This document shows, in pieces, positions 1 through 64,000 of a DNA stretch of 64,000 bases (positions are counted from its first letter, which is position 1; each line of letters begins with the position of its first letter). The position numbers and the translations under genes were made by a program. The DNA is taken from assembly GCF_002847505.1 (NCBI RefSeq), contig NZ_MXAV01000036.1:1-64000 (forward strand), in the 5' to 3' direction. Origin of the DNA: Acidithiobacillus marinus. Its GTDB lineage: Bacteria; Pseudomonadota; Gammaproteobacteria; Acidithiobacillales; Acidithiobacillaceae. The notes under the pieces were generated by a model. That model saw only the letters and a list, made by a program, of their open reading frames with translations, did no database searches and was not told the origin of the DNA.

Positions 1-1
1 A

Positions 2-745
2 ACAAAAAGACTCCAATTGGTATTAAATGTTCCTCTTGTTTATCGACAGACTACTTATGAGATTGGTGGGGAGGGCGATGCCAGTAATGCATTGGGACAG
101 GCGACAGTGACCACACATGGTCCAAGGCTAGGTGACATCAGTTTCGGTGCATATTACCAATTGCTCACTGAAAGTAAAAACTGGCCAAGCCTGACAGGAA
201 GTTTGTTGCTCACCGCTCCTACCGGAATAAATCCTTATGGAATAAAAACTTATCAGCCTGATGGGAATAACAGTAATTTGACAGTGCCCACAAGCCTACC
301 CACTGGTAACGGGGTTTGGACATTGAATCCTAGCTTGTCTTTTGTGTCCACCTCTGATCCGGCTATTTTTTTCGGAAGCGTGGGTTATTATTACAATTTG
401 AACAGGAACTTCCCCGATGTGAGCACTACACCAGATGTTATACAGCCCGGTCAGATCGCTTTAGGAAATGCTTTCCAATATAGTTTAGGTGTGGCCTTTG
501 CGCTCAATGATCGTTTGAGTTTGAGTACATCTTTCGCTGATAGACTTCAAAGCGATACTAAAATCCGGACTCCAAGTGGAAACTGGTCGGCTATTGTCGG
601 CAGTGGAGCTAATGTAGCAGAAGTTAATGTGGGAATGACTTACGCGTTTACTCCCAAAACATCATTGATTTTGAATCTGGCGGCAGGCATGACCAGCAGT
701 GCCCCCAGTTTTCAGCTTACCGCAACTATTCCTTATAACTTCTAA
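2..745 (+). CDS. Outer-membrane beta-barrel protein, C-terminal part (possible Fap secretion pore)
   Basis: The frame is open to the left edge of the window, so the true start and any signal peptide are missing. About 247 residues are visible. They are built of alternating polar/hydrophobic strands with Gly/Asn/Ser-rich turns and end in the aromatic NF typical of proteins inserted into the outer membrane. The style resembles the family often annotated as phenol-degradation MetA-like transporters, to which I tentatively relate the Fap amyloid pore FapF. It converges on the Fap-like operon, its stop lying 4 bases from the stop of the last gene. The FapF role is inferred from position; it could be an unrelated porin. 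Confidence 0.6.
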   Translation, partial: TKRLQLVLNVPLVYRQTTYEIGGEGDASNALGQATVTTHGPRLGDISFGAYYQLLTESKNWPSLTGSLLLTAPTGINPYGIKTYQPDGNNSNLTVPTSLPTGNGVWTLNPSLSFVSTSDPAIFFGSVGYYYNLNRNFPDVSTTPDVIQPGQIALGNAFQYSLGVAFALNDRLSLSTSFADRLQSDTKIRTPSGNWSAIVGSGANVAEVNVGMTYAFTPKTSLILNLAAGMTSSAPSFQLTATIPYNF

Positions 746-749
746 CGTA

Positions 750-1517
750 TTATTGAATGCCTCTCATAGTATTGAGAATAGCCGGTAATTCTGCGAGCTG
801 CGGGGCGGTCGCTTTCGCAGGATTGATACCCAGCGTTAAGGACATTCGATTCTGTATATTATTCATATTACTTTTCACTTGGGAAATTTGATAAAGACCG
901 TTTGAGCCAATCCCTTGTCGGATGCTGGCCCCTTCGCCACTGAGGGCCATGGATAACTGTCCTGGCTGCACGGTCAGTGTAACTCCATTTATACTTTGTT
1001 GTCCTGCTGTTATTGCTGTGCCAGTGTTGACATTATTGGTTGGTGCACCATTGATGACGTTCAACGATAATTTGTTCTGTACGCTGTTACTGGTCCCGCC
1101 TATCTGGATAGCCTGTGTTACTCCGTGGGTATTATTGAGTCCCTCACCATTGATTGAGTTGTTGCCTGATGATATTTGTGACGCAGGTATTTTGCCGAGT
1201 GTATTATAGGTTATCGTAGGTTTGAAAATATTTCCCTGGCTATTCAGGGCGATATTCATAGTGCTTTGCATAGTTGATTGGTCATGGGGAGATGTCCAGT
1301 TAGTCTGCATTTGTACCCCAAAATAGACAATGGTGCCGCCAATAACGCCACGTCCTATGATCTGAGATAAAGTTTGATCAGTTACTGTCTGTACATTTAT
1401 GCTGGTCATAGGACAACTAAGTGTCACGGCAGATGCTACTGGGCTGGCCATCAACCAGGACAAGCTGACACAGCAACCTAAAAGTCTGGCGGATTGATGT
1501 ACTTTGTATGTCATCAT
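750..1517 (-). CDS. fapE: Secreted FapE-like protein, last gene of the amyloid operon
   Basis: The start is the ATG at 1517, preceded by a GAGG Shine-Dalgarno; the frame runs further upstream without another good start. The 255-residue product has a signal peptide ending near ASPVASA. It then carries the segment VTDQTLSQIIGRGV (residues 45-58), a stretch with YFGVQMQTNW, and an Asn/Ser/Gly/Gln-rich body with several NN..QN..SL units. This layout fits FapE, a minor component of Fap fibrils in Pseudomonas, but the match is from memory of family style, not an alignment. It lies 37 bases downstream of the C39 peptidase-like gene, presumably on the same transcript. Residues 45-58 resemble a segment of the first gene product of the operon. 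Confidence 0.5.
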   Translation of the reverse strand: MMTYKVHQSARLLGCCVSLSWLMASPVASAVTLSCPMTSINVQTVTDQTLSQIIGRGVIGGTIVYFGVQMQTNWTSPHDQSTMQSTMNIALNSQGNIFKPTITYNTLGKIPASQISSGNNSINGEGLNNTHGVTQAIQIGGTSNSVQNKLSLNVINGAPTNNVNTGTAITAGQQSINGVTLTVQPGQLSMALSGEGASIRQGIGSNGLYQISQVKSNMNNIQNRMSLTLGINPAKATAPQLAELPAILNTMRGIQ

Positions 1518-1554
1518 TTTGTGAGTCCTCTCAAGAAGTGACCTGCTTGTTGAT

Positions 1555-2265
1555 TTAGAAATAACTGGCTTGATCAAAACCAAAATGTGCGGGTTTGAGT
1601 ATTGATTTTGGCCATATGCCATGAAGGAGTTTAAGCGCGCTGGGGGGCTCTGGTGGTGTCAGGAGCACTGAGTGTGGCTCAAATCCTTTACCAAATACGG
1701 CAAATACAATTTTGTTCCAGTCCTTCAAAAACATACTTTTAGGCATGATGCGATTACCTAGTGCCGGGTCGGCAATATAAACATTTCTTGGGCCCGTTTT
1801 TTCGAGAACTACGAAGTGTTTGTAGCCGCCTAAATCCAGGAGAACAATAACCGGGATGTGAATTTTTTCCAGCTCGGCGGAGTCGACAAAGTAACCTTCT
1901 CCTTTCAAGCCGATCTTGTCTACATAGCGTTTCAAGTCAAGCATGGAGAAGCCGACTTTTTTAACCTCAGTTGGATTGCTCACGGTGAAAAGACCTTTAA
2001 TGACCTCTTCTTCGTCAACATTCTGACCAAATGCGTATTTCAATATGGTTGCCAAGGAAGCCGCACCACAGGAAAAATCAGTGTGTTGCCGCACAACATG
2101 GATAAAATGCATCTCAATCATATTCTTGACTGGCAAGTGGATGATGCCTGCGCCTGGAATTGCATTTCCGAAGGCTGCTGCCTTCACAATGTTACTTTGA
2201 ACCATAAAAAAAACCGCAATGAGCATTATGGCGAGAAGCATGAAAGGACGGGTAGTAGAAAACAT
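1555..2265 (-). CDS. fapD: Exported C39-family peptidase-like protein (FapD-like)
   Basis: ATG at 2265 with a GGAGA site. The 236-residue protein begins with a hydrophobic signal/anchor (residues 8-31). A stand-alone peptidase C39 domain follows, without the ABC transporter usually attached to bacteriocin-processing C39 domains. The expected catalytic residues are visible: Cys66 in FSCGAAS, His150 in GGYKHFVVLE and Asp166 in YIADPALGN. In Pseudomonas, FapD is exactly such a periplasmic C39 protein, needed for Fap amyloid export. Its place between the FapC-like and FapE-like genes reproduces the fapC-D-E order. This is the strongest single piece of evidence that the locus is a Fap system. Confidence 0.75.
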   Translation of the reverse strand: MFSTTRPFMLLAIMLIAVFFMVQSNIVKAAAFGNAIPGAGIIHLPVKNMIEMHFIHVVRQHTDFSCGAASLATILKYAFGQNVDEEEVIKGLFTVSNPTEVKKVGFSMLDLKRYVDKIGLKGEGYFVDSAELEKIHIPVIVLLDLGGYKHFVVLEKTGPRNVYIADPALGNRIMPKSMFLKDWNKIVFAVFGKGFEPHSVLLTPPEPPSALKLLHGIWPKSILKPAHFGFDQASYF

Positions 2266-2295
2266 ATTTAAATCTCCAGCCAAGTCGTGTAAAAC

Positions 2296-2315
2296 CGCCA
2301 CCCCGAAGGGTGGCG
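2296..2315 (-). terminator. Intercistronic hairpin between fapC-like and fapD-like genes
   Basis: A perfect 8-bp GC-rich stem, CGCCACCC/GGGTGGCG, closes on a UUCG tetraloop in the minus-strand transcript and is followed by GTTTTA. It lies 16 bases after the fapC-like stop. The short U-run suggests partial termination or 3'-end protection rather than full termination, which would leave the fibril gene expressed above the downstream genes. Confidence 0.65.
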
Positions 2316-2331
2316 AAATCTTAGACGAAAC

Positions 2332-3663
2332 TCAGCGGGTAACGCTGGCGATGGCTAAGGAGTTTACCTGCTGGTTGTTATTACCGGAGGCAACATTCAG
2401 TCCGATGTTTCCAGAAGCGCCCCGCAATGCATTACCATCTACGGTGCTGGTGTAGGTGGAGTTCAGGCTACCACTGGTGTTGAGAAGTGCTACCTGTTCG
2501 ATGGGGGCAGTTGCGGATCCCATTGCCTTCGCTGATGCGATAGATGCTATAGCCAGACCATTTTGTTGCTGATTCTGGGAGCCAGAAGCCACGTTGATGT
2601 TGATGTTACCACGAGCATTCTGGGCCGCATTTCCACTCAGACCTGCGCCATCGGTTACATTGGTATCGGATGTGGCATTTCCCATTTGCAGCTGGTTGGC
2701 ACTTGCAGTCGCTTCAGCGTAATCCGTATGATAGACGTTATGACTGTCCTTGGTGGCGCTGATCGCGGTGGCGTTGGTTTGCTGGTTGCTGTTGCCAGAC
2801 GCAAGATTTGCCCCAATGTTTCCAGCAGCTCCTGTCAGGGCATTTTCTCCAAGGCCGGCAATGTTTCTGCTGTTTGTCTGATCCCAGTAGAGCGGAGCCT
2901 GCATGGTACCGTTGCTACCCATGGACTGCGTGTTATCCACAGAAGCTATTGCCCCAACGGAGAAGTTTTCACGGTTTTTGTTGGTTGTGTAAGCAACGGA
3001 GAGATTGTTACTTTGCTGATTGCTGATGCCTGCGGCTTCATTGACACCGATATTGCCATCTGCATTACTGAGTACGTTGCCGTAAAGACCAGTATTATTA
3101 CTGGCATCCGCTGATTGACCGAAATTCGCGGCACTGAGGTTCATGTTTGAACCAGCAACCTGCATGGCCGACGTAGTTGCAAGAGCACGGTTAGAGTAAG
3201 TGCTGTAAGCAGTTGAAAGGTTATTTTGTTGCTGATTGAAAGTGCCTGAGGCCATGTTGACGCCAACATTGCCTGCGGCACCTGACAATGCATTACCGGA
3301 CAAACTCACCAAGTTGGCGCCATTCATGACTGAGTAGGCATAATCCAAATATTCCTGTTGATTGGCGCTAACTTTTGCAATGGTATTGGCAGAAGAGGTG
3401 ATATTACTGTCTGAAGACAGTGATCCAGCATTGCCCTGCTGATTTTGAGAGCCGGTGGCGATATTGATGCCGACATTGCCTGACGAACCTGCAGCAGCGT
3501 TGCCGCTGAGAATGGAATCCGTATTGCTATTCCAGACAGATTGCTGTGCATTCATAGTGCTGAGCTGTCCATTATCGACATTGGCTCCAGCAAAAGCCAG
3601 AGGGGAAAGGCACAATGCCGCTACGGCCAAGGCAATGGGGCTGAATTTACGAGATGTTTTCAT
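2332..3663 (-). CDS. fapC: FapC-like major functional amyloid subunit with six imperfect repeats
   Basis: ATG at 3663 with AAGGAG upstream; 443 residues. A Sec signal peptide (ending near LAFAGA) is followed by six copies of a roughly 30-residue unit. Each unit has the form GNAL.GA.GNIG.N.ASG..NQQ.N, and the units are separated by linkers of 25-50 residues rich in Asn, Ser, Thr and Ala. The conserved Gly/Asn/Gln positions match the amyloid repeat of Pseudomonas FapB/FapC; Pseudomonas FapC usually has about three repeats and long linkers, so six is high. No cysteines and no C-terminal CxxC are present, unlike Pseudomonas FapC. Proposed role: the main fibril protein of a biofilm or mineral-attachment amyloid. 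The C39 neighbour supports the call. Confidence 0.72.
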   Translation of the reverse strand: MKTSRKFSPIALAVAALCLSPLAFAGANVDNGQLSTMNAQQSVWNSNTDSILSGNAAAGSSGNVGINIATGSQNQQGNAGSLSSDSNITSSANTIAKVSANQQEYLDYAYSVMNGANLVSLSGNALSGAAGNVGVNMASGTFNQQQNNLSTAYSTYSNRALATTSAMQVAGSNMNLSAANFGQSADASNNTGLYGNVLSNADGNIGVNEAAGISNQQSNNLSVAYTTNKNRENFSVGAIASVDNTQSMGSNGTMQAPLYWDQTNSRNIAGLGENALTGAAGNIGANLASGNSNQQTNATAISATKDSHNVYHTDYAEATASANQLQMGNATSDTNVTDGAGLSGNAAQNARGNININVASGSQNQQQNGLAIASIASAKAMGSATAPIEQVALLNTSGSLNSTYTSTVDGNALRGASGNIGLNVASGNNNQQVNSLAIASVTR

Positions 3664-3709
3664 GATGATCTCCTTAAGTGGAAAAAAACAACAGTGAAAT
3701 AAATACTAC

Positions 3710-4150
3710 CTAGTGAAGCACACCCGGGGCTATCCCAAGTGCAAAGCTATTTGCTGAAGTGTTGCCAGATCCTGAAACCTGATTGATCTGCACAATACCT
3801 GCAGCACCCTTGAATGCTGTGGCAGTAATTGCCACAGTATTAAAATCGCTGGATGAATCCGTTGTGGAAGCCTGTTTAGGGAGGGCCGTGACACTTTGTG
3901 CCAAAATGCTATTGGGTACTGGCTTTGTGGCTCCCATAACCATGTTAATACTATTGATTTGTGTATTTCCGCTACCAGCAACTTGATTGATAGTAATGAC
4001 ACCCTGGCTGTGAGCAAAAGCGTTATCTCCGATGATGCTGTTAGATTGAATATGAGATGGCTGCTGAGGGGCTGCTGAGGCGGCATCCATGTAAATGCCA
4101 CTTAGTGACAGAACTAATCCCATAAAAATGCCTGCTGATAATTTTCTCAT
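3710..4150 (-). CDS. fapB: FapB-like minor amyloid subunit with two repeats
   Basis: ATG at 4150 with GGAGAGGG upstream; 146 residues with a signal peptide (cleavage near DAASAAP). Two repeats of the Fap type are visible, around GVITINQVAGSGNTQIN and GIVQINQVSGSGNTSAN, joined by a Ser/Thr-rich linker. The repeats are closer to each other than to those of the following six-repeat protein. In Pseudomonas FapB is the nucleator that precedes fapC in the operon, and the order here is the same. FapA is an alternative name for this gene; the assignment between A and B is not secure. Confidence 0.55.
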   Translation of the reverse strand: MRKLSAGIFMGLVLSLSGIYMDAASAAPQQPSHIQSNSIIGDNAFAHSQGVITINQVAGSGNTQINSINMVMGATKPVPNSILAQSVTALPKQASTTDSSSDFNTVAITATAFKGAAGIVQINQVSGSGNTSANSFALGIAPGVLH

Positions 4151-4179
4151 CCTGTACACCCTCTCCAGCTGATTACAGA

Positions 4180-4584
4180 TCACCGGTTAGCCATCATGCT
4201 GATGCTTTGTAGATTATTTCCACCGCCCAATTCAATAGAGCTTTTACCGCCGCCAGAGCGATTCTGCAGTTCATCCCAGAGGACAACGCTGTTGCTGTTA
4301 CGGGTCACAGTGGGTAAATTGACTGGAACACCCTTACCAGCAACTTCCCCAAGCATTTTGTCAGACAGGGTGTTGTTATGCCCGATGAATGGATCTGCTT
4401 GTGCGGCTTCAGAAGAACTTTTATTAAAAACTTTTTGTTGAATGATTGTGCTCGTTATTTTTAAATGATTTGTTTTCTGCACGGCAGTTCCTGCATGGGC
4501 AAAACCTATGCACAGCGTCCCGCACAAAAGACCCACCAAGAATGATGAACGTTTATGTTTGAACAGAACTTTTTTAGTATCCAT
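4180..4584 (-). CDS. Small secreted protein, first gene of the Fap-like operon
   Basis: 134 residues from ATG 4584, with a long basic N-terminus and a signal peptide (cleavage near FAHAG). The mature part contains LSDKMLGEVAGKGV (residues 73-86), which looks like the double-glycine leader motif recognised by C39 peptidases except that the last pair is GK. A Gly/Ser-rich tail (RSGGGKSSIELGGGNNLQS) follows. It starts about 29 bases after the predicted sigma-54 transcription start and its stop region lies close to the next gene start. FapA is possible by position. I recognise no confident family; export and a regulatory or chaperone role in fibril assembly are inferences. Confidence 0.55.
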   Translation of the reverse strand: MDTKKVLFKHKRSSFLVGLLCGTLCIGFAHAGTAVQKTNHLKITSTIIQQKVFNKSSSEAAQADPFIGHNNTLSDKMLGEVAGKGVPVNLPTVTRNSNSVVLWDELQNRSGGGKSSIELGGGNNLQSISMMANR

Positions 4585-4624
4585 TGCGCATGCACCAATA
4601 AGTAGTGGTTTACGGGATACTTAA

Positions 4625-4640
4625 TGCAGCTATCGTGCCA
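4625..4640 (-). promoter_or_regulatory. Sigma-54 (RpoN) promoter of the Fap-like operon
   Basis: The minus strand reads TGGCACGATAGCTGCA, matching the -24/-12 consensus TGGCACG-N4-TTGCA with a single mismatch (C for T at -13 region) and the invariant GG and GC 10 bases apart. Transcription would start near 4613, giving a leader of about 29 bases before the first gene. An activator of the NtrC type would be expected to bind in the 4650-4780 region, which is A+T-rich. Confidence 0.7.
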
Positions 4641-4955
4641 ATCAATTAAACACATATGTATCAATAGGTTGTATATTTTTGCGGTTCAGGCTCTCCGATA
4701 CTTGTGTAATAAAGGAGAGACATGATCGCATATCCATCTGGGCGACACTTTCTCGCTTATACAAATATTTCTTTTTAATCAGTGTGTTGTTATTGTTTTT
4801 GAGGGTTTGTGCAGGTTTGATGAAGGTGTAAGGTCTTTGTTACAGCTAATTTGCTTTGCCAGTCTGAGATTATTTTTGACTGCGGTAGGTGATCAGTTGC
4901 TGTGAAATTATCATCGTGGGAATGCAGATATGGGCAGAGATTTTTCTTGGCGTGA
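4641..4955. other. Intergenic region between the Fap-like operon and groEL
   Basis: No convincing gene. It contains an inverted repeat CTCTCC/GGAGAG (about 4691-4719) and, on the plus strand, an 18-codon mini-ORF at 4722-4778 behind an AAAGGAGAG site; I see no family for it and treat it as unproven. The A+T-rich part next to the sigma-54 site is the natural place for upstream activator sites. Confidence 0.4.
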
Positions 4956-4986
4956 CAAAAAAACCGGCCCCCAAAGGAGGCCGGTT
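4956..4986 (-). terminator. Rho-independent terminator of groES-groEL
   Basis: On the minus strand AACCGGCC and GGCCGGTT form an 8-bp stem around a nine-base loop, followed directly by a run of T. It begins 32 bases after the groEL stop codon. Confidence 0.9.
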
Positions 4987-5018
4987 CTCTGACAGTAGTG
5001 ACGTCTGGATGAAAAGGC

Positions 5019-6701
<1,683 letters not shown>

Positions 6702-6738
6702 TCAAAATAGATGAATGTGGGTGACTATTCAGCAATGA

Positions 6739-7029
6739 TTACTTTTCGATAACCGCCATGATGTCGTCTTCACGCATCACCAGCAGCTCTTCACCTTCCA
6801 CCTTGATTTCGGTGCCGGCATATTTGGCAAACAGTACCTGGTCGCCTTTTTTGACATCCAGGGCGCGGACTTTGCCATCTTCCAGAATCTTGCCATGGCC
6901 AGCAGCGACGATTTCGCCACGGACCGGCTTTTCCTTGGCAGTGTCGGGGATGATGATCCCGCCAGCCGTTTTCTGCTCTTCTTCCAAACGACGAATTACG
7001 ACGCGATCATGTAAAGGACGCAGTTTCAT
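6739..7029 (-). CDS. groES: Co-chaperonin GroES (10 kDa)
   Basis: 96 residues, the family's normal length, starting [13 protein letters not shown]. The mobile loop [20 protein letters not shown] contacts GroEL, and the roof region [10 protein letters not shown] is present. It is the first gene of the groES-groEL operon, transcribed from the sigma-70 promoter with overlapping CIRCE operator just upstream. Confidence 0.98.
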
Positions 7030-7080
7030 TGATCATTTCCTCGTGTTTACAGTGAATGGATGACTTCATCCTGGGTGTTG

Positions 7081-7107
7081 TTAGCAGTCACACCCATCGA
7101 GTGCTAA
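7081..7107 (-). promoter_or_regulatory. CIRCE operator (HrcA binding site)
   Basis: On the minus strand TTAGCACTC, nine bases, then GACTGCTAA: the classical CIRCE inverted repeat TTAGCACTC-N9-GAGTGCTAA with one changed base in the second arm. It sits directly after the -10 box of the groES promoter, so HrcA would block initiation until heat or misfolding stress titrates it. Confidence 0.92.
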
Positions 7108-7134
7108 TCATAGGCGCTGAGATTTTGCTGTCAA
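7107..7134 (-). promoter_or_regulatory. Sigma-70 promoter of groES-groEL
   Basis: On the minus strand TTGACA (7134-7129), a 16-base spacer and TATGAT (7112-7107). This is a strong vegetative-type promoter, which fits HrcA/CIRCE repression rather than sigma-32 control. Confidence 0.8.
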
Positions 7135-7157
7135 GGGGGGCGGACTGTTGACCGGCC

Positions 7158-7916
7158 TTATGGCGTAGGCCAGAGGTGCTGCAGGCTATGAAGTAAAACC
7201 TGGTCGGCACCCTGCAGACGATGATTGATGCCGGGCAAAGGGCGCAAGGCCAGTTGCTCACCATGGGTGCAAGCTGCGAACTGATAGCTGAGTGACAAGG
7301 GTACCGCCTCGTCCTCAGTACCATGGAGGATTTCAACGGGGCAGTGCAGGTATGCCGGAAAGCGCAACAGATCATATTGCCAACTGTCAGCCACCAGATC
7401 GAAACGCATGCGTAACTCTCCGAGCCCGTAATGATCCTGCCAGCAGCGGAGATTGCTTTCCTGCCAATGCTGACGGTCTTCCTGGGAAAGCGTACGAAAG
7501 AGAGTTTGAATGAAGTTGAAGGCGGGGGCGATGAGGAGGAGGGCGCGCACCCGTTCGGGCCAGCGCGTGGCGGCAATGGCGGCCAGCCATCCGCCCATGC
7601 TGGAGCCGACCAGAATGACGGGTCGGTTTTCCAGCATCTGCAGAATCAGGTGCAGATCTTCCAGGTAGCGACTCAGGGTCAGTTTTTCAAAAACACCGTC
7701 AGAACGACCCACTCCACGGGGATCAAAGCGCACCCAGGACCAGCCTTGATGCTGAGCCTGTGCTGCGAGGAGCCGGGACTTTGAACCCTGCATGTTGGAG
7801 GCAAAACCGGGCAGAAAAATACCCACGGGATCCTGATGATTTTCATGCATAAGACCGGAGAGTCTTTCACCATTGGCATGTACGAGAGTAAAGGGACGTT
7901 CGGCAAAAGTCGTCAT
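7158..7916 (-). CDS. Alpha/beta-hydrolase (serine esterase/lipase-like)
   Basis: Starting at ATG 7916 (TGTGGAG upstream) gives 252 residues beginning MTTFAERPFTLVHANGERL. The frame is open for another 102 codons upstream, but those cover intergenic hairpins and have no domain. The fold signature is clear: nucleophile Ser in GSSMGGW, acid Asp in HGTEDEAVP and His in GINHRLQG, with FDPRGVGRSDG as the oxyanion-side strand. The substrate is unknown; related small hydrolases act on short esters or thioesters. It faces dsbD divergently across the duplicated hairpin module. Confidence 0.85.
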   Translation of the reverse strand: MTTFAERPFTLVHANGERLSGLMHENHQDPVGIFLPGFASNMQGSKSRLLAAQAQHQGWSWVRFDPRGVGRSDGVFEKLTLSRYLEDLHLILQMLENRPVILVGSSMGGWLAAIAATRWPERVRALLLIAPAFNFIQTLFRTLSQEDRQHWQESNLRCWQDHYGLGELRMRFDLVADSWQYDLLRFPAYLHCPVEILHGTEDEAVPLSLSYQFAACTHGEQLALRPLPGINHRLQGADQVLLHSLQHLWPTP

Positions 7917-7933
7917 GGCTGTGGGCTCCACAC

Positions 7934-7998
7934 AAAAAAAGGGCGAACTGAATAGTCGCCCTAAAACCACAAAGGAGGAAAGAAACATGCGCTCGCAA
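7934..7998. repeat. Duplicated module, copy 1 (A-run, hairpin, strong SD, ATGCGCTCGCAA)
   Basis: Plus strand: run of A, stem AGGGCGA/TCGCCCT, then TAAAACCACAAAGGAGGAAA and ATGCGCTCGCAA. It matches copy 2 nearly base for base outside the hairpin loop. Read on the minus strand the hairpin is followed by T7, so it would also work as a terminator or attenuator 18 bases before the hydrolase start. Confidence 0.85.
7941..7961 (-). terminator. Hairpin with U-run just upstream of the hydrolase gene
   Basis: On the minus strand AGGGCGA-N7-TCGCCCT is followed by TTTTTT. Its distance of under 20 bases to the hydrolase Shine-Dalgarno suggests attenuation of read-through transcription or protection from it. 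Confidence 0.5.
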
Positions 7999-8061
7999 TC
8001 CAAAACTACAGAAGCAGATTGCCAGATCATATTAGCAAATGATGTATCTGTGCGCAAATAA
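7987..8061 (+). CDS. Mini-ORF of copy 1 of the duplicated module
   Basis: 24 codons from ATG 7987, beginning MRSQSKTTEADC and ending NDVSVRK. The translation start is unusually strong: AAAGGAGG six bases before the ATG. The first four codons are identical to those of the second copy and the rest is unrelated. It might be a leader peptide, a toxin-like micropeptide or a decayed 5' end left by duplication. No family is recognised. Confidence 0.3.
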   Translation: MRSQSKTTEADCQIILANDVSVRK

Positions 8062-8063
8062 CA

Positions 8064-8079
8064 TTCCGACCGGTCGGAA
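8064..8079. promoter_or_regulatory. Perfect 16-bp palindrome, possible TetR-type operator
   Basis: TTCCGACCGGTCGGAA is a perfect inverted repeat with no loop. The core GACCGGTC is common among TetR-family operators. It lies between the two copies of the duplicated module. No TetR gene is in the window. Confidence 0.4.
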
Positions 8080-8147
8080 AAAAAGAAGGGCGAAACCCGA
8101 AGGCTCGCCCTAAAACCACCAAAGGAGGAAGAAACATGCGCTCGCAA
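8078..8147. repeat. Duplicated module, copy 2
   Basis: Plus strand: A-run, stem AGGGCGA/TCGCCCT with a different loop, then TAAAACCACCAAAGGAGGAA and ATGCGCTCGCAA. On the minus strand the hairpin is followed by TCTTTTTTT, again terminator-like. The arms and the segment from TCGCCC to CGCAA are conserved, the loop is not, which suggests selection on structure. Confidence 0.85.
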
Positions 8148-8216
8148 CCTGTCACAGCCGCTTGCAAAAGATTGGAACACGAGTTTTTCAAAAAGTTCCT
8201 GGGCAGTTTTCGCTGA
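8136..8216 (+). CDS. Mini-ORF of copy 2 of the duplicated module
   Basis: 26 codons from ATG 8136, MRSQPVTAACKRLEHEFF and on to SFR, behind AAAGGAGG. The C-terminal half is basic and amphipathic (FFKKFLGSFR). It shares only MRSQ with the copy 1 ORF. It lies 127 bases ahead of dsbD on the same strand, so a leader-peptide role is conceivable. No family is recognised. Confidence 0.3.
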   Translation: MRSQPVTAACKRLEHEFFKKFLGSFR

Positions 8217-8343
8217 CCACAAATCCCTTATGCTGATGGTCCGGAGATCATGATGGCCTGCTTGTTGCTTGATTCAGAGACGGGTAGGCTGCCTTATTTC
8301 CCCCTCCCGGGTTGATTCTACAAGCTGCAGGAGTGAAATCAGG

Positions 8344-10161
8344 ATGGTTGTTCGGCAAACACATAGGACCCTTTGGGACAGATTCATCGTTTTCTGCAGT
8401 GCCCTTCTGTTATTGGGCTTGATGGCTCCCTTGGCAACTGCCGCACATTTCCTCAGTCCGGAGCAGGCGTTTCGTTTTTCCGCAACACTCGCCAGTCCCC
8501 ATCACCTGTTGTTGCGCTGGGATGTCGCTCCTGGATATCACCTGTATCGGGACCGTATTAAAATTGCCTTGCTTCCTGACAATATTGTGCCTGGAAAATA
8601 TACCCTTCCCAAAGGGGTGATGCTGAACGACCCCGCTTTTGGCAAAATGCGGGTGCTGGAAGGTGAAAATACCGTAACAGTCCCATTTTCGGTGAAAGGA
8701 ACCGCGCCCCGGACCCTGGAAGTCAAGGCAACTTATCAGGGCTGTGCCAATGCAGGAGTGTGCTATCCCGAACAGAGCAAAATGGTTCAAGTTTCTTTGC
8801 TGGCCGCCCCTTCTCCTGCGCAATCTCCAGCACCAGCGCCAGCTCCTCAGCTGCATGCTCAGCCTGCCAAGCCGCACTCGTCCAGCAATGCCGGGGCCTT
8901 GGCGGGTGCGCTGCAGGATAGTTTCTGGCTGACTTTGGGGCTTTTTTTCCTTTCTGGTCTGGGCTTAGCCTTTACGCCCTGCATATTTCCGATGATTCCC
9001 ATTCTTTCAGGGTTGATTGTCGGCCAAGAGGCAAAACGCGGAGGACAAAAATCCCGCGCCTTTGCTCTGTCTTTAGCTTATGTGCTGGGCATGGCCTTGA
9101 CTTATACCATTGCCGGAGTACTTGCTGCCATTACCGGTGCTTACTTGCAGGCGGTGTTCCAAAATCCCTGGGTTCTGGGTGCCTTTGCCTTGATTTTTGT
9201 ATTGTTATCCCTGTCCATGTTTGGATTTTACGACTTGCAGATGCCCAGCAGCCTGCAAACCCGGCTTTCCCGAATGGGTAAGGGCGGGCATTTGTTCAGC
9301 AGCTTTGTCATGGGTGCCTTGTCGGCATTGATTGTGGGACCCTGTGTGGCAGCTCCTCTGGCAGGTGCTTTATTATTCATTTCCCGGACCGGAAATGTGT
9401 TTCTGGGGGGGGTGTCTTTGTTCGCCCTGAGTCTGGGAATGGGGGTGCCGCTGCTGATTATCGGTACTTCGGCGGGTCGTTTGCTCCCTCGAGCTGGAGC
9501 CTGGATGGACGCTGTCAAAGCCGTTTTTGGGGTGTTGATGCTGGGGGTCGCCATCTGGTTATTAACCCGGATTCTGCCGGGACCCGTCAGTCTTGCCCTT
9601 TGGTCAGCACTCGCCATCCTCTCTGCTATCTATCTGGGAGCCCTGGACAGTTTGACAGCCGAAGTAACCGGCTGGCAGCGCTTTTGGAAAGGAGTTGGTA
9701 TTATTCTGCTGGCCTATGGCCTGATCATGGGTGTGGGTGCACTGAGTGGCGCTAGTGATCCGCTACAGCCTCTTGTGCGCTTTCTGCTGGTCAATAAGGG
9801 TGCGGAACAACAGCAGGCGGGATTGCACTTTACAGTGGTCAAAAGTCCGGCAGCTCTGGATGCCGCCTTGCAGCAGGCCAAGGGTAAACCGGTGCTGATT
9901 GATTACTGGGCCAGCTGGTGTGTGGAATGTGCGCGGATGGATAAAGTGACCTTTGCGACGCCAGCGGTGGAAAAGGCCTTGGATAATCGGGTGTTGATCC
10001 GTGTCGATGTCACTCAAGATGATCCCAGTAGCCGGGCATTGCTGAAGCGCTTTCACCTTGTCGGCCCGCCTGCTTTTATGGCCATCGCCGCGAATGGGCA
10101 GATACAGGCCCAGCAGGAGGGTTACCTGGGGCCCCAGGGATTCCTGCACTGGTTGCCCTGA
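8344..10161 (+). CDS. dsbD: Thiol:disulfide interchange protein DsbD
   Basis: The ATG at 8344 (AGGAG upstream) gives 605 residues with a signal peptide ending in ATAAH. Domains in order: a periplasmic immunoglobulin-like alpha domain with the pair in GCANAGVCYPEQ; an eight-helix membrane core with the redox cysteines in FTPCIFPMIP and GPCVAAPLAG; and a C-terminal periplasmic thioredoxin domain with CVEC in YWASWCVECARMDK. It passes electrons from cytoplasmic thioredoxin to periplasmic acceptors such as DsbC and cytochrome c maturation proteins. It stands alone between the duplicated module and the convergent zinc-finger/ilvE/glnE genes. Confidence 0.95.
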   Translation: MVVRQTHRTLWDRFIVFCSALLLLGLMAPLATAAHFLSPEQAFRFSATLASPHHLLLRWDVAPGYHLYRDRIKIALLPDNIVPGKYTLPKGVMLNDPAFGKMRVLEGENTVTVPFSVKGTAPRTLEVKATYQGCANAGVCYPEQSKMVQVSLLAAPSPAQSPAPAPAPQLHAQPAKPHSSSNAGALAGALQDSFWLTLGLFFLSGLGLAFTPCIFPMIPILSGLIVGQEAKRGGQKSRAFALSLAYVLGMALTYTIAGVLAAITGAYLQAVFQNPWVLGAFALIFVLLSLSMFGFYDLQMPSSLQTRLSRMGKGGHLFSSFVMGALSALIVGPCVAAPLAGALLFISRTGNVFLGGVSLFALSLGMGVPLLIIGTSAGRLLPRAGAWMDAVKAVFGVLMLGVAIWLLTRILPGPVSLALWSALAILSAIYLGALDSLTAEVTGWQRFWKGVGIILLAYGLIMGVGALSGASDPLQPLVRFLLVNKGAEQQQAGLHFTVVKSPAALDAALQQAKGKPVLIDYWASWCVECARMDKVTFATPAVEKALDNRVLIRVDVTQDDPSSRALLKRFHLVGPPAFMAIAANGQIQAQQEGYLGPQGFLHWLP

Positions 10162-10255
10162 AACCCCGCGCTGTTCATTGCGGCAGCGCGCCCGGTGAAG
10201 TCTCTCTCTGCAATTGCTCTCCGGATGTCCAGGAACTGTCTACCCGGAATCAGGC

Positions 10256-10468
10256 TTAGTGACCTGCCACTTTTTTCAGTGGCCCGCCTTTCAGTACATA
10301 GAGAGTGCCACAATAGGGACAGCGGGCCTCGCCGCTTTCCTCTATTTTGAGAAATACCCGGGGATGACCATTCCAGCGGCTCATCCCCGGTTGTGGACAG
10401 TAGAGTGGTAATTGCCGGGGTTCCACTTCAGTAAAACCGCGATTGCAACAATGAATAGTCTCTTTCAT
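10256..10468 (-). CDS. Small zinc-finger protein (zf-CHCC type)
   Basis: 70 residues. Zinc ligands are visible as YCPQPG, the NGHPRVFL histidine and CPYCG, the CHCC pattern of the NDUFS6-like family. Proteins of this kind often sit directly after ilvE in Beta/Gammaproteobacteria. Here the start codon lies 3 bases from the ilvE stop, so the two are almost certainly co-transcribed. Its exact role is not established. Confidence 0.85.
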   Translation of the reverse strand: MKETIHCCNRGFTEVEPRQLPLYCPQPGMSRWNGHPRVFLKIEESGEARCPYCGTLYVLKGGPLKKVAGH

Positions 10469-10471
10469 GAT

Positions 10472-11395
10472 TCAGCCTGCAAGGTGCAGCCATTCCGGAT
10501 GATCGTCCCGACGCCCGGCCACGGTGTCAAAATAACGGCCTTGCAGTTGCGTGGTGATGGGTCCCCGGCCACCGTTTCCAATGATTCTGCCATCAATTTC
10601 GCGAATGGGCGTCACTTCGGCGGCTGTGCCCGTAAAAAACGCCTCGTCAGCAATGTAGAATTCATCACGGGTAAGCTGCTTCTCGACAATGGGAATGCCG
10701 GCATCCCGGGCAAATCGCATAATGGTGTCGCGGGTAATGCCCTCCAGGGCGCTGGTCAGAGTGGGGGTGTATAAAATGCCGTCGCGCAGCATGAACACAT
10801 TTTCCCCGGAACCTTCAGCCACATAGCCTTCACGGTCCAGGAGCAGGGCTTCATCGTATCCGCAGGAAGACGCCTCGCGCTGGGCCAGCATGGAATTCAT
10901 GTAGTTGCCGGTCGCCTTGGCTTTGCACAGGTGAATATTTACCTGATGACGATTGAAAGAACTGACCTTGACGCGAATGCCATTTTCCAAGGCTTCCTGT
11001 CCCAGGTAGCTGCCCCAACTCCAGGCCGCAATCAGGGCATGGACTTTCAGCCCCTTGGCAGACAGTCCCATGCCTTCGGCGCCATAGAAAAGGAGCGGGC
11101 GGATATAGGCAGATTCCAGTTGGTTGACGCGAATCACTTCCTTGGTGGCAGCGTTGATGTCCGCTTCACTGAAGGGGACTTCCATCTGCAGGATTTTGGC
11201 GCTGTTGAAAAGCCGCTTGGTGTGTTCCGGCAAGCGGAAAATGGCCGCACCCTGAGGGGTGGCATAAGCCCTTTCACCTTCAAAGCAGCCCATGCCATAG
11301 TGCAGGCTGTGGGTCAGTCCATGGACTGTAGCTTCTCTCCAGGGCACCATTTTGCCGTCAAACCAGATAAAACCGTCGCGATCTTCCATGGACAT
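10472..11395 (-). CDS. ilvE: Branched-chain amino acid aminotransferase
   Basis: 307 residues, the standard class IV PLP-dependent aminotransferase length, from ATG 11395 with AAGGAGA upstream. Seen: the start FIWFDGKMVPWREATVHGLTHSLHYG; the PLP-lysine region CKAKATGNYMNSMLA; EGSGENVFM; and the C-terminal TGTAAEVTPIREIDGR. It transfers amino groups between glutamate and the keto acids of Leu, Ile and Val. Middle gene of the glnE-ilvE-zinc-finger unit, 12 bases after glnE. Confidence 0.96.
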   Translation of the reverse strand: MSMEDRDGFIWFDGKMVPWREATVHGLTHSLHYGMGCFEGERAYATPQGAAIFRLPEHTKRLFNSAKILQMEVPFSEADINAATKEVIRVNQLESAYIRPLLFYGAEGMGLSAKGLKVHALIAAWSWGSYLGQEALENGIRVKVSSFNRHQVNIHLCKAKATGNYMNSMLAQREASSCGYDEALLLDREGYVAEGSGENVFMLRDGILYTPTLTSALEGITRDTIMRFARDAGIPIVEKQLTRDEFYIADEAFFTGTAAEVTPIREIDGRIIGNGGRGPITTQLQGRYFDTVAGRRDDHPEWLHLAG

Positions 11396-11407
11396 CCTGA
11401 CTTCTCC

Positions 11408-14269
11408 TTAATCCGTATAACTGCCAATCCATTCCTGCCAGATGCGGCGCACTTGTTGGGAAGCGTCCTGCAAGGCGTCCCAATGCGCGCTGTCATCTGC
11501 ATGTACGTTATTTTCCTGCAAATTCAGCCAGCGTTCATTTTCTACTTGCCGGTAGAGTTGCCAGGCATGCAGCAATACCGAACCATGTTGTTTATCCCAT
11601 ATACCGGATTGCATCAAGGCACGGATGGCTGCAGCGGTTCCGGTATTCTGACATAATTCGGGCTTCAGCGGGCAAGCGCCTAGCATAGCAAATTGTACCA
11701 GAAACTCGATATCTGTCAGTGCGCCCGGACTGAGCTTCAGATGAAATGCCCCCGACGCTATGTTTTTGTGATCAAAAATGCGCTTGCGCATGTCCCTCAC
11801 GGCGCTTTGTAAGGTATTGGAGTCACGGGGGTTACACAGGATTTCCTGGCGGAGGGTTTCAAAATGCGCCCCCAGTTGCGGATCTCCGGCTACCCAACGG
11901 GCCCGGGTCAGAGCCTGGTGTTCCCATACCCAGGCAGACTGCTGCTGATAGCGACGGAAGGCTTCCAGACTACTGACCAAAGGCCCCGACTGACCGCTGG
12001 GGCGCAGGCGCATGTCAATCTCGTAGAGCACGCCCGCGCGGGTCAAGGTGCTGAGGAGGTGGATGAGCCGTTGTCCGAGGCGGGCAAACCAGGTGGATGC
12101 GAGGAGGGGAGACGGCCCGTCACTCTCAGCATCGGGTGGAGCATCATAAATGTAGATCAGATCAAGGTCCGAGGCGAAGCCCATTTCCTGTCCACCCAGC
12201 TTGCCCAGGGCGATCACTGCGAAAGCCGCCGCGCGGCCATCTCGGGCGCAAATACGACCATGGCGCCGCTCCATCTCCTGTTGGGCCCAGCCCAATGCGG
12301 TCTGTAGCGTTAATTGTGCCATAGTACTGAGTTGGCCCAGCAGATCCTCCACGGGTAATTGTCGCGTCCAGAAGCTGGCGGCAAGGCGCACCTGTTCGCC
12401 ATTTTTGAAGCGCCGCAGGGTATCCATGCGTTCTTCCTGGTCTTCCGCATAGGCTAGCTGGGTATGCAGAATACTGGGCCACTCCCCGGAGGGTTGCTGC
12501 TGGCTGAGCACCTCATCCAGCAGCACAGGAAAACGTGCCAGTTGTTGGGCTAGCCAAGGGCTGTGCAGCAAGGCACTGCAGTGCTCAAGATATCGGGGGT
12601 TTTCGGCTAGGAGCGCGAGGTAATTGGCTTTGCTGAGAATGGCTTCAAGCAGGTTCAGAAAATGCAGGAGGAGGGCGTCTGGGTTTTCTTCCTGCCCGCA
12701 TATATCCAATATCTGCGGCAGCAGGTGATCCAGACGGAGTCGTCCTGTTGTAGAAAGGCGCGATGAGACATCCCGGCTATGGGCAAAGCGCCAGAGCCGC
12801 GTCCAGATTTCGGAGGGACTGGAAAAATGCAGGCTGCGCAGGATCTCGTCGGGGAGGATGTCCTGAGCATGGTTCTGGGCGTGATACCAAAGCTGCTGTC
12901 CTTTTTCGGATTGACCGTGAAGAGGCTGATCCTGGGGTGCCAGGGTCTGTACAAAAATCGAATGCACTTGCTGGCGCAAATGGTCCAGTTCAGTGCGAAA
13001 GCTTTCCACATTCGGGTAATGCATAGCGCAGGCCAGGCGTTGCCATTCGCGGTCGCTGTTCGGCAATTGCTGGGTTTGCTGATCCTCCACCATTTGCAGG
13101 CAGTGCTCGGCATTGCGCAAAAACAAGTAGGCCTTGCCCAGTAATTGAAAGTCTCTTTCGGGCAATAATCCCAGTTTATGTAAGGTATTGAGAGTGCTGA
13201 GGGTATTGCTATCCCGTAATTGTGGATGGCGGCCACCGTGAATAATCTGCAAGGACTGACAGATGAATTCAATTTCACGGATGCCGCCCTGGCCTTTTTT
13301 GATGTCCTGACGACTTTCGCCCTGCTCCGCATCCATCAGTGCTTTGACCTCACGCAGTCCTTGCAAGGCGGTAAAATCCAGATAGCGGCGATATACAAAA
13401 GGCTGAAGCATTTCCAGCAACTGTTTGCCGAAGTGCGCGTCTCCCGCTACAGGTCGGGCTTTGATAAAAGCATAACGCTCCCAGCTCCGTCCATGTACCT
13501 GGTAGTAATGCTCCATAGCGGCAGCGCTGATGCACAGAGGGCCGGCATCCCCGAAGGGGCGCAGACGCATATCCACGCGAAAGCAGAAACCTTCTGCCAG
13601 TGGTTGGTCGAGACTCTGAATCAGCCAGCGTCCCAGACGACTGAAATATTCACTGTTATCGAGAGGACGCGGACCATCGCTACTACCGTTTTCGCTGAAG
13701 CAGAAAATGAGATCAATATCCGAAGAAACATTCAGCTCTTTTCCACCCAGTTTTCCCATGCCGATGACCGTGAAAAATACAGGTTTACCCGTTGCAGTCA
13801 TCGGTCGCCCATGCTTTTCTTCGAGTAAGCTCAGACCGTATTTACAGGCTGCTTGGAGGCAGGTTTCGGCCAGAATGCTCAAGGCCGCTACGGTTTTCGG
13901 CATTTGCTCGCCGGCTTTGCGGTCCTCCCAGAGGATTTCGACCATCCGCGCATTGCGATAATGGCGCAGGGCGCTGTTGAATACATCTGCGCTGCTGTGA
14001 TGCAGAACAGGAAACGGAGTTGTTTTTCCTTTTGCCAGTGCGAGCACGTGTGCAGGATGGCGTTGCAAATATTGGCGAGAAAAAGGGCTTATGCAGGCAA
14101 GCTGCAGCCAATGCCGGAAAAAACTCGGAGGACAGGCCATCAAATCCTGGCGCTGCTCGGTCGATAAGGTTTCCCAGATCAACTGCACCATCTCTGTAAG
14201 GGCATCCTGATCTACCGGAGTGGCCGCGAGATATTGGGTGAGCATGACAGGTAAAGTACTTTTGGTCAT
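11408..14269 (-). CDS. glnE: Bifunctional glutamine synthetase adenylyltransferase/deadenylase
   Basis: 953 residues, full length. It adenylylates and deadenylylates glutamine synthetase in response to nitrogen status through PII. The two nucleotidyltransferase domains are clear: the N-terminal one with GMGKLGGKELNVSSDIDLIF and the C-terminal one with ALGKLGGQEMGFASDLDLIY, each carrying the G.G...SDxD metal-binding motif. Helical regulatory segments lie between and after. It heads the operon with ilvE and the zinc-finger gene. A canonical PII gene is not in the window; the CPII at 44.8 kb is a carboxysome-type variant. Confidence 0.97.
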   Translation of the reverse strand: MTKSTLPVMLTQYLAATPVDQDALTEMVQLIWETLSTEQRQDLMACPPSFFRHWLQLACISPFSRQYLQRHPAHVLALAKGKTTPFPVLHHSSADVFNSALRHYRNARMVEILWEDRKAGEQMPKTVAALSILAETCLQAACKYGLSLLEEKHGRPMTATGKPVFFTVIGMGKLGGKELNVSSDIDLIFCFSENGSSDGPRPLDNSEYFSRLGRWLIQSLDQPLAEGFCFRVDMRLRPFGDAGPLCISAAAMEHYYQVHGRSWERYAFIKARPVAGDAHFGKQLLEMLQPFVYRRYLDFTALQGLREVKALMDAEQGESRQDIKKGQGGIREIEFICQSLQIIHGGRHPQLRDSNTLSTLNTLHKLGLLPERDFQLLGKAYLFLRNAEHCLQMVEDQQTQQLPNSDREWQRLACAMHYPNVESFRTELDHLRQQVHSIFVQTLAPQDQPLHGQSEKGQQLWYHAQNHAQDILPDEILRSLHFSSPSEIWTRLWRFAHSRDVSSRLSTTGRLRLDHLLPQILDICGQEENPDALLLHFLNLLEAILSKANYLALLAENPRYLEHCSALLHSPWLAQQLARFPVLLDEVLSQQQPSGEWPSILHTQLAYAEDQEERMDTLRRFKNGEQVRLAASFWTRQLPVEDLLGQLSTMAQLTLQTALGWAQQEMERRHGRICARDGRAAAFAVIALGKLGGQEMGFASDLDLIYIYDAPPDAESDGPSPLLASTWFARLGQRLIHLLSTLTRAGVLYEIDMRLRPSGQSGPLVSSLEAFRRYQQQSAWVWEHQALTRARWVAGDPQLGAHFETLRQEILCNPRDSNTLQSAVRDMRKRIFDHKNIASGAFHLKLSPGALTDIEFLVQFAMLGACPLKPELCQNTGTAAAIRALMQSGIWDKQHGSVLLHAWQLYRQVENERWLNLQENNVHADDSAHWDALQDASQQVRRIWQEWIGSYTD

Positions 14270-14411
14270 TAAGCTTTACTCGACAGGAAGGATTTCTGTA
14301 GTGTAGCTGAACCAGGTCGTGCTCCGTCTATGCATATTCTCTAAGTAGTAAACCCTGCAGCCGGTAGGTCACGCTCCTCTTCCCGTGCAATCACAAAGGA
14401 TCAATGCGCCC

Positions 14412-15227
14412 ATGGACGCCCAACTTGCGGTCATTCAGATGGTTTCTACGGAAAGCCTTGCAGAGAATCTGGAAGAGGCTGCCAAGCTGATCCAGGAGGC
14501 CGCCAGTCAGGGGGCGGATCTGGTCCTGCTCCCCGAAAATTTTGCCTTCATGGGTCGTCATGAAACCGACAAGTTGGCGCTCATGGAAGCCGATGGCGAG
14601 GGAATTATTCAGTCCTGGCTGGCAGCCCAGGCCCATCAGCATGGTTGCTGGCTGGTGGGTGGCAGCATCCCGCTCGCAGCACCCGATGGGCGGTGTTTCG
14701 CTACCTGTCTGGTTTTTGATGCGCAAGGGTTGCGCCGGGCGCGCTATGACAAGATCCATCTTTTTGATGTGGATCTTGCCGATGGGGAAATGTACCGGGA
14801 ATCCCGCAGCATTGCTCCCGGCAAAACGCCGGTACAGGTTGAAACCCCTTGGGGCATGATGGGGTTGTCCATTTGTTATGATTTGCGTTTTCCAGAGTTA
14901 TATCGGCGTTATGCCGGGGCGGAGATACTGGTCGTGCCGAGCGCCTTCACCCGCCAGACCGGCAGCGCCCACTGGGAGAGTCTGCTGCGCGCCCGGGCCA
15001 TCGAAAACCAGGCGTATGTGCTGGCCGCCGATCAGGGCGGCGTTCACCAGAACGGCCGCCAGACCTTTGGTGGCAGCATGATCATTGATCCCTGGGGGCA
15101 GGTCCTGGCCCGCAGGGAACAGGGGCCGGGCTGGGTGATGGCTGGAATGGACAGGGAGTTCCTGCAGCGCTGCCGCAAGCAGTTACCGGTTTTGCAGCAT
15201 CGGCAGCCAGCTTACCAGGCGATATAG
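14412..15227 (+). CDS. Carbon-nitrogen hydrolase, Nit1/omega-amidase-like
   Basis: The ATG at 14412 gives 271 residues; a GTG nine codons earlier is possible. The nitrilase-superfamily triad is visible: Glu42 in LLPENFAF, Lys114 in RYDKIHLFDV and Cys155 in SICYDLRFPELYR. The sequence is closest in style to bacterial Nit proteins that repair deaminated glutathione or act on omega-amides; the substrate is inferred. Its last 16 bases overlap the end of the convergent DsrE-like gene. Confidence 0.9.
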   Translation: MDAQLAVIQMVSTESLAENLEEAAKLIQEAASQGADLVLLPENFAFMGRHETDKLALMEADGEGIIQSWLAAQAHQHGCWLVGGSIPLAAPDGRCFATCLVFDAQGLRRARYDKIHLFDVDLADGEMYRESRSIAPGKTPVQVETPWGMMGLSICYDLRFPELYRRYAGAEILVVPSAFTRQTGSAHWESLLRARAIENQAYVLAADQGGVHQNGRQTFGGSMIIDPWGQVLARREQGPGWVMAGMDREFLQRCRKQLPVLQHRQPAYQAI

Positions 15228-15694
15228 GCATAGCCCTTCTGCTGCAGGGTCATGAGATCCACCGCGCCACTGAATACCGGAACCGCCTGTGGGATCAAAT
15301 CCGCCTTGTCGATATGAATGGTTTTCATGGTTTGCTCACAGGCGTTAAAAATCACCCCGTACATATGCAGGCTTTCCACCTGTTCCCGGATGAATTTTTC
15401 ATAATGCTGATGATTTTTGGGGGCCTTGACAAGTAGCCAGATGCCTGGTCCAAAACAGTCGATGACAATGTCGGCATCGCTGTTGAAGTGCCCTAGAACG
15501 ACTGCAGCGCTATGCAGAATATCCAGTACATAAGCCGGATCTGATTTGTTGAGCTGAAAAACCACCTTGTTTTTGGTGGGTCCCATCAAGCCTTCAGCAT
15601 TACTCTGGGCACTGATGGCCAGGGCTCCCGCTCCGGCAACAGCGGCCATACCTCCGATAAACTGACGACGGGAATGGTTTTTGGATTGGGTCAT
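15212..15694 (-). CDS. Tat-exported DsrE/DsrF-like sulfur-relay protein
   Basis: ATG 15694 with GGAG upstream gives 160 residues. The N-terminus MTQSKNHSRRQFIGGMAAV has a twin-arginine motif followed by a hydrophobic stretch and cleavage near AISAQSNA. The remainder is a DsrE-like fold: VVFQLNKSDPAYVLDILHSA, VIDCFGPGIWLLV, and VIFNACEQTM with the conserved cysteine that carries persulfide in DsrE/TusD proteins. Most such proteins are cytoplasmic, so folded export through Tat points to periplasmic sulfur handling, plausible in a sulfur oxidiser. The function is inferred. Confidence 0.85.
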   Translation of the reverse strand: MTQSKNHSRRQFIGGMAAVAGAGALAISAQSNAEGLMGPTKNKVVFQLNKSDPAYVLDILHSAAVVLGHFNSDADIVIDCFGPGIWLLVKAPKNHQHYEKFIREQVESLHMYGVIFNACEQTMKTIHIDKADLIPQAVPVFSGAVDLMTLQQKGYAYIAW

Positions 15695-15816
15695 GTTATT
15701 CTCCAGAATTTTACGGATAAGATATCCCCTGAAGCATAGCAAGAATTGCGCCGGGGGAGGCGCAGAAACTGGAGGGGCGTTGGGATGAGCCAGATGGTAG
15801 CGGCTGGAGAGAATGC

Positions 15817-17583
15817 ATGAAGCAGTTTAACGGAGCCTTTTTTCGCGACTTGTGGCGGATCAGCAAGCCCTACTGGTGGCATTCTGAAGAGCGCTGGAGT
15901 GCCCGGGGTGTTTTTGCGCTGATCATTCTGCTCAATTTGTTCATGGTGTTCATTTCCTACCGGATTACTCAGTGGTATGCGGTTTTCTGGAACGCCTTGC
16001 AGCATTTTGCCGTTGATGCAGCCTGGCATCAGATGCTGATTTTTCTGCTGTTGGCGGCTTCTTATGTTGCGGCTGGTGTGTCTCAGGTTTTTTTCACCCA
16101 GATGCTGGAAATTCGTTGGCGACGGTGGCTGACCCGGCATTATCTCGATAACTGGCTGTCCAAAAGTACCTTTTACCACATGCAGGTACTCGGGGATGGA
16201 ACGGATAACCCCGATCAGCGTATCAGCGAAGATCTGGCCAGTTTTACCAACCAGACCCTGAACATCATCATCGGCCTGCTGAGTTCGGTGACCACCCTCG
16301 CGGCCTTTGTCTTCATGCTCTGGGAATTGTCGGCCATGATTACCATTCCATGGAATGGATCTTTATATACCATTCCCGGTTATCTGGTTTGGGCGGCCCT
16401 GATCTATGCCGTGTTTGGTACGATTTTGACGGCCCTGATCGGCCGCCCGCTGATCAAACTCAATTTCAACCAGGAACGCTATCAGGCCGATTTTCGTTTC
16501 AGCATGATGCGCCTGCGCGAAAACAGCGAGAGCGTGGCCTTATATGGCGGTGAGAGCGAAGAGCGCCATCATTTCCTCCAGCGTTTCGCCAGTGTATATG
16601 CCAACTACTGGCGGATTATCTGGCGGTCCATGCGCCTCAACTGGTGGGTGTCGGGTTATGGTCAGGCCGCCATTATTTTCCCTATCATCGTCAGTATGCC
16701 TGCCTATTTTGTGAACAAGGCTATCGGCATTGGGGGGCTGCAACAAATTGCCTCTGCCTTTGCCCAGGTGCAGGGTGCTCTGTCTTTTATTGTCAGCAGT
16801 TACAGCAGTCTGGCCAACTGGCATGCGGTAGTCGATCGTCTGCGCTATTTTGAACAATCCATGGAAGAAGTGCGGGTTATTCGCGAAACCCACTATCAGA
16901 TTGAATGTCGTGATGCCCCCTGTTTGCAGGTCAGGCATCTCAATGTGCGTTTACCCGATGGTCGGGAGCTGGTGCATGACCTGAACCTCGACGTGCAGCG
17001 GCGTGAACGGCTCTTGATCATGGGACCTTCCGGGGGTGGTAAAAGTACCCTGATCCGGGGGCTGGCAGGTATCTGGCCATTTGGTGACGGCGAAATCGGG
17101 CTACCCAAGGCCGATCGCCCACTGTTTCTTCCCCAGAAACCTTATCTCCCCCTCGGCACCCTGCGGGAAGTGCTGGTGTATCCTTTTGGTGTGACGGACT
17201 TGGATGACCGGCGCCTGCAGCAGATTCTCGGTCTGGTGGGGATGTCCGGGCTGCAGGACAAGCTGGAGGACTCCCGGCTCTGGTCTCATGTGTTATCCTT
17301 GGGGGAACAACAGCGGCTGGCCTTTGCGCGGGTGCTGGTGCAAAAACCCCGATGGCTGTTTCTGGACGAGGCCAGTTCAGCACTGGATGAGCCCGCTGAG
17401 TGTCAGTTGTATCAGTTACTCATAGAGGCTTTGCCCGAAACGGCCATGATCAGTGTGGGGCATCGTTCCAGTTTGTTGCGCTACCATCAGCGTTGTCTGC
17501 GACTGCAGGGGAATGGTGCCTGGGTGCTGGAATCCTTGCCGGAGCAAGACTCGTCTGGAGGGCTGCAACCAGCGCCCGTATGA
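15817..17583 (+). CDS. SbmA/YddA-type ABC transporter, fused permease and ATPase
   Basis: 588 residues from ATG 15817 with GGAGAG upstream. The N-terminal half (about 1-330) holds six membrane helices of the SbmA/BacA family, with the typical YRITQWYAVFWNALQ. The C-terminal half is an ABC ATPase: Walker A GPSGGGKSTL, signature LSLGEQQRLAFAR, Walker B WLFLDEASSALDE and the H-loop histidine in SVGHRSSL. Family members move peptides, cobalamin-like compounds or long-chain lipids; the substrate here is unknown. It stands alone. Confidence 0.9.
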   Translation: MKQFNGAFFRDLWRISKPYWWHSEERWSARGVFALIILLNLFMVFISYRITQWYAVFWNALQHFAVDAAWHQMLIFLLLAASYVAAGVSQVFFTQMLEIRWRRWLTRHYLDNWLSKSTFYHMQVLGDGTDNPDQRISEDLASFTNQTLNIIIGLLSSVTTLAAFVFMLWELSAMITIPWNGSLYTIPGYLVWAALIYAVFGTILTALIGRPLIKLNFNQERYQADFRFSMMRLRENSESVALYGGESEERHHFLQRFASVYANYWRIIWRSMRLNWWVSGYGQAAIIFPIIVSMPAYFVNKAIGIGGLQQIASAFAQVQGALSFIVSSYSSLANWHAVVDRLRYFEQSMEEVRVIRETHYQIECRDAPCLQVRHLNVRLPDGRELVHDLNLDVQRRERLLIMGPSGGGKSTLIRGLAGIWPFGDGEIGLPKADRPLFLPQKPYLPLGTLREVLVYPFGVTDLDDRRLQQILGLVGMSGLQDKLEDSRLWSHVLSLGEQQRLAFARVLVQKPRWLFLDEASSALDEPAECQLYQLLIEALPETAMISVGHRSSLLRYHQRCLRLQGNGAWVLESLPEQDSSGGLQPAPV

Positions 17584-17669
17584 AAGTGTATGTGTCACCG
17601 GGTAGCCAGTGACCCATGCGATGCTTTTCAGTCAATATGATGTATCAGGAATTTCAAGGAGACATAACG

Positions 17670-18245
17670 ATGGCGATGACAGCAAAAGATTTACCCATAG
17701 GTGGGGCCATGCCCGCTTTTTCTCTGCCCGTGGGCGGGGATAAAACGCAATGGTCCAGCAGCTCTGCCCAGGGCAAGCCATTATTGGTGCTGTTTATCTG
17801 CAATCACTGTCCGTATGTACTACATATCAGCCAGCAGCTCGGGGAATTGACCCGGCAGTGGCAGCGTCAGGGGTTACAGGTGGTCGCCATCAACAGTAAT
17901 GACCCGGAAACCTACCCCGAAGATGCCCCCGAGAAAATGCCGGCGGAAGCACGGCGGGCTGGTTATGATTTCCCGTATCTTTTTGATGGGGAGCAAAGTG
18001 TGGCAAAGGCTTTCAACGCCGTATGCACCCCCGATATTTTTCTGTTTGATCAGGCCAGCAAGCTTTTTTACCACGGGCAGTTTGATGATAGCCGTCCCAA
18101 GAACACGCTTCCGGTTACCGGCAAGGATTTGTCGGCGGCAGTGGAGGCTGTACTCAATGGCGGGGAAGCACCGGACAAAGTCCTCCCCAGTGTGGGCTGC
18201 AGCATCAAATGGCGGGCGGGCAACGAACCGGAGGACTGGGCATGA
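17670..18245 (+). CDS. AhpC/TSA-type thioredoxin-fold protein
   Basis: ATG 17670, behind AAGGAG, gives 191 residues. The redox motif is Cys44-x-x-Cys47 in LFICNHCPYV, in the context typical of the resA-like redoxin family with a long insertion. There is no signal peptide, so it is cytoplasmic. The partner is unknown. The stop overlaps the start of the SDR gene as ATGA, so the two are translationally coupled. Confidence 0.87.
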   Translation: MAMTAKDLPIGGAMPAFSLPVGGDKTQWSSSSAQGKPLLVLFICNHCPYVLHISQQLGELTRQWQRQGLQVVAINSNDPETYPEDAPEKMPAEARRAGYDFPYLFDGEQSVAKAFNAVCTPDIFLFDQASKLFYHGQFDDSRPKNTLPVTGKDLSAAVEAVLNGGEAPDKVLPSVGCSIKWRAGNEPEDWA

Positions 18246-18988
18246 GTACATCCAAACCCTGCGCCGTAGTCACTGGGGCTTCTTCCGGAATTGGTGCGGA
18301 AACGGCCCGCCAACTGGCGTGGCAAGGCTACCAGGTCTATCTGGGTGCCCGGCGCCTGGAGCGACTCCAGGCCCTGGCTGCGGAAATCCAGGGGGTCGCT
18401 CTGCCCCTGGATGTCACTGACACGGAAAGTGTTCGTCAGTTTGTGGAGCAGCTACCCGAAGCTGTCGATGTGCTGGTCAACAATGCGGGTGGGGCATTGG
18501 GTCTGGAAGCCATTGCCGATATGGAAGAATCTCACTGGCAACGCATGTGGGACAGTAATGTCCTCGGCCTGGCGCGCATGAGTAAAGCTTTGTACCCCAG
18601 ACTCCTGAAAGCCGCTTCGGGGACAGGGCATCTGATCAATATCGGCAGTATTGCTGCCCATGAAACCTATGCCGGCGGTGGGGGTTACACGGCCTGCAAA
18701 CATGCGGTGAAAGCCATTACCGAAACCCTGCGCGTGGAATGGCTGGGTCAACCCATTCGTATCAGCGAAATCGACCCGGGACTGGTGGAAACCGAATTCA
18801 GTCTGGTGCGCTTTGCTGGAGACGCGGAACGAGCGGCCAATGTGTATGCCGGTATGGAACCCCTGGTTGCAGCGGATATTGCCGAGGCGATTGTCTGGGT
18901 AGTGAGCCGTCCCGCCCATGTCAATATTGATGAAATCATCATCAAACCCCGGGATCAGGCCCGAGCAGGGCTGGTGCATCGGCGCTGA
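18242..18988 (+). CDS. Short-chain dehydrogenase/reductase (YdfG-like)
   Basis: 248 residues of a classical SDR: dinucleotide-binding TGASSGIGAETAR, structural NNAG, and catalytic Ser/Tyr/Lys with SIAA and YTACKHAVK. The R after the glycine motif (GARRLERL) suggests NADPH preference. The overall pattern resembles YdfG-type 3-hydroxy acid/serine dehydrogenases. The start overlaps the preceding redoxin stop. Confidence 0.9.
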   Translation: MSTSKPCAVVTGASSGIGAETARQLAWQGYQVYLGARRLERLQALAAEIQGVALPLDVTDTESVRQFVEQLPEAVDVLVNNAGGALGLEAIADMEESHWQRMWDSNVLGLARMSKALYPRLLKAASGTGHLINIGSIAAHETYAGGGGYTACKHAVKAITETLRVEWLGQPIRISEIDPGLVETEFSLVRFAGDAERAANVYAGMEPLVAADIAEAIVWVVSRPAHVNIDEIIIKPRDQARAGLVHRR

Positions 18989-19026
18989 GTGTTTTTTTAT
19001 CATCATTCACATTCCCACAATAAAAT

Positions 19027-19635
19027 ATGGCCACAGAACAAGAAAAAATACGCATAGGACAACTGCTGCTGCAAAGCGGCTTCATTTCTCCAGAGCAACT
19101 GGAACGGGCTCTCAGCCATCAGCATGCCGGTGGTGAACGCCTGGGCAAGCTTTTGATTGCCGAAGGGCTGGTGAGTGAACAGGATCTGGCCCTCGGTCTT
19201 ACCCGCCAGGCCCGACTGCGCCACGATGACCGCAAACTCAAAAGCGCTCGTTTATTGGCGGGTTCTACAGAAAAATTGCGGATGGATCTGGAAAAGCAGT
19301 CTCTGGATATGCTGAAAGAATGGCAACAGCGGGTCCCCCGCATGCCTGATCGTGAAGGCGGAGGCGAAAGAAAAAAACGCGATGCCGCCTTGCGTCAGGC
19401 TATGGATTTCCCCCGGTCCCTTATTATCGCCAGCGAGGCTGTTGAAAAAGCCAAACGTAAGGGCGACCCGGGTCGATTGCGGCGTTTGCTCAGTGTCCTG
19501 AAACAGATTGAAAAAGATTTTGACGCGTTCCGTCAGGTAATGGCTGGAGCTTCTCCCCATCCGGTACATGAATGGGTGGCGCGCTGGCAGTTTTTACAGG
19601 AGTGCGGAAAAGATATTCAGCGCGCCTGTGTTTGA
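19027..19635 (+). CDS. Protein with an N-terminal MshEN/T2SSE_N-like domain
   Basis: 202 residues. Residues 7-60 (RIGQLLLQSGFISPEQLERAL...LGKLLIAEGLVSEQDLALGL) are the tandem RLG.LL...G.I....L..AL pattern of the MshEN or type II secretion ATPase N-domain, which in some proteins binds c-di-GMP. The rest is basic, helical and without an ATPase. Function unknown; a c-di-GMP or type IV pilus link is only suggested by the domain. A convincing Shine-Dalgarno is lacking. Confidence 0.75.
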   Translation: MATEQEKIRIGQLLLQSGFISPEQLERALSHQHAGGERLGKLLIAEGLVSEQDLALGLTRQARLRHDDRKLKSARLLAGSTEKLRMDLEKQSLDMLKEWQQRVPRMPDREGGGERKKRDAALRQAMDFPRSLIIASEAVEKAKRKGDPGRLRRLLSVLKQIEKDFDAFRQVMAGASPHPVHEWVARWQFLQECGKDIQRACV

Positions 19636-19638
19636 AGT

Positions 19639-19854
19639 TCAGTGAAAAATCTGTTGCAGGAAACCGCCAGCCAGCTGTTGCTGTTTTGAGACAAAACTGT
19701 TTCGCTGGCCCTGTCTTTGCCGCCGTAAACGCAATAGACGTTTCTGGAGCTCCCTTTTGATGCGCTTTCTTTCATGTCCCGCCATGAAGGATGAATAGCT
19801 GGGGAAGCTGCGAACCCGGCGCAGAGCGGCCAGTAAGTTGGTGCTGCTTTCCAT
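19639..19854 (-). CDS. Small arginine-rich hypothetical protein
   Basis: 71 residues from ATG 19854 with a strong GAGGAG site. The central part (HERKRIKRELQKRLLRLRRQ) is very basic and probably a long helix; the ends are Ser/Gln-rich. It lies 3 bases from the stop of the convergent MshEN-like gene. No family is recognised; nucleic-acid binding is a guess from charge. Confidence 0.55.
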   Translation of the reverse strand: MESSTNLLAALRRVRSFPSYSSFMAGHERKRIKRELQKRLLRLRRQRQGQRNSFVSKQQQLAGGFLQQIFH

Positions 19855-20112
19855 GGTGATCTCCTCAAGTTTCCGTGTGTTTCAGAGGATTAAGCAAGAA
19901 GTATGCCAAAAATATTATCTCATGCGAAACAAGGACGTAAAATTTAAGCGCGCGTCGAGGCGCCGAAATTTGTCGCGATTTGACGACAGCGGCGGCGCTG
20001 TCAGTAGCCCTTTGTAGATGGAACCCAATGTTTGCTCAGGAGAATCCCGAAAGCTGCGCATCTCAGCAGCTGAAAGCATCCCCCTGCCAAGCGTGGAGCT
20101 TCCAGGCGTCAA
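19855..20112. other. Gap between the small basic gene and lspA
   Basis: It holds the leader and presumably the promoter of the small basic gene. A 65-codon open frame on the minus strand directly after lspA (starting TTG at 20112) has no clear Shine-Dalgarno and no recognisable domain, so it is not called as a gene. Confidence 0.35.
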
Positions 20113-20571
20113 TCAGTGGCGACGAAAAGCATCGAGAATCAGGATCACGGCGCCGATGCTGATGGCACTGTCGGCAATATTGAAGTACGGCCAATACAAG
20201 TTGCCCCAGTGGGCACCAATAAAGTCCACCACATAACCAAGACGAATGCGATCGAGGAGATTACCTACTGCCCCGCCGAGGATGAGGGCGAGTGCCACGG
20301 CCGTCCAGGTGCTGCCAGGTTTGAGGCGTCGCAGGATGGCGACGATGATGACTATCACCAGCAGGGCTATCCCAATGAGCAACCAGCGTTGCCAACCACC
20401 GGCACCGGCCAGAAAGCTGAAGGCGGCACCGGTATTGTGGACCAGGCGAAAGTTGAGCAGGCCGGGGACCACCACTACCCCCTGGCCCACCCGCCAGATG
20501 TGGCTCAGCCAGAGCTTGACACCCTGGTCAATAATAATGACGGCGAAAGACAGCCAGAGATAACGTAACAT
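20113..20571 (-). CDS. lspA: Lipoprotein signal peptidase (signal peptidase II)
   Basis: The start overlaps the ileS stop as ATGA, giving 152 residues with four membrane helices. The aspartate protease pair is Asp116 in [11 protein letters not shown] and Asp134 in [16 protein letters not shown] and [10 protein letters not shown] are also family signatures. It removes the signal peptide from prolipoproteins in the inner membrane. The ribF-ileS-lspA order is widely conserved. Confidence 0.96.
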
Positions 20572-23384
20572 CAGCAAAACTCCCGTTTTTCGCCAGGTAA
20601 TTCGAGGTTGCTGACACAGCGCCCACAGATTTCCGGATGTTCGGCATGTTGTCCGACATCGGGACGACGATGCCAGCAGCGCGCGCATTTGCTGGCCGAA
20701 CTGCTCTGAACCTCCAGGGCCACTCCAGGAACCGGTTCCGTACAGGCTTCCGGCCGCGCCGAATAGGGCAGAATGCTGCAGGCCGAAGTCATTAAAAAAT
20801 AGCGGATTTCTTCTCCCAAGGGGCGTAAGAACTCCTCCCAGTCCTGATTGGCATAAATCCGCAGTTCTGCGTCCAGGCCGGAACCGATTTTTTTATCCTG
20901 CCGCAAGGGTTCCAGGGTGGCGTTCACCGCCTCTCGAAGCAGACTGAGGCGATCCCAACGGGCGCTAAGCGCGGGCGCGTCTTCGGGCAAAGGTAATGCC
21001 GGATATTCTCCGAAAAATACGCTGGGTGCAGCGCGGTTACGCATTTCCTGCCAAATTTCTTCCGCCGTAAAACTGAGCACAGGGGCCATCCAGCGAACCA
21101 TGGCTTCGAGCATCTGCCAGAGTACCGTCTGTGCTGAACGCCGCGCATGAGAAGCCGCCGGCGAGGTATACAGGCGGTCCTTGAGGACATCGAGGTACAG
21201 CCCGCCAAGATCCACGGAGCAGAAATGATGCAGTTTCTGCTGCACTTTCAGAAACTGATACTCAGCGTAGGCGGCGCGGATTTCTTCCTGCAGCAGCGCT
21301 GCACGGGCCAACATCCAGCGGTCCATTTCCAGCAAGTCGGTGGCAGGCAGCGCATCTTTGGTGTAGTCAAAATCATGGGTGTTGCCGAGAATATAGCGGG
21401 CGGTGTTGCGGATGCGCCGATAGCTGTCTCCCAGTTGTTTGACAATGGCGTCAGAAATCGGAATTTCGCCTCGGTAATCTGCCGAAGCCACCCAGAGCCG
21501 GAGAATATCGGCGCCATAACGGTCGATGATGCTCTGGGGAGCAATGACGTTACCCACCGACTTGCTCATTTTGCGACCTTCACCATCCACCGTGAAACCA
21601 TGGGTGAGTACCGTCTTGAAGGGCGCATGGCCGCGACTGGCCACCGATTCCAGCAGGGAGGATTGAAACCAGCCGCGATGCTGGTCAGAGCCTTCCAGAT
21701 ACAAATCTGCGGGGCTATGCAGCTCAGGGCGTTGCTCTAGGACAAAAGCATGGGTCGAACCGGAGTCAAACCAGACATCGAGAATGTCGGTACCCTTGTG
21801 GAAATGGGTATGCCCACAGGCAGGGCAGCGGGCATCTGCCGGGAGGAAATCCTCTGCGGGTTGATTGAACCAGGCATCGACGCCATTGGCTTCGACGGCT
21901 TCTGCAATGCGCGCAAAAGTCGCCGCGTCGCGGAGCGGTTCACCGCACTGCACACAGGAGAACAGCGCTACTGGTACACCCCAGGCCCTCTGCCGGGAAA
22001 TACACCAGTCCGGACGTTGCCGGACCATGCCGGCGATCCGTTCTTTGCCCCAGTCGGGAATCCAGCGGGTGTCCTCAATGGCGGTCAGGGCTTTATCGCG
22101 CAACTGGTTGGCGGACATGCTGATAAACCATTGCGGCGTCGCCCGGAACAGTAGGGGGGTTTTATGACGCCAGCAGTGGGGATAACTGTGACGGATTTTT
22201 TCCAGATGCAGCAGCGCCCTGTTCTCTTGCAAGAGTTCGATGATGCGCTCGTTGGCCTGACGGATATTCAGACCGCCGAGTCCATGGGGCAGGTCATCGC
22301 GGAGGCGGCCATTATCCTGCAAGGGACTGTCCACGGGCAGATGATAGTGGCGACTGGCTTCATAATCTTCCACGCCGTGGGCGGGGGCGGTATGTACGCA
22401 GCCGGTTCCCGCTTCGAGGGTGACATGCTCGCCGAGGATGACGGGGACCTGGCGATCCAGAAAGGGATGCTGCAACAGCAGTCCTTCAAGCTGCGCACCG
22501 GCACATTCCGCGAGTACGGCAGGAGCAGCTTCACCATAGCGGGCGAGGGTGCTTTCCGCCAGATCGGCGGCCACCAGAATGTAATGGTGACCACTGCGCA
22601 GCAGTGCATAGCGGTATTCAGGATGCAGGGCCACCGCCTGATTGGCGGGTAATGTCCAGGGGGTGGTGGTCCAGATCACCACGCTGGCATCTACTGTTTC
22701 ATTCAAACCCAGGCGTTGTTGCAGGTCAGCAGGGTCAGCTACCGCAAAGGCCACATCAATGGAAGGGTCGGTGCGATCCTGATATTCCACTTCGGCTTCG
22801 GCCAGGGCGCTGCCACAATCCACACACCAATGCACCGGTTTGGCACCACGAAAAATTTGACCATTGACGGTCAGGCGACCCAGCTCCCGCAGAATGTTGG
22901 CTTCTGCGGCAAATTGCATGGTCATATAGGGATGCTGCCAGTCCCCGAGAATACCTAGACGTTCAAAATCCTGCCGTTGTCCAATAATCTGGCTTTCCGC
23001 ATAGCGGCGACAGGCATTGCGAAATTCCTGGGCACTGACTTTTTCACCGGGGCGCCCGAGCTCTTTTTCTACCTTGATTTCAATAGGGAGACCATGGCAA
23101 TCCCAGCCCGGCACATAGGGCACCCGATAACCTTCACTCAATTTGCTTTTATTAATGATATCCTTGAGGATTTTGTTGACCGCATGGCCAATGTGGATGT
23201 TGCCATTGGCATAAGGCGGGCCGTCGTGCAGAATAAATGCCGGTGCCGTGCTGCGCGCCGCCTGCAGGGAAGCATATAAATCATGCTCCTGCCAACGCGC
23301 CAAAGTGGCGGGTTCGCGTGCCGGAAGTTTGCCCTGCATGGGAAAATCCGTTTGGGGAAGGTTCAGTGTGAGCTTGTAGTCCAT
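20571..23384 (-). CDS. ileS: Isoleucyl-tRNA synthetase
   Basis: 937 residues, full-length class I enzyme. HIGH-type motif in [11 protein letters not shown] and KMSKS in [10 protein letters not shown]. The editing (CP1) domain lies between them with [11 protein letters not shown]. The C-terminal zinc ligands are CARCW and CGRC. It overlaps the ribF end by 22 bases and the lspA start by 4. The C-terminal zinc site is typical of the bacterial mupirocin-sensitive type; sensitivity cannot be judged from sequence alone. Confidence 0.97.
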
Positions 23385-24325
23385 GGGTTGTGCAAATCCT
23401 CAGGGTGTTCGGCAAAAAAATGGCGGGTATTAAGAATGTCCCGGGCAATGGCGGCTTTGAGAGTATCGAGGTCCGGGTATTTTTCTTCATGACGAAGCTG
23501 GTGGAGCAATTCCACTTGCACGCGCTGACCATAGAGATCGGGGTTGTCGGCATCCAGACAGTGCGCCTCCAGCACCATCTGCTTGCCACCGACGGTGGGC
23601 CGCAAACCAATGCTGATTGCTGCTATCCAAGTTCCCCGCTCGCTACGCAGACGCCCGGCAAAAATGCCACTGACCGGAACGGGGCGGCGATTCAGGGGAA
23701 TATTGGCCGTCGGAAAACCCAGCTCCCGGCCGAGATGATCACCATGGATAATTTTTCCGCAGAGGGTATAGGGTCTGCCCAGCCATTGACTGGCCTGATC
23801 AAGATGACCCGCTTGCAGGGCTGCACGAATCCCGGTACTGCTGACCCGCTGGCCATCCAGGCTGAATGCCGGCTGCTCCAGCACGCTAAAACCATATTGC
23901 CGACCATAATGCAGGAGCATGTCCAGGTCCCCCCGGCGCTTGGCACCAAAACGAAAGTCATGGCCTACCACCAGAAAACGACACTGTAACTGCTGCATCA
24001 GGATCTGAGTGATGAAATCTTCTGCTGACACTTGGGCCAGTGTCTGATCAAAAGGTAGGCAATAGACCTGATCGACACCGTAATGACGCAGAGCATGCAC
24101 TTTTTCGTGAAGACTGCTCAGTCGTGGCGCTGCTTGCCCTGCTTGAAAAAATTCCCGAGGCAGAGGTTCGAAAGTCAGTACGGCCGTTGCTAATCCTTCA
24201 TGTTGCAGGGACTGAAGCAAGGCTTGATGCCCCCGATGGACTCCATCAAAATTGCCAATAGTCACCGCTTGATGCGTGCGGGCAGGACGATGACTGCGGC
24301 GATGGAAAAAGCCTGGAAAACTCAT
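23363..24325 (-). CDS. ribF: Bifunctional riboflavin kinase / FAD synthetase
   Basis: Start taken at ATG 24325 (320 residues); an ATG 15 bases upstream is possible. N-terminal adenylyltransferase: TIGNFDGVHRGHQALL and VVGHDFRFG; STGIRAALQAG follows. C-terminal kinase: GRELGFPTANIPL and the SIGLRPTVGG region. It makes FMN and FAD. First gene of ribF-ileS-lspA. Confidence 0.95.
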   Translation of the reverse strand: MSFPGFFHRRSHRPARTHQAVTIGNFDGVHRGHQALLQSLQHEGLATAVLTFEPLPREFFQAGQAAPRLSSLHEKVHALRHYGVDQVYCLPFDQTLAQVSAEDFITQILMQQLQCRFLVVGHDFRFGAKRRGDLDMLLHYGRQYGFSVLEQPAFSLDGQRVSSTGIRAALQAGHLDQASQWLGRPYTLCGKIIHGDHLGRELGFPTANIPLNRRPVPVSGIFAGRLRSERGTWIAAISIGLRPTVGGKQMVLEAHCLDADNPDLYGQRVQVELLHQLRHEEKYPDLDTLKAAIARDILNTRHFFAEHPEDLHNPWTTSSH

Positions 24326-24391
24326 GGGGGATCCGTGCATATCCGTTTGGCGAAAAAATGGCGACATACTAGCGTAAATTCATGGAGAACC

Positions 24392-24841
24392 CTAGATCAT
24401 CGGTGCGCAGTCTGCCCACTGGGGTTGCATTTCATGGATGACCTCCAGTAGGGGACGACGTTGCCCGAAGCCCTGGGTATGGCCGTGGTAGTAGGCTAAG
24501 GCCGGTTCCGGGTGGCGCCAGCACAAATATCCATCGCCGGTGTCAAAGTCCACCAACCACAAGCCTGACACGACTACGCCCAAGCGCTCCATTTTGTTGA
24601 TCCAGCGTTGCACGATTTCTTCGTAGAGGCTTTCCTGATGTTGTAAAACCGGGTGATTTTCCATGTTGGCGCGCATGGCATCGAGAATGGGCGCGAGTTC
24701 ATCAACAGCCAGGGCGGTAATATTGCGTACCAGAGGGAATATCTGTTGCGCCTCCAAAAGCGTGAACACCCGTATCTGGCCCGGTCGCTGAATGGCCAGG
24801 ACGGAATCTCCATGTCCATGTAATCCGTCTGTGTCAGACAC
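24392..24841 (-). CDS. DUF2203 family protein
   Basis: GTG at 24841, behind GAAGGAGA, gives 149 residues and overlaps the murJ stop by 8 bases (GTGTCTGA). The pattern FTLLEAQQIFPLVRNITALAV, a helical middle and VDFDTGDGYLCWRHPEP matches the DUF2203 family, whose function is not known. Co-translated with murJ. Confidence 0.75.
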   Translation of the reverse strand: MSDTDGLHGHGDSVLAIQRPGQIRVFTLLEAQQIFPLVRNITALAVDELAPILDAMRANMENHPVLQHQESLYEEIVQRWINKMERLGVVVSGLWLVDFDTGDGYLCWRHPEPALAYYHGHTQGFGQRRPLLEVIHEMQPQWADCAPMI

Positions 24842-26384
24842 GCTCAGTTCTCCTTCGGATAATGTCGCGCAACTCATGGATGCCCAGTCCCCAGGTGCCG
24901 CCCAGATAGATCAGCGCGGCCAAAGCCACAAGCCCTAGTACCCGCAGCAGTCTTTCCCATAAGGGCAGGGCAAGCCACAGTGCGGTGTCGCCACGCAGAA
25001 AAAATAACACCAGACCCATGATAACCGCCATGCTGCTTGATTTCAGCAAAAAGGGCAGCCATCCCGGTTGCATCTGGTAGAGGCCATCCCGATGCAGGCG
25101 GCGCCAGAGCAGGGCAGCATTGACCAGTGCTGCAGTGCTGGTTGCCAGGGCCAGACCCAACTGTTGCAGTGGCCAGGCAAGGATCAGGCTGATACCCATG
25201 TTGACAGCCACGCTGATCATCCCGAAGCGTACCGGTGTGCGTGTATTTTGATGGGCATAAAAAGCAGGCGCCAATACCCGGGCGGCAATAATGGGTAAAA
25301 TGCCAATGCCGTAGCCGATCAGGCTCAAACTGCTTTGCGCGGCATCTGCGGCACTGTAAGCGCCGTAGCGGAACAGGCTGATCAACAGCGGTTCTGCCAG
25401 AATCAGCAGACCGATGGTGGCGGGCAGGCCGATCAGCCAGGTCAGGCGCAGGGCCCAGTCCAGAGTCTCGGGAAATTGTGCAGAGCTTTCCGCCGCCTGC
25501 CGGGAAAGCAGGGGGAGGACCACCGTGCCGAGGGCCACGCCGAAAACTCCCAGCGGAAATTCCACCAGGCGGTCGGAATAATATAAATAAGAAACCACAT
25601 TAGCCCCAACCAGAGAAGCCAGAATGGTATTCAGAAACAAATTGACCTGGGCGACCGATGCCCCGAAAGCGGCCGGTCCCATCAGCCGTAGCACCTTGAC
25701 GACGCCCGGATCCCGGCGGCGCAGCCGTGGCCAGCGTAGATAACCCAGTTTTTTCAGGGAAGGAAACTGAAACAACAATTGCACTACGCCACCAATGAGC
25801 ACTCCCCAGGCTACGGCGATGACCGGCTGTTGCAGATGTGGCGCCCAGAGCAGGGCGGTGGCGATGATGCTGAGATTCAGAAAAACCGGGGTGATGGCGG
25901 GTACGGTAAAATGCCCGTGGGTGTTGAGAATGCCCCCGGCCAGGGCGACCAGGGAAATCAGGAAAAGATACGGAAAAGTGATCCGCAACAATTCCACCGT
26001 CAATTGAAATTTGTCGGGATCAGCGGCAAAACCGGGAGCGATGGCATAGACGACAAGGCTGGCACCGAGTATGCCAAACAGGGTGAAAATAGCCAGGCTG
26101 AGTGCCAGCCAACCGCTGACATCAGCGACAAAGGCTTGAGTTTCCGCCGTGCTGCGCCGGGCACGATATTCCCCCAGCACCGGAACAAAAGATTGGGAAA
26201 ATGCACCCTCTCCAAACAGCCGCCGAAACAGATTGGGAATCCGGAAGGCCACAAAAAAAGCATCTGCCATTTCCCCTGCACCAAACAGATGGGCCAGAAT
26301 GATGTCCCGGGCAAAACCCAGGAGTCGGGAAAGCAGGGTGTTACTCCCGACTTTCAGTACGCTGCGCAGGGGATGTTTACTCAT
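24834..26384 (-). CDS. murJ: Lipid II flippase MurJ (MviN)
   Basis: 516 residues with about 14 membrane helices. Signature regions: GFARDIILAHLFGAGEMADAF, FRIPNLFRRLFGEGAFSQSF and the C-terminal cluster of helices. It flips lipid II across the inner membrane for peptidoglycan synthesis. First gene of a two-gene unit with DUF2203. Confidence 0.96.
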   Translation of the reverse strand: MSKHPLRSVLKVGSNTLLSRLLGFARDIILAHLFGAGEMADAFFVAFRIPNLFRRLFGEGAFSQSFVPVLGEYRARRSTAETQAFVADVSGWLALSLAIFTLFGILGASLVVYAIAPGFAADPDKFQLTVELLRITFPYLFLISLVALAGGILNTHGHFTVPAITPVFLNLSIIATALLWAPHLQQPVIAVAWGVLIGGVVQLLFQFPSLKKLGYLRWPRLRRRDPGVVKVLRLMGPAAFGASVAQVNLFLNTILASLVGANVVSYLYYSDRLVEFPLGVFGVALGTVVLPLLSRQAAESSAQFPETLDWALRLTWLIGLPATIGLLILAEPLLISLFRYGAYSAADAAQSSLSLIGYGIGILPIIAARVLAPAFYAHQNTRTPVRFGMISVAVNMGISLILAWPLQQLGLALATSTAALVNAALLWRRLHRDGLYQMQPGWLPFLLKSSSMAVIMGLVLFFLRGDTALWLALPLWERLLRVLGLVALAALIYLGGTWGLGIHELRDIIRRRTERV

Positions 26385-26485
26385 GCAAGCTCAGGACGGG
26401 TGGAGGCATCAGGGAATAATGGCATGGTCACCGGAATCGGCCAAGACAAAAACCGTAGTCATCATGTTGGCTGGTTTCTGTAAGA

Positions 26486-27382
26486 TCAGTAGCGACCCTG
26501 CAGCAAAAAATCCATGAATTTTTGCGCGACGGCGGTCAAGCGTTTGTTTTTGCGATAAACCGCGTGCCAGTGTCTGAGGATCGGAAAGCCTTCTACATCC
26601 AGCACCGCGATATTGCCTGCATTGGCTTCTGCGGCAATGGTGTTGCGCGACAGGACGCTCAAGCCCAGCCCTCCGGCAACTAGCTGTTTGACGGCCTCAT
26701 TACTGCTCATGGTCATCCTGACTTTGAGTTGGATGCCCCGTTCCAGGAAAAAATTTTGGGCAGTCAGGCGGGTGCCTGAACCTTCCTCACGAAGAATAAA
26801 AGCTTCATCACGCAATTGCTGGGGATGGATACGCGTTTGTCCGGCCAGCGGGTGGTCTCCCGGTGCTAGTACCACCAGCGGATTGTCCATGAAGGGACGG
26901 GCCACGCCGTCAATACCCTCAGGTACCTGACCCATAATGTAGATATCATCCAGATTTTGCTTGAGCCTTTCGAGGATGCTGTCGCGATTGGCAATTTCCA
27001 GATGCACTTCAATACCGGCATGTTCTTTGCAAAAGGTGCCTATGAGGCGCGGCGCGAAATATTCGGCAGTGGAAATAATGGAAAGACTCAGCGTGCCGGA
27101 TTCGAGGTTACGTTGCGCATCCAGTTCCTGGTTCAAGGCATCCAGACGGCGCAGAATGTCATGACCGGCCCGGGCCACAGCTTCACCAGCAGAGGTTAGG
27201 TAGAGTTTTTTACCCATTTGTTCGTAGAGCGGCTCACCGGCGGTTTCGGAAAGTTGCTTGATCTGTATGGACAGCGCCGATGGGGTCTGATGTAATTCCG
27301 AAGCAGCGCGAGTCATGTTAAGGTGTCGCGCAAGCACCGTGAATATCCGTAACTGGTGCAGGGTCGGATGACGGGTTATCAA
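26486..27382 (-). CDS. cbbR: LysR-type regulator of CO2 fixation genes
   Basis: 298 residues. The N-terminal helix-turn-helix reads LHQLRIFTVLARHLNMTRAASELHQTPSALSIQIKQL in the CbbR pattern; a LysR substrate domain follows. It is transcribed divergently from cbbL with a 125-base shared region, the standard arrangement of CbbR and its target operon. Known CbbRs sense metabolites such as RuBP, ATP or NADPH; the effector cannot be seen here. Confidence 0.95.
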   Translation of the reverse strand: MITRHPTLHQLRIFTVLARHLNMTRAASELHQTPSALSIQIKQLSETAGEPLYEQMGKKLYLTSAGEAVARAGHDILRRLDALNQELDAQRNLESGTLSLSIISTAEYFAPRLIGTFCKEHAGIEVHLEIANRDSILERLKQNLDDIYIMGQVPEGIDGVARPFMDNPLVVLAPGDHPLAGQTRIHPQQLRDEAFILREEGSGTRLTAQNFFLERGIQLKVRMTMSSNEAVKQLVAGGLGLSVLSRNTIAAEANAGNIAVLDVEGFPILRHWHAVYRKNKRLTAVAQKFMDFLLQGRY

Positions 27383-27398
27383 GGTTTTATTTTTCCAA

Positions 27399-27430
27399 AA
27401 GGTAACATTAATTTCTTTTTACTTTACCTT
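27399..27430. promoter_or_regulatory. Inverted repeat in the cbbR-cbbL region, probable CbbR site
   Basis: AAGGTAA and TTACCTT form a 7-bp inverted repeat 18 bases apart in an A+T-rich stretch, 78 bases before cbbL and 17 bases from the cbbR start. Placement fits a LysR-type recognition site that represses its own gene and activates the divergent operon. cbbL has a strong AGGAGG site. Confidence 0.5.
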
Positions 27431-27507
27431 ATGGAATGAGCTTTGTACATTCGTCAGGGGTTACAGCTTTGCAGGTCAAGTTAGACTGATACTTTAGGAG
27501 GAATCTT

Positions 27508-28926
27508 ATGGCTGGTAAATATCAAGCCGGCGTCAAGGAGTACCGCCACACATATTGGGCTCCGGACTACGTGCCGCTGGAGTCGGATCTTTTGGCGTGT
27601 TTCAAGATTATCCCGCAGCCCGGTGTAGATCGGGAAGAAGCGGCGGCGGCAGTGGCAGCAGAATCATCTACCGGCACCTGGACTACGGTCTGGACTGACC
27701 TGCTAACCGACATGGACTACTACAAAGGTCGCGCATATCGCATCGAAGATGTTCCCGGTGACGACGCGGCCTTTTATGCGTTTATTGCTTACCCGATTGA
27801 TCTTTTTGAAGAAGGCTCGGTCGTCAACGTATTTACCTCGCTGGTCGGTAACGTCTTCGGCTTCAAGGCGGTGCGTGCCCTGCGGCTGGAAGATGTGCGC
27901 TTCCCGCTGCACTACGTCATGACCTGTAATGGTCCTTCCCATGGCATTCAGGTGGAACGTGACTTGCTCGACAAGTACGGCCGGCCGATGCTCGGTTGTA
28001 CCATCAAGCCCAAGTTGGGTCTGTCTGCCAAGAACTACGGCCGGGCCGTGTACGAAGCCCTGCGCGGTGGTTTGGACTTCACCAAGGACGACGAAAACGT
28101 CAACTCCCAGCCCTTCATGCGCTGGCGTGACCGCTTCCTGTTCGTGGCGGATGCCATTCACAATGCCGAAGCCCAGACTGGTGAGCGCAAGGGTCACTAT
28201 CTGAATGTGACCGCACCTTCTCCGGAAGAAATGTACGAACGTGCCGAGTTCGCCAAGGAACTGGGTATGCCCATCATCATGCACGACTTCCTGACCGGCG
28301 GTTTCTGCGCCAACACGGGTCTGGCGCGTTGGTGCCGTAAAAATGGCGTATTGCTCCATATTCACCGCGCCATGCATGCCGTTATCGATCGTAACCCCAA
28401 CCATGGTATCCACTTCCGGGTACTGACCAAGGCCCTGCGTCTTTCCGGTGGTGATCATCTCCATACGGGTACGGTGGTCGGCAAGCTGGAAGGCGATCGC
28501 GCTTCAACCCTGGGCTGGATTGATCTGCTCCGTGAGTCCTATATTCCTGAAGACCGTAGTCGCGGTATTTTCTTCGATCAGGATTGGGGTTCCATGCCCG
28601 GTGCCTTTGCCGTAGCCTCCGGTGGTATTCATGTATGGCACATGCCGGCTCTGGTCAGCATTTTTGGCGATGACTCCGTGCTGCAGTTTGGTGGTGGTAC
28701 TCTGGGTCACCCCTGGGGTAATGCAGCAGGTGCAGCGGCCAATCGTGTGGCATTGGAAGCCTGCGTAGAAGCCCGTAACCGTGGCGTAGAGATCGAGAAG
28801 GAAGGCAAGGAAGTGTTGATGAATGCAGCCCGCCATTCCCCAGAACTCAAAATCGCTCTGGAAACCTGGAAAGAAATCAAGTTTGAGTTCGATACGGTCG
28901 ACAAGCTCGACGTACAGAACCGCTGA
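27508..28926 (+). CDS. cbbL: RubisCO large subunit, carboxysomal form IA
   Basis: 472 residues. Carboxylates RuBP inside the carboxysome. The carbamylated lysine region is [20 protein letters not shown], the loop 6 region is [11 protein letters not shown] and the N-terminal active-site segment is [13 protein letters not shown]. Form IA is inferred from the N-terminus and from the operon context with csoS genes. The strong Shine-Dalgarno fits high expression; cbbS follows after 40 bases. Confidence 0.99.
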
Positions 28927-28966
28927 TTTCTGAACATTCATCGACTCATTCAGGAAGGAGGTCGTC

Positions 28967-29299
28967 ATGGCCGATGTGCAAGATTACAAGCAAGTCCGCC
29001 GGTATGAGACATTTTCATACCTGCCCCCCATGTCTGCGGAACAGATCCGGGCTCAGATTCAGTACATTGTTTCTCAGGGCTGGAACCCAGCCGTAGAGCA
29101 TGTTGAGCCCAGTCGTTCGTTCACGCATTACTGGTACATGTGGAAGCTCCCCATGTTTGGTGAAAGAAGTGTGGATACCATTCTGGCCGAGCTGGAAGCC
29201 TGCCACCGCGAATATCCGGGTCATCTGGTGAAGTTGATCGGTTACGACAACTACACCCAGAGCCAGGGTCTGGCATTTGTGGTGTACCGGGGCTCCTGA
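28967..29299 (+). CDS. cbbS: RubisCO small subunit
   Basis: 110 residues, with [20 protein letters not shown] at the start and [14 protein letters not shown], typical of form I small subunits. AGGAGG precedes the ATG. Joins eight CbbL in the L8S8 holoenzyme. Confidence 0.98.
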
Positions 29300-29364
29300 T
29301 CAGGAGCAACAGTGACGATGCCGCCGTGTTCAACTTGCACGGCGGTAACTCCAAGGGAGGCAAT

Positions 29365-31917
29365 ATGTCTGAAATATCCGCTTCCGGTCACTTGCGTGGT
29401 CGGGCTTTGGCGCAGAAGATGCGGCGCCAGCAGGCCGTGCGCAAGCAAACCGAGAGATCACGGTCAGTGCCAGCAGCTGCTGAGCCAAAGTCTGTACCCC
29501 CAACGATGCGGACAGAATCCACTGCTGTGGTGATGTCCCCATCCATTCAAATCGAGAACATGGCGCAAAAACCTTCGGGAAGAGAAGCGGCACTGGCTCA
29601 TCGTGCATTACGCTGTACAGGTGCGCAATGCTGGTCTGATCCGGAAGAGCGGCGCCCGCGTGGGCGTCGTCGTATGGCGTCTGCAGAAAACAATCAACCG
29701 GTTACTGTGGTTGAAAACGCGGAGCCAGCTTTGATTCCCGGTGTAGAAGAATCCTTTCTGGATTCTGTCTGTGAAATGGTCGATAGCAACCCCACGGATT
29801 TCGCTTGGCGGGAAAATTCGGTGCGCCAGCTCTGCAAAGCGCGGCGGCAGACGCTTTCTCAAAAAGGGAAAGTGGCATTGACGGTGATGCGTGGACTCAG
29901 TTCTGCAGCAGCTCGGCTGCGCTATCTGCAAAATGGTAGCGGCCGTGAATTTGCCCGTCTTCATCGTCAGGAGCAGGCGGAACATGGCCGGGGTCGTGCC
30001 CAACCTGCCCAGGCTGCTGGTCAGCTGCGGTCACGGAAATATCGCGCACCTCAGAAAGTCGAAGCCGATACCACTTTATCCGGTTCGGAAGTCACTGGAA
30101 CCCAGGTGTCCCGACAACTTTCGGTGACTGGCAATGAAGCCGGCTCCTGTCGCGGAATTACCGGTACGGAGTATGTGGGCACGGACCAGTTTGCCAGTTT
30201 CTGTGCCACCCGCCCGGCAGCCAATCCTGCCAAGGTAGGGGTGACAAGCACGTCGACCCGCCAGTCCGTTTCGGGCACGCAATTGGGTCGTTCCACCGAA
30301 GTGACTGGTGATGAAGCCGGTACCTGCTCTGCGGTGACGGGGACGGAATACCTGAGCATGGAAAACTTTGGTGCTTTTTGCCAGTCGGAACTCCCCGCCC
30401 ATCCCCAAAAGGTGGCTATGGGTATGTCGGCCAAACAGCGCCTGCCTATCAGTGGTTCTGATGAAGCCAGGGCCGTCGCTGTGACAGGTTCAGAATCCGG
30501 TGTGCAGCAGCGGATTACTGGTTCACAGTATTCTGATGCTGGTGTGGCGCGGATGACCATTAACGGGGCTCCGACAAAAGTTGCTCAGACCCACACATTT
30601 GCCGGTGAGATGATTTCCGGCACCGCAGTGGATAGTTCACCGAAAATCACCGGCCTGGATTCCGGAGAATGCCGGCCGGTGACGGGAACCGAATATCTGA
30701 GTCAGGAAACCTTTCAGTCGCTCTGCCGTACGGCGGCACCGGAACCGGTTCCAGCCAAGGTAGGTATCAGTAGTACCGACAAAGGGCAACGGATTACCGG
30801 TAACCTGGTAGACCGTTCTGAAAAGGTGACTGGTAATGAGCCCGGGAGCTGCCAGCGGGTGACAGGTACGGGTTATGCCGTAGCCAATCTTTGCGGTGGC
30901 GGTGTGGATAAAGTGGGCATGATGTCCAGCTTGTCAGGAACCACTCTGACCGGAACAGGAGTCAGTGCACACCCAAAAATGTCTGGTGACGAGCGTGGAG
31001 AGTGCTTGCCCGTCACCGGTACGGAATATTATGGAGCAGAGCACTATACTGCGTGTGAGAGCACTCCACATGCTGAAGCTCCCAAAGTGGGCTTAACCAG
31101 AACTGCCACGGGCCTACTGGTCAGTGGGCCTGTGCTGGAGCCCTCAGAGAGTGTGACCGGTAATGAAGCCGGCGCTGATCTGCCAATTTCAGGAACTCCC
31201 TATTCCGGAGAGCCTGTCAGCAGTATGGCGGATATATCTCCTTCATCTAATGCCTTACCCAGAGGAGATGCTGCTGTCTCCCCGGCGACGGCAGAGCCTG
31301 CCTGTTGCAGTAATTGTGCGCTCAAAAAGCAGGCGATGGCACAGGGTGTGGCGGCACCGGCATCAATGACAACCCCAACCAGTACACGGTTTGTGGCGCC
31401 AGCCGTACCCCCTCAGCCTGCCCAGATGGCGGAAACGCGTGCCCAGGCATTCAGTATTGTTCCACCGTCGCGACAGTTTGCCAGTCGCATTACCGGCAAC
31501 GGCGCCGACCAGAATGATCGGGTCACTGGTCCGGTGAATCTGGCGAGAGGTCTGGTTACGGGTACGCCGGAGTTCCGGACCCGTGAGGCTCCGCAAAATT
31601 CGGCGCCTGCTCTGCAGCCTGCAGTAGCAGCTCAAGCAGAAACCTTTGCTCCAGAAGCTGCAGTCCCGGAACGGGGGGCTTGGCAGATTACCGGCGACGA
31701 TTGGAGCCGGAGTCAACGTGTGACCGGAACGGAGGGACACTGGGCGCAAAAGCGGAATCCCACGCAACGCGGTGATGCCAGAATTTGTGTGATGTCTGCG
31801 GGCGTCAACAAGGGGCAGGCATTGTCTGCTGCGGTCAGTGATTCGAAGCTGACGGGTAGTAGCGGAAATTCTACCCGGGGTTCACTGGTGACTTACTCCG
31901 GGGGTGCCCGAGGATGA
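29365..31917 (+). CDS. csoS2: Carboxysome assembly scaffold protein CsoS2
   Basis: ATG 29365 (GGGAGG upstream), 850 residues, intrinsically disordered. N-terminal region (about 1-240): several basic motifs such as GRALAQKMRRQQAVRKQ and CKARRQTLSQKGKVALT that bind RubisCO. Middle region (about 245-610): six or so repeats with KVG, SGT..., VTGNEAG and GTEY signatures that bind the shell. The C-terminal region ends in LVTYSGGARG, the conserved encapsulation peptide. A candidate -1 slippery site occurs at 31323-31329. Confidence 0.95.
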   Translation: MSEISASGHLRGRALAQKMRRQQAVRKQTERSRSVPAAAEPKSVPPTMRTESTAVVMSPSIQIENMAQKPSGREAALAHRALRCTGAQCWSDPEERRPRGRRRMASAENNQPVTVVENAEPALIPGVEESFLDSVCEMVDSNPTDFAWRENSVRQLCKARRQTLSQKGKVALTVMRGLSSAAARLRYLQNGSGREFARLHRQEQAEHGRGRAQPAQAAGQLRSRKYRAPQKVEADTTLSGSEVTGTQVSRQLSVTGNEAGSCRGITGTEYVGTDQFASFCATRPAANPAKVGVTSTSTRQSVSGTQLGRSTEVTGDEAGTCSAVTGTEYLSMENFGAFCQSELPAHPQKVAMGMSAKQRLPISGSDEARAVAVTGSESGVQQRITGSQYSDAGVARMTINGAPTKVAQTHTFAGEMISGTAVDSSPKITGLDSGECRPVTGTEYLSQETFQSLCRTAAPEPVPAKVGISSTDKGQRITGNLVDRSEKVTGNEPGSCQRVTGTGYAVANLCGGGVDKVGMMSSLSGTTLTGTGVSAHPKMSGDERGECLPVTGTEYYGAEHYTACESTPHAEAPKVGLTRTATGLLVSGPVLEPSESVTGNEAGADLPISGTPYSGEPVSSMADISPSSNALPRGDAAVSPATAEPACCSNCALKKQAMAQGVAAPASMTTPTSTRFVAPAVPPQPAQMAETRAQAFSIVPPSRQFASRITGNGADQNDRVTGPVNLARGLVTGTPEFRTREAPQNSAPALQPAVAAQAETFAPEAAVPERGAWQITGDDWSRSQRVTGTEGHWAQKRNPTQRGDARICVMSAGVNKGQALSAAVSDSKLTGSSGNSTRGSLVTYSGGARG
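31323..31329 (+). promoter_or_regulatory. Candidate -1 ribosomal frameshift site in csoS2
   Basis: In frame the ribosome reads CTC AAA AAG; C AAA AAG permits -1 slippage, especially on AAG to AAA. The -1 frame stays open for 62 codons to the TGA at 31515-31517 with a Gly/Cys-rich tail. CsoS2 of Halothiobacillus is known to give short and long forms by -1 frameshifting between the middle and C-terminal regions, the same place as here. A small stem GGTG...CACC lies just downstream but is weak. Confidence 0.4.
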
Positions 31918-31970
31918 TGCCTTGTTTTTCAACGATAAGCACATACCAGCTGCGGGTTCAGGTCTGAAGC

Positions 31971-33524
31971 ATGGATACTCGTAAAATCAGGCGCTTGCGT
32001 GGCGGCCCTGGGGGGCAAACCGTGCCCATGGCACGGCAGTTTGCCGAGGTTGAACGTATCCAGGTTCCCTTGCAGGCAGATGGACAGGCGGCAGTGCATC
32101 CCGCCTGTGCCAGTCTGCCGGATCGCCAGTGTCACCATCCTCTCGCGAACATCACAGAGAATGCGCGCCTTGCCCGTTGCGAAAACACCATCAAGGAACG
32201 CTTCGATGAAATAGTTCCTGTCCTGAAAGATGTGGCTGCATTGAGTGGCTTGCGCGATTTTACGGAGCAGGCCAATCGCTTGGCGGAACAGCGTCTGGGG
32301 CACGTGTTTCCCACAGCTGTACTGGAAAATTCCTGGATACGGGGAGTGAATATTCCCATGCTGTATAGTTCCAGCGTTTTTGCCGCGTTGGTCGCGGGCG
32401 TGGAACAGTTTTCCCAGCGTATTCATCAGGAACAGGCCGATGGTCAAAGTCTGGATGCATTGTTGGTGGATTGTGGTTTTCACGCGGTGAATGTTTCCGC
32501 CTGTGCCGATGGACGCCTGAAAGGACTGTTTCCCTACATTTTACGACTGCCTGCCTCGAATCTGTTACGGCGCTCGGCATTTGCGGGAACGCTGTTCGAT
32601 GTGGAGTCGGACATCCTCGACTGGCAGGCTGCTGAACTGCGGCGTTTCCGGGAGGGGTATCCCAGCACTTCCGATAGTGGTACCCGGTACCTCAAGGTGG
32701 CGGTATACCATGGTAGTTCTCTGGATCCCACCCATCAGGGCTGTGCTGCTCACCACAGTAATGAAAAAGTGGCCATGGAAGCGGCCCTCGAACGGCTGAA
32801 CCAGTTTCGCCAGGGTATTGAAAATGCCTTCTGTTGTGGTGCCAGCACGGATATTCTGTTGATTGGCCTGGATACGGATACGGATGCGATCCGTATTCAT
32901 GTGCCGGACAGCCGGGGTGATCTCAGCCTTTTCCGCTTCGTGGATAATGCCGAGATCTACAAAAACACGCTGGGCATGAACGCGGATCAAGCCCGCCTTG
33001 CCATTTATGAAGCCATTGAAAACGCCAGTGATGTAGGCGGTTGGGGGCAGGGCGAAGGCAAGCCCCATGATGGCATGCGGCGTCTGATTGCCAATCTGCT
33101 CATCAATAATTTGAGCCAGATTGAATATGTTGCGGAGAATTACGGGGGCTGGTATCCCGATAAAGGACATGGCGAACGCTTCATCAGCATCGGTGATGGT
33201 TTTCAGGAATTACAGGTTCGCAATCTCGCTTACTTCGCGCGTCTGGATACGGTGGAGGAAGGTGCCGCAGATCTGGATGTAGGTGTCAAGATTTTCCGGC
33301 ATTTGAACGTGGAACAGGGCTTGCCTATACCCATGGCGATTCACTACTACTATGATGCAAACGTCCCTGGGCACAAGGAACGGGTTATCGCTAAGCTGCA
33401 GCGGGTTTCTGGGGCCATTAGGGTGCGTTACGCTGAATTATTGTCAGCAGGAATGCTCTTTTTGCATGGCAGTATTCAGAATCATCAACTGGGCAGCCCA
33501 TTGGAGGAGGTGTCCCTCCCATGA
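31971..33524 (+). CDS. csoSCA: Carboxysomal carbonic anhydrase CsoSCA
   Basis: 517 residues, the epsilon/beta-like carboxysomal class (also called csoS3). It converts bicarbonate to CO2 inside the shell. Metal-site candidates are the cysteine in LLVDCGFHAV, and His and Cys in DPTHQGCAAHHS. GTRYLKVAVYHGSSLDPTH is strongly conserved. The stop overlaps the csoS4A start by 4 bases. Confidence 0.96.
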   Translation: MDTRKIRRLRGGPGGQTVPMARQFAEVERIQVPLQADGQAAVHPACASLPDRQCHHPLANITENARLARCENTIKERFDEIVPVLKDVAALSGLRDFTEQANRLAEQRLGHVFPTAVLENSWIRGVNIPMLYSSSVFAALVAGVEQFSQRIHQEQADGQSLDALLVDCGFHAVNVSACADGRLKGLFPYILRLPASNLLRRSAFAGTLFDVESDILDWQAAELRRFREGYPSTSDSGTRYLKVAVYHGSSLDPTHQGCAAHHSNEKVAMEAALERLNQFRQGIENAFCCGASTDILLIGLDTDTDAIRIHVPDSRGDLSLFRFVDNAEIYKNTLGMNADQARLAIYEAIENASDVGGWGQGEGKPHDGMRRLIANLLINNLSQIEYVAENYGGWYPDKGHGERFISIGDGFQELQVRNLAYFARLDTVEEGAADLDVGVKIFRHLNVEQGLPIPMAIHYYYDANVPGHKERVIAKLQRVSGAIRVRYAELLSAGMLFLHGSIQNHQLGSPLEEVSLP

Positions 33525-33772
33525 AAATCATGCGTGTGGAGAAAACCCTGGTATCGACCAACCGCATTGCGGAAATGGGGCACCGTCCCTTGTTGGTTGT
33601 GCAGGAAAAAGAAGGTGGGCCCCGCTCTCTGGCCGTGGATGCCATTGGTTGTATTCCCGGTGACTGGGTGATTTGTGTAGCGTCTTCGGCAGCTCGCGAA
33701 GCAGCTGGCAGTAAAGACTATCCTTCGGACCTCACCATTATTGGCATTATCGATAACTGGGATCCTCTGTAG
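33521..33772 (+). CDS. csoS4A: Carboxysome vertex pentamer CsoS4A
   Basis: 83 residues of the CcmL/EutN family, which caps the icosahedral vertices. MKIMRVEKTLVSTNRI at the start and DLTIIGIIDNWDPL at the end are typical. ATGA overlap with csoSCA. Confidence 0.95.
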   Translation: MKIMRVEKTLVSTNRIAEMGHRPLLVVQEKEGGPRSLAVDAIGCIPGDWVICVASSAAREAAGSKDYPSDLTIIGIIDNWDPL

Positions 33773-33774
33773 TC

Positions 33775-34020
33775 GTGGAGATTATGCAGGTGGTTTCGGA
33801 TCTGGTGGTAACCCGTCGGGTTCCGGGGCTGAAACAAAGTTCGTTGCGGGTTCTGGCTGATTCGATGGGGAAACTCATCGTGGCAACCGATCCCGTGGGT
33901 GTGCCACCTGGTAAATGGGTGTTTACGGTGGCAGGGACGGCAGCACGCTATGCGGCGGGTGATTTTGCGATTCACACGGATTTGACCATCTGTGGAATTA
34001 TTGACTTTTGGGAGCCTTAA
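33775..34020 (+). CDS. csoS4B: Carboxysome vertex pentamer CsoS4B
   Basis: 81 residues from GTG 33775 (an ATG three codons in is possible). CcmL/EutN fold: MQVVSDLVVTRRVPGLKQSS and DLTICGIIDFWEP. Begins 2 bases after csoS4A; a lower-abundance vertex protein in studied systems. Confidence 0.94.
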   Translation: MEIMQVVSDLVVTRRVPGLKQSSLRVLADSMGKLIVATDPVGVPPGKWVFTVAGTAARYAAGDFAIHTDLTICGIIDFWEP

Positions 34021-34063
34021 ACGGTCCCGGTATTGGGTTTTGTTCTCGTAAGGAGGGGTGCAA

Positions 34064-34360
34064 ATGGCAGATGTATCAGGTATTGCGTTGGGTATGATTG
34101 AAACCCGTGGATTGGTGCCGGCTATTGAAGCGGCGGATGCGATGACCAAGGCCGCCGAGGTGCGTTTGATTGGCCGCCAGTTTGTCGGCGGTGGTTATGT
34201 GACCGTTCTGGTGCGTGGCGAAACCGGTGCAGTGAATGCTGCCGTCCGCGCTGGTGCCGATGCCTGCGAGCGAGTGGGTGATGGTCTGGTAGCAGCACAC
34301 ATCATTGCGCGTGTGCATTCTGAAGTAGAGAACATTCTGCCGAAAACCGCTACCGCTTAA
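34064..34360 (+). CDS. csoS1C: Carboxysome shell hexamer CsoS1 (first copy, csoS1C position)
   Basis: ATG 34064 seven bases after AGGAGG; 98-residue BMC-domain protein. The pore loop is FVGGGYV (residues 40-46). IETRGLVPAIEAADAMTKAAEV and VNAAVRAGADACERVGDGLV form the hexamer faces. Nearly identical to the two following copies; the difference is mostly the C-terminal ENILPKTATA. Confidence 0.95.
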   Translation: MADVSGIALGMIETRGLVPAIEAADAMTKAAEVRLIGRQFVGGGYVTVLVRGETGAVNAAVRAGADACERVGDGLVAAHIIARVHSEVENILPKTATA

Positions 34361-34416
34361 GGTCGTGGCAGATTTTGTTCCCGAATTTTTCGTTATCATG
34401 TTGAGGAGTGGAAGAA

Positions 34417-34713
34417 ATGGCTGAAGTAACAGGTATTGCGTTGGGTATGATTGAAACCCGTGGATTGGTGCCGGCTATTGAAGCGGCGGATGCGATGACC
34501 AAGGCGGCCGAAGTGCGCCTGATTGGCCGTCAGTTTGTCGGTGGTGGTTATGTGACCGTCCTGGTGCGCGGTGAAACGGGTGCAGTGAATGCTGCAGTGC
34601 GCGCTGGTGCCGATGCCTGCGAACGCGTTGGTGACGGTCTGGTCGCTGCGCACATTATTGCCCGTGTCCATTCCGAGGTAGAACATATTCTGCCCAAAGC
34701 CCCGACAGCCTAA
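34417..34713 (+). CDS. csoS1A: Carboxysome shell hexamer CsoS1 (second copy, csoS1A position)
   Basis: ATG 34417 with GAGGAG; 98 residues. Same BMC domain as its neighbours with many silent base changes, and C-terminus EHILPKAPTA. Main facet protein of the shell. Confidence 0.95.
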   Translation: MAEVTGIALGMIETRGLVPAIEAADAMTKAAEVRLIGRQFVGGGYVTVLVRGETGAVNAAVRAGADACERVGDGLVAAHIIARVHSEVEHILPKAPTA

Positions 34714-34745
34714 TAAGTATTGTCGAGGAATGAACGCGAGTGAGC

Positions 34746-34764
34746 GGGCGTAGTTGCTACGCCC
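34746..34764 (+). terminator. Strong hairpin between csoS1A and csoS1B positions
   Basis: GGGCGTAG-TTG-CTACGCCC is a perfect 8-bp stem with a three-base loop in the only longer gap (87 bases) within the csoS1 run. Only TTCCTGG follows, so it is a poor terminator. mRNA stabilisation or partial attenuation that sets shell-protein ratios is more likely. Confidence 0.55.
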
Positions 34765-34800
34765 TTCCTGGCAGAATTCAATATTATCAAGGAGACACAG

Positions 34801-35139
34801 ATGGCAGCACTTACGGGTATTGCTCTGGGTATGATTGAAACACGTGGTCTGGTTCCCGCCATTGAAGCGGCAGATGCGATGACCAAGGCGGCAGAAGTGC
34901 GTCTGGTTGGCCGCCAATTTGTGGGTGGGGGTTATGTCACGGTATTGGTGCGCGGTGAGACTGGTGCGGTGAATGCTGCCGTGCGTGCTGGTGCAGATGC
35001 CTGTGAACGCGTCGGTGATGGTTTGGTCGCAGCGCATATCATAGCGCGCGTACATACTGAGGTGGAACATATTTTACCTCAGTCTCCCAGTGCCGATGGC
35101 AGTGGGCGTGATGGTGATGTCACCGGTAACCTGAGCTGA
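34801..35139 (+). CDS. csoS1B: Carboxysome shell hexamer CsoS1 with C-terminal extension (csoS1B position)
   Basis: 112 residues: the BMC domain as in its neighbours plus a 14-residue Ser/Gly/Asp-rich tail (SADGSGRDGDVTGNLS). The third csoS1 gene of sulfur-oxidiser operons is known to have such an extension. AAGGAG upstream. Confidence 0.95.
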   Translation: MAALTGIALGMIETRGLVPAIEAADAMTKAAEVRLVGRQFVGGGYVTVLVRGETGAVNAAVRAGADACERVGDGLVAAHIIARVHTEVEHILPQSPSADGSGRDGDVTGNLS

Positions 35140-35144
35140 ATCCC

Positions 35145-35585
35145 ATGAATGTGATGCGTAATCATCATCCCCGCATCATTGGGTTTTTCACCCGTGCACT
35201 CACGCATGAGTACACGGCAGTTCAGCAGTACCGGACTCAATCAAGCCTCTGCGCGTTGTGGGGGATGGCCGATTGGGCCGAATATTTTCGTCACGAATCG
35301 CGGGAGGAGCTGGATCATGCCGGTCTGCTCAGTCAACAGCTTTTGTTGATGGGTATAGCGCCGACGGGTGCGCAATTGCGTCCCCCTCGGCCGGGTAGGG
35401 ATCTGCGGGAAATGCTCACCCACGATCAGGATCTGGAGTTTTCTGCCGTGCAGTTGTATAGCGAAGCCCAGAATTTTTCCGAGCGTATGCGCGATTTTCC
35501 TTCTGCTGAGGTGTTTGCCCACCTTCGTGCTGATGAAGAAGGCCATCTGCAGTCCCTGGCTGAAATGCTGGGGCGCCTAGACTGA
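35145..35585 (+). CDS. Bacterioferritin-like protein of the carboxysome operon
   Basis: 146 residues, a four-helix ferritin-like domain. Metal-binding residues are suggested by LTHEYTAVQQYR, HESREELDHAGLL and RADEEGHLQSLAEM (E..H/ExxH pattern). A bacterioferritin-like gene at this place is common in chemoautotroph cso operons; its role is not settled. Five bases after csoS1B, so co-transcribed. Confidence 0.88.
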   Translation: MNVMRNHHPRIIGFFTRALTHEYTAVQQYRTQSSLCALWGMADWAEYFRHESREELDHAGLLSQQLLLMGIAPTGAQLRPPRPGRDLREMLTHDQDLEFSAVQLYSEAQNFSERMRDFPSAEVFAHLRADEEGHLQSLAEMLGRLD

Positions 35586-35598
35586 CAATGGGGGATGA

Positions 35599-35883
35599 GT
35601 GAATCAGGATCTCCAGAACTTGCAGGCTCCCGAAGGTTGGGAAATTCAGCGTCATCCGCTGGGATGGAGCAAGCGTTATGCGTTTGCCAACTATGCGCAA
35701 ACCCGTCATTTTCTGGATTTGTTAACCGCAGTGTCCGAAAAGCTGGGTTATTATCCCAACCTCAATTTCGCCAAGACATACGTTGTGATCGCCATTCAGT
35801 TCGAAAACGACGCAGTAGATCCTGAACGCGCCAAATTTGCTGCAGCTGCGGACGATAGCGCTCAGCAGACACGGGAGTCTTGA
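35599..35883 (+). CDS. Alpha-carboxysome RubisCO assembly factor (acRAF, PCD-like)
   Basis: 94 residues from GTG 35599 with GGGGGA upstream. The pterin-4a-carbinolamine dehydratase fold is seen in WEIQRHPLGWSKRYAFANYAQTRHFLDLL and NLNFAKTYVVIAIQF. The dehydratase motif is altered, as in acRAF, which helps RubisCO folding rather than acting on pterins. Confidence 0.9.
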   Translation: MNQDLQNLQAPEGWEIQRHPLGWSKRYAFANYAQTRHFLDLLTAVSEKLGYYPNLNFAKTYVVIAIQFENDAVDPERAKFAAAADDSAQQTRES

Positions 35884-35888
35884 CCCGC

Positions 35889-36518
35889 ATGCCTCAACCA
35901 GTCATACGGATTGCCCTGTTTAATGCCAAAGGTGGCTGCGGGAAAACCACCCTCGCCTGGAATCTGGCGATGGGCTTGTCCAGAAGAGGCGCAACTTTGC
36001 TGCTGGATGCCGATTCCCAGGGCAGTCTGGGTGACTGGGCTGATTGGGCGGCAGAATCAGAAGAGCATGTCTTGTCGGTACAAAACTGGTCCGAGCACGA
36101 TCCTGGATCTGCCGATAAATTTACCTTTTTGGTCATTGATTGTCCGCCTTCCCTGGAGAGTCCCGTTACCCGAGAAGTGCTGGCGATGGCGGACTGGGTT
36201 TTGCTGCCGGTACTGCCCTCGCCCCTGGATTTATGGGCGAGCCAGCGCAGTGTCGAGGTGATTTCGGCCTTGCACGCCGACAAGCGGGATCGGCATGCGG
36301 CATTCGTGCTCAATCAGGTGGAAAACCACAGTGCCTTGTCCCGGGCGGCAGAGTCGGCTGTTCAGGCCTTGGGGCTGACGGTTTTGCCGGTTCAGGTGGC
36401 GCGCCGGGCCATTTACCGGAATGCCGCCATCGAAGGCAAAAGCGTGTATCAGATGGGCAAGCGGGCAACAACTGCTGTACAGGAATTCGAAGGCATTATT
36501 GAGGAGATCTTGAAATGA
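35889..36518 (+). CDS. mcdA: ParA-type ATPase McdA, carboxysome positioning
   Basis: ATG 35889 gives 209 residues. Deviant Walker A KGGCGKTTLAW, Walker A' DADSQGSLGDW and Walker B VIDCPPS. In alpha-carboxysome operons such a ParA, with McdB, spaces carboxysomes along the nucleoid. It overlaps the small mcdB gene by 4 bases. Confidence 0.9.
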   Translation: MPQPVIRIALFNAKGGCGKTTLAWNLAMGLSRRGATLLLDADSQGSLGDWADWAAESEEHVLSVQNWSEHDPGSADKFTFLVIDCPPSLESPVTREVLAMADWVLLPVLPSPLDLWASQRSVEVISALHADKRDRHAAFVLNQVENHSALSRAAESAVQALGLTVLPVQVARRAIYRNAAIEGKSVYQMGKRATTAVQEFEGIIEEILK

Positions 36519-36730
36519 GCAATTTGGAGAACAAACTCAACGCGAGTATCCAGAGTCCCAGACGGCGGAGTCCGACTGCTGCATCCACCACGACACCGGC
36601 GAGTGCAGAAAAACCGGCTGCCAGCAAGAAGCCTGCCCCGAAAACAGCCCCTAAAGTCGCTCCGGTCTTGAGTGATCTGAATGACGGCGGTGGTCGTGAA
36701 ATCAATCCCCAACGCATCTGGCCGGACTGA
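36515..36730 (+). CDS. mcdB: Small disordered McdB partner of the positioning ATPase
   Basis: 71 residues, low in hydrophobics and rich in Pro, Ala, Ser, Thr and Lys. It starts MSNLENKLNASIQSPRRR and ends NPQRIWPD. The C-terminal tryptophan is the feature conserved in alpha-type McdB. The ATGA overlap with mcdA supports the pair. Confidence 0.82.
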   Translation: MSNLENKLNASIQSPRRRSPTAASTTTPASAEKPAASKKPAPKTAPKVAPVLSDLNDGGGREINPQRIWPD

Positions 36731-36821
36731 CTGACTTTTTTCATCTTGCACCCTCTTGGGCTTGCCTATGTGCATAGTACAGGCCTGGGATGGCTTACGA
36801 TAAAAACGGGGTAAGCTCGGT

Positions 36822-39176
36822 ATGGCGATTCAGTTGGCGGATTACCCGGAAATACTGGAAGATCTTGGACCTCACGCCTCGGAAGTGTTGGAAGCGAACT
36901 GGCATGAAGCCGCCAGGGTTTTTGGTCGGCGTGGCCTGGAAGCCTATCTGCAGGGAGCCAGTAGCCTGAAGGCATTGGGGCGTGGTTCTGACTTGGTACT
37001 GGCTTTTATTGAAAGTGCTCCCCAAGTGGCCCGGGAAATCGGTGAGCAGGCTGTTTTCGAAATGCTCTCCATGGCAATTCGCATGTTTTCCAAAACCAGT
37101 GCGGAAGTGTTGGCGCTGTTTTTTACCAGTGCGCCCATTGTTGCCCGGCGTTTGGGCGAGCTGGAATTATTCCGTGGCTATTTATTGTTGCTGGATCAAT
37201 TGCTTGCCCAGGCACCGCGCGGTGTGCGCCCCATGTTGGGCAAAATTGAAGTGCTTCTTGAAAAAATGACCCTGGGCGGATTGCGGCGCTGGGCGAGTTG
37301 GGGCATTTCTGCCTATCGCAATGATTTTTCCGCCCAGGTGGAATTTTTCGGTCTCAGTACTCCACAATCCCTGGCGGTGCTCCAGCAGGAGCGGCGTGGT
37401 GTTCTGTTCATTGATGTGCAGCGGCGTTTGATCATGTACTTGCGCGCACTGTGGGGCCGCGATTTTTTTCTGCGCCCGACCTCGGGGGATTACGAAACCC
37501 GGGAAGGGTATCAGCCCTACATCGAAAACTATTTCATCCATGTGCCTGATGCTTATGATGACGTGGAAAATGCCCGGGGTGAAAAAACAGCGGCTCTGGA
37601 ACTGTATCGCGCCGCTGCCGCCCATGCTGCTGCCCATGTGGTCTTTTCCAAATATGATCCGCGTTTTGAGTTGGCCAAGCCCCTGCAACGCTTGTGGATT
37701 GGTCTTTTGGAAGATGCCCGGGTAGAACATCTGGCCGTGCAGAAATTTCCTGGCCTGTTCCCCCTGTGGCAGCAACTGGGGCGGTTGCCCGCCTGTATCG
37801 AACAGGCATCCGAACCTGACACGGTAGCGATCATGGATCGTATCAGTCTTGCCCTGCTGGATGCCGAATATGTGGATGCACATCCTTTTGTGGCCCAGGC
37901 CCGCGAAGCATTTATTCGCGTCCGGGAAGCGCAAGAGGATGTGAATGATGTGTTGATGGCCGCTGCCGAAAAACTGGCCGAAGCCTCTGAGCAGGCGGGC
38001 TGGAATTACTCTGTACAGAAAGATCAGTCTGAGAGTTTTTATCGTGACGACAATCGCTATCTCTGGACAGCACCGGGGACAGACTGGAGCGGTGATCCTC
38101 TGTCTGGTGGTCAGGCCCAGGTGCGCAAATATGTCAACATCATGGAAATGATTAACGCCGTTGATGTGGAAACCGCCGGGGACGATGCCCAGGAAGTCTG
38201 GGTGCTCTCGACGGAGTTTTACGATGATGATGGGCTGACATTCAACGAAAAAGAAGGCAAGGCACCGGTATCACAACCGGTAAATTATTCCGAATGGGAT
38301 TACCAGACCCAACTGGAACGCCCGCAATGGGTGACCGTGTATGAAAAGCATCCGAAAATGGGAGACCCTGCTGAAATCAACGGCATGCTGGAGCAGCAAA
38401 AGCCGCTGGTACAAAGACTGCGCAAGTTGATTGAAGCGGTGCAACCCCAGGGTGTGGTCCGCACCCGCAAGGTTGAGGATGGCGACGAAATTGATATCAA
38501 TGCGGCGATTCTGGCGATGACCGATATCCGTATGGGACAGCAGCCCGATCCCCGGATTGGCATTCGCACCCGACTGAATATCCGTGATCTGTCGGTCATG
38601 TTACTGGTGGATCTGTCCGAATCCACCAATGATCTGCTGCGTACCCGGAGCGAAGGCGATGTCAGCGTCCTGCATCTGGCCAGAGAGGCGACAGCCTTGC
38701 TGGCCGAGGCTCTGGAGCGGATTGGTGATCCTTATATGCTCTGTGGGTTTGATTCCAATGGTCGTCATGATGTGGAGTTTTATAAATTCAAGGACTTTGA
38801 CGCACCCTACGATGACAAGGTCAAAGGCCGCCTTGCTGGCATGACCGGACAGCTTTCAACGCGTATGGGGGCGGCGTTGCGACACGCGGGTCATCTCCTC
38901 GATCAGCGGGCCAGTCAGAAAAAGCTCATTCTGCTGCTCACGGATGGTGAGCCTGCCGATAATGATGTGCGGGATCCGCAGTATTTGCGTTTCGACACCA
39001 AAAAAGCCGTTGAAGAACTGAACCGCAAGGGTATCCGGACTTTTTGTCTGTCTCTGGATCCTTATGCCGATGAATATGTTTCCCGGATTTTCGGGCAGCG
39101 CAATTATCTGGTGCTGGACCATGTGGACAAGCTGCCGGAAAAATTACCACAACTCTATATATCCATGACCAAATGA
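36822..39176 (+). CDS. cbbO: CbbO, von Willebrand factor A-type RubisCO activase component
   Basis: 784 residues. A long N-terminal helical domain is followed by a C-terminal VWA domain with MIDAS motif DLSES (near LLVDLSESTND), TRMGAAL and LTDGEPADN. With the CbbQ hexamer it removes inhibitory sugar phosphates from RubisCO, the VWA domain contacting RubisCO. cbbQ usually sits next to cbbO; here it is 6 kb downstream at the end of the Dab genes. Confidence 0.93.
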   Translation: MAIQLADYPEILEDLGPHASEVLEANWHEAARVFGRRGLEAYLQGASSLKALGRGSDLVLAFIESAPQVAREIGEQAVFEMLSMAIRMFSKTSAEVLALFFTSAPIVARRLGELELFRGYLLLLDQLLAQAPRGVRPMLGKIEVLLEKMTLGGLRRWASWGISAYRNDFSAQVEFFGLSTPQSLAVLQQERRGVLFIDVQRRLIMYLRALWGRDFFLRPTSGDYETREGYQPYIENYFIHVPDAYDDVENARGEKTAALELYRAAAAHAAAHVVFSKYDPRFELAKPLQRLWIGLLEDARVEHLAVQKFPGLFPLWQQLGRLPACIEQASEPDTVAIMDRISLALLDAEYVDAHPFVAQAREAFIRVREAQEDVNDVLMAAAEKLAEASEQAGWNYSVQKDQSESFYRDDNRYLWTAPGTDWSGDPLSGGQAQVRKYVNIMEMINAVDVETAGDDAQEVWVLSTEFYDDDGLTFNEKEGKAPVSQPVNYSEWDYQTQLERPQWVTVYEKHPKMGDPAEINGMLEQQKPLVQRLRKLIEAVQPQGVVRTRKVEDGDEIDINAAILAMTDIRMGQQPDPRIGIRTRLNIRDLSVMLLVDLSESTNDLLRTRSEGDVSVLHLAREATALLAEALERIGDPYMLCGFDSNGRHDVEFYKFKDFDAPYDDKVKGRLAGMTGQLSTRMGAALRHAGHLLDQRASQKKLILLLTDGEPADNDVRDPQYLRFDTKKAVEELNRKGIRTFCLSLDPYADEYVSRIFGQRNYLVLDHVDKLPEKLPQLYISMTK

Positions 39177-39212
39177 CTTCAGAATATGGGCGCATCAGAG
39201 GGGGGAGTGCAC

Positions 39213-40901
39213 ATGGGTGAATTGGCAATTATCATTCCATTTCTGCCGGTATTGTCGGCGCTGATCATTTTTGTGTTCATGCCCAAAGCCCGCAAGGGCG
39301 CTGCCCGGATCAGCGTGTTTCTAACCTTGCTGACTTTTTTGTTGGCCCTGGTGGAGCTTGTGACCTATGCCCTGGGCGGTTTCTCCCGGGTAGAAATTAT
39401 CGGCACTCTCTGGGGGAGTATCTGGCTGGATCCTTTGACCCTGATCATGTGGAGCTTTGTTTGCGGAATCAGTTTGCTGGTGCATATGTACTCGGTGCGC
39501 TACATGGTCGAAGAGGCTAATTACACCCGTTTTTTTGCTTTGCTGGACCTAATGACGGCGACGATTCTGTTCATGGTGTCGGCTGCAGATCTGATTACCT
39601 TCCTGGTGGCCTGGTTTCTGGTGGGGGTGGTGCTGTATTTTCTGCTGGGCCATGACACCGATCGCCCCGCAGCCGGTCGCTATGCCTTCTGGACGCAAAT
39701 CACCTACCGGGCGGGTGATGTCCCTCTCTGGCTGGCCGCTTTTATCCTGATCAGAACCTATCATTCCATTTCTTTGCCGGATATTTTTGAACGCCTCCAG
39801 ATGCATTCCCATGTGCCTGCTTTCTGGGGTTTGTCCGTGCCCGAACTGGTGGGTTTTCTCCTCGCTTTTGCGGCTTTTGCCCGCTCTGCCCAGTTCCTGC
39901 TCCATGGCTGGTTACCCTATACTATGGATGGTCCTACGCCGGTTTCGGCCTTGATGCACGCGGGTATCGTCAATGCGGGGGGATTCCTGTTCAACCGTTT
40001 TTTTCCAGTATTCGAGCATGCCAGTATCGTGCTGCATTTCGTCTTTATCGTCGGACTGATTACCGCCGTGGTGGGTTCGGCGATGATGCTGATACAAAAT
40101 GATGTGAAGCGCTCCCTGGGCTATTCGACCATGGGACAGATGGGCTTCATGGTTATGGAATGTGGTGTGGGGGCTTTTGCTCTGGCGGTTTTTCATTTGA
40201 TCGCGCATGGGTTTTTCAAGGCCTCACTGTTTTTGGGTGCAGGAAATATTATCGGCGAAGCCCGGGAGCACGACGGTGTGCCTTCGGATCCGGTCTACAC
40301 CTCCATCGTTGAACGGCGCCCGGCCAAGCCTTCGCGCCTGCCCTGGCTGGCCGCTGCGGCATTGACCATTATTGTTCCGGTAGTGGTGCTCAGCTTGTCT
40401 CATCTTTTCGTTTCAACACGACTTCTGCATGAACAGGGCGTGATCATATTGCTGTTTTTTGGCTGGGTGACCGGCGCACAGGCCTTATTTGCCACTCACA
40501 AAATGACCCATTCCAATCCATGGCGCCTGATGGGCGGAATTTTGGGGTCCTTTGTGCTGGTCGTCATCGGGTATACTTTGATCAGCCATTATTTTGGACA
40601 CTTCCTGTACCCGCATGGAGGCGCTTATCAACTGTATAATGCGGCCAGTATCAACATTGTCTACTTTGACGTGCTGGTAATCATCCTGGCCCTGCTTTTT
40701 GTGGGGGCCTGGGCGCTCACTTTTTTAGCAGACTCCAGCGGGTGGTGGGACCGTGCGGATCAGGGTCGCTGGCGTGGTGTGTACTTGGCCATGTATGCCC
40801 TCTTGTCCAGGGAGCTCTATGTGAATGATCTCTACGCCCGTTTGACCCAGGTTTTGTTGAACGGGGCAAGGCGTCTCAATGTGCTGTTACGGTGGTGCTG
40901 A
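39213..40901 (+). CDS. dabB: DabB, membrane subunit of the inorganic carbon pump
   Basis: ATG 39213 behind GGGGGAG gives 562 residues with about 14 helices, of the NuoL/MrpA proton-translocating family. Seen: GPTPVSALMHAGIVNAGGFL with the conserved lysine-bearing region nearby, and QNDVKRSLGYSTMGQMGFM. DabB pairs with DabA to drive CO2 hydration and bicarbonate accumulation, coupled to the cation gradient. Confidence 0.95.
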   Translation: MGELAIIIPFLPVLSALIIFVFMPKARKGAARISVFLTLLTFLLALVELVTYALGGFSRVEIIGTLWGSIWLDPLTLIMWSFVCGISLLVHMYSVRYMVEEANYTRFFALLDLMTATILFMVSAADLITFLVAWFLVGVVLYFLLGHDTDRPAAGRYAFWTQITYRAGDVPLWLAAFILIRTYHSISLPDIFERLQMHSHVPAFWGLSVPELVGFLLAFAAFARSAQFLLHGWLPYTMDGPTPVSALMHAGIVNAGGFLFNRFFPVFEHASIVLHFVFIVGLITAVVGSAMMLIQNDVKRSLGYSTMGQMGFMVMECGVGAFALAVFHLIAHGFFKASLFLGAGNIIGEAREHDGVPSDPVYTSIVERRPAKPSRLPWLAAAALTIIVPVVVLSLSHLFVSTRLLHEQGVIILLFFGWVTGAQALFATHKMTHSNPWRLMGGILGSFVLVVIGYTLISHYFGHFLYPHGGAYQLYNAASINIVYFDVLVIILALLFVGAWALTFLADSSGWWDRADQGRWRGVYLAMYALLSRELYVNDLYARLTQVLLNGARRLNVLLRWC

Positions 40902-40902
40902 T

Positions 40903-41676
40903 ATGCATATCATCATTTGGATAATCGCCGGAGCATTACTTCCCTGGTTTCCTTTCAGCTGGATTTTTAATCGCTTGCTGGTGAGCGCGCCGGGAGCCTG
41001 GGCGCGCGCGCTGGCCGTTCTCGTCTTACCCCAGCTGGGCCTCCTGCTGCTCTTGAAATCCGGGGCCTGGATGAGCCTTGGTCAGGAAATGCCGCAAACC
41101 TTACGGGCCTTGGCACTATTTACAGCGATTTTGTATGCCTACCGTGCCGCAGGCACCCGGGATGTGCAGATTTGGGCACGTTTGATGGCCACTTCTGGAT
41201 TGTCCTTGACCTGGCTACTGGTGGGTTTGCTGCCAAGGTATTGGGATGTGCAGTTTTTTGTGCTGGCCTGGTCCATACCTGCCGCTTTAATGTTGCTATG
41301 GGCAGGTATTCTGACCCAAAGAACCGGTGGTTCCTATCTGGGTTTGACCGGGGGATTTGCCCGGGTTATGCCCCGTCTCTCGGTGCTGATGTCTCTGACA
41401 GCTTTGGCGGCTACGGCCACACCCGTTTTTCCCAACTTTTTTGCCTTGTTACAGGCTATGGCGAGTTTACCCATCAGCTGGATGCCGTTGTTGCTGCTGG
41501 TCCTGCTGCTTTGGGGATGGACAGTAGGACGGCTTTTGCAGGATCTGCTTTTTGGCATTTATCGCGGAGAACCGGTAGATGATTTGAGTGTGGGTGGAAC
41601 CTGGCTGGGTGGCCTGACTCTGGGAGTATTTGCTTTGGTCGGATTGTTCTGGGGGGGCATATGGATCATCAACTGA
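40903..41676 (+). CDS. ND4/NuoM-like membrane protein of the Dab operon, reduced
   Basis: 257 residues, six to eight hydrophobic helices, starting MHIIIWIIAGALLPWFPF. The stretch LGLTGGFARVMPRLSVLMSLTALAATATPVFPNFFALLQ resembles the C-terminal half of NuoM-type antiporter subunits; the proton-channel half with its lysines is absent. It starts 1 base after dabB and overlaps dabA by 16 bases, so tightly coupled. Family assignment is by eye; a third subunit of the Dab complex is an inference. Confidence 0.6.
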   Translation: MHIIIWIIAGALLPWFPFSWIFNRLLVSAPGAWARALAVLVLPQLGLLLLLKSGAWMSLGQEMPQTLRALALFTAILYAYRAAGTRDVQIWARLMATSGLSLTWLLVGLLPRYWDVQFFVLAWSIPAALMLLWAGILTQRTGGSYLGLTGGFARVMPRLSVLMSLTALAATATPVFPNFFALLQAMASLPISWMPLLLLVLLLWGWTVGRLLQDLLFGIYRGEPVDDLSVGGTWLGGLTLGVFALVGLFWGGIWIIN

Positions 41677-44600
41677 CTTTGGGTGATCGTCTGAAAGTTC
41701 GGACGATGATTTATGTGGCCAGTGAGCCGATTCCCCGGTTTTGGCCCATGCGCACTTTCATCCATCATAATCCTTTGTTTGGTCTTGAGCATCTGCCCTT
41801 TGAAGAGGCCGTGGAAGAAGCGAACAGATTGTTTCATGGGCGGGGCTACCTGTCGCGCAGTGAATACCAGGAATACTGGCAAGCCGGAAAGGTGGATGAA
41901 GCTGCGCTGCGCAAGTACATGCAGGCTTTTCTCGAAAAGCAGGGTGATGCCTTGCCGGAAATACCCATGGAGCATTGGCTCTGGTCCCTTATGACCCTTT
42001 GCAAAAGTGAGCAATTGGTGCCGAAGACCGATTGGCTGGATGGCCATGTGCTCCATGCTGCGCTCCATGGACAAGCCACAGATCCGGATGCTGCCCGCCA
42101 AAAAGCAAGACTGCAAGAGATCCTTGCCCACAAAATTGCCCTGGATGGCCCTGTTTATGCCAACGTGGATCGTCTGTTCGGGACGGATATTGGCAGTACT
42201 CTCGATGACTTGCTGGTGAAAAGCTGTCTGGACTTTTTTGACGAAGGCCAGTCCGCCTGGCAGTCACCGGGTCGGAAACAGGGTTTTTTTGCTGCGTGGA
42301 AAGAGGTGGCTCAGCATAATGTGCGTTTTTTCCTGCGGGGCATGCATTTGCGGCAACTGCTCGAATCGGAACAAACCCCTGAAGGCGTAGTTGCCCATAT
42401 TCTCCGGGATTTACGAGTACCAGAAGCTTCCTGGCAAAAATATATTACCCGTCAATTGACCCGCCTGCATGGTTGGGCAGGTTTTATCCGTTATCGCAGT
42501 ACGGCCAAGCATTATTACTGGGCGGAGCAGTATCCGGCGGATCTGACGGATTTTCTGGCGGTTCGCATGGTTCTGGGTATGGCTTTACTGCAGGAAGTCG
42601 TTCGCCATCAGGGTTGCCCGGCCAATGCCGAGGAAATCCAGAATTTCGTTCATGCGGATCCACTATCTGCCTATTTACGCCTGGAATTATATACCGGCAC
42701 GATTTTGCCAGCCTGGGCACAACAGGTAGAAGACATGCTGGCGCGGCGCAAACGACCCAGCTTTGACCGGGTTGGGCAGCAGTACGTTGCAGCCAAAACC
42801 CGTTGGGAGGGTGAACGGCAGGTCCATAATCTGCTGCGATTGGCTAGGGCCATGGGCGCAGAAGCAGAAACGCAATTGTTGGCGATGTCTCCGGAACAAC
42901 TTGATCAGTTTTTGAATATCCTGCGCGCCTGGGAAAAGGGCGAAGGCTTCTGCTGGCTGCGATCCATGGAGTCCCATTACATCAAGTCATTGGTGAACCG
43001 CATCCATATTCCCCACCAGCAGGAAGCAGTGGAGAAACGTCCCTTTGCCCAGGCGCTGATGTGCATTGATGTGCGTTCAGAGCCCATGCGCCGCCATTTG
43101 GAGGCCATCGGCGATTATCAGACCTTTGGTATTGGCGGTTTTTTTGGGGTGCCTATCAGCTTTCTGGAATACGGGCGGGGTACAGAAGTCCATCTCTGCC
43201 CGGCCATCCAGACACCTAAAAACCTGGTCGTGGAAATTCCCGCCGAACTGGAACTGGAAGAAGAGCCTCTGTACGGCGCTCTGGAGCATGTGCTCCACGA
43301 GCTGAAAAGTTCGGTACTGTCTCCCTTTGTGGCAGTGGAAGCGGTGGGGCTCATCTTCAGTCTGGGCTTGATCGGCAAGACCGTTGCGCCGCTCACTTAT
43401 CACCATCTCCACAACAAGCTGCATGCGGAAAAGCCGGTGACGCGACTGCTCCTGGACAAACTGAGCCCGGATCAGGCGGATTCCATTTTACGGGCGGTGC
43501 AACGGGCCATGATTGTCCGTGCGCTGATCAAGGAATGGAATGTACCCCGGGATCAAGTGACGGATGATGATGTCAAGGAGCTGCGGGAAATCGCCCTGGA
43601 GCATATTTCCGGACCCAGTGCCCTGGCCCAGCGGATGCAATTTTCTGCTCAGCAGGAAGCGGAATTCATCCAGAAGTTACGGGATACTTACCGGGTTGAA
43701 AGGCACGAATCCAGTCTGCAGATGGAAAGACTGGGGCGCATCGGTTTCAGTCTGGATGAGCAGGTCCGCTACATTTCCCAGGCCCTGCTGTTGATCGGCA
43801 TGAACCGTAATTTTTCACGCTTTGTGCTGTTGGTGGGGCATGAGAGCGAAACCGAAAACAATCCCTACGAGTCCGCCCTGGATTGTGGAGCTTGCGGGGG
43901 TGGCAAGGGGCTTCCCAATGCCCGGGTATTCGCCGCCATGGCCAACAAACCCGAGGTGCGCCGTCGCTTGCGGGACAAAGGTATTGTCATTCCGGACGAT
44001 ACCTGGTTCCTGCCCGCAGTGCACAATACGACTTCCGATGCGGTAGAGCTGTTTGATCTGGATTTGTTGCCTGCCCGGCATTTGCTTTATCTGGAGCGCC
44101 TGCGCAATGGCTTGTCGGCCGCCACCCGACGTTCTGCAGCAGAACGCATGCCAACATTAGGTGGGTCCGAGAATCTGGCTCAGGATCCCTACGCAGCGGC
44201 AGCCATGGCCCTGCGCCAGACCCATGACTGGTCCCAGGTGCGTCCGGAATGGGGTTTGACCCGCAATGTCTACGCGATTGTCGGCCGGCGTGCACTGACT
44301 GAAGGCTTGGATCTGGAAAGCCGCGCTTTTCTCCACTCTTACGATTATCGTCTGGATCCCAAGGGACGTTTGCTGGAAACCATTCTGGCCAGTCCCATGG
44401 TGGTGGGCGAATGGATCAACCTGGAACATTATTTTTCGGTGGTGGATACAGAGCATTATGGTAGCGGCAGCAAGGTCTATCACAATGTTGCCGGGCGTTT
44501 TGCGGTGATGACCGGCAACCAGAGTGATTTGCGTACGGGCCTGCCCACCCAGACGGTACTCAAGGATGGCAAGCCTTATCATGAGCCGGTACGCTTGATT

Positions 44601-44810
44601 GTGCTGGTCGAGGCGCCGGTGGCTTTTGCCCAACGTTCTGTCGGCAATCTGGTGAAAATCAAGGCGCTGCTGGGCGGCGGCTGGGTCCGGGTCATTCTCA
44701 TGGATCCCGAAGATGAGTATCGTGCTTACGTTCTGGAAGATGGCGCCTTCCATTTGCAAGAACGGAGTGTCACCCCTGACAGTCAGACCATTCTGGAGGA
44801 AATTGCATGA
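41661..44810 (+). CDS. dabA: DabA, zinc-dependent soluble subunit of the inorganic carbon pump
   Basis: 1049 residues (DUF2309 family). The beta-carbonic-anhydrase-like zinc site is visible: Cys and Asp in LMCIDVRSEPMRRH, and His and Cys in LLVGHESETENN...LDCGACGG. It hydrates CO2 directionally on the cytoplasmic face of DabB. Long for bacterial DabA but with all key regions. The stop overlaps the CPII start by ATGA. Confidence 0.95.
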   Translation: MDHQLTLGDRLKVRTMIYVASEPIPRFWPMRTFIHHNPLFGLEHLPFEEAVEEANRLFHGRGYLSRSEYQEYWQAGKVDEAALRKYMQAFLEKQGDALPEIPMEHWLWSLMTLCKSEQLVPKTDWLDGHVLHAALHGQATDPDAARQKARLQEILAHKIALDGPVYANVDRLFGTDIGSTLDDLLVKSCLDFFDEGQSAWQSPGRKQGFFAAWKEVAQHNVRFFLRGMHLRQLLESEQTPEGVVAHILRDLRVPEASWQKYITRQLTRLHGWAGFIRYRSTAKHYYWAEQYPADLTDFLAVRMVLGMALLQEVVRHQGCPANAEEIQNFVHADPLSAYLRLELYTGTILPAWAQQVEDMLARRKRPSFDRVGQQYVAAKTRWEGERQVHNLLRLARAMGAEAETQLLAMSPEQLDQFLNILRAWEKGEGFCWLRSMESHYIKSLVNRIHIPHQQEAVEKRPFAQALMCIDVRSEPMRRHLEAIGDYQTFGIGGFFGVPISFLEYGRGTEVHLCPAIQTPKNLVVEIPAELELEEEPLYGALEHVLHELKSSVLSPFVAVEAVGLIFSLGLIGKTVAPLTYHHLHNKLHAEKPVTRLLLDKLSPDQADSILRAVQRAMIVRALIKEWNVPRDQVTDDDVKELREIALEHISGPSALAQRMQFSAQQEAEFIQKLRDTYRVERHESSLQMERLGRIGFSLDEQVRYISQALLLIGMNRNFSRFVLLVGHESETENNPYESALDCGACGGGKGLPNARVFAAMANKPEVRRRLRDKGIVIPDDTWFLPAVHNTTSDAVELFDLDLLPARHLLYLERLRNGLSAATRRSAAERMPTLGGSENLAQDPYAAAAMALRQTHDWSQVRPEWGLTRNVYAIVGRRALTEGLDLESRAFLHSYDYRLDPKGRLLETILASPMVVGEWINLEHYFSVVDTEHYGSGSKVYHNVAGRFAVMTGNQSDLRTGLPTQTVLKDGKPYHEPVRLIVLVEAPVAFAQRSVGNLVKIKALLGGGWVRVILMDPEDEYRAYVLEDGAFHLQERSVTPDSQTILEEIA

Positions 44811-45133
44811 ACACGCTGAATCTGAGCCCCTTGAAAAAACTTGAAGTCATCATGGAAGGTGCCCACAAGGATTTTGCTACGGACCTGCTCGACAGGGCCG
44901 GGGTGAAGGGATATACCATCGTCGGTAATTTATCCGGAAAAGGTAGTCACGGTATTTATGAAGGCCATGTCATGTTCAATGAAGATGATGTCCTGATCAT
45001 GATAATCGTGGCAGTTCCCGAAGAGTTGGTATCGCCTATTCTGGAAGGCTTTGCGCCATTTTTTGAGAAACATACCGGTGTCGTGTTTGTGACGGATATC
45101 CAGGTCAGCCGTCTGGTCAAATTCAAGAATTGA
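44807..45133 (+). CDS. CPII, PII-like protein of carboxysome operons
   Basis: 108 residues with the PII ferredoxin-like fold: LKKLEVIMEGAHKDFATDLLDRAGVKGYTIVG and GSHGIYEGHVMFNEDDVLIMIIVAV. The classical uridylylation tyrosine loop is absent. In Thiomonas a carboxysome-associated PII of this kind binds adenine nucleotides and bicarbonate. Position after dabA fits feedback on carbon uptake. Confidence 0.82.
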   Translation: MNTLNLSPLKKLEVIMEGAHKDFATDLLDRAGVKGYTIVGNLSGKGSHGIYEGHVMFNEDDVLIMIIVAVPEELVSPILEGFAPFFEKHTGVVFVTDIQVSRLVKFKN

Positions 45134-45150
45134 TTGCAAGAGGTGTTACA

Positions 45151-45957
45151 GTGAATAGTGATTCAAAAGAACAATACCTGATCGAAAAAGAACCTTATTA
45201 CAAGGAAGTGCATGATGAAATTTCCTTGTACGAGGCAGCGTATGCGGCGCGTTTACCGATGATGGTCAAGGGACCCACTGGCTGTGGGAAATCCCGGTTC
45301 ATTGAATACATGGCCTGGCGCCTGCAGCGTCCTCTCATCAGTGTGGCCTGTAATGAAGACATGACGGCTTCTGATCTGGTGGGTCGCTTTCTGCTGGATA
45401 AGGACGGCACCAAATGGCAGGATGGTCCCCTGACCACAGCGGCACGGATAGGTGCCATTTGTTATCTGGATGAAATTGTTGAAGCCCGGCAGGATACGAC
45501 GGTGGTCATCCATCCCCTGACTGACCATCGCCGTACCTTGCCTCTCGATAAAAAGGGCGAACTGATTCAGGCTCATCCTGATTTTCAGCTGGTGATTTCC
45601 TTCAATCCCGGCTATCAGTCCTCCATGAAAGATCTGAAACAGTCCACCAAGCAGCGTTTTGGGGCTTTGGATTTTTCCTATCCCGAGCGCGATATTGAAG
45701 TGGTGATCGTCGCCCATGAGTCGGGGGTATCCGATGATATGGCGGAAAAGCTGGTATCCATTGCGGAACGCTCACGCAACCTCAAAGGGCATGGTCTGGA
45801 TGAGGGCTTGTCAACGCGTATGCTGATTTATGCCGGTGCGTTGATTCAGAAAGGGGTGGCGCCCATAGCCGCCTGCAGCATGGCGCTGGTACGGCCCATT
45901 ACCGATGATCCGGATATGCGAGATGCGCTGGACGCGGCAGTCAGCACGTTTTTCTGA
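45151..45957 (+). CDS. cbbQ: CbbQ, AAA+ (MoxR-type) RubisCO activase
   Basis: GTG 45151 behind AAGAGG gives 268 residues. Walker A GPTGCGKSRF; Walker B in ICYLDEIVEARQDT; sensor region VISFNPGYQSSMKDLKQST. Hexameric motor that works with CbbO (36.8 kb). Last gene of the plus-strand supercluster. Confidence 0.95.
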   Translation: MNSDSKEQYLIEKEPYYKEVHDEISLYEAAYAARLPMMVKGPTGCGKSRFIEYMAWRLQRPLISVACNEDMTASDLVGRFLLDKDGTKWQDGPLTTAARIGAICYLDEIVEARQDTTVVIHPLTDHRRTLPLDKKGELIQAHPDFQLVISFNPGYQSSMKDLKQSTKQRFGALDFSYPERDIEVVIVAHESGVSDDMAEKLVSIAERSRNLKGHGLDEGLSTRMLIYAGALIQKGVAPIAACSMALVRPITDDPDMRDALDAAVSTFF

Positions 45958-45990
45958 ACCATTATCCCGTTGAGCGCGTTACCTATATTG

Positions 45991-46018
45991 AGAGCAGCGC
46001 CTGCTGTGGCTGCTTTCT
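45991..46018. terminator. Possible terminator between cbbQ and the Nudix gene
   Basis: GAGAGCAGC and GCTGCTTTC pair over nine positions (one G-U) around a ten-base loop in the gap between convergent genes. There is no clear U-run, so termination is uncertain. Confidence 0.35.
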
Positions 46019-46041
46019 GCTGGTAATAACTGCAGTTGAGG

Positions 46042-46626
46042 CTAGGTCAAGCCCTGGATTCTTTGCTGACGAAGCCATTCCTGGCTTTTAATTAGCATGC
46101 GGTGGATGGAAAGCCCTTTGTTATAAGCATGGACCTCATGTAACGGGATCCAGCGCAGGGCATGAGATTCGCTGTTTCCTGCCAGGGGAAGGCGATCGTC
46201 AATTTCCACCAGAAAGCGAATATCCAGATGTTGGTGGGCGGGTTCTCTGCCCCGTTGCGGTGTTCGGTGAATATCAATGTCGAATATGGCGGGATCCAGC
46301 AGGTGAATGTCTGCCTCGGTAATTCCGGTTTCTTCGCTGCACTCTTTCAGTGCTACCGCGATCACATTTTCATTGCCATCGGCATGACCACCGGGCTGAA
46401 ACCACTGTTCCAGCTTGCGGTGCAACATGAGCAGGGTGGCGCTGCGGGCGGGATTGAGAATCCAGGTGGAGGCGGTCACATGTAGCCCTGTTCCCTCGCG
46501 AAAAAAGCAATCCGGATCATCCTGTAAAAGATGACAGCCCCGGCGGGCATAAGCCTGTTCTTCAATGTAGTGACTGCGGTATTGGCATAAACGAGTTTGC
46601 AGGGCGTGGCGATCCATAGGTATCAC
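46042..46626 (-). CDS. Nudix hydrolase coupled to csoS1D
   Basis: 194 residues if the GTG at 46626, which overlaps the csoS1D stop, is used; ATG 46617 is the alternative. The Nudix box is visible as [24 protein letters not shown] (G-x5-E-x7-REx2EExGx pattern, with some variation). The substrate is unknown. Translational coupling to a carboxysome shell gene suggests it works on a Calvin-cycle side product or nucleotide of carbon metabolism; this is inference. Confidence 0.85.
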
Positions 46627-47237
46627 GTCCAGGAAGGGTTTTCCACCGCATGAACGGCAGCCGCAGCGGCTTCGTCCACATCGGCTTCCTTGCCAGCGAT
46701 GGTCAGTCGTCCATAGGCACCCACCGCACGGACATCAACGAGGGTGATATTCGCGGCTTTTTCAGCCTGATTGGCGGCATAAATGACGTAACCCGCCGGT
46801 TCTGTTTCAAGGATGAACATGCTTTGCTCCGGGAGAATCATGGAGCCTCGTCGACCTTGACGGTTTATGAGGACTGTATGATCCGGCATCATGCCACGGA
46901 TGATTTCTTTCCAGGTGATTTTGCAGGCGGTACGATCCTGCTGACTGGCCCCCATGCGCTGCAAGACCACCCGGCCGGCTTCGCGCACATCGCTCTGATC
47001 ACGATGGTGGACGACCATGGCCCCGAATTCACGCTCTATAACCTGCTGGGAAAGATGTACGCGCGTGGCTTTCAGGGCAATGTCCGTCAGACGGTGAATG
47101 GCCATGGCCGGAGACACTTCAATCCACAGGGCTGCATCGCCGGGCACCGGCAAAAAGCCTTGGGATACCGAAGCCATATATGCGGCGAGTTGCGGCTGGA
47201 GGGAGTCGATATAGACGTAAGTACGAAGTTGAATCAT
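46623..47237 (-). CDS. csoS1D: Carboxysome shell pseudohexamer CsoS1D (tandem BMC)
   Basis: 204 residues with two BMC domains. The N-terminal one reads [34 protein letters not shown] and [11 protein letters not shown]-like segments; the second has [22 protein letters not shown] and [29 protein letters not shown]. This pattern is that of CsoS1D, the double-layered, gated-pore shell protein. It closes the supercluster, convergent to cbbQ. Confidence 0.9.
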
Positions 47238-47329
47238 GGGCCAGGGTTCGAATATAGTCGAATGATTATAGCGGGATTCGGCGCATCGCTCCAGTCTGTT
47301 TTGTGTACATTGAGAAGAGGTAGATCCTA

Positions 47330-47857
47330 TTGGGAAAGCATCGTCTGCGCCGCTGGGTGCTGGATCTGGGGCTTATTGTCCTCGTGGTCGCCGGGGTCTA
47401 CGCCTGGACCCAGTGGCGCGGAGAAAACTCCGGCACAACGCCAGCGACCTTGCCAGTGTTGACTCTGCAAAAACTGGATGGCCAGTGGATACACTTGCAT
47501 CCCAAGAAGCATCAGGTGACCCTGGTCAATTTCTGGGCCCCGGACTGTCCACCCTGCATTGCCGAAATTCCCGCATTGAACTGGCTGCAACAATGGTTTG
47601 GCGGCCCACGATTTACGGTGCTTGGCGTGGCCGTTGCCGGAAACACGCCCCAAGCCATTGCTGCAGCCCGTTCCCGCTTTGGTATGGCGTATCCTCTGTA
47701 TGCTGACCAGGAAGGTGCGGCCGAACACATTCTGGGTGGCGTCACGCTGACGCCGACCTCCCTGCTGGTCAATGGACAGGGACAGATTGTAGGCCGCTAC
47801 GTGGGCGCGATTTCCCTGCCTGTGATTGTCGGTCAGTTACTCTGGATATCGCGCTGA
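47330..47857 (+). CDS. Membrane-anchored TlpA/ResA-like thioredoxin
   Basis: 175 residues from TTG 47330 with AGAGGT upstream. One N-terminal membrane anchor (residues 10-26), then a periplasmic thioredoxin fold with Cys73-Pro-Pro-Cys76 in [17 protein letters not shown] and the cis-proline region [11 protein letters not shown]. Probably reduces or oxidises periplasmic thiols; the partner is unknown. Its end overlaps the convergent small gene by 21 bases. Confidence 0.85.
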
Positions 47858-48214
47858 GGAACGTGGCGGGACGCTGTCGGATGGACGTGGCGAAGAGTGG
47901 AGTGGGGCCAGAGCCTTGCCTCTTGTTGTCGCCTGGGATGACGCCAGAGGACAACTTGGACGACGATGATACTGTGCATAAAGGCGCTCCCAGTGCCGCC
48001 GGGTTTCTGCGGGTTTTGCCCGCGCCATGGCGAGCATGCCAAAACCATCGTCATCCCAGCCGCACTCACTCAAAACGATTTCCGGCCAGCGCTGCATGTA
48101 TGCATCTCGCATCAGGTTTTTGCCGAGTTCAGCCAGGTCTTCGGCGACGCCCAAGGCGACGGCTCGCTCTTTCCATTCGTCCCATTCAAACAGCATTTCC
48201 TGCATGGCAACCAT
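47837..48214 (-). CDS. Conserved-looking hypothetical protein
   Basis: 125 residues from ATG 48214 behind GGGAGAG. The first 75 residues (FEWDEWKERAVALGVAEDLAELGKNLMRDAYMQRW) look like an acidic helical domain; the last 45 are Pro/Ser/Arg-rich and overlap tlpA, so they may be poorly conserved. No family is recognised. Confidence 0.55.
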   Translation of the reverse strand: MVAMQEMLFEWDEWKERAVALGVAEDLAELGKNLMRDAYMQRWPEIVLSECGWDDDGFGMLAMARAKPAETRRHWERLYAQYHRRPSCPLASSQATTRGKALAPLHSSPRPSDSVPPRSSARYPE

Positions 48215-48447
48215 TGGACACTCTCCCGTTGTGAATATGTTTTGAAATCATCAGTAGATTTATGGGCTTTTAGGCATTTTCAGAGACAACATTTAAGGTA
48301 TAGTCCAGTGTGACGGAGGCGTCAATAGGTATGATCATATGTCATTATATTATGTTTTTACGACAACGCTTGACGGATAGCTGATACTGCAGGCTTATGC
48401 TAGTTTAATTATTCATTCTGGTCGGCTGTGTGGATGGAGTAGTTCTG
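48215..48447. other. Promoter region of yicC-gmk-rpoZ-spoT and of the divergent gene
   Basis: 233 bases with locally high A+T (48230-48420). No ORF or hairpin of note. It must hold the divergent promoters; I could not settle on -10/-35 boxes. Confidence 0.3.
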
Positions 48448-49311
48448 ATGATTCGAAGCATGACGGGGTTTGCCCGCAGTGAAAGGCACGGCGACTGGGG
48501 AACCCTGGTTTGGGAGCTGCGGACGGTCAACCATCGCTACTTGGATATTAACTTGCGCTTGCCCGATGGTTTTTCGATATATGAAAGTGCCATCCGAGCC
48601 CGTCTGCAGAAATCCGTGCTGCGCGGTAGAGTGGATGTCTGGCTGCGTTTTCAGGAAGTCGAAGGTGGCGGGTTGCGTCTCAACCGCGATCTGGCCAGGC
48701 AATTGCAAACGGTATATAGCGAATTGTTGCAGAGCTGGAATCTGCATGATACGACCTTTAATCCGCTGGAGGCGTTGCGCTGGCCGGGATTGGTGCAAAG
48801 CGCTGGAAGCGACAGCACTATGCTCGAAGAAGAAGTGCTGTCCTTACTGGACAGCACACTTGCTGAATTGCAGGCATCACGGGAAAGGGAGGGTGCGGCG
48901 CTGGCCCAGATTCTGTTGAGTCGGGTAGAAGCGGTCGCCGAACAGACCCGGGCTTTGCGCGCGCATTTGCCGGAAATGGAAACGGCCTTGCGCCAGCGTT
49001 TGCAGGCCCGGCTCGCTGATCTCGCCGTGCAGGTGGACCCGCAGCGCTGGGAACAGGAGATTGTGTTTTATTTGCAGCGCCAAGATACGGCAGAAGAGCT
49101 GGATCGTCTCGACACCCATCTGGCGGAGCTGCGGCGGATACTGGCGCGGCGCGAGGCTGTGGGGCGCCGCCTGGATTTTCTGATGCAGGAGCTGAATCGG
49201 GAAGCCAATACCCTGGCATCCAAGGCTGCTGACAGCCAAGTGACATTCGCCTCGGTGGAGCTGAAAGTATTGATCGAACAAATGCGGGAGCAGGTGCAGA
49301 ATGTGGAGTAG
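48448..49311 (+). CDS. yicC: YicC family endoribonuclease
   Basis: 287 residues from ATG 48448, GGAG upstream. MIRSMTGFARSERHG and ELRTVNHRYLDINLRLP at the start and ANTLASKAADSQVTFASVELK at the end are diagnostic. yicC next to gmk is widely conserved. It cleaves RNA in E. coli. Confidence 0.95.
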   Translation: MIRSMTGFARSERHGDWGTLVWELRTVNHRYLDINLRLPDGFSIYESAIRARLQKSVLRGRVDVWLRFQEVEGGGLRLNRDLARQLQTVYSELLQSWNLHDTTFNPLEALRWPGLVQSAGSDSTMLEEEVLSLLDSTLAELQASREREGAALAQILLSRVEAVAEQTRALRAHLPEMETALRQRLQARLADLAVQVDPQRWEQEIVFYLQRQDTAEELDRLDTHLAELRRILARREAVGRRLDFLMQELNREANTLASKAADSQVTFASVELKVLIEQMREQVQNVE

Positions 49312-49317
49312 AAGATC

Positions 49318-49956
49318 ATGACGAATGGACCGGAACGCGGTATCCTGTGGATTATTTCGGCGCCCAGCGGCGCGGGTAAGACCAGTTTGTCGCGGGCGTT
49401 GGTGACCGCTACTGCGCAGTTTCGGACATCTGTTTCCTATACGACCCGGCCCGCGCGGCCCGGAGAAGTGGATGGTACAGATTACCATTTTGTCGATATG
49501 GCGCGGTTTAGCGAAATGGCCGAGCGTGGGGAGTTTCTGGAATACGCTCGGGTTCACGGGAATGGTTACGGGACCAGTGAACCCTGGGTCAAAAGTCAGC
49601 TCTTTGCGGGCATGGATGTATTGCTGGAAATCGACTGGCAGGGCGCACGCCAGGTGCGTGAACGCTTGCCCGGACAGGCGGTCAGTATTTTCATACTGCC
49701 CCCCTCTTTGGCGGCTCTGGAAACTCGCTTGCGCGGGCGGGCCCAGGATTCGGAAGAGGTCATCGCCCGGCGGGTGGCCGCTGCGCGTGAGGAATTGCTG
49801 CACTATGACGAATTTGATTATCTGGTCGTGAATGACCAGTTTGACACGGCGCTGGACGATTTGCGCAGTATTGTCCATGCGGAGCATCTGCGCTTGGGTA
49901 GCCAGCAGCATGCCCAGCACCAGCGTCTGAAAGATCTGTTGGGTATACAGGATTAA
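49318..49956 (+). CDS. gmk: Guanylate kinase
   Basis: 212 residues. P-loop SAPSGAGKTSLSRAL, GMP-binding SYTTRPARPGEVDGTDYHFV and LLEIDWQGARQVR. Makes GDP from GMP. Feeds the (p)ppGpp pool handled by the next genes. Confidence 0.97.
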   Translation: MTNGPERGILWIISAPSGAGKTSLSRALVTATAQFRTSVSYTTRPARPGEVDGTDYHFVDMARFSEMAERGEFLEYARVHGNGYGTSEPWVKSQLFAGMDVLLEIDWQGARQVRERLPGQAVSIFILPPSLAALETRLRGRAQDSEEVIARRVAAAREELLHYDEFDYLVVNDQFDTALDDLRSIVHAEHLRLGSQQHAQHQRLKDLLGIQD

Positions 49957-49983
49957 CGTAGGATCAACTAAGGAATAAGGTCA

Positions 49984-50259
49984 ATGGCAAGAGTAACTGT
50001 GGAAGATTGTCTGGAAAACGTCACTAATCGCTTTGAACTGACTCTGGTGGCCGCGCGGCGTGCTCGGCAGTTGGCGTCGGGCGCGGTTCCCGGTGTGGAA
50101 CCGGGGCGTGACAAGAATACGGTGGTGGCCCTGCGGGAAGTGGCGGCAGGTTTGGTCACTCGTTCCATTCTGGACGAGCAGATGCCACCACCGCTGCCCA
50201 ATTTCCCCGGTGCATCTGGTCGTGATTTAGCTGGAGCAGAGGATGTCGCCAGCGCCTGA
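49984..50259 (+). CDS. rpoZ: RNA polymerase omega subunit
   Basis: 91 residues starting [19 protein letters not shown], with AARRARQL and [14 protein letters not shown]. Omega forms part of the ppGpp site on RNA polymerase. Overlaps the spoT start by 17 bases. Confidence 0.97.
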
Positions 50260-52522
50260 TGCGGTGGAAGTGGTTCCCGTCCCGGCGCTGCCGTTGGCCG
50301 CCGGGGTAGGAGAGGTATTGCGCCTGCCACCAGTGAAACCGGCCCTGGATGATCCCTGTGCACCTTTACGTGCCTTGTTACAACGATACATGTCTCCGGA
50401 GGAAGTGGTACGGGTGAGGGACGCCTATGCGCTGGCCTTCGCAGCTCATGGAGAGCAGACCCGTCGCAGTGGCGAGCCTTATATTCACCATCCGGTGGCG
50501 GTCGCCTGTATTCTGGCAGAATTGCAACTGGATATTTTTACTATCCAAGCCGCTCTGCTGCATGACGTCATAGAAGACTGCGAAATCAGCAAGGAAAGTC
50601 TGGCCGAACAATTCGGCCCGGAAGTGGCAGAAATGGTCGATGGTGTCAGCAAGCTCGGCCAGGTGCGTTTTGAAACCCGGGAAGAAGCCCAGGCGGAAAA
50701 TTTTCGCAAAATGTTCCTGGCCATGTCCCGGGACATCCGGGTGGTGCTCATCAAACTGGCTGATCGCCTGCACAACATGCGCACCATGGGGGTCATGACC
50801 CCGGAAAAACGGCGGCGGATTTCGCGGGAAACCCTCGATATTTACGCGCCTATTGCCCAGCGTTTGGGGATTCACGCGATTCGAATCGAGCTGGAAGAGC
50901 TGGCTTTTTCCCACCTGTATCCCAAACGCTGGCATGCTCTCAATGAGGCAATCAAGGCGGCCCGTGGCAACCGCAAGGAAGCGGTTCATAAAATCGAACA
51001 GGCGCTTCTGGACCGTTTGCATCAGGAGGGATTTGAAGCCCAGGTGAGCGGTCGGGAAAAGCATGTCTACAGCATTTATAGCAAAATGCAGAAAAAAGGC
51101 ATGGCATTCAGTGCTATTTTGGATTTGCATGCCTTCCGGGTGATTGTCGCTGATGTGGATACCTGTTATCGGGTGCTGGGGATCATACATAGTCTGTATC
51201 GTCCCATTCCCGGGCGTTTCAAGGATTATATCGCGATTCCCAAATCCAACGGCTATCAATCCTTGCACACGGTCTTGCTGGGGCCCTTCGGACATCCGGT
51301 AGAAGTCCAAATTCGTACAGAAGACATGCACCGGGTGGCAGAAGCCGGTGTGGCTGCACACTGGCTCTACAAAACCGGCATGAACCATGCCCACGCCGAA
51401 TCCCAGGCTCGGGCGTGGTTGCAACGGCTGTTGGAGCTGCAAACCCAGGGCGGGGACTCCCAGGAGTTTCTCGAAAGCGTCAAGCTCGATCTTTTTCCGG
51501 ATGAGGTTTATGTATTTACCCCTAAGGGAAAAATTCTCAGTCTGCCGCGCGGGGCCACGGCGGTGGATTTTGCCTATGCCGTGCATACGGACATTGGTAA
51601 TCAGGCGGTGGCAGCGCGAATCAATGATATGTATGTTCCGCTGCGCAGTCTCTTGAGTAATGGTGACAAGGTCGATATCGTCACTGCCGCATCTGCCCAT
51701 CCTCAGCCTGGCTGGCTGGATGTGGTAGTCACTGCCAAGGCGCGAAGTAGTGTGCGCGCCTATCTCAAAACCATTCAACGCGAAGATGCCGAAACCCTGG
51801 GCCGGAATCTTCTGGATAAAGCCCTGCAGAGTCTGGGTGGAGATTACCAACAAATACTGCCTGATGATTTGCAGCGAGTGTTGACCACTTTCAATGTCCA
51901 GGATGAAGGGCAGTTGCTGGCGGCCATCGGTATGGGAGAAATGTTTCCCTTGGTGGTAGCCCACAAATTGTTACCCGAAGAGGATGACCGGGGGCGTCTG
52001 GCACAGACCGCGCGGCGTCTCGGGCAGGCGGTAAGTCAACTGCTCCCCAGTCGTCTCAACCGGGATGGGGCGACCAAAAAGCCGCTCCTTATCCGGGGTA
52101 CAGAGGGCTTGCCCGTCACTTTGGCGCGCTGCTGTCGCCCCATCCCCGGGGATCCTATTCTGGGCTTCATCAGTGCCGGCAAGGGCGTGGTGGTACATAC
52201 CCACGATTGTCATAATATCCGTGAATGGCGCAAGCGGCGCGATCGTTGGGTGGATGTGCAATGGGACCCCGAGGCACACGGCGATTTCCCGGTGACCATT
52301 CGGGTCGTGGCCGAGAGCGCGCGCGGGGTGCTGGCGCGAATCGCGACTCTGATCTCCGATGAAGACTCCAATATCGATCATGTGGATATCGAGCCTCAGG
52401 ATGGACTCTATACCGGAATCACCTTTACCATATTGGCCCATGACCGGGATCATCTGGCCAAAATCATGCGCAGTTTGCGGAGTTTGCCCATGGTGTCCCG
52501 GGTCCAGCGGGTCAAAAACTAA
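50243..52522 (+). CDS. spoT: Bifunctional (p)ppGpp synthetase/hydrolase SpoT/RelA
   Basis: 759 residues from ATG 50243, GGAG upstream. HD hydrolase: [14 protein letters not shown] and [10 protein letters not shown]. Synthetase: [40 protein letters not shown]-terminal [23 protein letters not shown]. Both activities look intact, as expected for the only Rel-type gene in the window. Confidence 0.97.
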
Positions 52523-52536
52523 CTCAGGGAGAATTT

Positions 52537-52926
52537 ATGCCAGTACCCGTACACAGTGATGCAGCACCCCAGGCCATCGGCGCCTACAGTCAGGCCATGA
52601 CCCATAATGGCTTGCTTTACCTCTCAGGACAGATTCCGCTGGATCCCCATACCGGGCAGATGGTGGAAGGGGACTTTTCCTTGCAGATCCGGCGGGTGCT
52701 GGATAATCTTCAGGCCGTATGTGCCGCCGCCGGGACGAAGTTGCAGCAGGCCATCAAATTGCAGGTTTTTCTGACGGATCTCAGTCACTTCAGCGAGGTC
52801 AACCAGGCGTTGGAGGCGGAGTTTTCCCAGCCTTATCCGGCCCGGGCGGTAGTCCAGGTGGCGGCACTCCCCCGGGGTGCCCAGGTGGAAATCGATGGTA
52901 TTGTCGCCCTGGGCAAAGCTGACTGA
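52537..52926 (+). CDS. ridA: RidA/YjgF family enamine deaminase
   Basis: 129 residues. APQAIGAYSQAMTHNGLLYLSGQIPLDP, and VQVAALPRGAQVEIDGIVAL with the conserved arginine-region pattern. Deaminates reactive enamines. Gene order spoT-ridA is conserved in proteobacteria. Confidence 0.96.
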   Translation: MPVPVHSDAAPQAIGAYSQAMTHNGLLYLSGQIPLDPHTGQMVEGDFSLQIRRVLDNLQAVCAAAGTKLQQAIKLQVFLTDLSHFSEVNQALEAEFSQPYPARAVVQVAALPRGAQVEIDGIVALGKAD

Positions 52927-52927
52927 G

Positions 52928-53143
52928 ATGGACCGCGCAGAGTTGCTGGCCCAGCCCATGCGTGTGCTGCTGCAGGAGCACCCGGTACTGGTGACCCTGT
53001 TGGAAGAGCGCGGCATTCATTGTGGGGAATGCTTCATCGCCGACCGGGAAACCCTGGCGGGAGTGGCGCGCATGCATGGGGTGGATATGGACGAAATCCT
53101 CAACGCCTGGGCCCGGCGCGAGGCTCTGCTCCATAGCGACTGA
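52928..53143 (+). CDS. DUF1858-like small protein
   Basis: 71 residues from ATG 52928, one base after the ridA stop. The pattern LLQEHPVLVTLLEERGIHCGECFIADRETLAGVARMHGVDMDEILNAW, with two cysteines in a C-x2-C arrangement, matches the DUF1858 type (hybrid-cluster accessory-like). Function unknown. Confidence 0.75.
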   Translation: MDRAELLAQPMRVLLQEHPVLVTLLEERGIHCGECFIADRETLAGVARMHGVDMDEILNAWARREALLHSD

Positions 53144-53147
53144 GCAG

Positions 53148-55199
53148 GTGGCTGCTCCCACTCCCTTCTACCTGCAAAGTTCTGTTTCAGCCCTGCGTGG
53201 GGTGGGTCCGGCCCTGGTGCAGCGTCTGCAACGCATGGATATCTGGCGGGTGCAGGATGTACTTTTCCACCTGCCCAGTCGTTATCAGGACCGCCGTCAC
53301 CTTCTGCCCATGGGCTCCTTGCTGCCTGAGCAGGAGGGGGCGGTGCTGGGCGAAATCACTCAGGTCGAACATTTGCGCGGCCGCCGCGATCAGTGGCTGG
53401 TGACCCTCAGTGATGGCACGGGACAGCTTCATATTCGCCTTTTTCATATGCTGCCGCCCATGCGCGCCCAATGGCAGCCGGGGCGACGCTTGTGGTGTTT
53501 TGGGGAAACCCGGGCCGGTTACCAGGGCCTGGAAATGGTGCATCCGGAATGGCAGATGGCAGACCAGCCGCAGTTTCAGGCGCCCACCCATCTGACCCCC
53601 TTTTATCCCAGTACCCAGGGCATCACCCAGGCACAGTGGCGGCGCTGGGTCGCCCAGGCCCTGACTCTGGTTGACCAGCTCCCCGACTATCTCGCGAAAT
53701 ACCTCGGACCGGCCTGGCCGGCGCTGGGCGAGGGTTTACGGCTGTTGCATGAAAGTGCCGAAGAGGTACCTACTCCTGCCCATCCTGCCTGGCAGCGTCT
53801 GGCGCTGGAAGAACTGCTCGCCAATCATCTGGCCATTCGTGCCAGTCGGGTGGGAAGTGATGCCGCCGGCGCTCCGGTTATTGCCGGTAACGGGACTTTA
53901 TGGCGTCGTTTTCTGCAGCAGTTGTCTTTTAAGCCCACTACCGCCCAGGAACGGGTGATTGGCGAAATCAATGAAAATCTAGCCCAAGCCCGGCCTATGC
54001 GCCGCTTGCTGCAAGGTGATGTAGGGTCAGGCAAAACCCTGGTGGCGGCAGCCGCCGCTTTGGCTGCCGTGGAACAGCAATTTCAGGTAGCCCTGATGGC
54101 GCCGACGGAAATTCTCGCGGAACAGCTTTCCACCCGTTTTGCGACCTGGCTGGCTCCCCTGGGTGTCGAAGTGGGTTATCTGGTGGGAGGATTGGGCCAG
54201 AAAGCCCGGCGTTTGCTGCTGGAGGCTATCCGAGAGCAGCGGACGCAGATTATTGTCGGCACCCAGGCGCTGTTTCAGGAAGATGTACAGTTTGCCCGTC
54301 TGGGCCTGGTGATCATTGATGAGCAACACCGCTTTGGTGTGGATCAGCGCCGCCAGTTGCTGGAAAAAGGACAGATTCCGCATCTGCTGGTGATGACGGC
54401 GACGCCCATACCGCGCACTTTGGCGATGACGGTCCATGCGGATCTGGATGTGTCGGTGATTGATGCCCTGCCACCCGGCCGTAGTCCGGTGGAAACCCTG
54501 GTGATGGCCGATTCCCGGCGCGGGGAATTGATGGCCCGGATGCGCCACCGCCTGGCCGATGGCGAGCAGATATACTGGGTCTGCCCCCTCATTGAAGAGT
54601 CGGAAATATTGGCGTTGCAGGCTGCCGAAACCAGCTATGCCGACTTGCAGGCAGCCTTGCCGGAAATTCCCATGGGTTTGATTCATGGCCGTCTGCCCGC
54701 TGCAGAAAAAGCGCAAGTGATGGCTGATTTCCAGGCAGGCAAAACCCGGATTCTGGTGGCCACTACGGTGATTGAAGTCGGAGTGGACGTCCCCAATGCC
54801 AGTCTGATGGTCATCGAACACGCCGAGCGTATGGGACTGGCCCAGTTGCACCAGTTGCGCGGCAGAGTAGGGCGCGGGGAGCGGCAAAGCAGTTGTATTT
54901 TAATGTATCATCCGCCTCTGGGAGCCAAGGCCCGGGCGCGCTTGCAGGTGTTGCGCGACAGTCGGGATGGTTTTGTCATTGCCCGCAAGGATCTGGAGTT
55001 GCGCGGGCCGGGGGAATATCTGGGTACGCGGCAAACCGGGTTGTTGCAGATGCGGGTGGCCGATATGCTGCGCGACGAGGCCCTTTTAGCCGAGTTGCCG
55101 ACCTTGGCCGATCAGCTGGAGCGCCATGATCCCGAAGCGGTGCAAGCCTTGGTTCAGCGTTGGGTCGGGCGGCGACTGGATTACAGTCAAGTTGGATAA
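53148..55199 (+). CDS. recG: ATP-dependent DNA helicase RecG
   Basis: Start taken as GTG 53148 (683 residues, close to the usual 690); no strong Shine-Dalgarno is seen and the frame is open further up inside the previous gene. Wedge domain with RYQDRRHLLPMGSL; Walker A GDVGSGKTLVAAAA; DExH box IIDEQHRFGVDQR; motif VI QLRGRVGRGERQS. Reverses stalled replication forks. Confidence 0.95.
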   Translation: MAAPTPFYLQSSVSALRGVGPALVQRLQRMDIWRVQDVLFHLPSRYQDRRHLLPMGSLLPEQEGAVLGEITQVEHLRGRRDQWLVTLSDGTGQLHIRLFHMLPPMRAQWQPGRRLWCFGETRAGYQGLEMVHPEWQMADQPQFQAPTHLTPFYPSTQGITQAQWRRWVAQALTLVDQLPDYLAKYLGPAWPALGEGLRLLHESAEEVPTPAHPAWQRLALEELLANHLAIRASRVGSDAAGAPVIAGNGTLWRRFLQQLSFKPTTAQERVIGEINENLAQARPMRRLLQGDVGSGKTLVAAAAALAAVEQQFQVALMAPTEILAEQLSTRFATWLAPLGVEVGYLVGGLGQKARRLLLEAIREQRTQIIVGTQALFQEDVQFARLGLVIIDEQHRFGVDQRRQLLEKGQIPHLLVMTATPIPRTLAMTVHADLDVSVIDALPPGRSPVETLVMADSRRGELMARMRHRLADGEQIYWVCPLIEESEILALQAAETSYADLQAALPEIPMGLIHGRLPAAEKAQVMADFQAGKTRILVATTVIEVGVDVPNASLMVIEHAERMGLAQLHQLRGRVGRGERQSSCILMYHPPLGAKARARLQVLRDSRDGFVIARKDLELRGPGEYLGTRQTGLLQMRVADMLRDEALLAELPTLADQLERHDPEAVQALVQRWVGRRLDYSQVG

Positions 55200-55285
55200 A
55201 AAATACGCCGGATTATCATGGCTCTTAAGCGTTATTCTCGGGTATATTATGAAAGTCTGAAAACGAATAATCAAGGAAGCCGTAT

Positions 55286-56146
55286 ATGGGTGCTGTGAGA
55301 AAAGGGTGGTTGCTGCTGGTTGTTTTCGCGCTGTGGAGTCTGGCGGGATGTGCTCCACAGATTTCCGCGCCACCCGTCCATTCTGTGGCCTACTATGCGG
55401 CACAAATCCATCCCCCAGTCGTGGCTCCGGTTGCTCCGGTCGTATCGCCCACTATTTCTGCTGCGACCCCGGCACAACCCGTCCGAATTGTGGTTTCGAC
55501 GACCTCCCATCTGCTCCGGATTTATCGGGGCGATATCTTGCTGGCGACTTATCCTGTCGCCATCGGTTTCAATGGCTCTGCACCCCGGCGCATTCGCGGG
55601 GATGATGTGACGCCTGTAGGGCATTACCATATTGGCTGGATTTTGTATGGCACCCAGTATGGCCCTTTCATGGGGCTGACTTATCCCAATAAGGACAATG
55701 CGGAATGGGGTCTGAAAGAAGGGATTATCACCCATCGTCAGTATGAAGCCATTGTGGACGCCATCGACGCGGGGCAGACGCCCCCCCAGAATACCCCACT
55801 GGGTGGTGAAATCGGGATTCATGGTATGGGTCCGCAATTTTCCGATGATCCTGATAGCAAGGTTTTTCCCGGGCGTTGGACGGCGGGCTGTGTGGCATTG
55901 TCCAACTGGGACGCTCAACAGATTGCGGCACTGGTACGGGTCGGTACATCGGTAGAAATTGTCGGTGAGGTGCGAGGTTACCGCCGTAATCTGGATCCTC
56001 GAGCTGAGCTGGCCTGGACCCAATACCTGCATCGCCAAAAACGAGATACAGAGGCATTGCCCCCCCATACAGACAGTTCTTTGCATTCAGTGAATTATGG
56101 TCACAATCCGAAACCCCAAAAGCCGGACAGTCGGATAATCCATTGA
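55286..56146 (+). CDS. L,D-transpeptidase (YkuD) lipoprotein
   Basis: 286 residues. Lipobox LAGC with Cys22, then a Pro/Ala linker and a YkuD domain: IVVSTTSHLLRIYRGD, GEIGIHGMG and the catalytic WTAGCVALSNWD. It crosslinks peptidoglycan or anchors envelope proteins. AAGGAAG precedes the start. Confidence 0.92.
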   Translation: MGAVRKGWLLLVVFALWSLAGCAPQISAPPVHSVAYYAAQIHPPVVAPVAPVVSPTISAATPAQPVRIVVSTTSHLLRIYRGDILLATYPVAIGFNGSAPRRIRGDDVTPVGHYHIGWILYGTQYGPFMGLTYPNKDNAEWGLKEGIITHRQYEAIVDAIDAGQTPPQNTPLGGEIGIHGMGPQFSDDPDSKVFPGRWTAGCVALSNWDAQQIAALVRVGTSVEIVGEVRGYRRNLDPRAELAWTQYLHRQKRDTEALPPHTDSSLHSVNYGHNPKPQKPDSRIIH

Positions 56147-56154
56147 TGGGAGTG

Positions 56155-56174
56155 GGATGATCACTTGGTCATCC
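56155..56174 (+). terminator. Possible terminator after the L,D-transpeptidase gene
   Basis: GGATGA and TCATCC form a 6-bp stem around eight bases just after the gene. There is no U-run, so only tentative. Confidence 0.3.
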
Positions 56175-56277
56175 GGATTTCGAAATATTTTGGGGATTCT
56201 TTACCAAGAAATGCTGGATTGACCAGCTAGCGGGCAGCGCTCGACATCAACGCCACCCGAGTTTTCTACAAACCCTT

Positions 56278-57366
56278 TTATTTGAAGGTCACCACTGTGC
56301 TCCAGTGCTTGCCGTCAATATCTGTCAAGCGGAGCTTGTAATTTCCGGATGCCAGATGCGTATTCCCCGGTAAACGAATCCAAGCTTTGGCTCCAGTAAC
56401 TCCACCGATTCCGTAATCAGTGGCGGAAAAACGTGATGCCCATGCTTGCGTGAAGCGGTTATCAATATTTTTGGAGCTTATGGCCGTAAGCTGTTGACCG
56501 CTCCATTGCTCAACATTTTGTCCTTCACCGTTGATCAGGTCAGCCTTGATGAGATAAAGCTTTGCGGTGTCCGGACCCGCGTTTACATAGGCGAAAAAGC
56601 GAACGTCTCCATTCGTATCAGCCGATGCACCCTTCAAAGACAGGGAGTAATGGTGGAAATTGACACGAGCGTGCAGAGGAGAAATGACTGCACCATGGAT
56701 ATATTGATAAAATGCAGCAGTAAATAAAAGCGATAGAATGCCTAAAATGACGCCCCATTTTTTCGTTGCAGACACAGAAAGAGGCCCGGAGAAGAGAAGC
56801 CGGAACCAGCTACGATTGCTCAATGCCGGTGACATGCGACCGAGCCAATGGTCCAGTGACCAGCTACCACCGCCAGTTAACATGAGCGTGGCACCCATGG
56901 CAAAACCTGCGGATGCCATAGTCCATTCGTCCACGCAAGTCGAACCCATCCAACCAAAAATGAGCATGAGAGAGATGTTCAATCCCACACTACCCAATGC
57001 CAATATGCGAGTAGCAATGCCCAGAATCAATCCAACACCCACGATCAACTCAGCAATGGTCCAGAACCAAACCATGAAGTGCAGAAAACCTCCGCTTTGA
57101 ATGATGGTTTGAATGAGTCCTGGAAATACCGATCCGGGCATGGCGTGTACCAGTTTGTTTGCTACATAGCCAGCCACGTGAGGATCCATTTTGACGGCGT
57201 ACTCGGTGCCATGAATGGAATGGAAATCATAGAACAGGCGACGCGAGGCGCCGCCCCAAAATATCCAGCCCTGGACGAGCCGGATGCTCAATGCAAAAAC
57301 GCCGACCAGAGCGAAAATGCTCTCGGAAGTCCAGCTAGGGGTTTGTACGGAAGTACTCTGCGACAT
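56278..57366 (-). CDS. doxDA: Thiosulfate:quinone oxidoreductase, fused DoxD-DoxA
   Basis: 362 residues from ATG 57366 with AGGAG upstream. Residues 1-170: DoxD-like membrane part with helices and SIRLVQGWIFWGGASRRLFYD. Residues 190-362: DoxA-like part with a helix and a periplasmic-side beta domain. The fused form is known in Acidithiobacillus. It oxidises thiosulfate to tetrathionate and reduces quinone, an energy input for the CO2-fixing genes nearby. Confidence 0.9.
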   Translation of the reverse strand: MSQSTSVQTPSWTSESIFALVGVFALSIRLVQGWIFWGGASRRLFYDFHSIHGTEYAVKMDPHVAGYVANKLVHAMPGSVFPGLIQTIIQSGGFLHFMVWFWTIAELIVGVGLILGIATRILALGSVGLNISLMLIFGWMGSTCVDEWTMASAGFAMGATLMLTGGGSWSLDHWLGRMSPALSNRSWFRLLFSGPLSVSATKKWGVILGILSLLFTAAFYQYIHGAVISPLHARVNFHHYSLSLKGASADTNGDVRFFAYVNAGPDTAKLYLIKADLINGEGQNVEQWSGQQLTAISSKNIDNRFTQAWASRFSATDYGIGGVTGAKAWIRLPGNTHLASGNYKLRLTDIDGKHWSTVVTFK

Positions 57367-57416
57367 TTAATGCTCCTAATGAACAATGGACTTTAGAGTC
57401 TAGCATATATCTGAAA

Positions 57417-57442
57417 TGTCGTCGGAGTTTTTGAAGACGACA
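57417..57442. promoter_or_regulatory. Inverted repeat upstream of doxDA
   Basis: TGTCGTC and GACGACA, 12 bases apart, 51 bases before the doxDA start. It could bind a regulator or fold in the leader. A second small one, GACT-TTAG-AGTC, lies at 57389-57400. Confidence 0.4.
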
Positions 57443-57547
57443 ACATATTCTGAATCATGGTTTTACATAATTGAAACCGTGAGATTCAAGTTGTCTGATG
57501 CGAACGATTCCAGCGGGGACAATGACTACGGATGGATCGGGTAGGGG

Positions 57548-57557
57548 GGGTGACCGG
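57548..57557. repeat. Target site duplication, left
   Basis: GGGTGACCGG directly abuts the left inverted repeat; the same ten bases follow the right end at 59604-59613. Confidence 0.92.
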
Positions 57558-59603
57558 CAGGGCTCCGTCAAGCTCGCCAGATATAGTAGCAGAGGTTTTC
57601 GCCACTGATTTTAATGGTGGTTTGAAGGGGCTATAGTTGGTGGAAATGCGGCATTTTCAGGCGATTTTGGGTGCAGAATCGTGAATGGGGTGGCTGACGG
57701 ACGCAGCTCGCCCTCCGGAGCTATTCTCGGATAGGTAAACCCCGTGGTGGCGCCTCAGTATCCGAGTTGGCGGAGCGTTTTGTGCGCGCTGGCGGCGAAA
57801 TCCCGGCACGCTTTGGCGATATTCTTGACGCCAGTGAGACGCATAATGCTCATGGCCAGTTCGCGCAAGGTCGCCATCATATGGGGACCGTTCTGGGTAC
57901 GGACTTGGGAGAGGTCCTCGTGGAAAGTCACATCGCGGACATGATGGTTCCGGTTTTCAATTTCCCAGTGACCACGGGCCAAGCCCAACAGATTTTCGGG
58001 CGTGGCACGATCCGGGGTCAGGCTGGTGAGTCCGAAGGCATAATCATCCCGAATCGTGCCCTCTTTGCTGTTGATGGTGGAGCGTTGGATCAGGAAAGCT
58101 TGTCCGACATGCGGAAAATGGAGGCCGGTTGCCCGGGTGGCGACGATGATTTTGCGGTATTCAAAGCGGCCATGCCCGACCTCTGTGGTTTCAGCGTTGA
58201 GGGGGAAAATCGCCCCAAGGGAGGCACGTCAGACGGTCGCGGAGTTTTCGTTGATTGCCTTTGACGGCGGTGAAGAGATAATCGGCTTTCTTGTCTTCGA
58301 CGAGGAAGCGGGCGGTCTCCCGCTGGGTATGCAGGGCATCGGCGGTGACGACCTTGCCCGCGATGTTGACGTCCTGGAGCAGGTTGCGCAGTTCTGGAAT
58401 TTCGTTGGTTTTCCGGGCGATTTCTTTTTGCGCGATGGTGGCCCCCTGTCCATGCAGGAACGCGCTGAGCAGATGCACCTGAGCGCCGTCTGCGCGTGCG
58501 GCCCCTTTGAGGACTTTGCCATCGACGGCCACCGCTTCAAAGCCCGCCGTACCCAGTAGCCAGGCGCCGATCGCCGCATCCAGCGCCTCCACATCGGCCC
58601 CTTGCAAGACGCGCCGGATGGTCGGTTCGGAGGGGGCGAGGTAGCGCTTGGTTTTGGGATCGAATCGGGCGCGGATGCGCTTCAATTGAGCCTGGGTCAA
58701 GCGACCGCCCCACTCGGCGATGGCGGCATAACTTTCGGCCCGCGTCAGGACAGCGGCCACGGCCACCGTCAGGATGGCCGGGAGGGGATGCTGCTTGCCT
58801 AGTTTGCTGCGGGTATCGGGAAGGCGGAAAAAGATTTGGCGCAAGCCTTCCATTTGCGCGTCGCTCAACGTCACGGTTTGCATGGGGGTATGGGTCCATT
58901 CGAGTTGGGGCTGCGGCTGGGCCAACCAGGCCCGCGCCTGTGGATGGAGAGGAAAGAGCAGAAGACGTTTAGGTTGGCCGTGGTGGACATAGCCACCACC
59001 GGGACGGCGGGCGAAGCCCTTGGTTCCGCCGACATCCACCCAGTTGGCGGCCCGGTAGCAGGCACCGGTAAAACGGGGGGATTCCACAAAGGTCTCAGCC
59101 AGCACGATGGGATGCCCATAGACGGATTGCCAGTCCGCAGAGAGCCTGTGCAGGTTCAGCGCCAGAATACGGGACGCCAGATTCGGGAAGGATTCTCCGG
59201 GCAGGATCAGAAAACGGGCATTGTTGGCGATGAGATGCAAGCGCTGGCGGCGCAAGATCCAGGACCAGCCGATCCACCGATCCCGCGCCTGGCATTGAAA
59301 AGCGGCGGCATGCCAGCCCAGTAACGCTACCCAGCGACCATCGAGCGTAGCCACATAGCGCAGGTTACGGCCCGCCAAGGTGCGAAAGCCCCGGTAGTGA
59401 TACGTTTGCATCAGCGTATTCCAGCGTTCCCGCTCCGTGGGCAGGATGGGTCGCACCTGAACACGGTGCAGGCTGGCTTGCTGGTTTTCGGTGAGAGTTG
59501 GGACTTCCATGCGGCAAAAGTTACCGCATTCATCCTGAGAAGTCCAGAAAAACCCTTTGTGCTACTCCATCAGCAGCTTAGATGGAAGGTTGACAGGGCC
59601 CTG
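57558..59603. mobile_element. ISAs1-family insertion sequence, 2046 bp
   Basis: The ends are imperfect 16-bp inverted repeats, CAGGGCTCCGTCAAGC on the left and CAGGGCCCTGTCAACC on the right (13 of 16 match). They are flanked by perfect 10-bp direct repeats. A single transposase gene on the minus strand fills it. Family from end sequence, duplication length and transposase. The perfect duplication points to a recent insertion, here between doxDA and the porin gene. Confidence 0.93.
57755..59510 (-). pseudogene. ISAs1-family transposase with DUF4338/DruA-like N-terminus, frameshifted
   Basis: Residues 1-225 or so match the DUF4338 (DruA-like) pattern (YHYRGFRTLAGRNLRYVA, RYAAN region, ARRPGGGYVHHGQPKRLLL). 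Then an ISAs1 DDE domain: LPDTRSKLGKQHPLPAIL, AVDGKVLKGAARADGAQVHLLSAF, VVTADALHTQRETARF. Frame breaks at the C5 run at 58201-58205 (stop TGA at 58193). One frame over, the rest is intact through GHWEIENRNHHVRDVTFHED to the stop at 57755. The full length of 1756 bases is one more than 585 codons, so a single inserted base explains it. It may be a genuine mutation or a sequencing error. Confidence 0.88.
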
Positions 59604-59613
59604 GGGTGACCGG
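59604..59613. repeat. Target site duplication, right
   Basis: GGGTGACCGG, identical to 57548-57557. Confidence 0.92.
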
Positions 59614-59762
59614 TTTTCTTCTTGAAAGCCTCCATGCTGTTATGGCAAACATTCAATGCTACACCCTCGGCATTGATCGCCGAAAACCGGCCCGCGACCC
59701 AAGGTCACGATGACTACCTGGACTTTTCCCTGACCGAAGTAATTCAGTAGATTCTCCTCGTC
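59614..59762. other. Stretch between the insertion sequence and the porin gene
   Basis: On the plus strand an open frame from just after a TGA at 59607 to TAG 59750 ends HDDYLDFSLTEVIQ. It may be the tail of a gene lost before or at the insertion; no family is recognised and it has no start signal. Confidence 0.25.
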
Positions 59763-61097
59763 TTAAAAGCTGATAATTGCTTGCATGGCGAATAGGTTGT
59801 CAACACTGCTGGCAACACTGCTGCTGACATCGTTGGGATGCGGAACATCCAAGGTACGAAAATAGTAGCCCGCCATAATTTTTGTCTTTGGCGTAAAGTG
59901 GTACTGCAGACCGACGGCAAAATCCTTGAAAATACGATTTTGTGCTGGATCGTTGGGTAGGCGATTATACAGATCATAACGCAGGGTCATCTCGATATTC
60001 TTGGTGAAAAATAATCCTCCCTCCACCATATAACCCCAGGCTTTATTAGCAATCCCGGGATAAATTTGCGAATTGTATAGTGGTGCCTTTTTGGCGATTG
60101 CCGGTGTTTCATTAAAGGGTGCCGGCGCAAAAATCCAGCCTGAACCGTGTACATAGGAAAAACGCAGCATTCTTCCCCAAGGGTGCATGTAGCCCTGGGA
60201 GTAGCTGGCATCCACCCCATAGCGATTCATGTCATAGCCATGTCCCAACAAGCGCGGGCGGGCGTGCTGGTACCAGATCCCTCCCTGAATATCGCTGCGA
60301 AATGGGCCTTTACCAGAAAGGACATACGCTTCCTGCAAACGCACGGCTTCCATGGGCGCTCCCGACTGATTGCCAGCGGCCACGGTGCCATACATGCCCA
60401 GCATGGCATAGTAACTGGTTTCCCAATGTCCGCTACGAAACCAGTCACCTACCATGATTCCGGGGTTCCGATAGCCGCTGGTCCCCAGGTTTGCCGCTCC
60501 GGGTACCAGGTAGGAATGCTTGGCATTGGGGCGGATGATATAGTTACTGTTCCCCTGAATCATGTGTTGGTTCAGAAGTTGCAGGCGCATGGTAGGAGAA
60601 AGAACATAGTTATAGGCAAACACGCCTTCGATAGCGCCCAAGGCGCCAGGGGTACGAATAAGCCCTACTTCAACCCTGGCCCCCGGAATGTAGCTGAAAG
60701 TCACATGGCCATCGATCAATCCGGGTTGATAGCCCTTGCGGATGTGGGTAAAGCCGTTATTGCCAAACTCGCCCCCAAAAAAGTAAGAAATATGATGATT
60801 AAGATTTCCACGGAACATGATTCGAGCGCGCATGATCCCTGCCGTGGTACTCTGGGAGAAACCAGGAGCAATGAGGTTGATATGGGGGGTCTCACCCACA
60901 GCGGAGGCAACGGTGCCATTTTGTGCCCAGATGGTTGGTTCAATAAAACCTGAAACCGTAAAAAGTGGAGCTTTGGGAGGAGATACCATTTGCACTGCAA
61001 GCCAGTTTGCGGCCTCAGCAGGTTGGGTAAATAAGGTTCCCGCGCCGAGTGATGCCGAGAGAAAAAAGGATAATAGTAGCGGTTTTTTCTGGATCAT
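59763..61097 (-). CDS. Outer-membrane porin, OprP/OprO-like
   Basis: ATG 61097 (AGGGG upstream), 444 residues, signal peptide ending in AEAAN. Long series of beta strands with GGEFGNNG, ARVEVGLIRTP, SYYAMLGMYGTV and LQYHFTPKTKIMAGYYFRTLD; ends in aromatic F. The family resembles phosphate-selective porins, but no ligand-specific residues can be judged. It starts about 28 bases after a predicted sigma-54 start. Confidence 0.78.
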   Translation of the reverse strand: MIQKKPLLLSFFLSASLGAGTLFTQPAEAANWLAVQMVSPPKAPLFTVSGFIEPTIWAQNGTVASAVGETPHINLIAPGFSQSTTAGIMRARIMFRGNLNHHISYFFGGEFGNNGFTHIRKGYQPGLIDGHVTFSYIPGARVEVGLIRTPGALGAIEGVFAYNYVLSPTMRLQLLNQHMIQGNSNYIIRPNAKHSYLVPGAANLGTSGYRNPGIMVGDWFRSGHWETSYYAMLGMYGTVAAGNQSGAPMEAVRLQEAYVLSGKGPFRSDIQGGIWYQHARPRLLGHGYDMNRYGVDASYSQGYMHPWGRMLRFSYVHGSGWIFAPAPFNETPAIAKKAPLYNSQIYPGIANKAWGYMVEGGLFFTKNIEMTLRYDLYNRLPNDPAQNRIFKDFAVGLQYHFTPKTKIMAGYYFRTLDVPHPNDVSSSVASSVDNLFAMQAIISF

Positions 61098-61135
61098 GAT
61101 TTGCCCCTGATGAGTTTTGTATGTATTTTTCAACA

Positions 61136-61151
61136 AGCAAATGCTGTGCCA
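61136..61151 (-). promoter_or_regulatory. Sigma-54 (RpoN) promoter of the porin gene
   Basis: Minus strand TGGCACAGCATTTGCT, a perfect match to TGGCAC-N5-TTGCW. Expected start near 61125, so the leader is about 28 bases, as for the Fap-like operon. Confidence 0.8.
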
Positions 61152-61602
61152 AAGAAGTGTGGCGTGAGAAAAATCTTTTTGATCAGTCCGGTAGGGCAAT
61201 TCCTCTTTGATAAGGATGTGGTTGTGGTCATTTTCGCACAACAATTCTGTTCACTAAGGGACAAACCCATTAGAAAATAAATGTTTTTTGTTATTCTTCT
61301 TTTTTATGTTTACCAAGAGCACCTTTATAGGGATACCTCTTTATTTCTCTCGATTTACATATTATTCGTTGCTATAAATCCAACAATATCAGAAACCAGT
61401 CGTCCATCCAGTAGGTGTCCGGGAAGAACTGGTGATCACAATTGTTTGGGATTGATCATTTCTGTCATGTCATGCCAGAAATGCGGCAAATAAACGAGCT
61501 GGGGATAGCAAAATGAGTGTAGCGAATCGGCACGTTTGACCGAAAGGCGAGTCAAGTCCCGTTGACGAGAAGCGCCAATGGGTTGATGGCCGTGTCAGTC
61601 AA
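61152..61602. other. Intergenic region upstream of the porin, downstream of hemY
   Basis: About 450 bases, A+T-rich from 61200 to 61400. It should hold activator sites for the sigma-54 promoter. A 70-codon plus-strand frame (61281-61493) has no Shine-Dalgarno or recognisable domain. A weak stem TTGAC/GTCAA lies at about 61537-61556. Confidence 0.35.
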
Positions 61603-62937
61603 TCAACCCTGTAGGATAATCTGCTGGCTCAGTTGTCGGGCAGCTTCCATGCAATCGCCCAGGGCGACACCATCCCGCCAGTTAGCACGAAAGTACAAGC
61701 CGGGAATCTGCTGGGTCATCTGGGCGATGTGCTCCAGACGGGCCAAGTGGCCCAGCTCATATTGGGGAATGGCTTCCGGCCAATTTTGACAGCGGCTGAA
61801 GCTGGGTTCACCATCTACACCTAAAATAGGTCGTATTTCCTCCAGTGCCGTCTGGAGCAGATCGTCGTCACTGCGTCCGGCCAAGGGGTTTTGGCTGCCG
61901 CCGATGAAAACTGTCAGCAGCACCTGATCCGCCGGAGCCCGATCCGGGAAGAGGGTGGAAGAAAACAGGACCCCCAGGGTTTGCAGGCCTAGAATGCGGG
62001 GGATCAGCAGACCGAAACCATCCAGGGCATGTTTTACCCTGCTGCGCGGGAAGCCCAGGGATAGGGTGCTCACGGCAGGATAGGGGATGGCTGCCAGTTC
62101 TTTGGCAAGGTTCGGGTGCAGGGTTTTCAGCAGGTCAGCGGCTTTGGGGGCAGGGAGGGCCAGAATGATTTTGGTGCTCCGCCAGCTTTGCCGGGCGCTG
62201 TGTACTTCCCAGCTGCCGTCGGCGTGTTGTTCCAGGCGGTCAACGGGTGTCTGGCAATGAATGGGCCCGTGCAACTGCTCTGCCATGCGCAGGGGTAGGG
62301 TCTGCAAACCTTGACGGAAAGAAATCAGACGCGTTTTGCTTTGTGGTGGTTTTTTCCGGCCTGCGAGGGCGGCTTTGAATAATGCGCCGTGTTCCTGTTC
62401 CATGCGCTGCAGACGCGGAAGGGTGGCCGCTAAAGCCAGTTTTTGCGGATCTCCGGCAAACACCCCGGAAACAAAGGGATCGACCAGCCAGGTGAGCACT
62501 TCGGGACCCAGGCGCCGCCGCACAAAATCGGCAATACTTTCTTCCCCAATACCCTGCTTCTGGCGCCGAAAGGGTTCGCTGAGCAGGCGTAGGCGGCCTT
62601 GCAGGGAGAGTAATTTTCCGCTGAGCAGGACACCCGGTCCTAGGGGTACCGGTTGGTGATGACGGTTGAGTATGTAACGCCTTTTGGCCACGGCATTGGC
62701 CTCAACCAGGTCAGCTTCCAGTTGCAGAGAGTGAATGAGGTCGGGGACGACTGGACCCTTGAGCATCAGCGAGTTTGGCCCGAGATCGCGCAGGTAGCCC
62801 TCTTCCTCGCGACTCAGGATGTTGCCACCGACACGCGACCCGGCTTCCAGCACGCGTGCGGATACCCCCTGCTGCTGCAAAAAATAGGCACTGGCGAGAC
62901 CGGAAAGTCCTCCGCCGATAATAATGACTGCGTCCAA
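61603..62937 (-). CDS. hemY: Protoporphyrinogen oxidase, HemY type
   Basis: 444 residues. FAD-binding IIIGGGLSGLASAYFLQQQG and RVGGNILSREEEGYLRDLGPNSLM, plus the C-terminal GLYFRANWRDGVALGDCMEAA flavin-binding segment. Oxygen-dependent penultimate or last step of haem synthesis, depending on pathway variant. Five bases downstream of the permease gene's end. Confidence 0.93.
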   Translation of the reverse strand: MDAVIIIGGGLSGLASAYFLQQQGVSARVLEAGSRVGGNILSREEEGYLRDLGPNSLMLKGPVVPDLIHSLQLEADLVEANAVAKRRYILNRHHQPVPLGPGVLLSGKLLSLQGRLRLLSEPFRRQKQGIGEESIADFVRRRLGPEVLTWLVDPFVSGVFAGDPQKLALAATLPRLQRMEQEHGALFKAALAGRKKPPQSKTRLISFRQGLQTLPLRMAEQLHGPIHCQTPVDRLEQHADGSWEVHSARQSWRSTKIILALPAPKAADLLKTLHPNLAKELAAIPYPAVSTLSLGFPRSRVKHALDGFGLLIPRILGLQTLGVLFSSTLFPDRAPADQVLLTVFIGGSQNPLAGRSDDDLLQTALEEIRPILGVDGEPSFSRCQNWPEAIPQYELGHLARLEHIAQMTQQIPGLYFRANWRDGVALGDCMEAARQLSQQIILQG

Positions 62938-62942
62938 GAGGC

Positions 62943-63983
62943 TTACTCCTTGCCCAGATAATAGGGGCTTTGCAAATACCAGCTCTGAAAATGCCGTAAT
63001 AAGGCCACTAATACGGCGGTGACAGGGAGAGCGAGTAAGAGGCCGATAAAGCCAAATAACTGTCCACCGGCCATGACCGCAAAAATCACGGCTACGGGAT
63101 GCAGACCAATACGGTCACCGACTAGGTAAGGGGTAAAGACCATACTTTCCAGAATCTGACCGATGAAGAATACCAGTAATACCCACAGTACCGATAGAAA
63201 TGTGCCTGTTTGTACATACATGGCCAAACTTGCCATCAGCACGCCGCTGATGACACCAAGGTAGGGAACAAAGCTCAGAATACCCGCTATCAGGCCGATG
63301 AGAATGGCGGTCTTGAGACCGATGATACTGAGTCCCAGGGCGTAGCTGCAGCCCAGGGCCAACATGACCAGTAGTTGTCCACGCAAAAAAGCCATGAGCA
63401 TGGCGTCGGCATCCCGACTCAAACGCCGTATCAGTTCCGCCTGCTTTTGCGGAATCCATTGATCAATGCGCGCCAGCAATCGCGGCCAGTCCCGTAACAG
63501 ATAAAACCCGAGCACCGGCACCAGAATGATGCTTAATGCTCCAGTGAGAAATCCTGATCCGGAGCTTAGCGCTACCTGTAGCCCATGTCCCAGCCATGCA
63601 GCCAGTTTCTGGGCGTTGCTGGTGGCGTAATGGGATATGGTCCCGCTATCCAGTTGAATGCCGGTTTCTGCGACAAGTTGGGGAATCAGGCGACTTTGCA
63701 GCAGGCTGGTATATTTTTGCAGGTAGTCGACAAAAAGCAGAGACTGATGGCGGATTACCGGTAACAGAGCCATGATGGTTCCTGCAAATACGATGAGAAC
63801 CAGGAGAAAGACCAGGGTGGTACCCCAGGTACGGCCGATGCGGTGGCGCTGTAAATAGCTGACCAACGGGTTGCCCAGATAAGCGAGAATGGCGGCCAGC
63901 AAAAAAGGAGTGAGCACCGGGGAAAGACGCATGGTCAGCCAGCCCAGCAGGATCAGGGTAGCCAGAAAAAAAAAGCGTTGCAT
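62943..63983 (-). CDS. PerM/AI-2E family membrane permease
   Basis: 346 residues with about eight helices: LSPVLTPFLLAAILAYLGNPLV at the start and VPYLGVISGVLMASLA, LVGDRIGLHPVAVIFAVMAGGQLFGFIGLLLALPVTAV toward the end. GGAG upstream of ATG 63983. Substrate unknown; members transport ions or signalling molecules. Likely co-transcribed with hemY. Confidence 0.92.
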   Translation of the reverse strand: MQRFFFLATLILLGWLTMRLSPVLTPFLLAAILAYLGNPLVSYLQRHRIGRTWGTTLVFLLVLIVFAGTIMALLPVIRHQSLLFVDYLQKYTSLLQSRLIPQLVAETGIQLDSGTISHYATSNAQKLAAWLGHGLQVALSSGSGFLTGALSIILVPVLGFYLLRDWPRLLARIDQWIPQKQAELIRRLSRDADAMLMAFLRGQLLVMLALGCSYALGLSIIGLKTAILIGLIAGILSFVPYLGVISGVLMASLAMYVQTGTFLSVLWVLLVFFIGQILESMVFTPYLVGDRIGLHPVAVIFAVMAGGQLFGFIGLLLALPVTAVLVALLRHFQSWYLQSPYYLGKE

Positions 63984-64000
63984 ACGCGGCGAACACTCCG

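Follow-up and report, generated by a model that had tools for sequence, protein, structure and literature searches.

The first and last genes of a minus-strand fap operon encode exported proteins, FapX and FapE, which share a short motif that is probably a second leader, recognised by the C39 peptidase FapD of the same operon with cleavage after G-[KR]. Conservation of the motif, its spacing, the presence of two motif proteins per system, the genomic linkage and the intact C39 active site are direct observations. The operon, which is of the Acidithiobacillus type, lies in the window (the whole stretch of 64,000 nucleotides that was analysed) in the order FapX, FapB, FapC, FapD, FapE (Table 1), and its closest named relatives are found in Acidithiobacillus species. 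It contains repeat subunits of the FapB/FapC type, a FapD with an intact active site, FapE and a FapF that is truncated by the contig end and runs convergently to the rest of the operon. The convergent orientation fits the published separation of fapF from the main operon in some genera (PMC3792158). The NCBIfam matches of the Fap genes are significant yet below the cut-offs (for FapD, 222 bits with NF058616 against a cut-off of 330), as expected for distant members. Signal peptides were called by eye, and scans for promoters and terminators yielded no excess over shuffled sequences.

Table 1. Features of the fap operon in the window and coordinates of FapX relatives; a slash marks the predicted cut.
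Feature	Position	Strand	Basis or remark
FapX (name coined here), first operon gene	4180..4584	-	134 aa; alignment with relatives
FapX architecture			Sec signal peptide (by eye), variable pro-region, motif, conserved VVLWDE, short G-N-Q-rich tail
Leader-like motif in FapX, LSDKMLGEVAGK/GV (positions -12 to +2)	4327..4368	-	
FapB, minor fibril subunit	3710..4153	-	NF058557, E=1.4e-17, under curated cut-off
FapC, major fibril subunit	2332..3663	-	NF058558, E=5.7e-42, under curated cut-off
FapD, exported C39 peptidase	1555..2265	-	PF03412, E=3e-23; NF058616 (NCBIfam FapD), E=6e-66
FapD C39 active-site Q, C, H, D	codons 2086-2088, 2068-2070, 1816-1818, 1768-1770		
FapE	750..1517	-	255 aa from ATG at 1517; NF058559, E=1.3e-22, under curated cut-off
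Leader-like motif in FapE, VTDQTLSQIIGR/GV	1344..1385	-	
FapF C-terminal part, outer-membrane pore	17..745	+	NF058560, E=6.8e-80, positions 183-420 of 420
FapX relatives	L049:8001-8444 and 12269-12703; L050:3910-4254; L060:9757-10251		

The original prediction had located the two peptides at residues 73-86 of the first product (LSDKMLGEVAGKGV) and residues 45-58 of the last (VTDQTLSQIIGRGV), aligned them without gaps and placed a C39 gene between their genes, all of which was borne out. In the register of C39 leaders G-[KR] occupies positions -2 and -1, and both peptides, like those of the tabulated relatives, have hydrophobic residues at -12, -7 and -4 and Gly at -2. The structural consensus of such leaders is L-12 xxx E-8 L-7 xxxx G-2 G-1 (PMC6959990), the pockets of LahT accept V-4, L-7 and L-12 (PMC6363468), and in PCAT1 and LahT the leader touches the enzyme through -12, -7, -4 and -2 (PMC6959990, PMC6363468). 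The proposed closeness to a double-glycine leader holds for the spacing of these four positions, but not for -1, which is Lys in FapX and Arg in FapE instead of Gly. Because the cleft of C39 enzymes is narrow, they require a small residue there (PMC6959990, PMC6363468), and the non-canonical Lys/Arg or Gln speaks against a cleaved leader. The register also puts the predicted cut after G-[KR], one residue earlier than the originally suggested cut after G-[KR]-G. In Acidithiobacillus FapE the GG of VIGG offers another conceivable cut site, which we rejected since the matching -7 position is not hydrophobic and the GG is missing in Pseudomonas.

Orthologues, from which the motif should be absent if the original prediction were wrong, do carry it: no FapE examined lacks it, nor do the relatives of FapX. 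For FapE we compared eight Acidithiobacillus-type loci and the window with all Fap loci L041-L059, and found the motif in 29 of 29 Fap-type gene sets, window included. Among the 28 FapE sequences outside the window, 26 have Asp at -10, and not one departs from Leu/Met at -7, Gly at -2 and Arg/Lys at -1. The motif is likewise present in all 12 aligned FapX genes (Leu at -7 and Gly at -2 in 12/12, Lys/Arg at -1 in 11/12), although the length of the pro-region is highly variable.

The first gene had implicitly been taken for a FapA, which proved wrong. Two NCBIfam FapA models (NF058617/NF058556) recognise Pseudomonas FapA (E=1.9e-56 and 1.6e-33) but do not match the first gene of the window, ruling out this identity, and the alignment with relatives points to a separate, small and unnamed family. 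No Pfam or NCBIfam model matched FapX, and a recognisable FapA is absent from the window. Relatives of FapX occur in Acidithiobacillus, in G086 (two copies), in G312 and in G322; they have the motif and a V-x-LWDE block in common, and none matched a known family above its cut-off. In G322 (L060) FapX is followed directly by a model-recognised FapA, showing that the two are distinct. Of 398 genomes, 5 match a FapX profile strongly, all of them with a FapD-like gene as well, and the match in G383 (L068:10816-11133), where the motif is weakened, lies outside the rows on which the profile was trained. FapX is a candidate seventh fap gene. The G383 locus (L068:10816-11423) appears to be the remnant of a fap operon, in which FapX is followed by an open reading frame that begins like FapA and ends like FapF, and in G086 (L049) the fap operon is duplicated in tandem.

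For a statistical comparison we built a position-specific matrix from 19 FapE sequences outside Acidithiobacillus and scored proteins minus their first 20 residues against 20,000 shuffles. The matrix picked exactly LSDKMLGEVAGKGV and VTDQTLSQIIGRGV as top sites in FapX (p=0.0018) and FapE (p=0.0001) of the window; p was 5e-5 and 0.0056 for the two G086 copies of FapX, 0.0041 for that of G312 and 0.001 for that of G322, with weaker values for FapX of L008 and L009 (about 0.06). The suggested search of the FapA and FapE families had a divided outcome: every FapE examined carries the motif, but with the FapE matrix most Pseudomonas FapA proteins scored no better than their shuffled versions, so that Pseudomonas FapA is a possible rather than a clear motif carrier. 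FapA of Pseudomonas and relatives (L041-L055) contains a stretch LSDxD[FIY]xx[VIM]x[SA]G with equal spacing and Ser/Ala at -2, which might represent a form of the signal that is not cut.

On the side of the enzyme, the active-site Gln, Cys, His and Asp are invariant in 40 of 40 FapD-like proteins, and the FapD-like profile matches the LahT C39 double-glycine protease (6mpz, E=4e-15), PCAT1 (4ry2, E=1.3e-10) and ComA (2e-7). In FapD, Met/Leu stands at the position of one of the two hydrophobic-knot residues of PCAT1 (A55, I59) and Lys at that of the other; this Lys, as aligned, counts against a leader cut by FapD. Two FapD positions track the classes, Thr/Ala versus Tyr/Phe two residues past the active-site Gln and Asp/Glu versus mostly Asn six residues before the His, but a pocket account of the -1 specificity was abandoned, both positions being confounded with phylogeny. 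FapD is periplasmic and its target has been called unclear (PMC5557850, PMC6173800); substitution of the active-site Cys (C38A) abolished secretion of FapC (PMC5557850). Across the 398 genomes, FapD is encoded next door in 21 of the 21 that have FapE. The neighbours of a FapD-like gene in Jeongeupia (L010) gave no match to the motif patterns.

The FapD model also picks up C39 genes outside Fap operons. In 14 of 14 such loci (L061-L074), termed RGG-type here, the FapD-like gene is flanked by two motif-bearing proteins, some of the sites having been identified by eye in genes whose predicted start lay too far upstream. They share one layout without FapB/FapC, in which the C39 gene stands between genes for a small exported protein and an E-like protein, often preceded by Asp/Asn-rich repeat proteins. 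The small upstream motif protein often ends in viQNTGNnv.iQ, and no family model matched those of the flanking motif proteins that were tested. The downstream E-like protein reads RGGF, a true double glycine, in all 14 loci, so that a small residue, Gly, does occupy -1 in these relatives; RGGF is the only fully invariant block in the alignment of the family, and Leu at -7 is nearly invariant. An E-like profile gave strong matches in 15 of the 398 genomes, all 15 with a FapD-like gene, and these include three loci that were not used in building it (G255, G284, G294). RGG-type loci are apparently an undescribed family of C39 loci; in G138 one of them is duplicated in tandem (L062:4488-9870).

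A third branch with a related signal is formed by FilA-like proteins (Pfam DUF6160), which in the 19 loci read carry [LM]D[DN]xx[LM]xx[IV][ST]GQ directly behind the signal peptide. DUF6160 occurs in 10 of 398 genomes, and a FilB-like free-standing C39 gene is present in 8 of these 10 versus 0 of the 388 others (p=3e-15, no correction being made for relatedness). Of the two DUF6160 genomes lacking it, G186 looks like a false match. Most genomes with DUF6160 have several dispersed copies (L088-L117). The FilC model also matches FapF proteins. The original proposal of a recognition or processing signal in exported Fap components is supported by the motif in every FapE, in FapX relatives and in E-like proteins beside FapD-like peptidases, with cleavage as its putative outcome.

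We infer the binding, the position of the cut and the effect on export as follows. FapX and FapE would be exported via Sec, and signal peptidase would then expose a short, variable pro-region. The hydrophobic residues at -12, -7 and -4 would dock on periplasmic FapD as a short helix, and G-[KR] would enter the active site for a cut after Lys/Arg, between K84 and G85 in FapX and between R56 and G57 in FapE. The predicted products are a 50-residue FapX and a 199-residue FapE with G-V-[PI] as new N-terminus, and cleavage of FapE would probably be a licensing step for export of the fibre through FapF. Published tryptic mass spectrometry detected no FapE peptide within the first ~70 residues (PMC5557850). 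In FapE of Pseudomonas relatives -1 is residue 39-41 and the next tryptic peptide, starting from residue 42-47, is mostly long and hydrophobic, which, as judged from these relatives in place of UK4, is consistent with the reported gap. As -1 is Lys/Arg, where trypsin cuts anyway, a natural end at this position would be hidden from tryptic mass spectrometry. The published requirement for the FapD Cys and the missing FapE N-terminus fit a leader cut by FapD. An AlphaFold model of a tethered FapD-FapE, for which the L008 genes were read through in frame (TGA as Trp, table 4), reached a pLDDT of 40, and FapE alone 37, both of low confidence.

The likeness of FapX and FapE could in principle be fortuitous, and several tests bear on this. 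A pattern drawn only from the literature, [LIVM]xxx[EDQ][LM]xxxxGx, was found in Fap loci in 22 of 115 genes near C39 versus 7 of 193 distant ones (p=1e-5) and in non-Fap loci in 14 of 71 versus 10 of 169 (p=0.002), relatedness being ignored in both; a wider pattern, shaped by FapE sequences, occurred in 31 of 115 versus 2 of 193. In the 2.9-Mb genome, a motif profile that includes the window clade found only the FapX and FapE sites at E<=10, of which only the absence of other matches is informative since rows of this clade trained the profile. Without the Acidithiobacillus rows the profile had no match genome-wide at E<=10, so that the case for the motif rests on conservation across relatives. 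Chance could account for this profile missing both peptides, each of which is short and degenerate, but not for a position that is conserved among orthologues as well as in partner genes from many genera that show little similarity otherwise. Judging from the sequences of these relatives, a coincidence is extremely improbable and may be regarded as already refuted: the motif is shared by FapX and FapE more than by chance.

If the motif is a genuine signal, it might still remain uncut and serve for docking on FapD, which would then be a holdase or gatekeeper, or on some other periplasmic part; the essential cleavage by FapD would be of something else, for example the FapF linker. Lys/Arg or Gln at -1 would suit such a bound peptide, inactive C39-like domains that bind substrate exist (PMC5557850), and FapF in two loci has a motif-like stretch past the coiled coil, clear in L059 (LAPDDLVTMRGRYR). 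We nevertheless consider docking without cleavage rather unlikely, given that the catalytic residues are kept throughout the FapD-like enzymes, that the RGG-type site is a true double glycine and that the only N-terminus wholly absent from tryptic mass spectrometry is that of FapE (PMC5557850). The FapF stretches (L059:8085-9500 and L058:3293-4726) also bear on the earlier proposal of FapF cleavage by FapD. Less probable by far is an old structural element, inherited by the N-termini of FapX and FapE from a common ancestor and unrelated to the peptidase. The FapE residues past the motif (GG.IVYFGV.M.TNW) are strongly conserved too and could be part of a fold; however, FapX and FapE are alike in the motif only and not downstream of it, DUF6160 and the small upstream RGG proteins carry it as well, each beside a C39 gene, and its spacing is that of C39 leaders.

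A FapD-cut leader can be compared with known systems. Pseudomonas Fap (fapABCDEF) and the window have FapB, FapC, FapD, FapE and FapF homologues in common, with the motif in FapE of both; they differ in that the window has FapX in first place, no recognisable FapA, and FapF convergent at the far end. The double-glycine leaders of C39 ABC transporters (PCAT1/CtA, LahT, ComA) resemble the Fap motif in the hydrophobic residues at -12, -7 and -4, Gly at -2 and identical spacing, and their C39 enzyme is homologous to FapD with the same active-site residues. Unlike in these transporters, which combine an N-terminal leader with a cytoplasmic, ABC-fused enzyme, the substrates of the Fap, RGG-type and Fil systems have a Sec signal first, the Fap motif standing behind it, and the enzyme is exported and free-standing. 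The putative Fil pilus (FilA/DUF6160, FilB C39, FilC) parallels Fap in its free-standing C39 and a Sec-exported protein with L-D-D-xx-L-xx-V-T-G-Q, but its DUF6160 copies are dispersed, several per genome, and no amyloid repeat subunits were recognised. The residue at -1 is Lys/Arg in Fap, Gly in RGG-type E-like proteins and Gln in Fil.

FapD activity is essential for secretion of Fap amyloid, while substrate and site have been described as unknown (PMC5557850, PMC6173800). In the open-access literature FapE and FapF have been named as possible targets, without a site (PMC5557850, PMC12822426); according to a 2025 review, FapF and the N-terminus of FapE are believed to be processed by FapD (PMC12822426). 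FapE as a FapD target is an existing hypothesis; what is new, judged against the open-access literature, is the site with its C39 register, the recognition of FapX as a further carrier and the connection with the RGG-type and Fil systems. The motif predicts the exact bond in FapE for FapD and names FapX, which is absent from the fap gene lists published in the open-access literature, as a second putative substrate, and one signal links Fap, Fil and the RGG-type loci. The chances are about even that free-standing exported C39 peptidases represent a general two-step export in Gram-negative bacteria, Sec followed by a periplasmic C39-type leader, the branches of which would differ at the cut residue; each Fap or RGG operon would supply two dedicated substrates, and a genome with Fil several dispersed ones. 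For the fap operon itself, the shared tag offers a specific, testable answer to the question of what its protease acts on.
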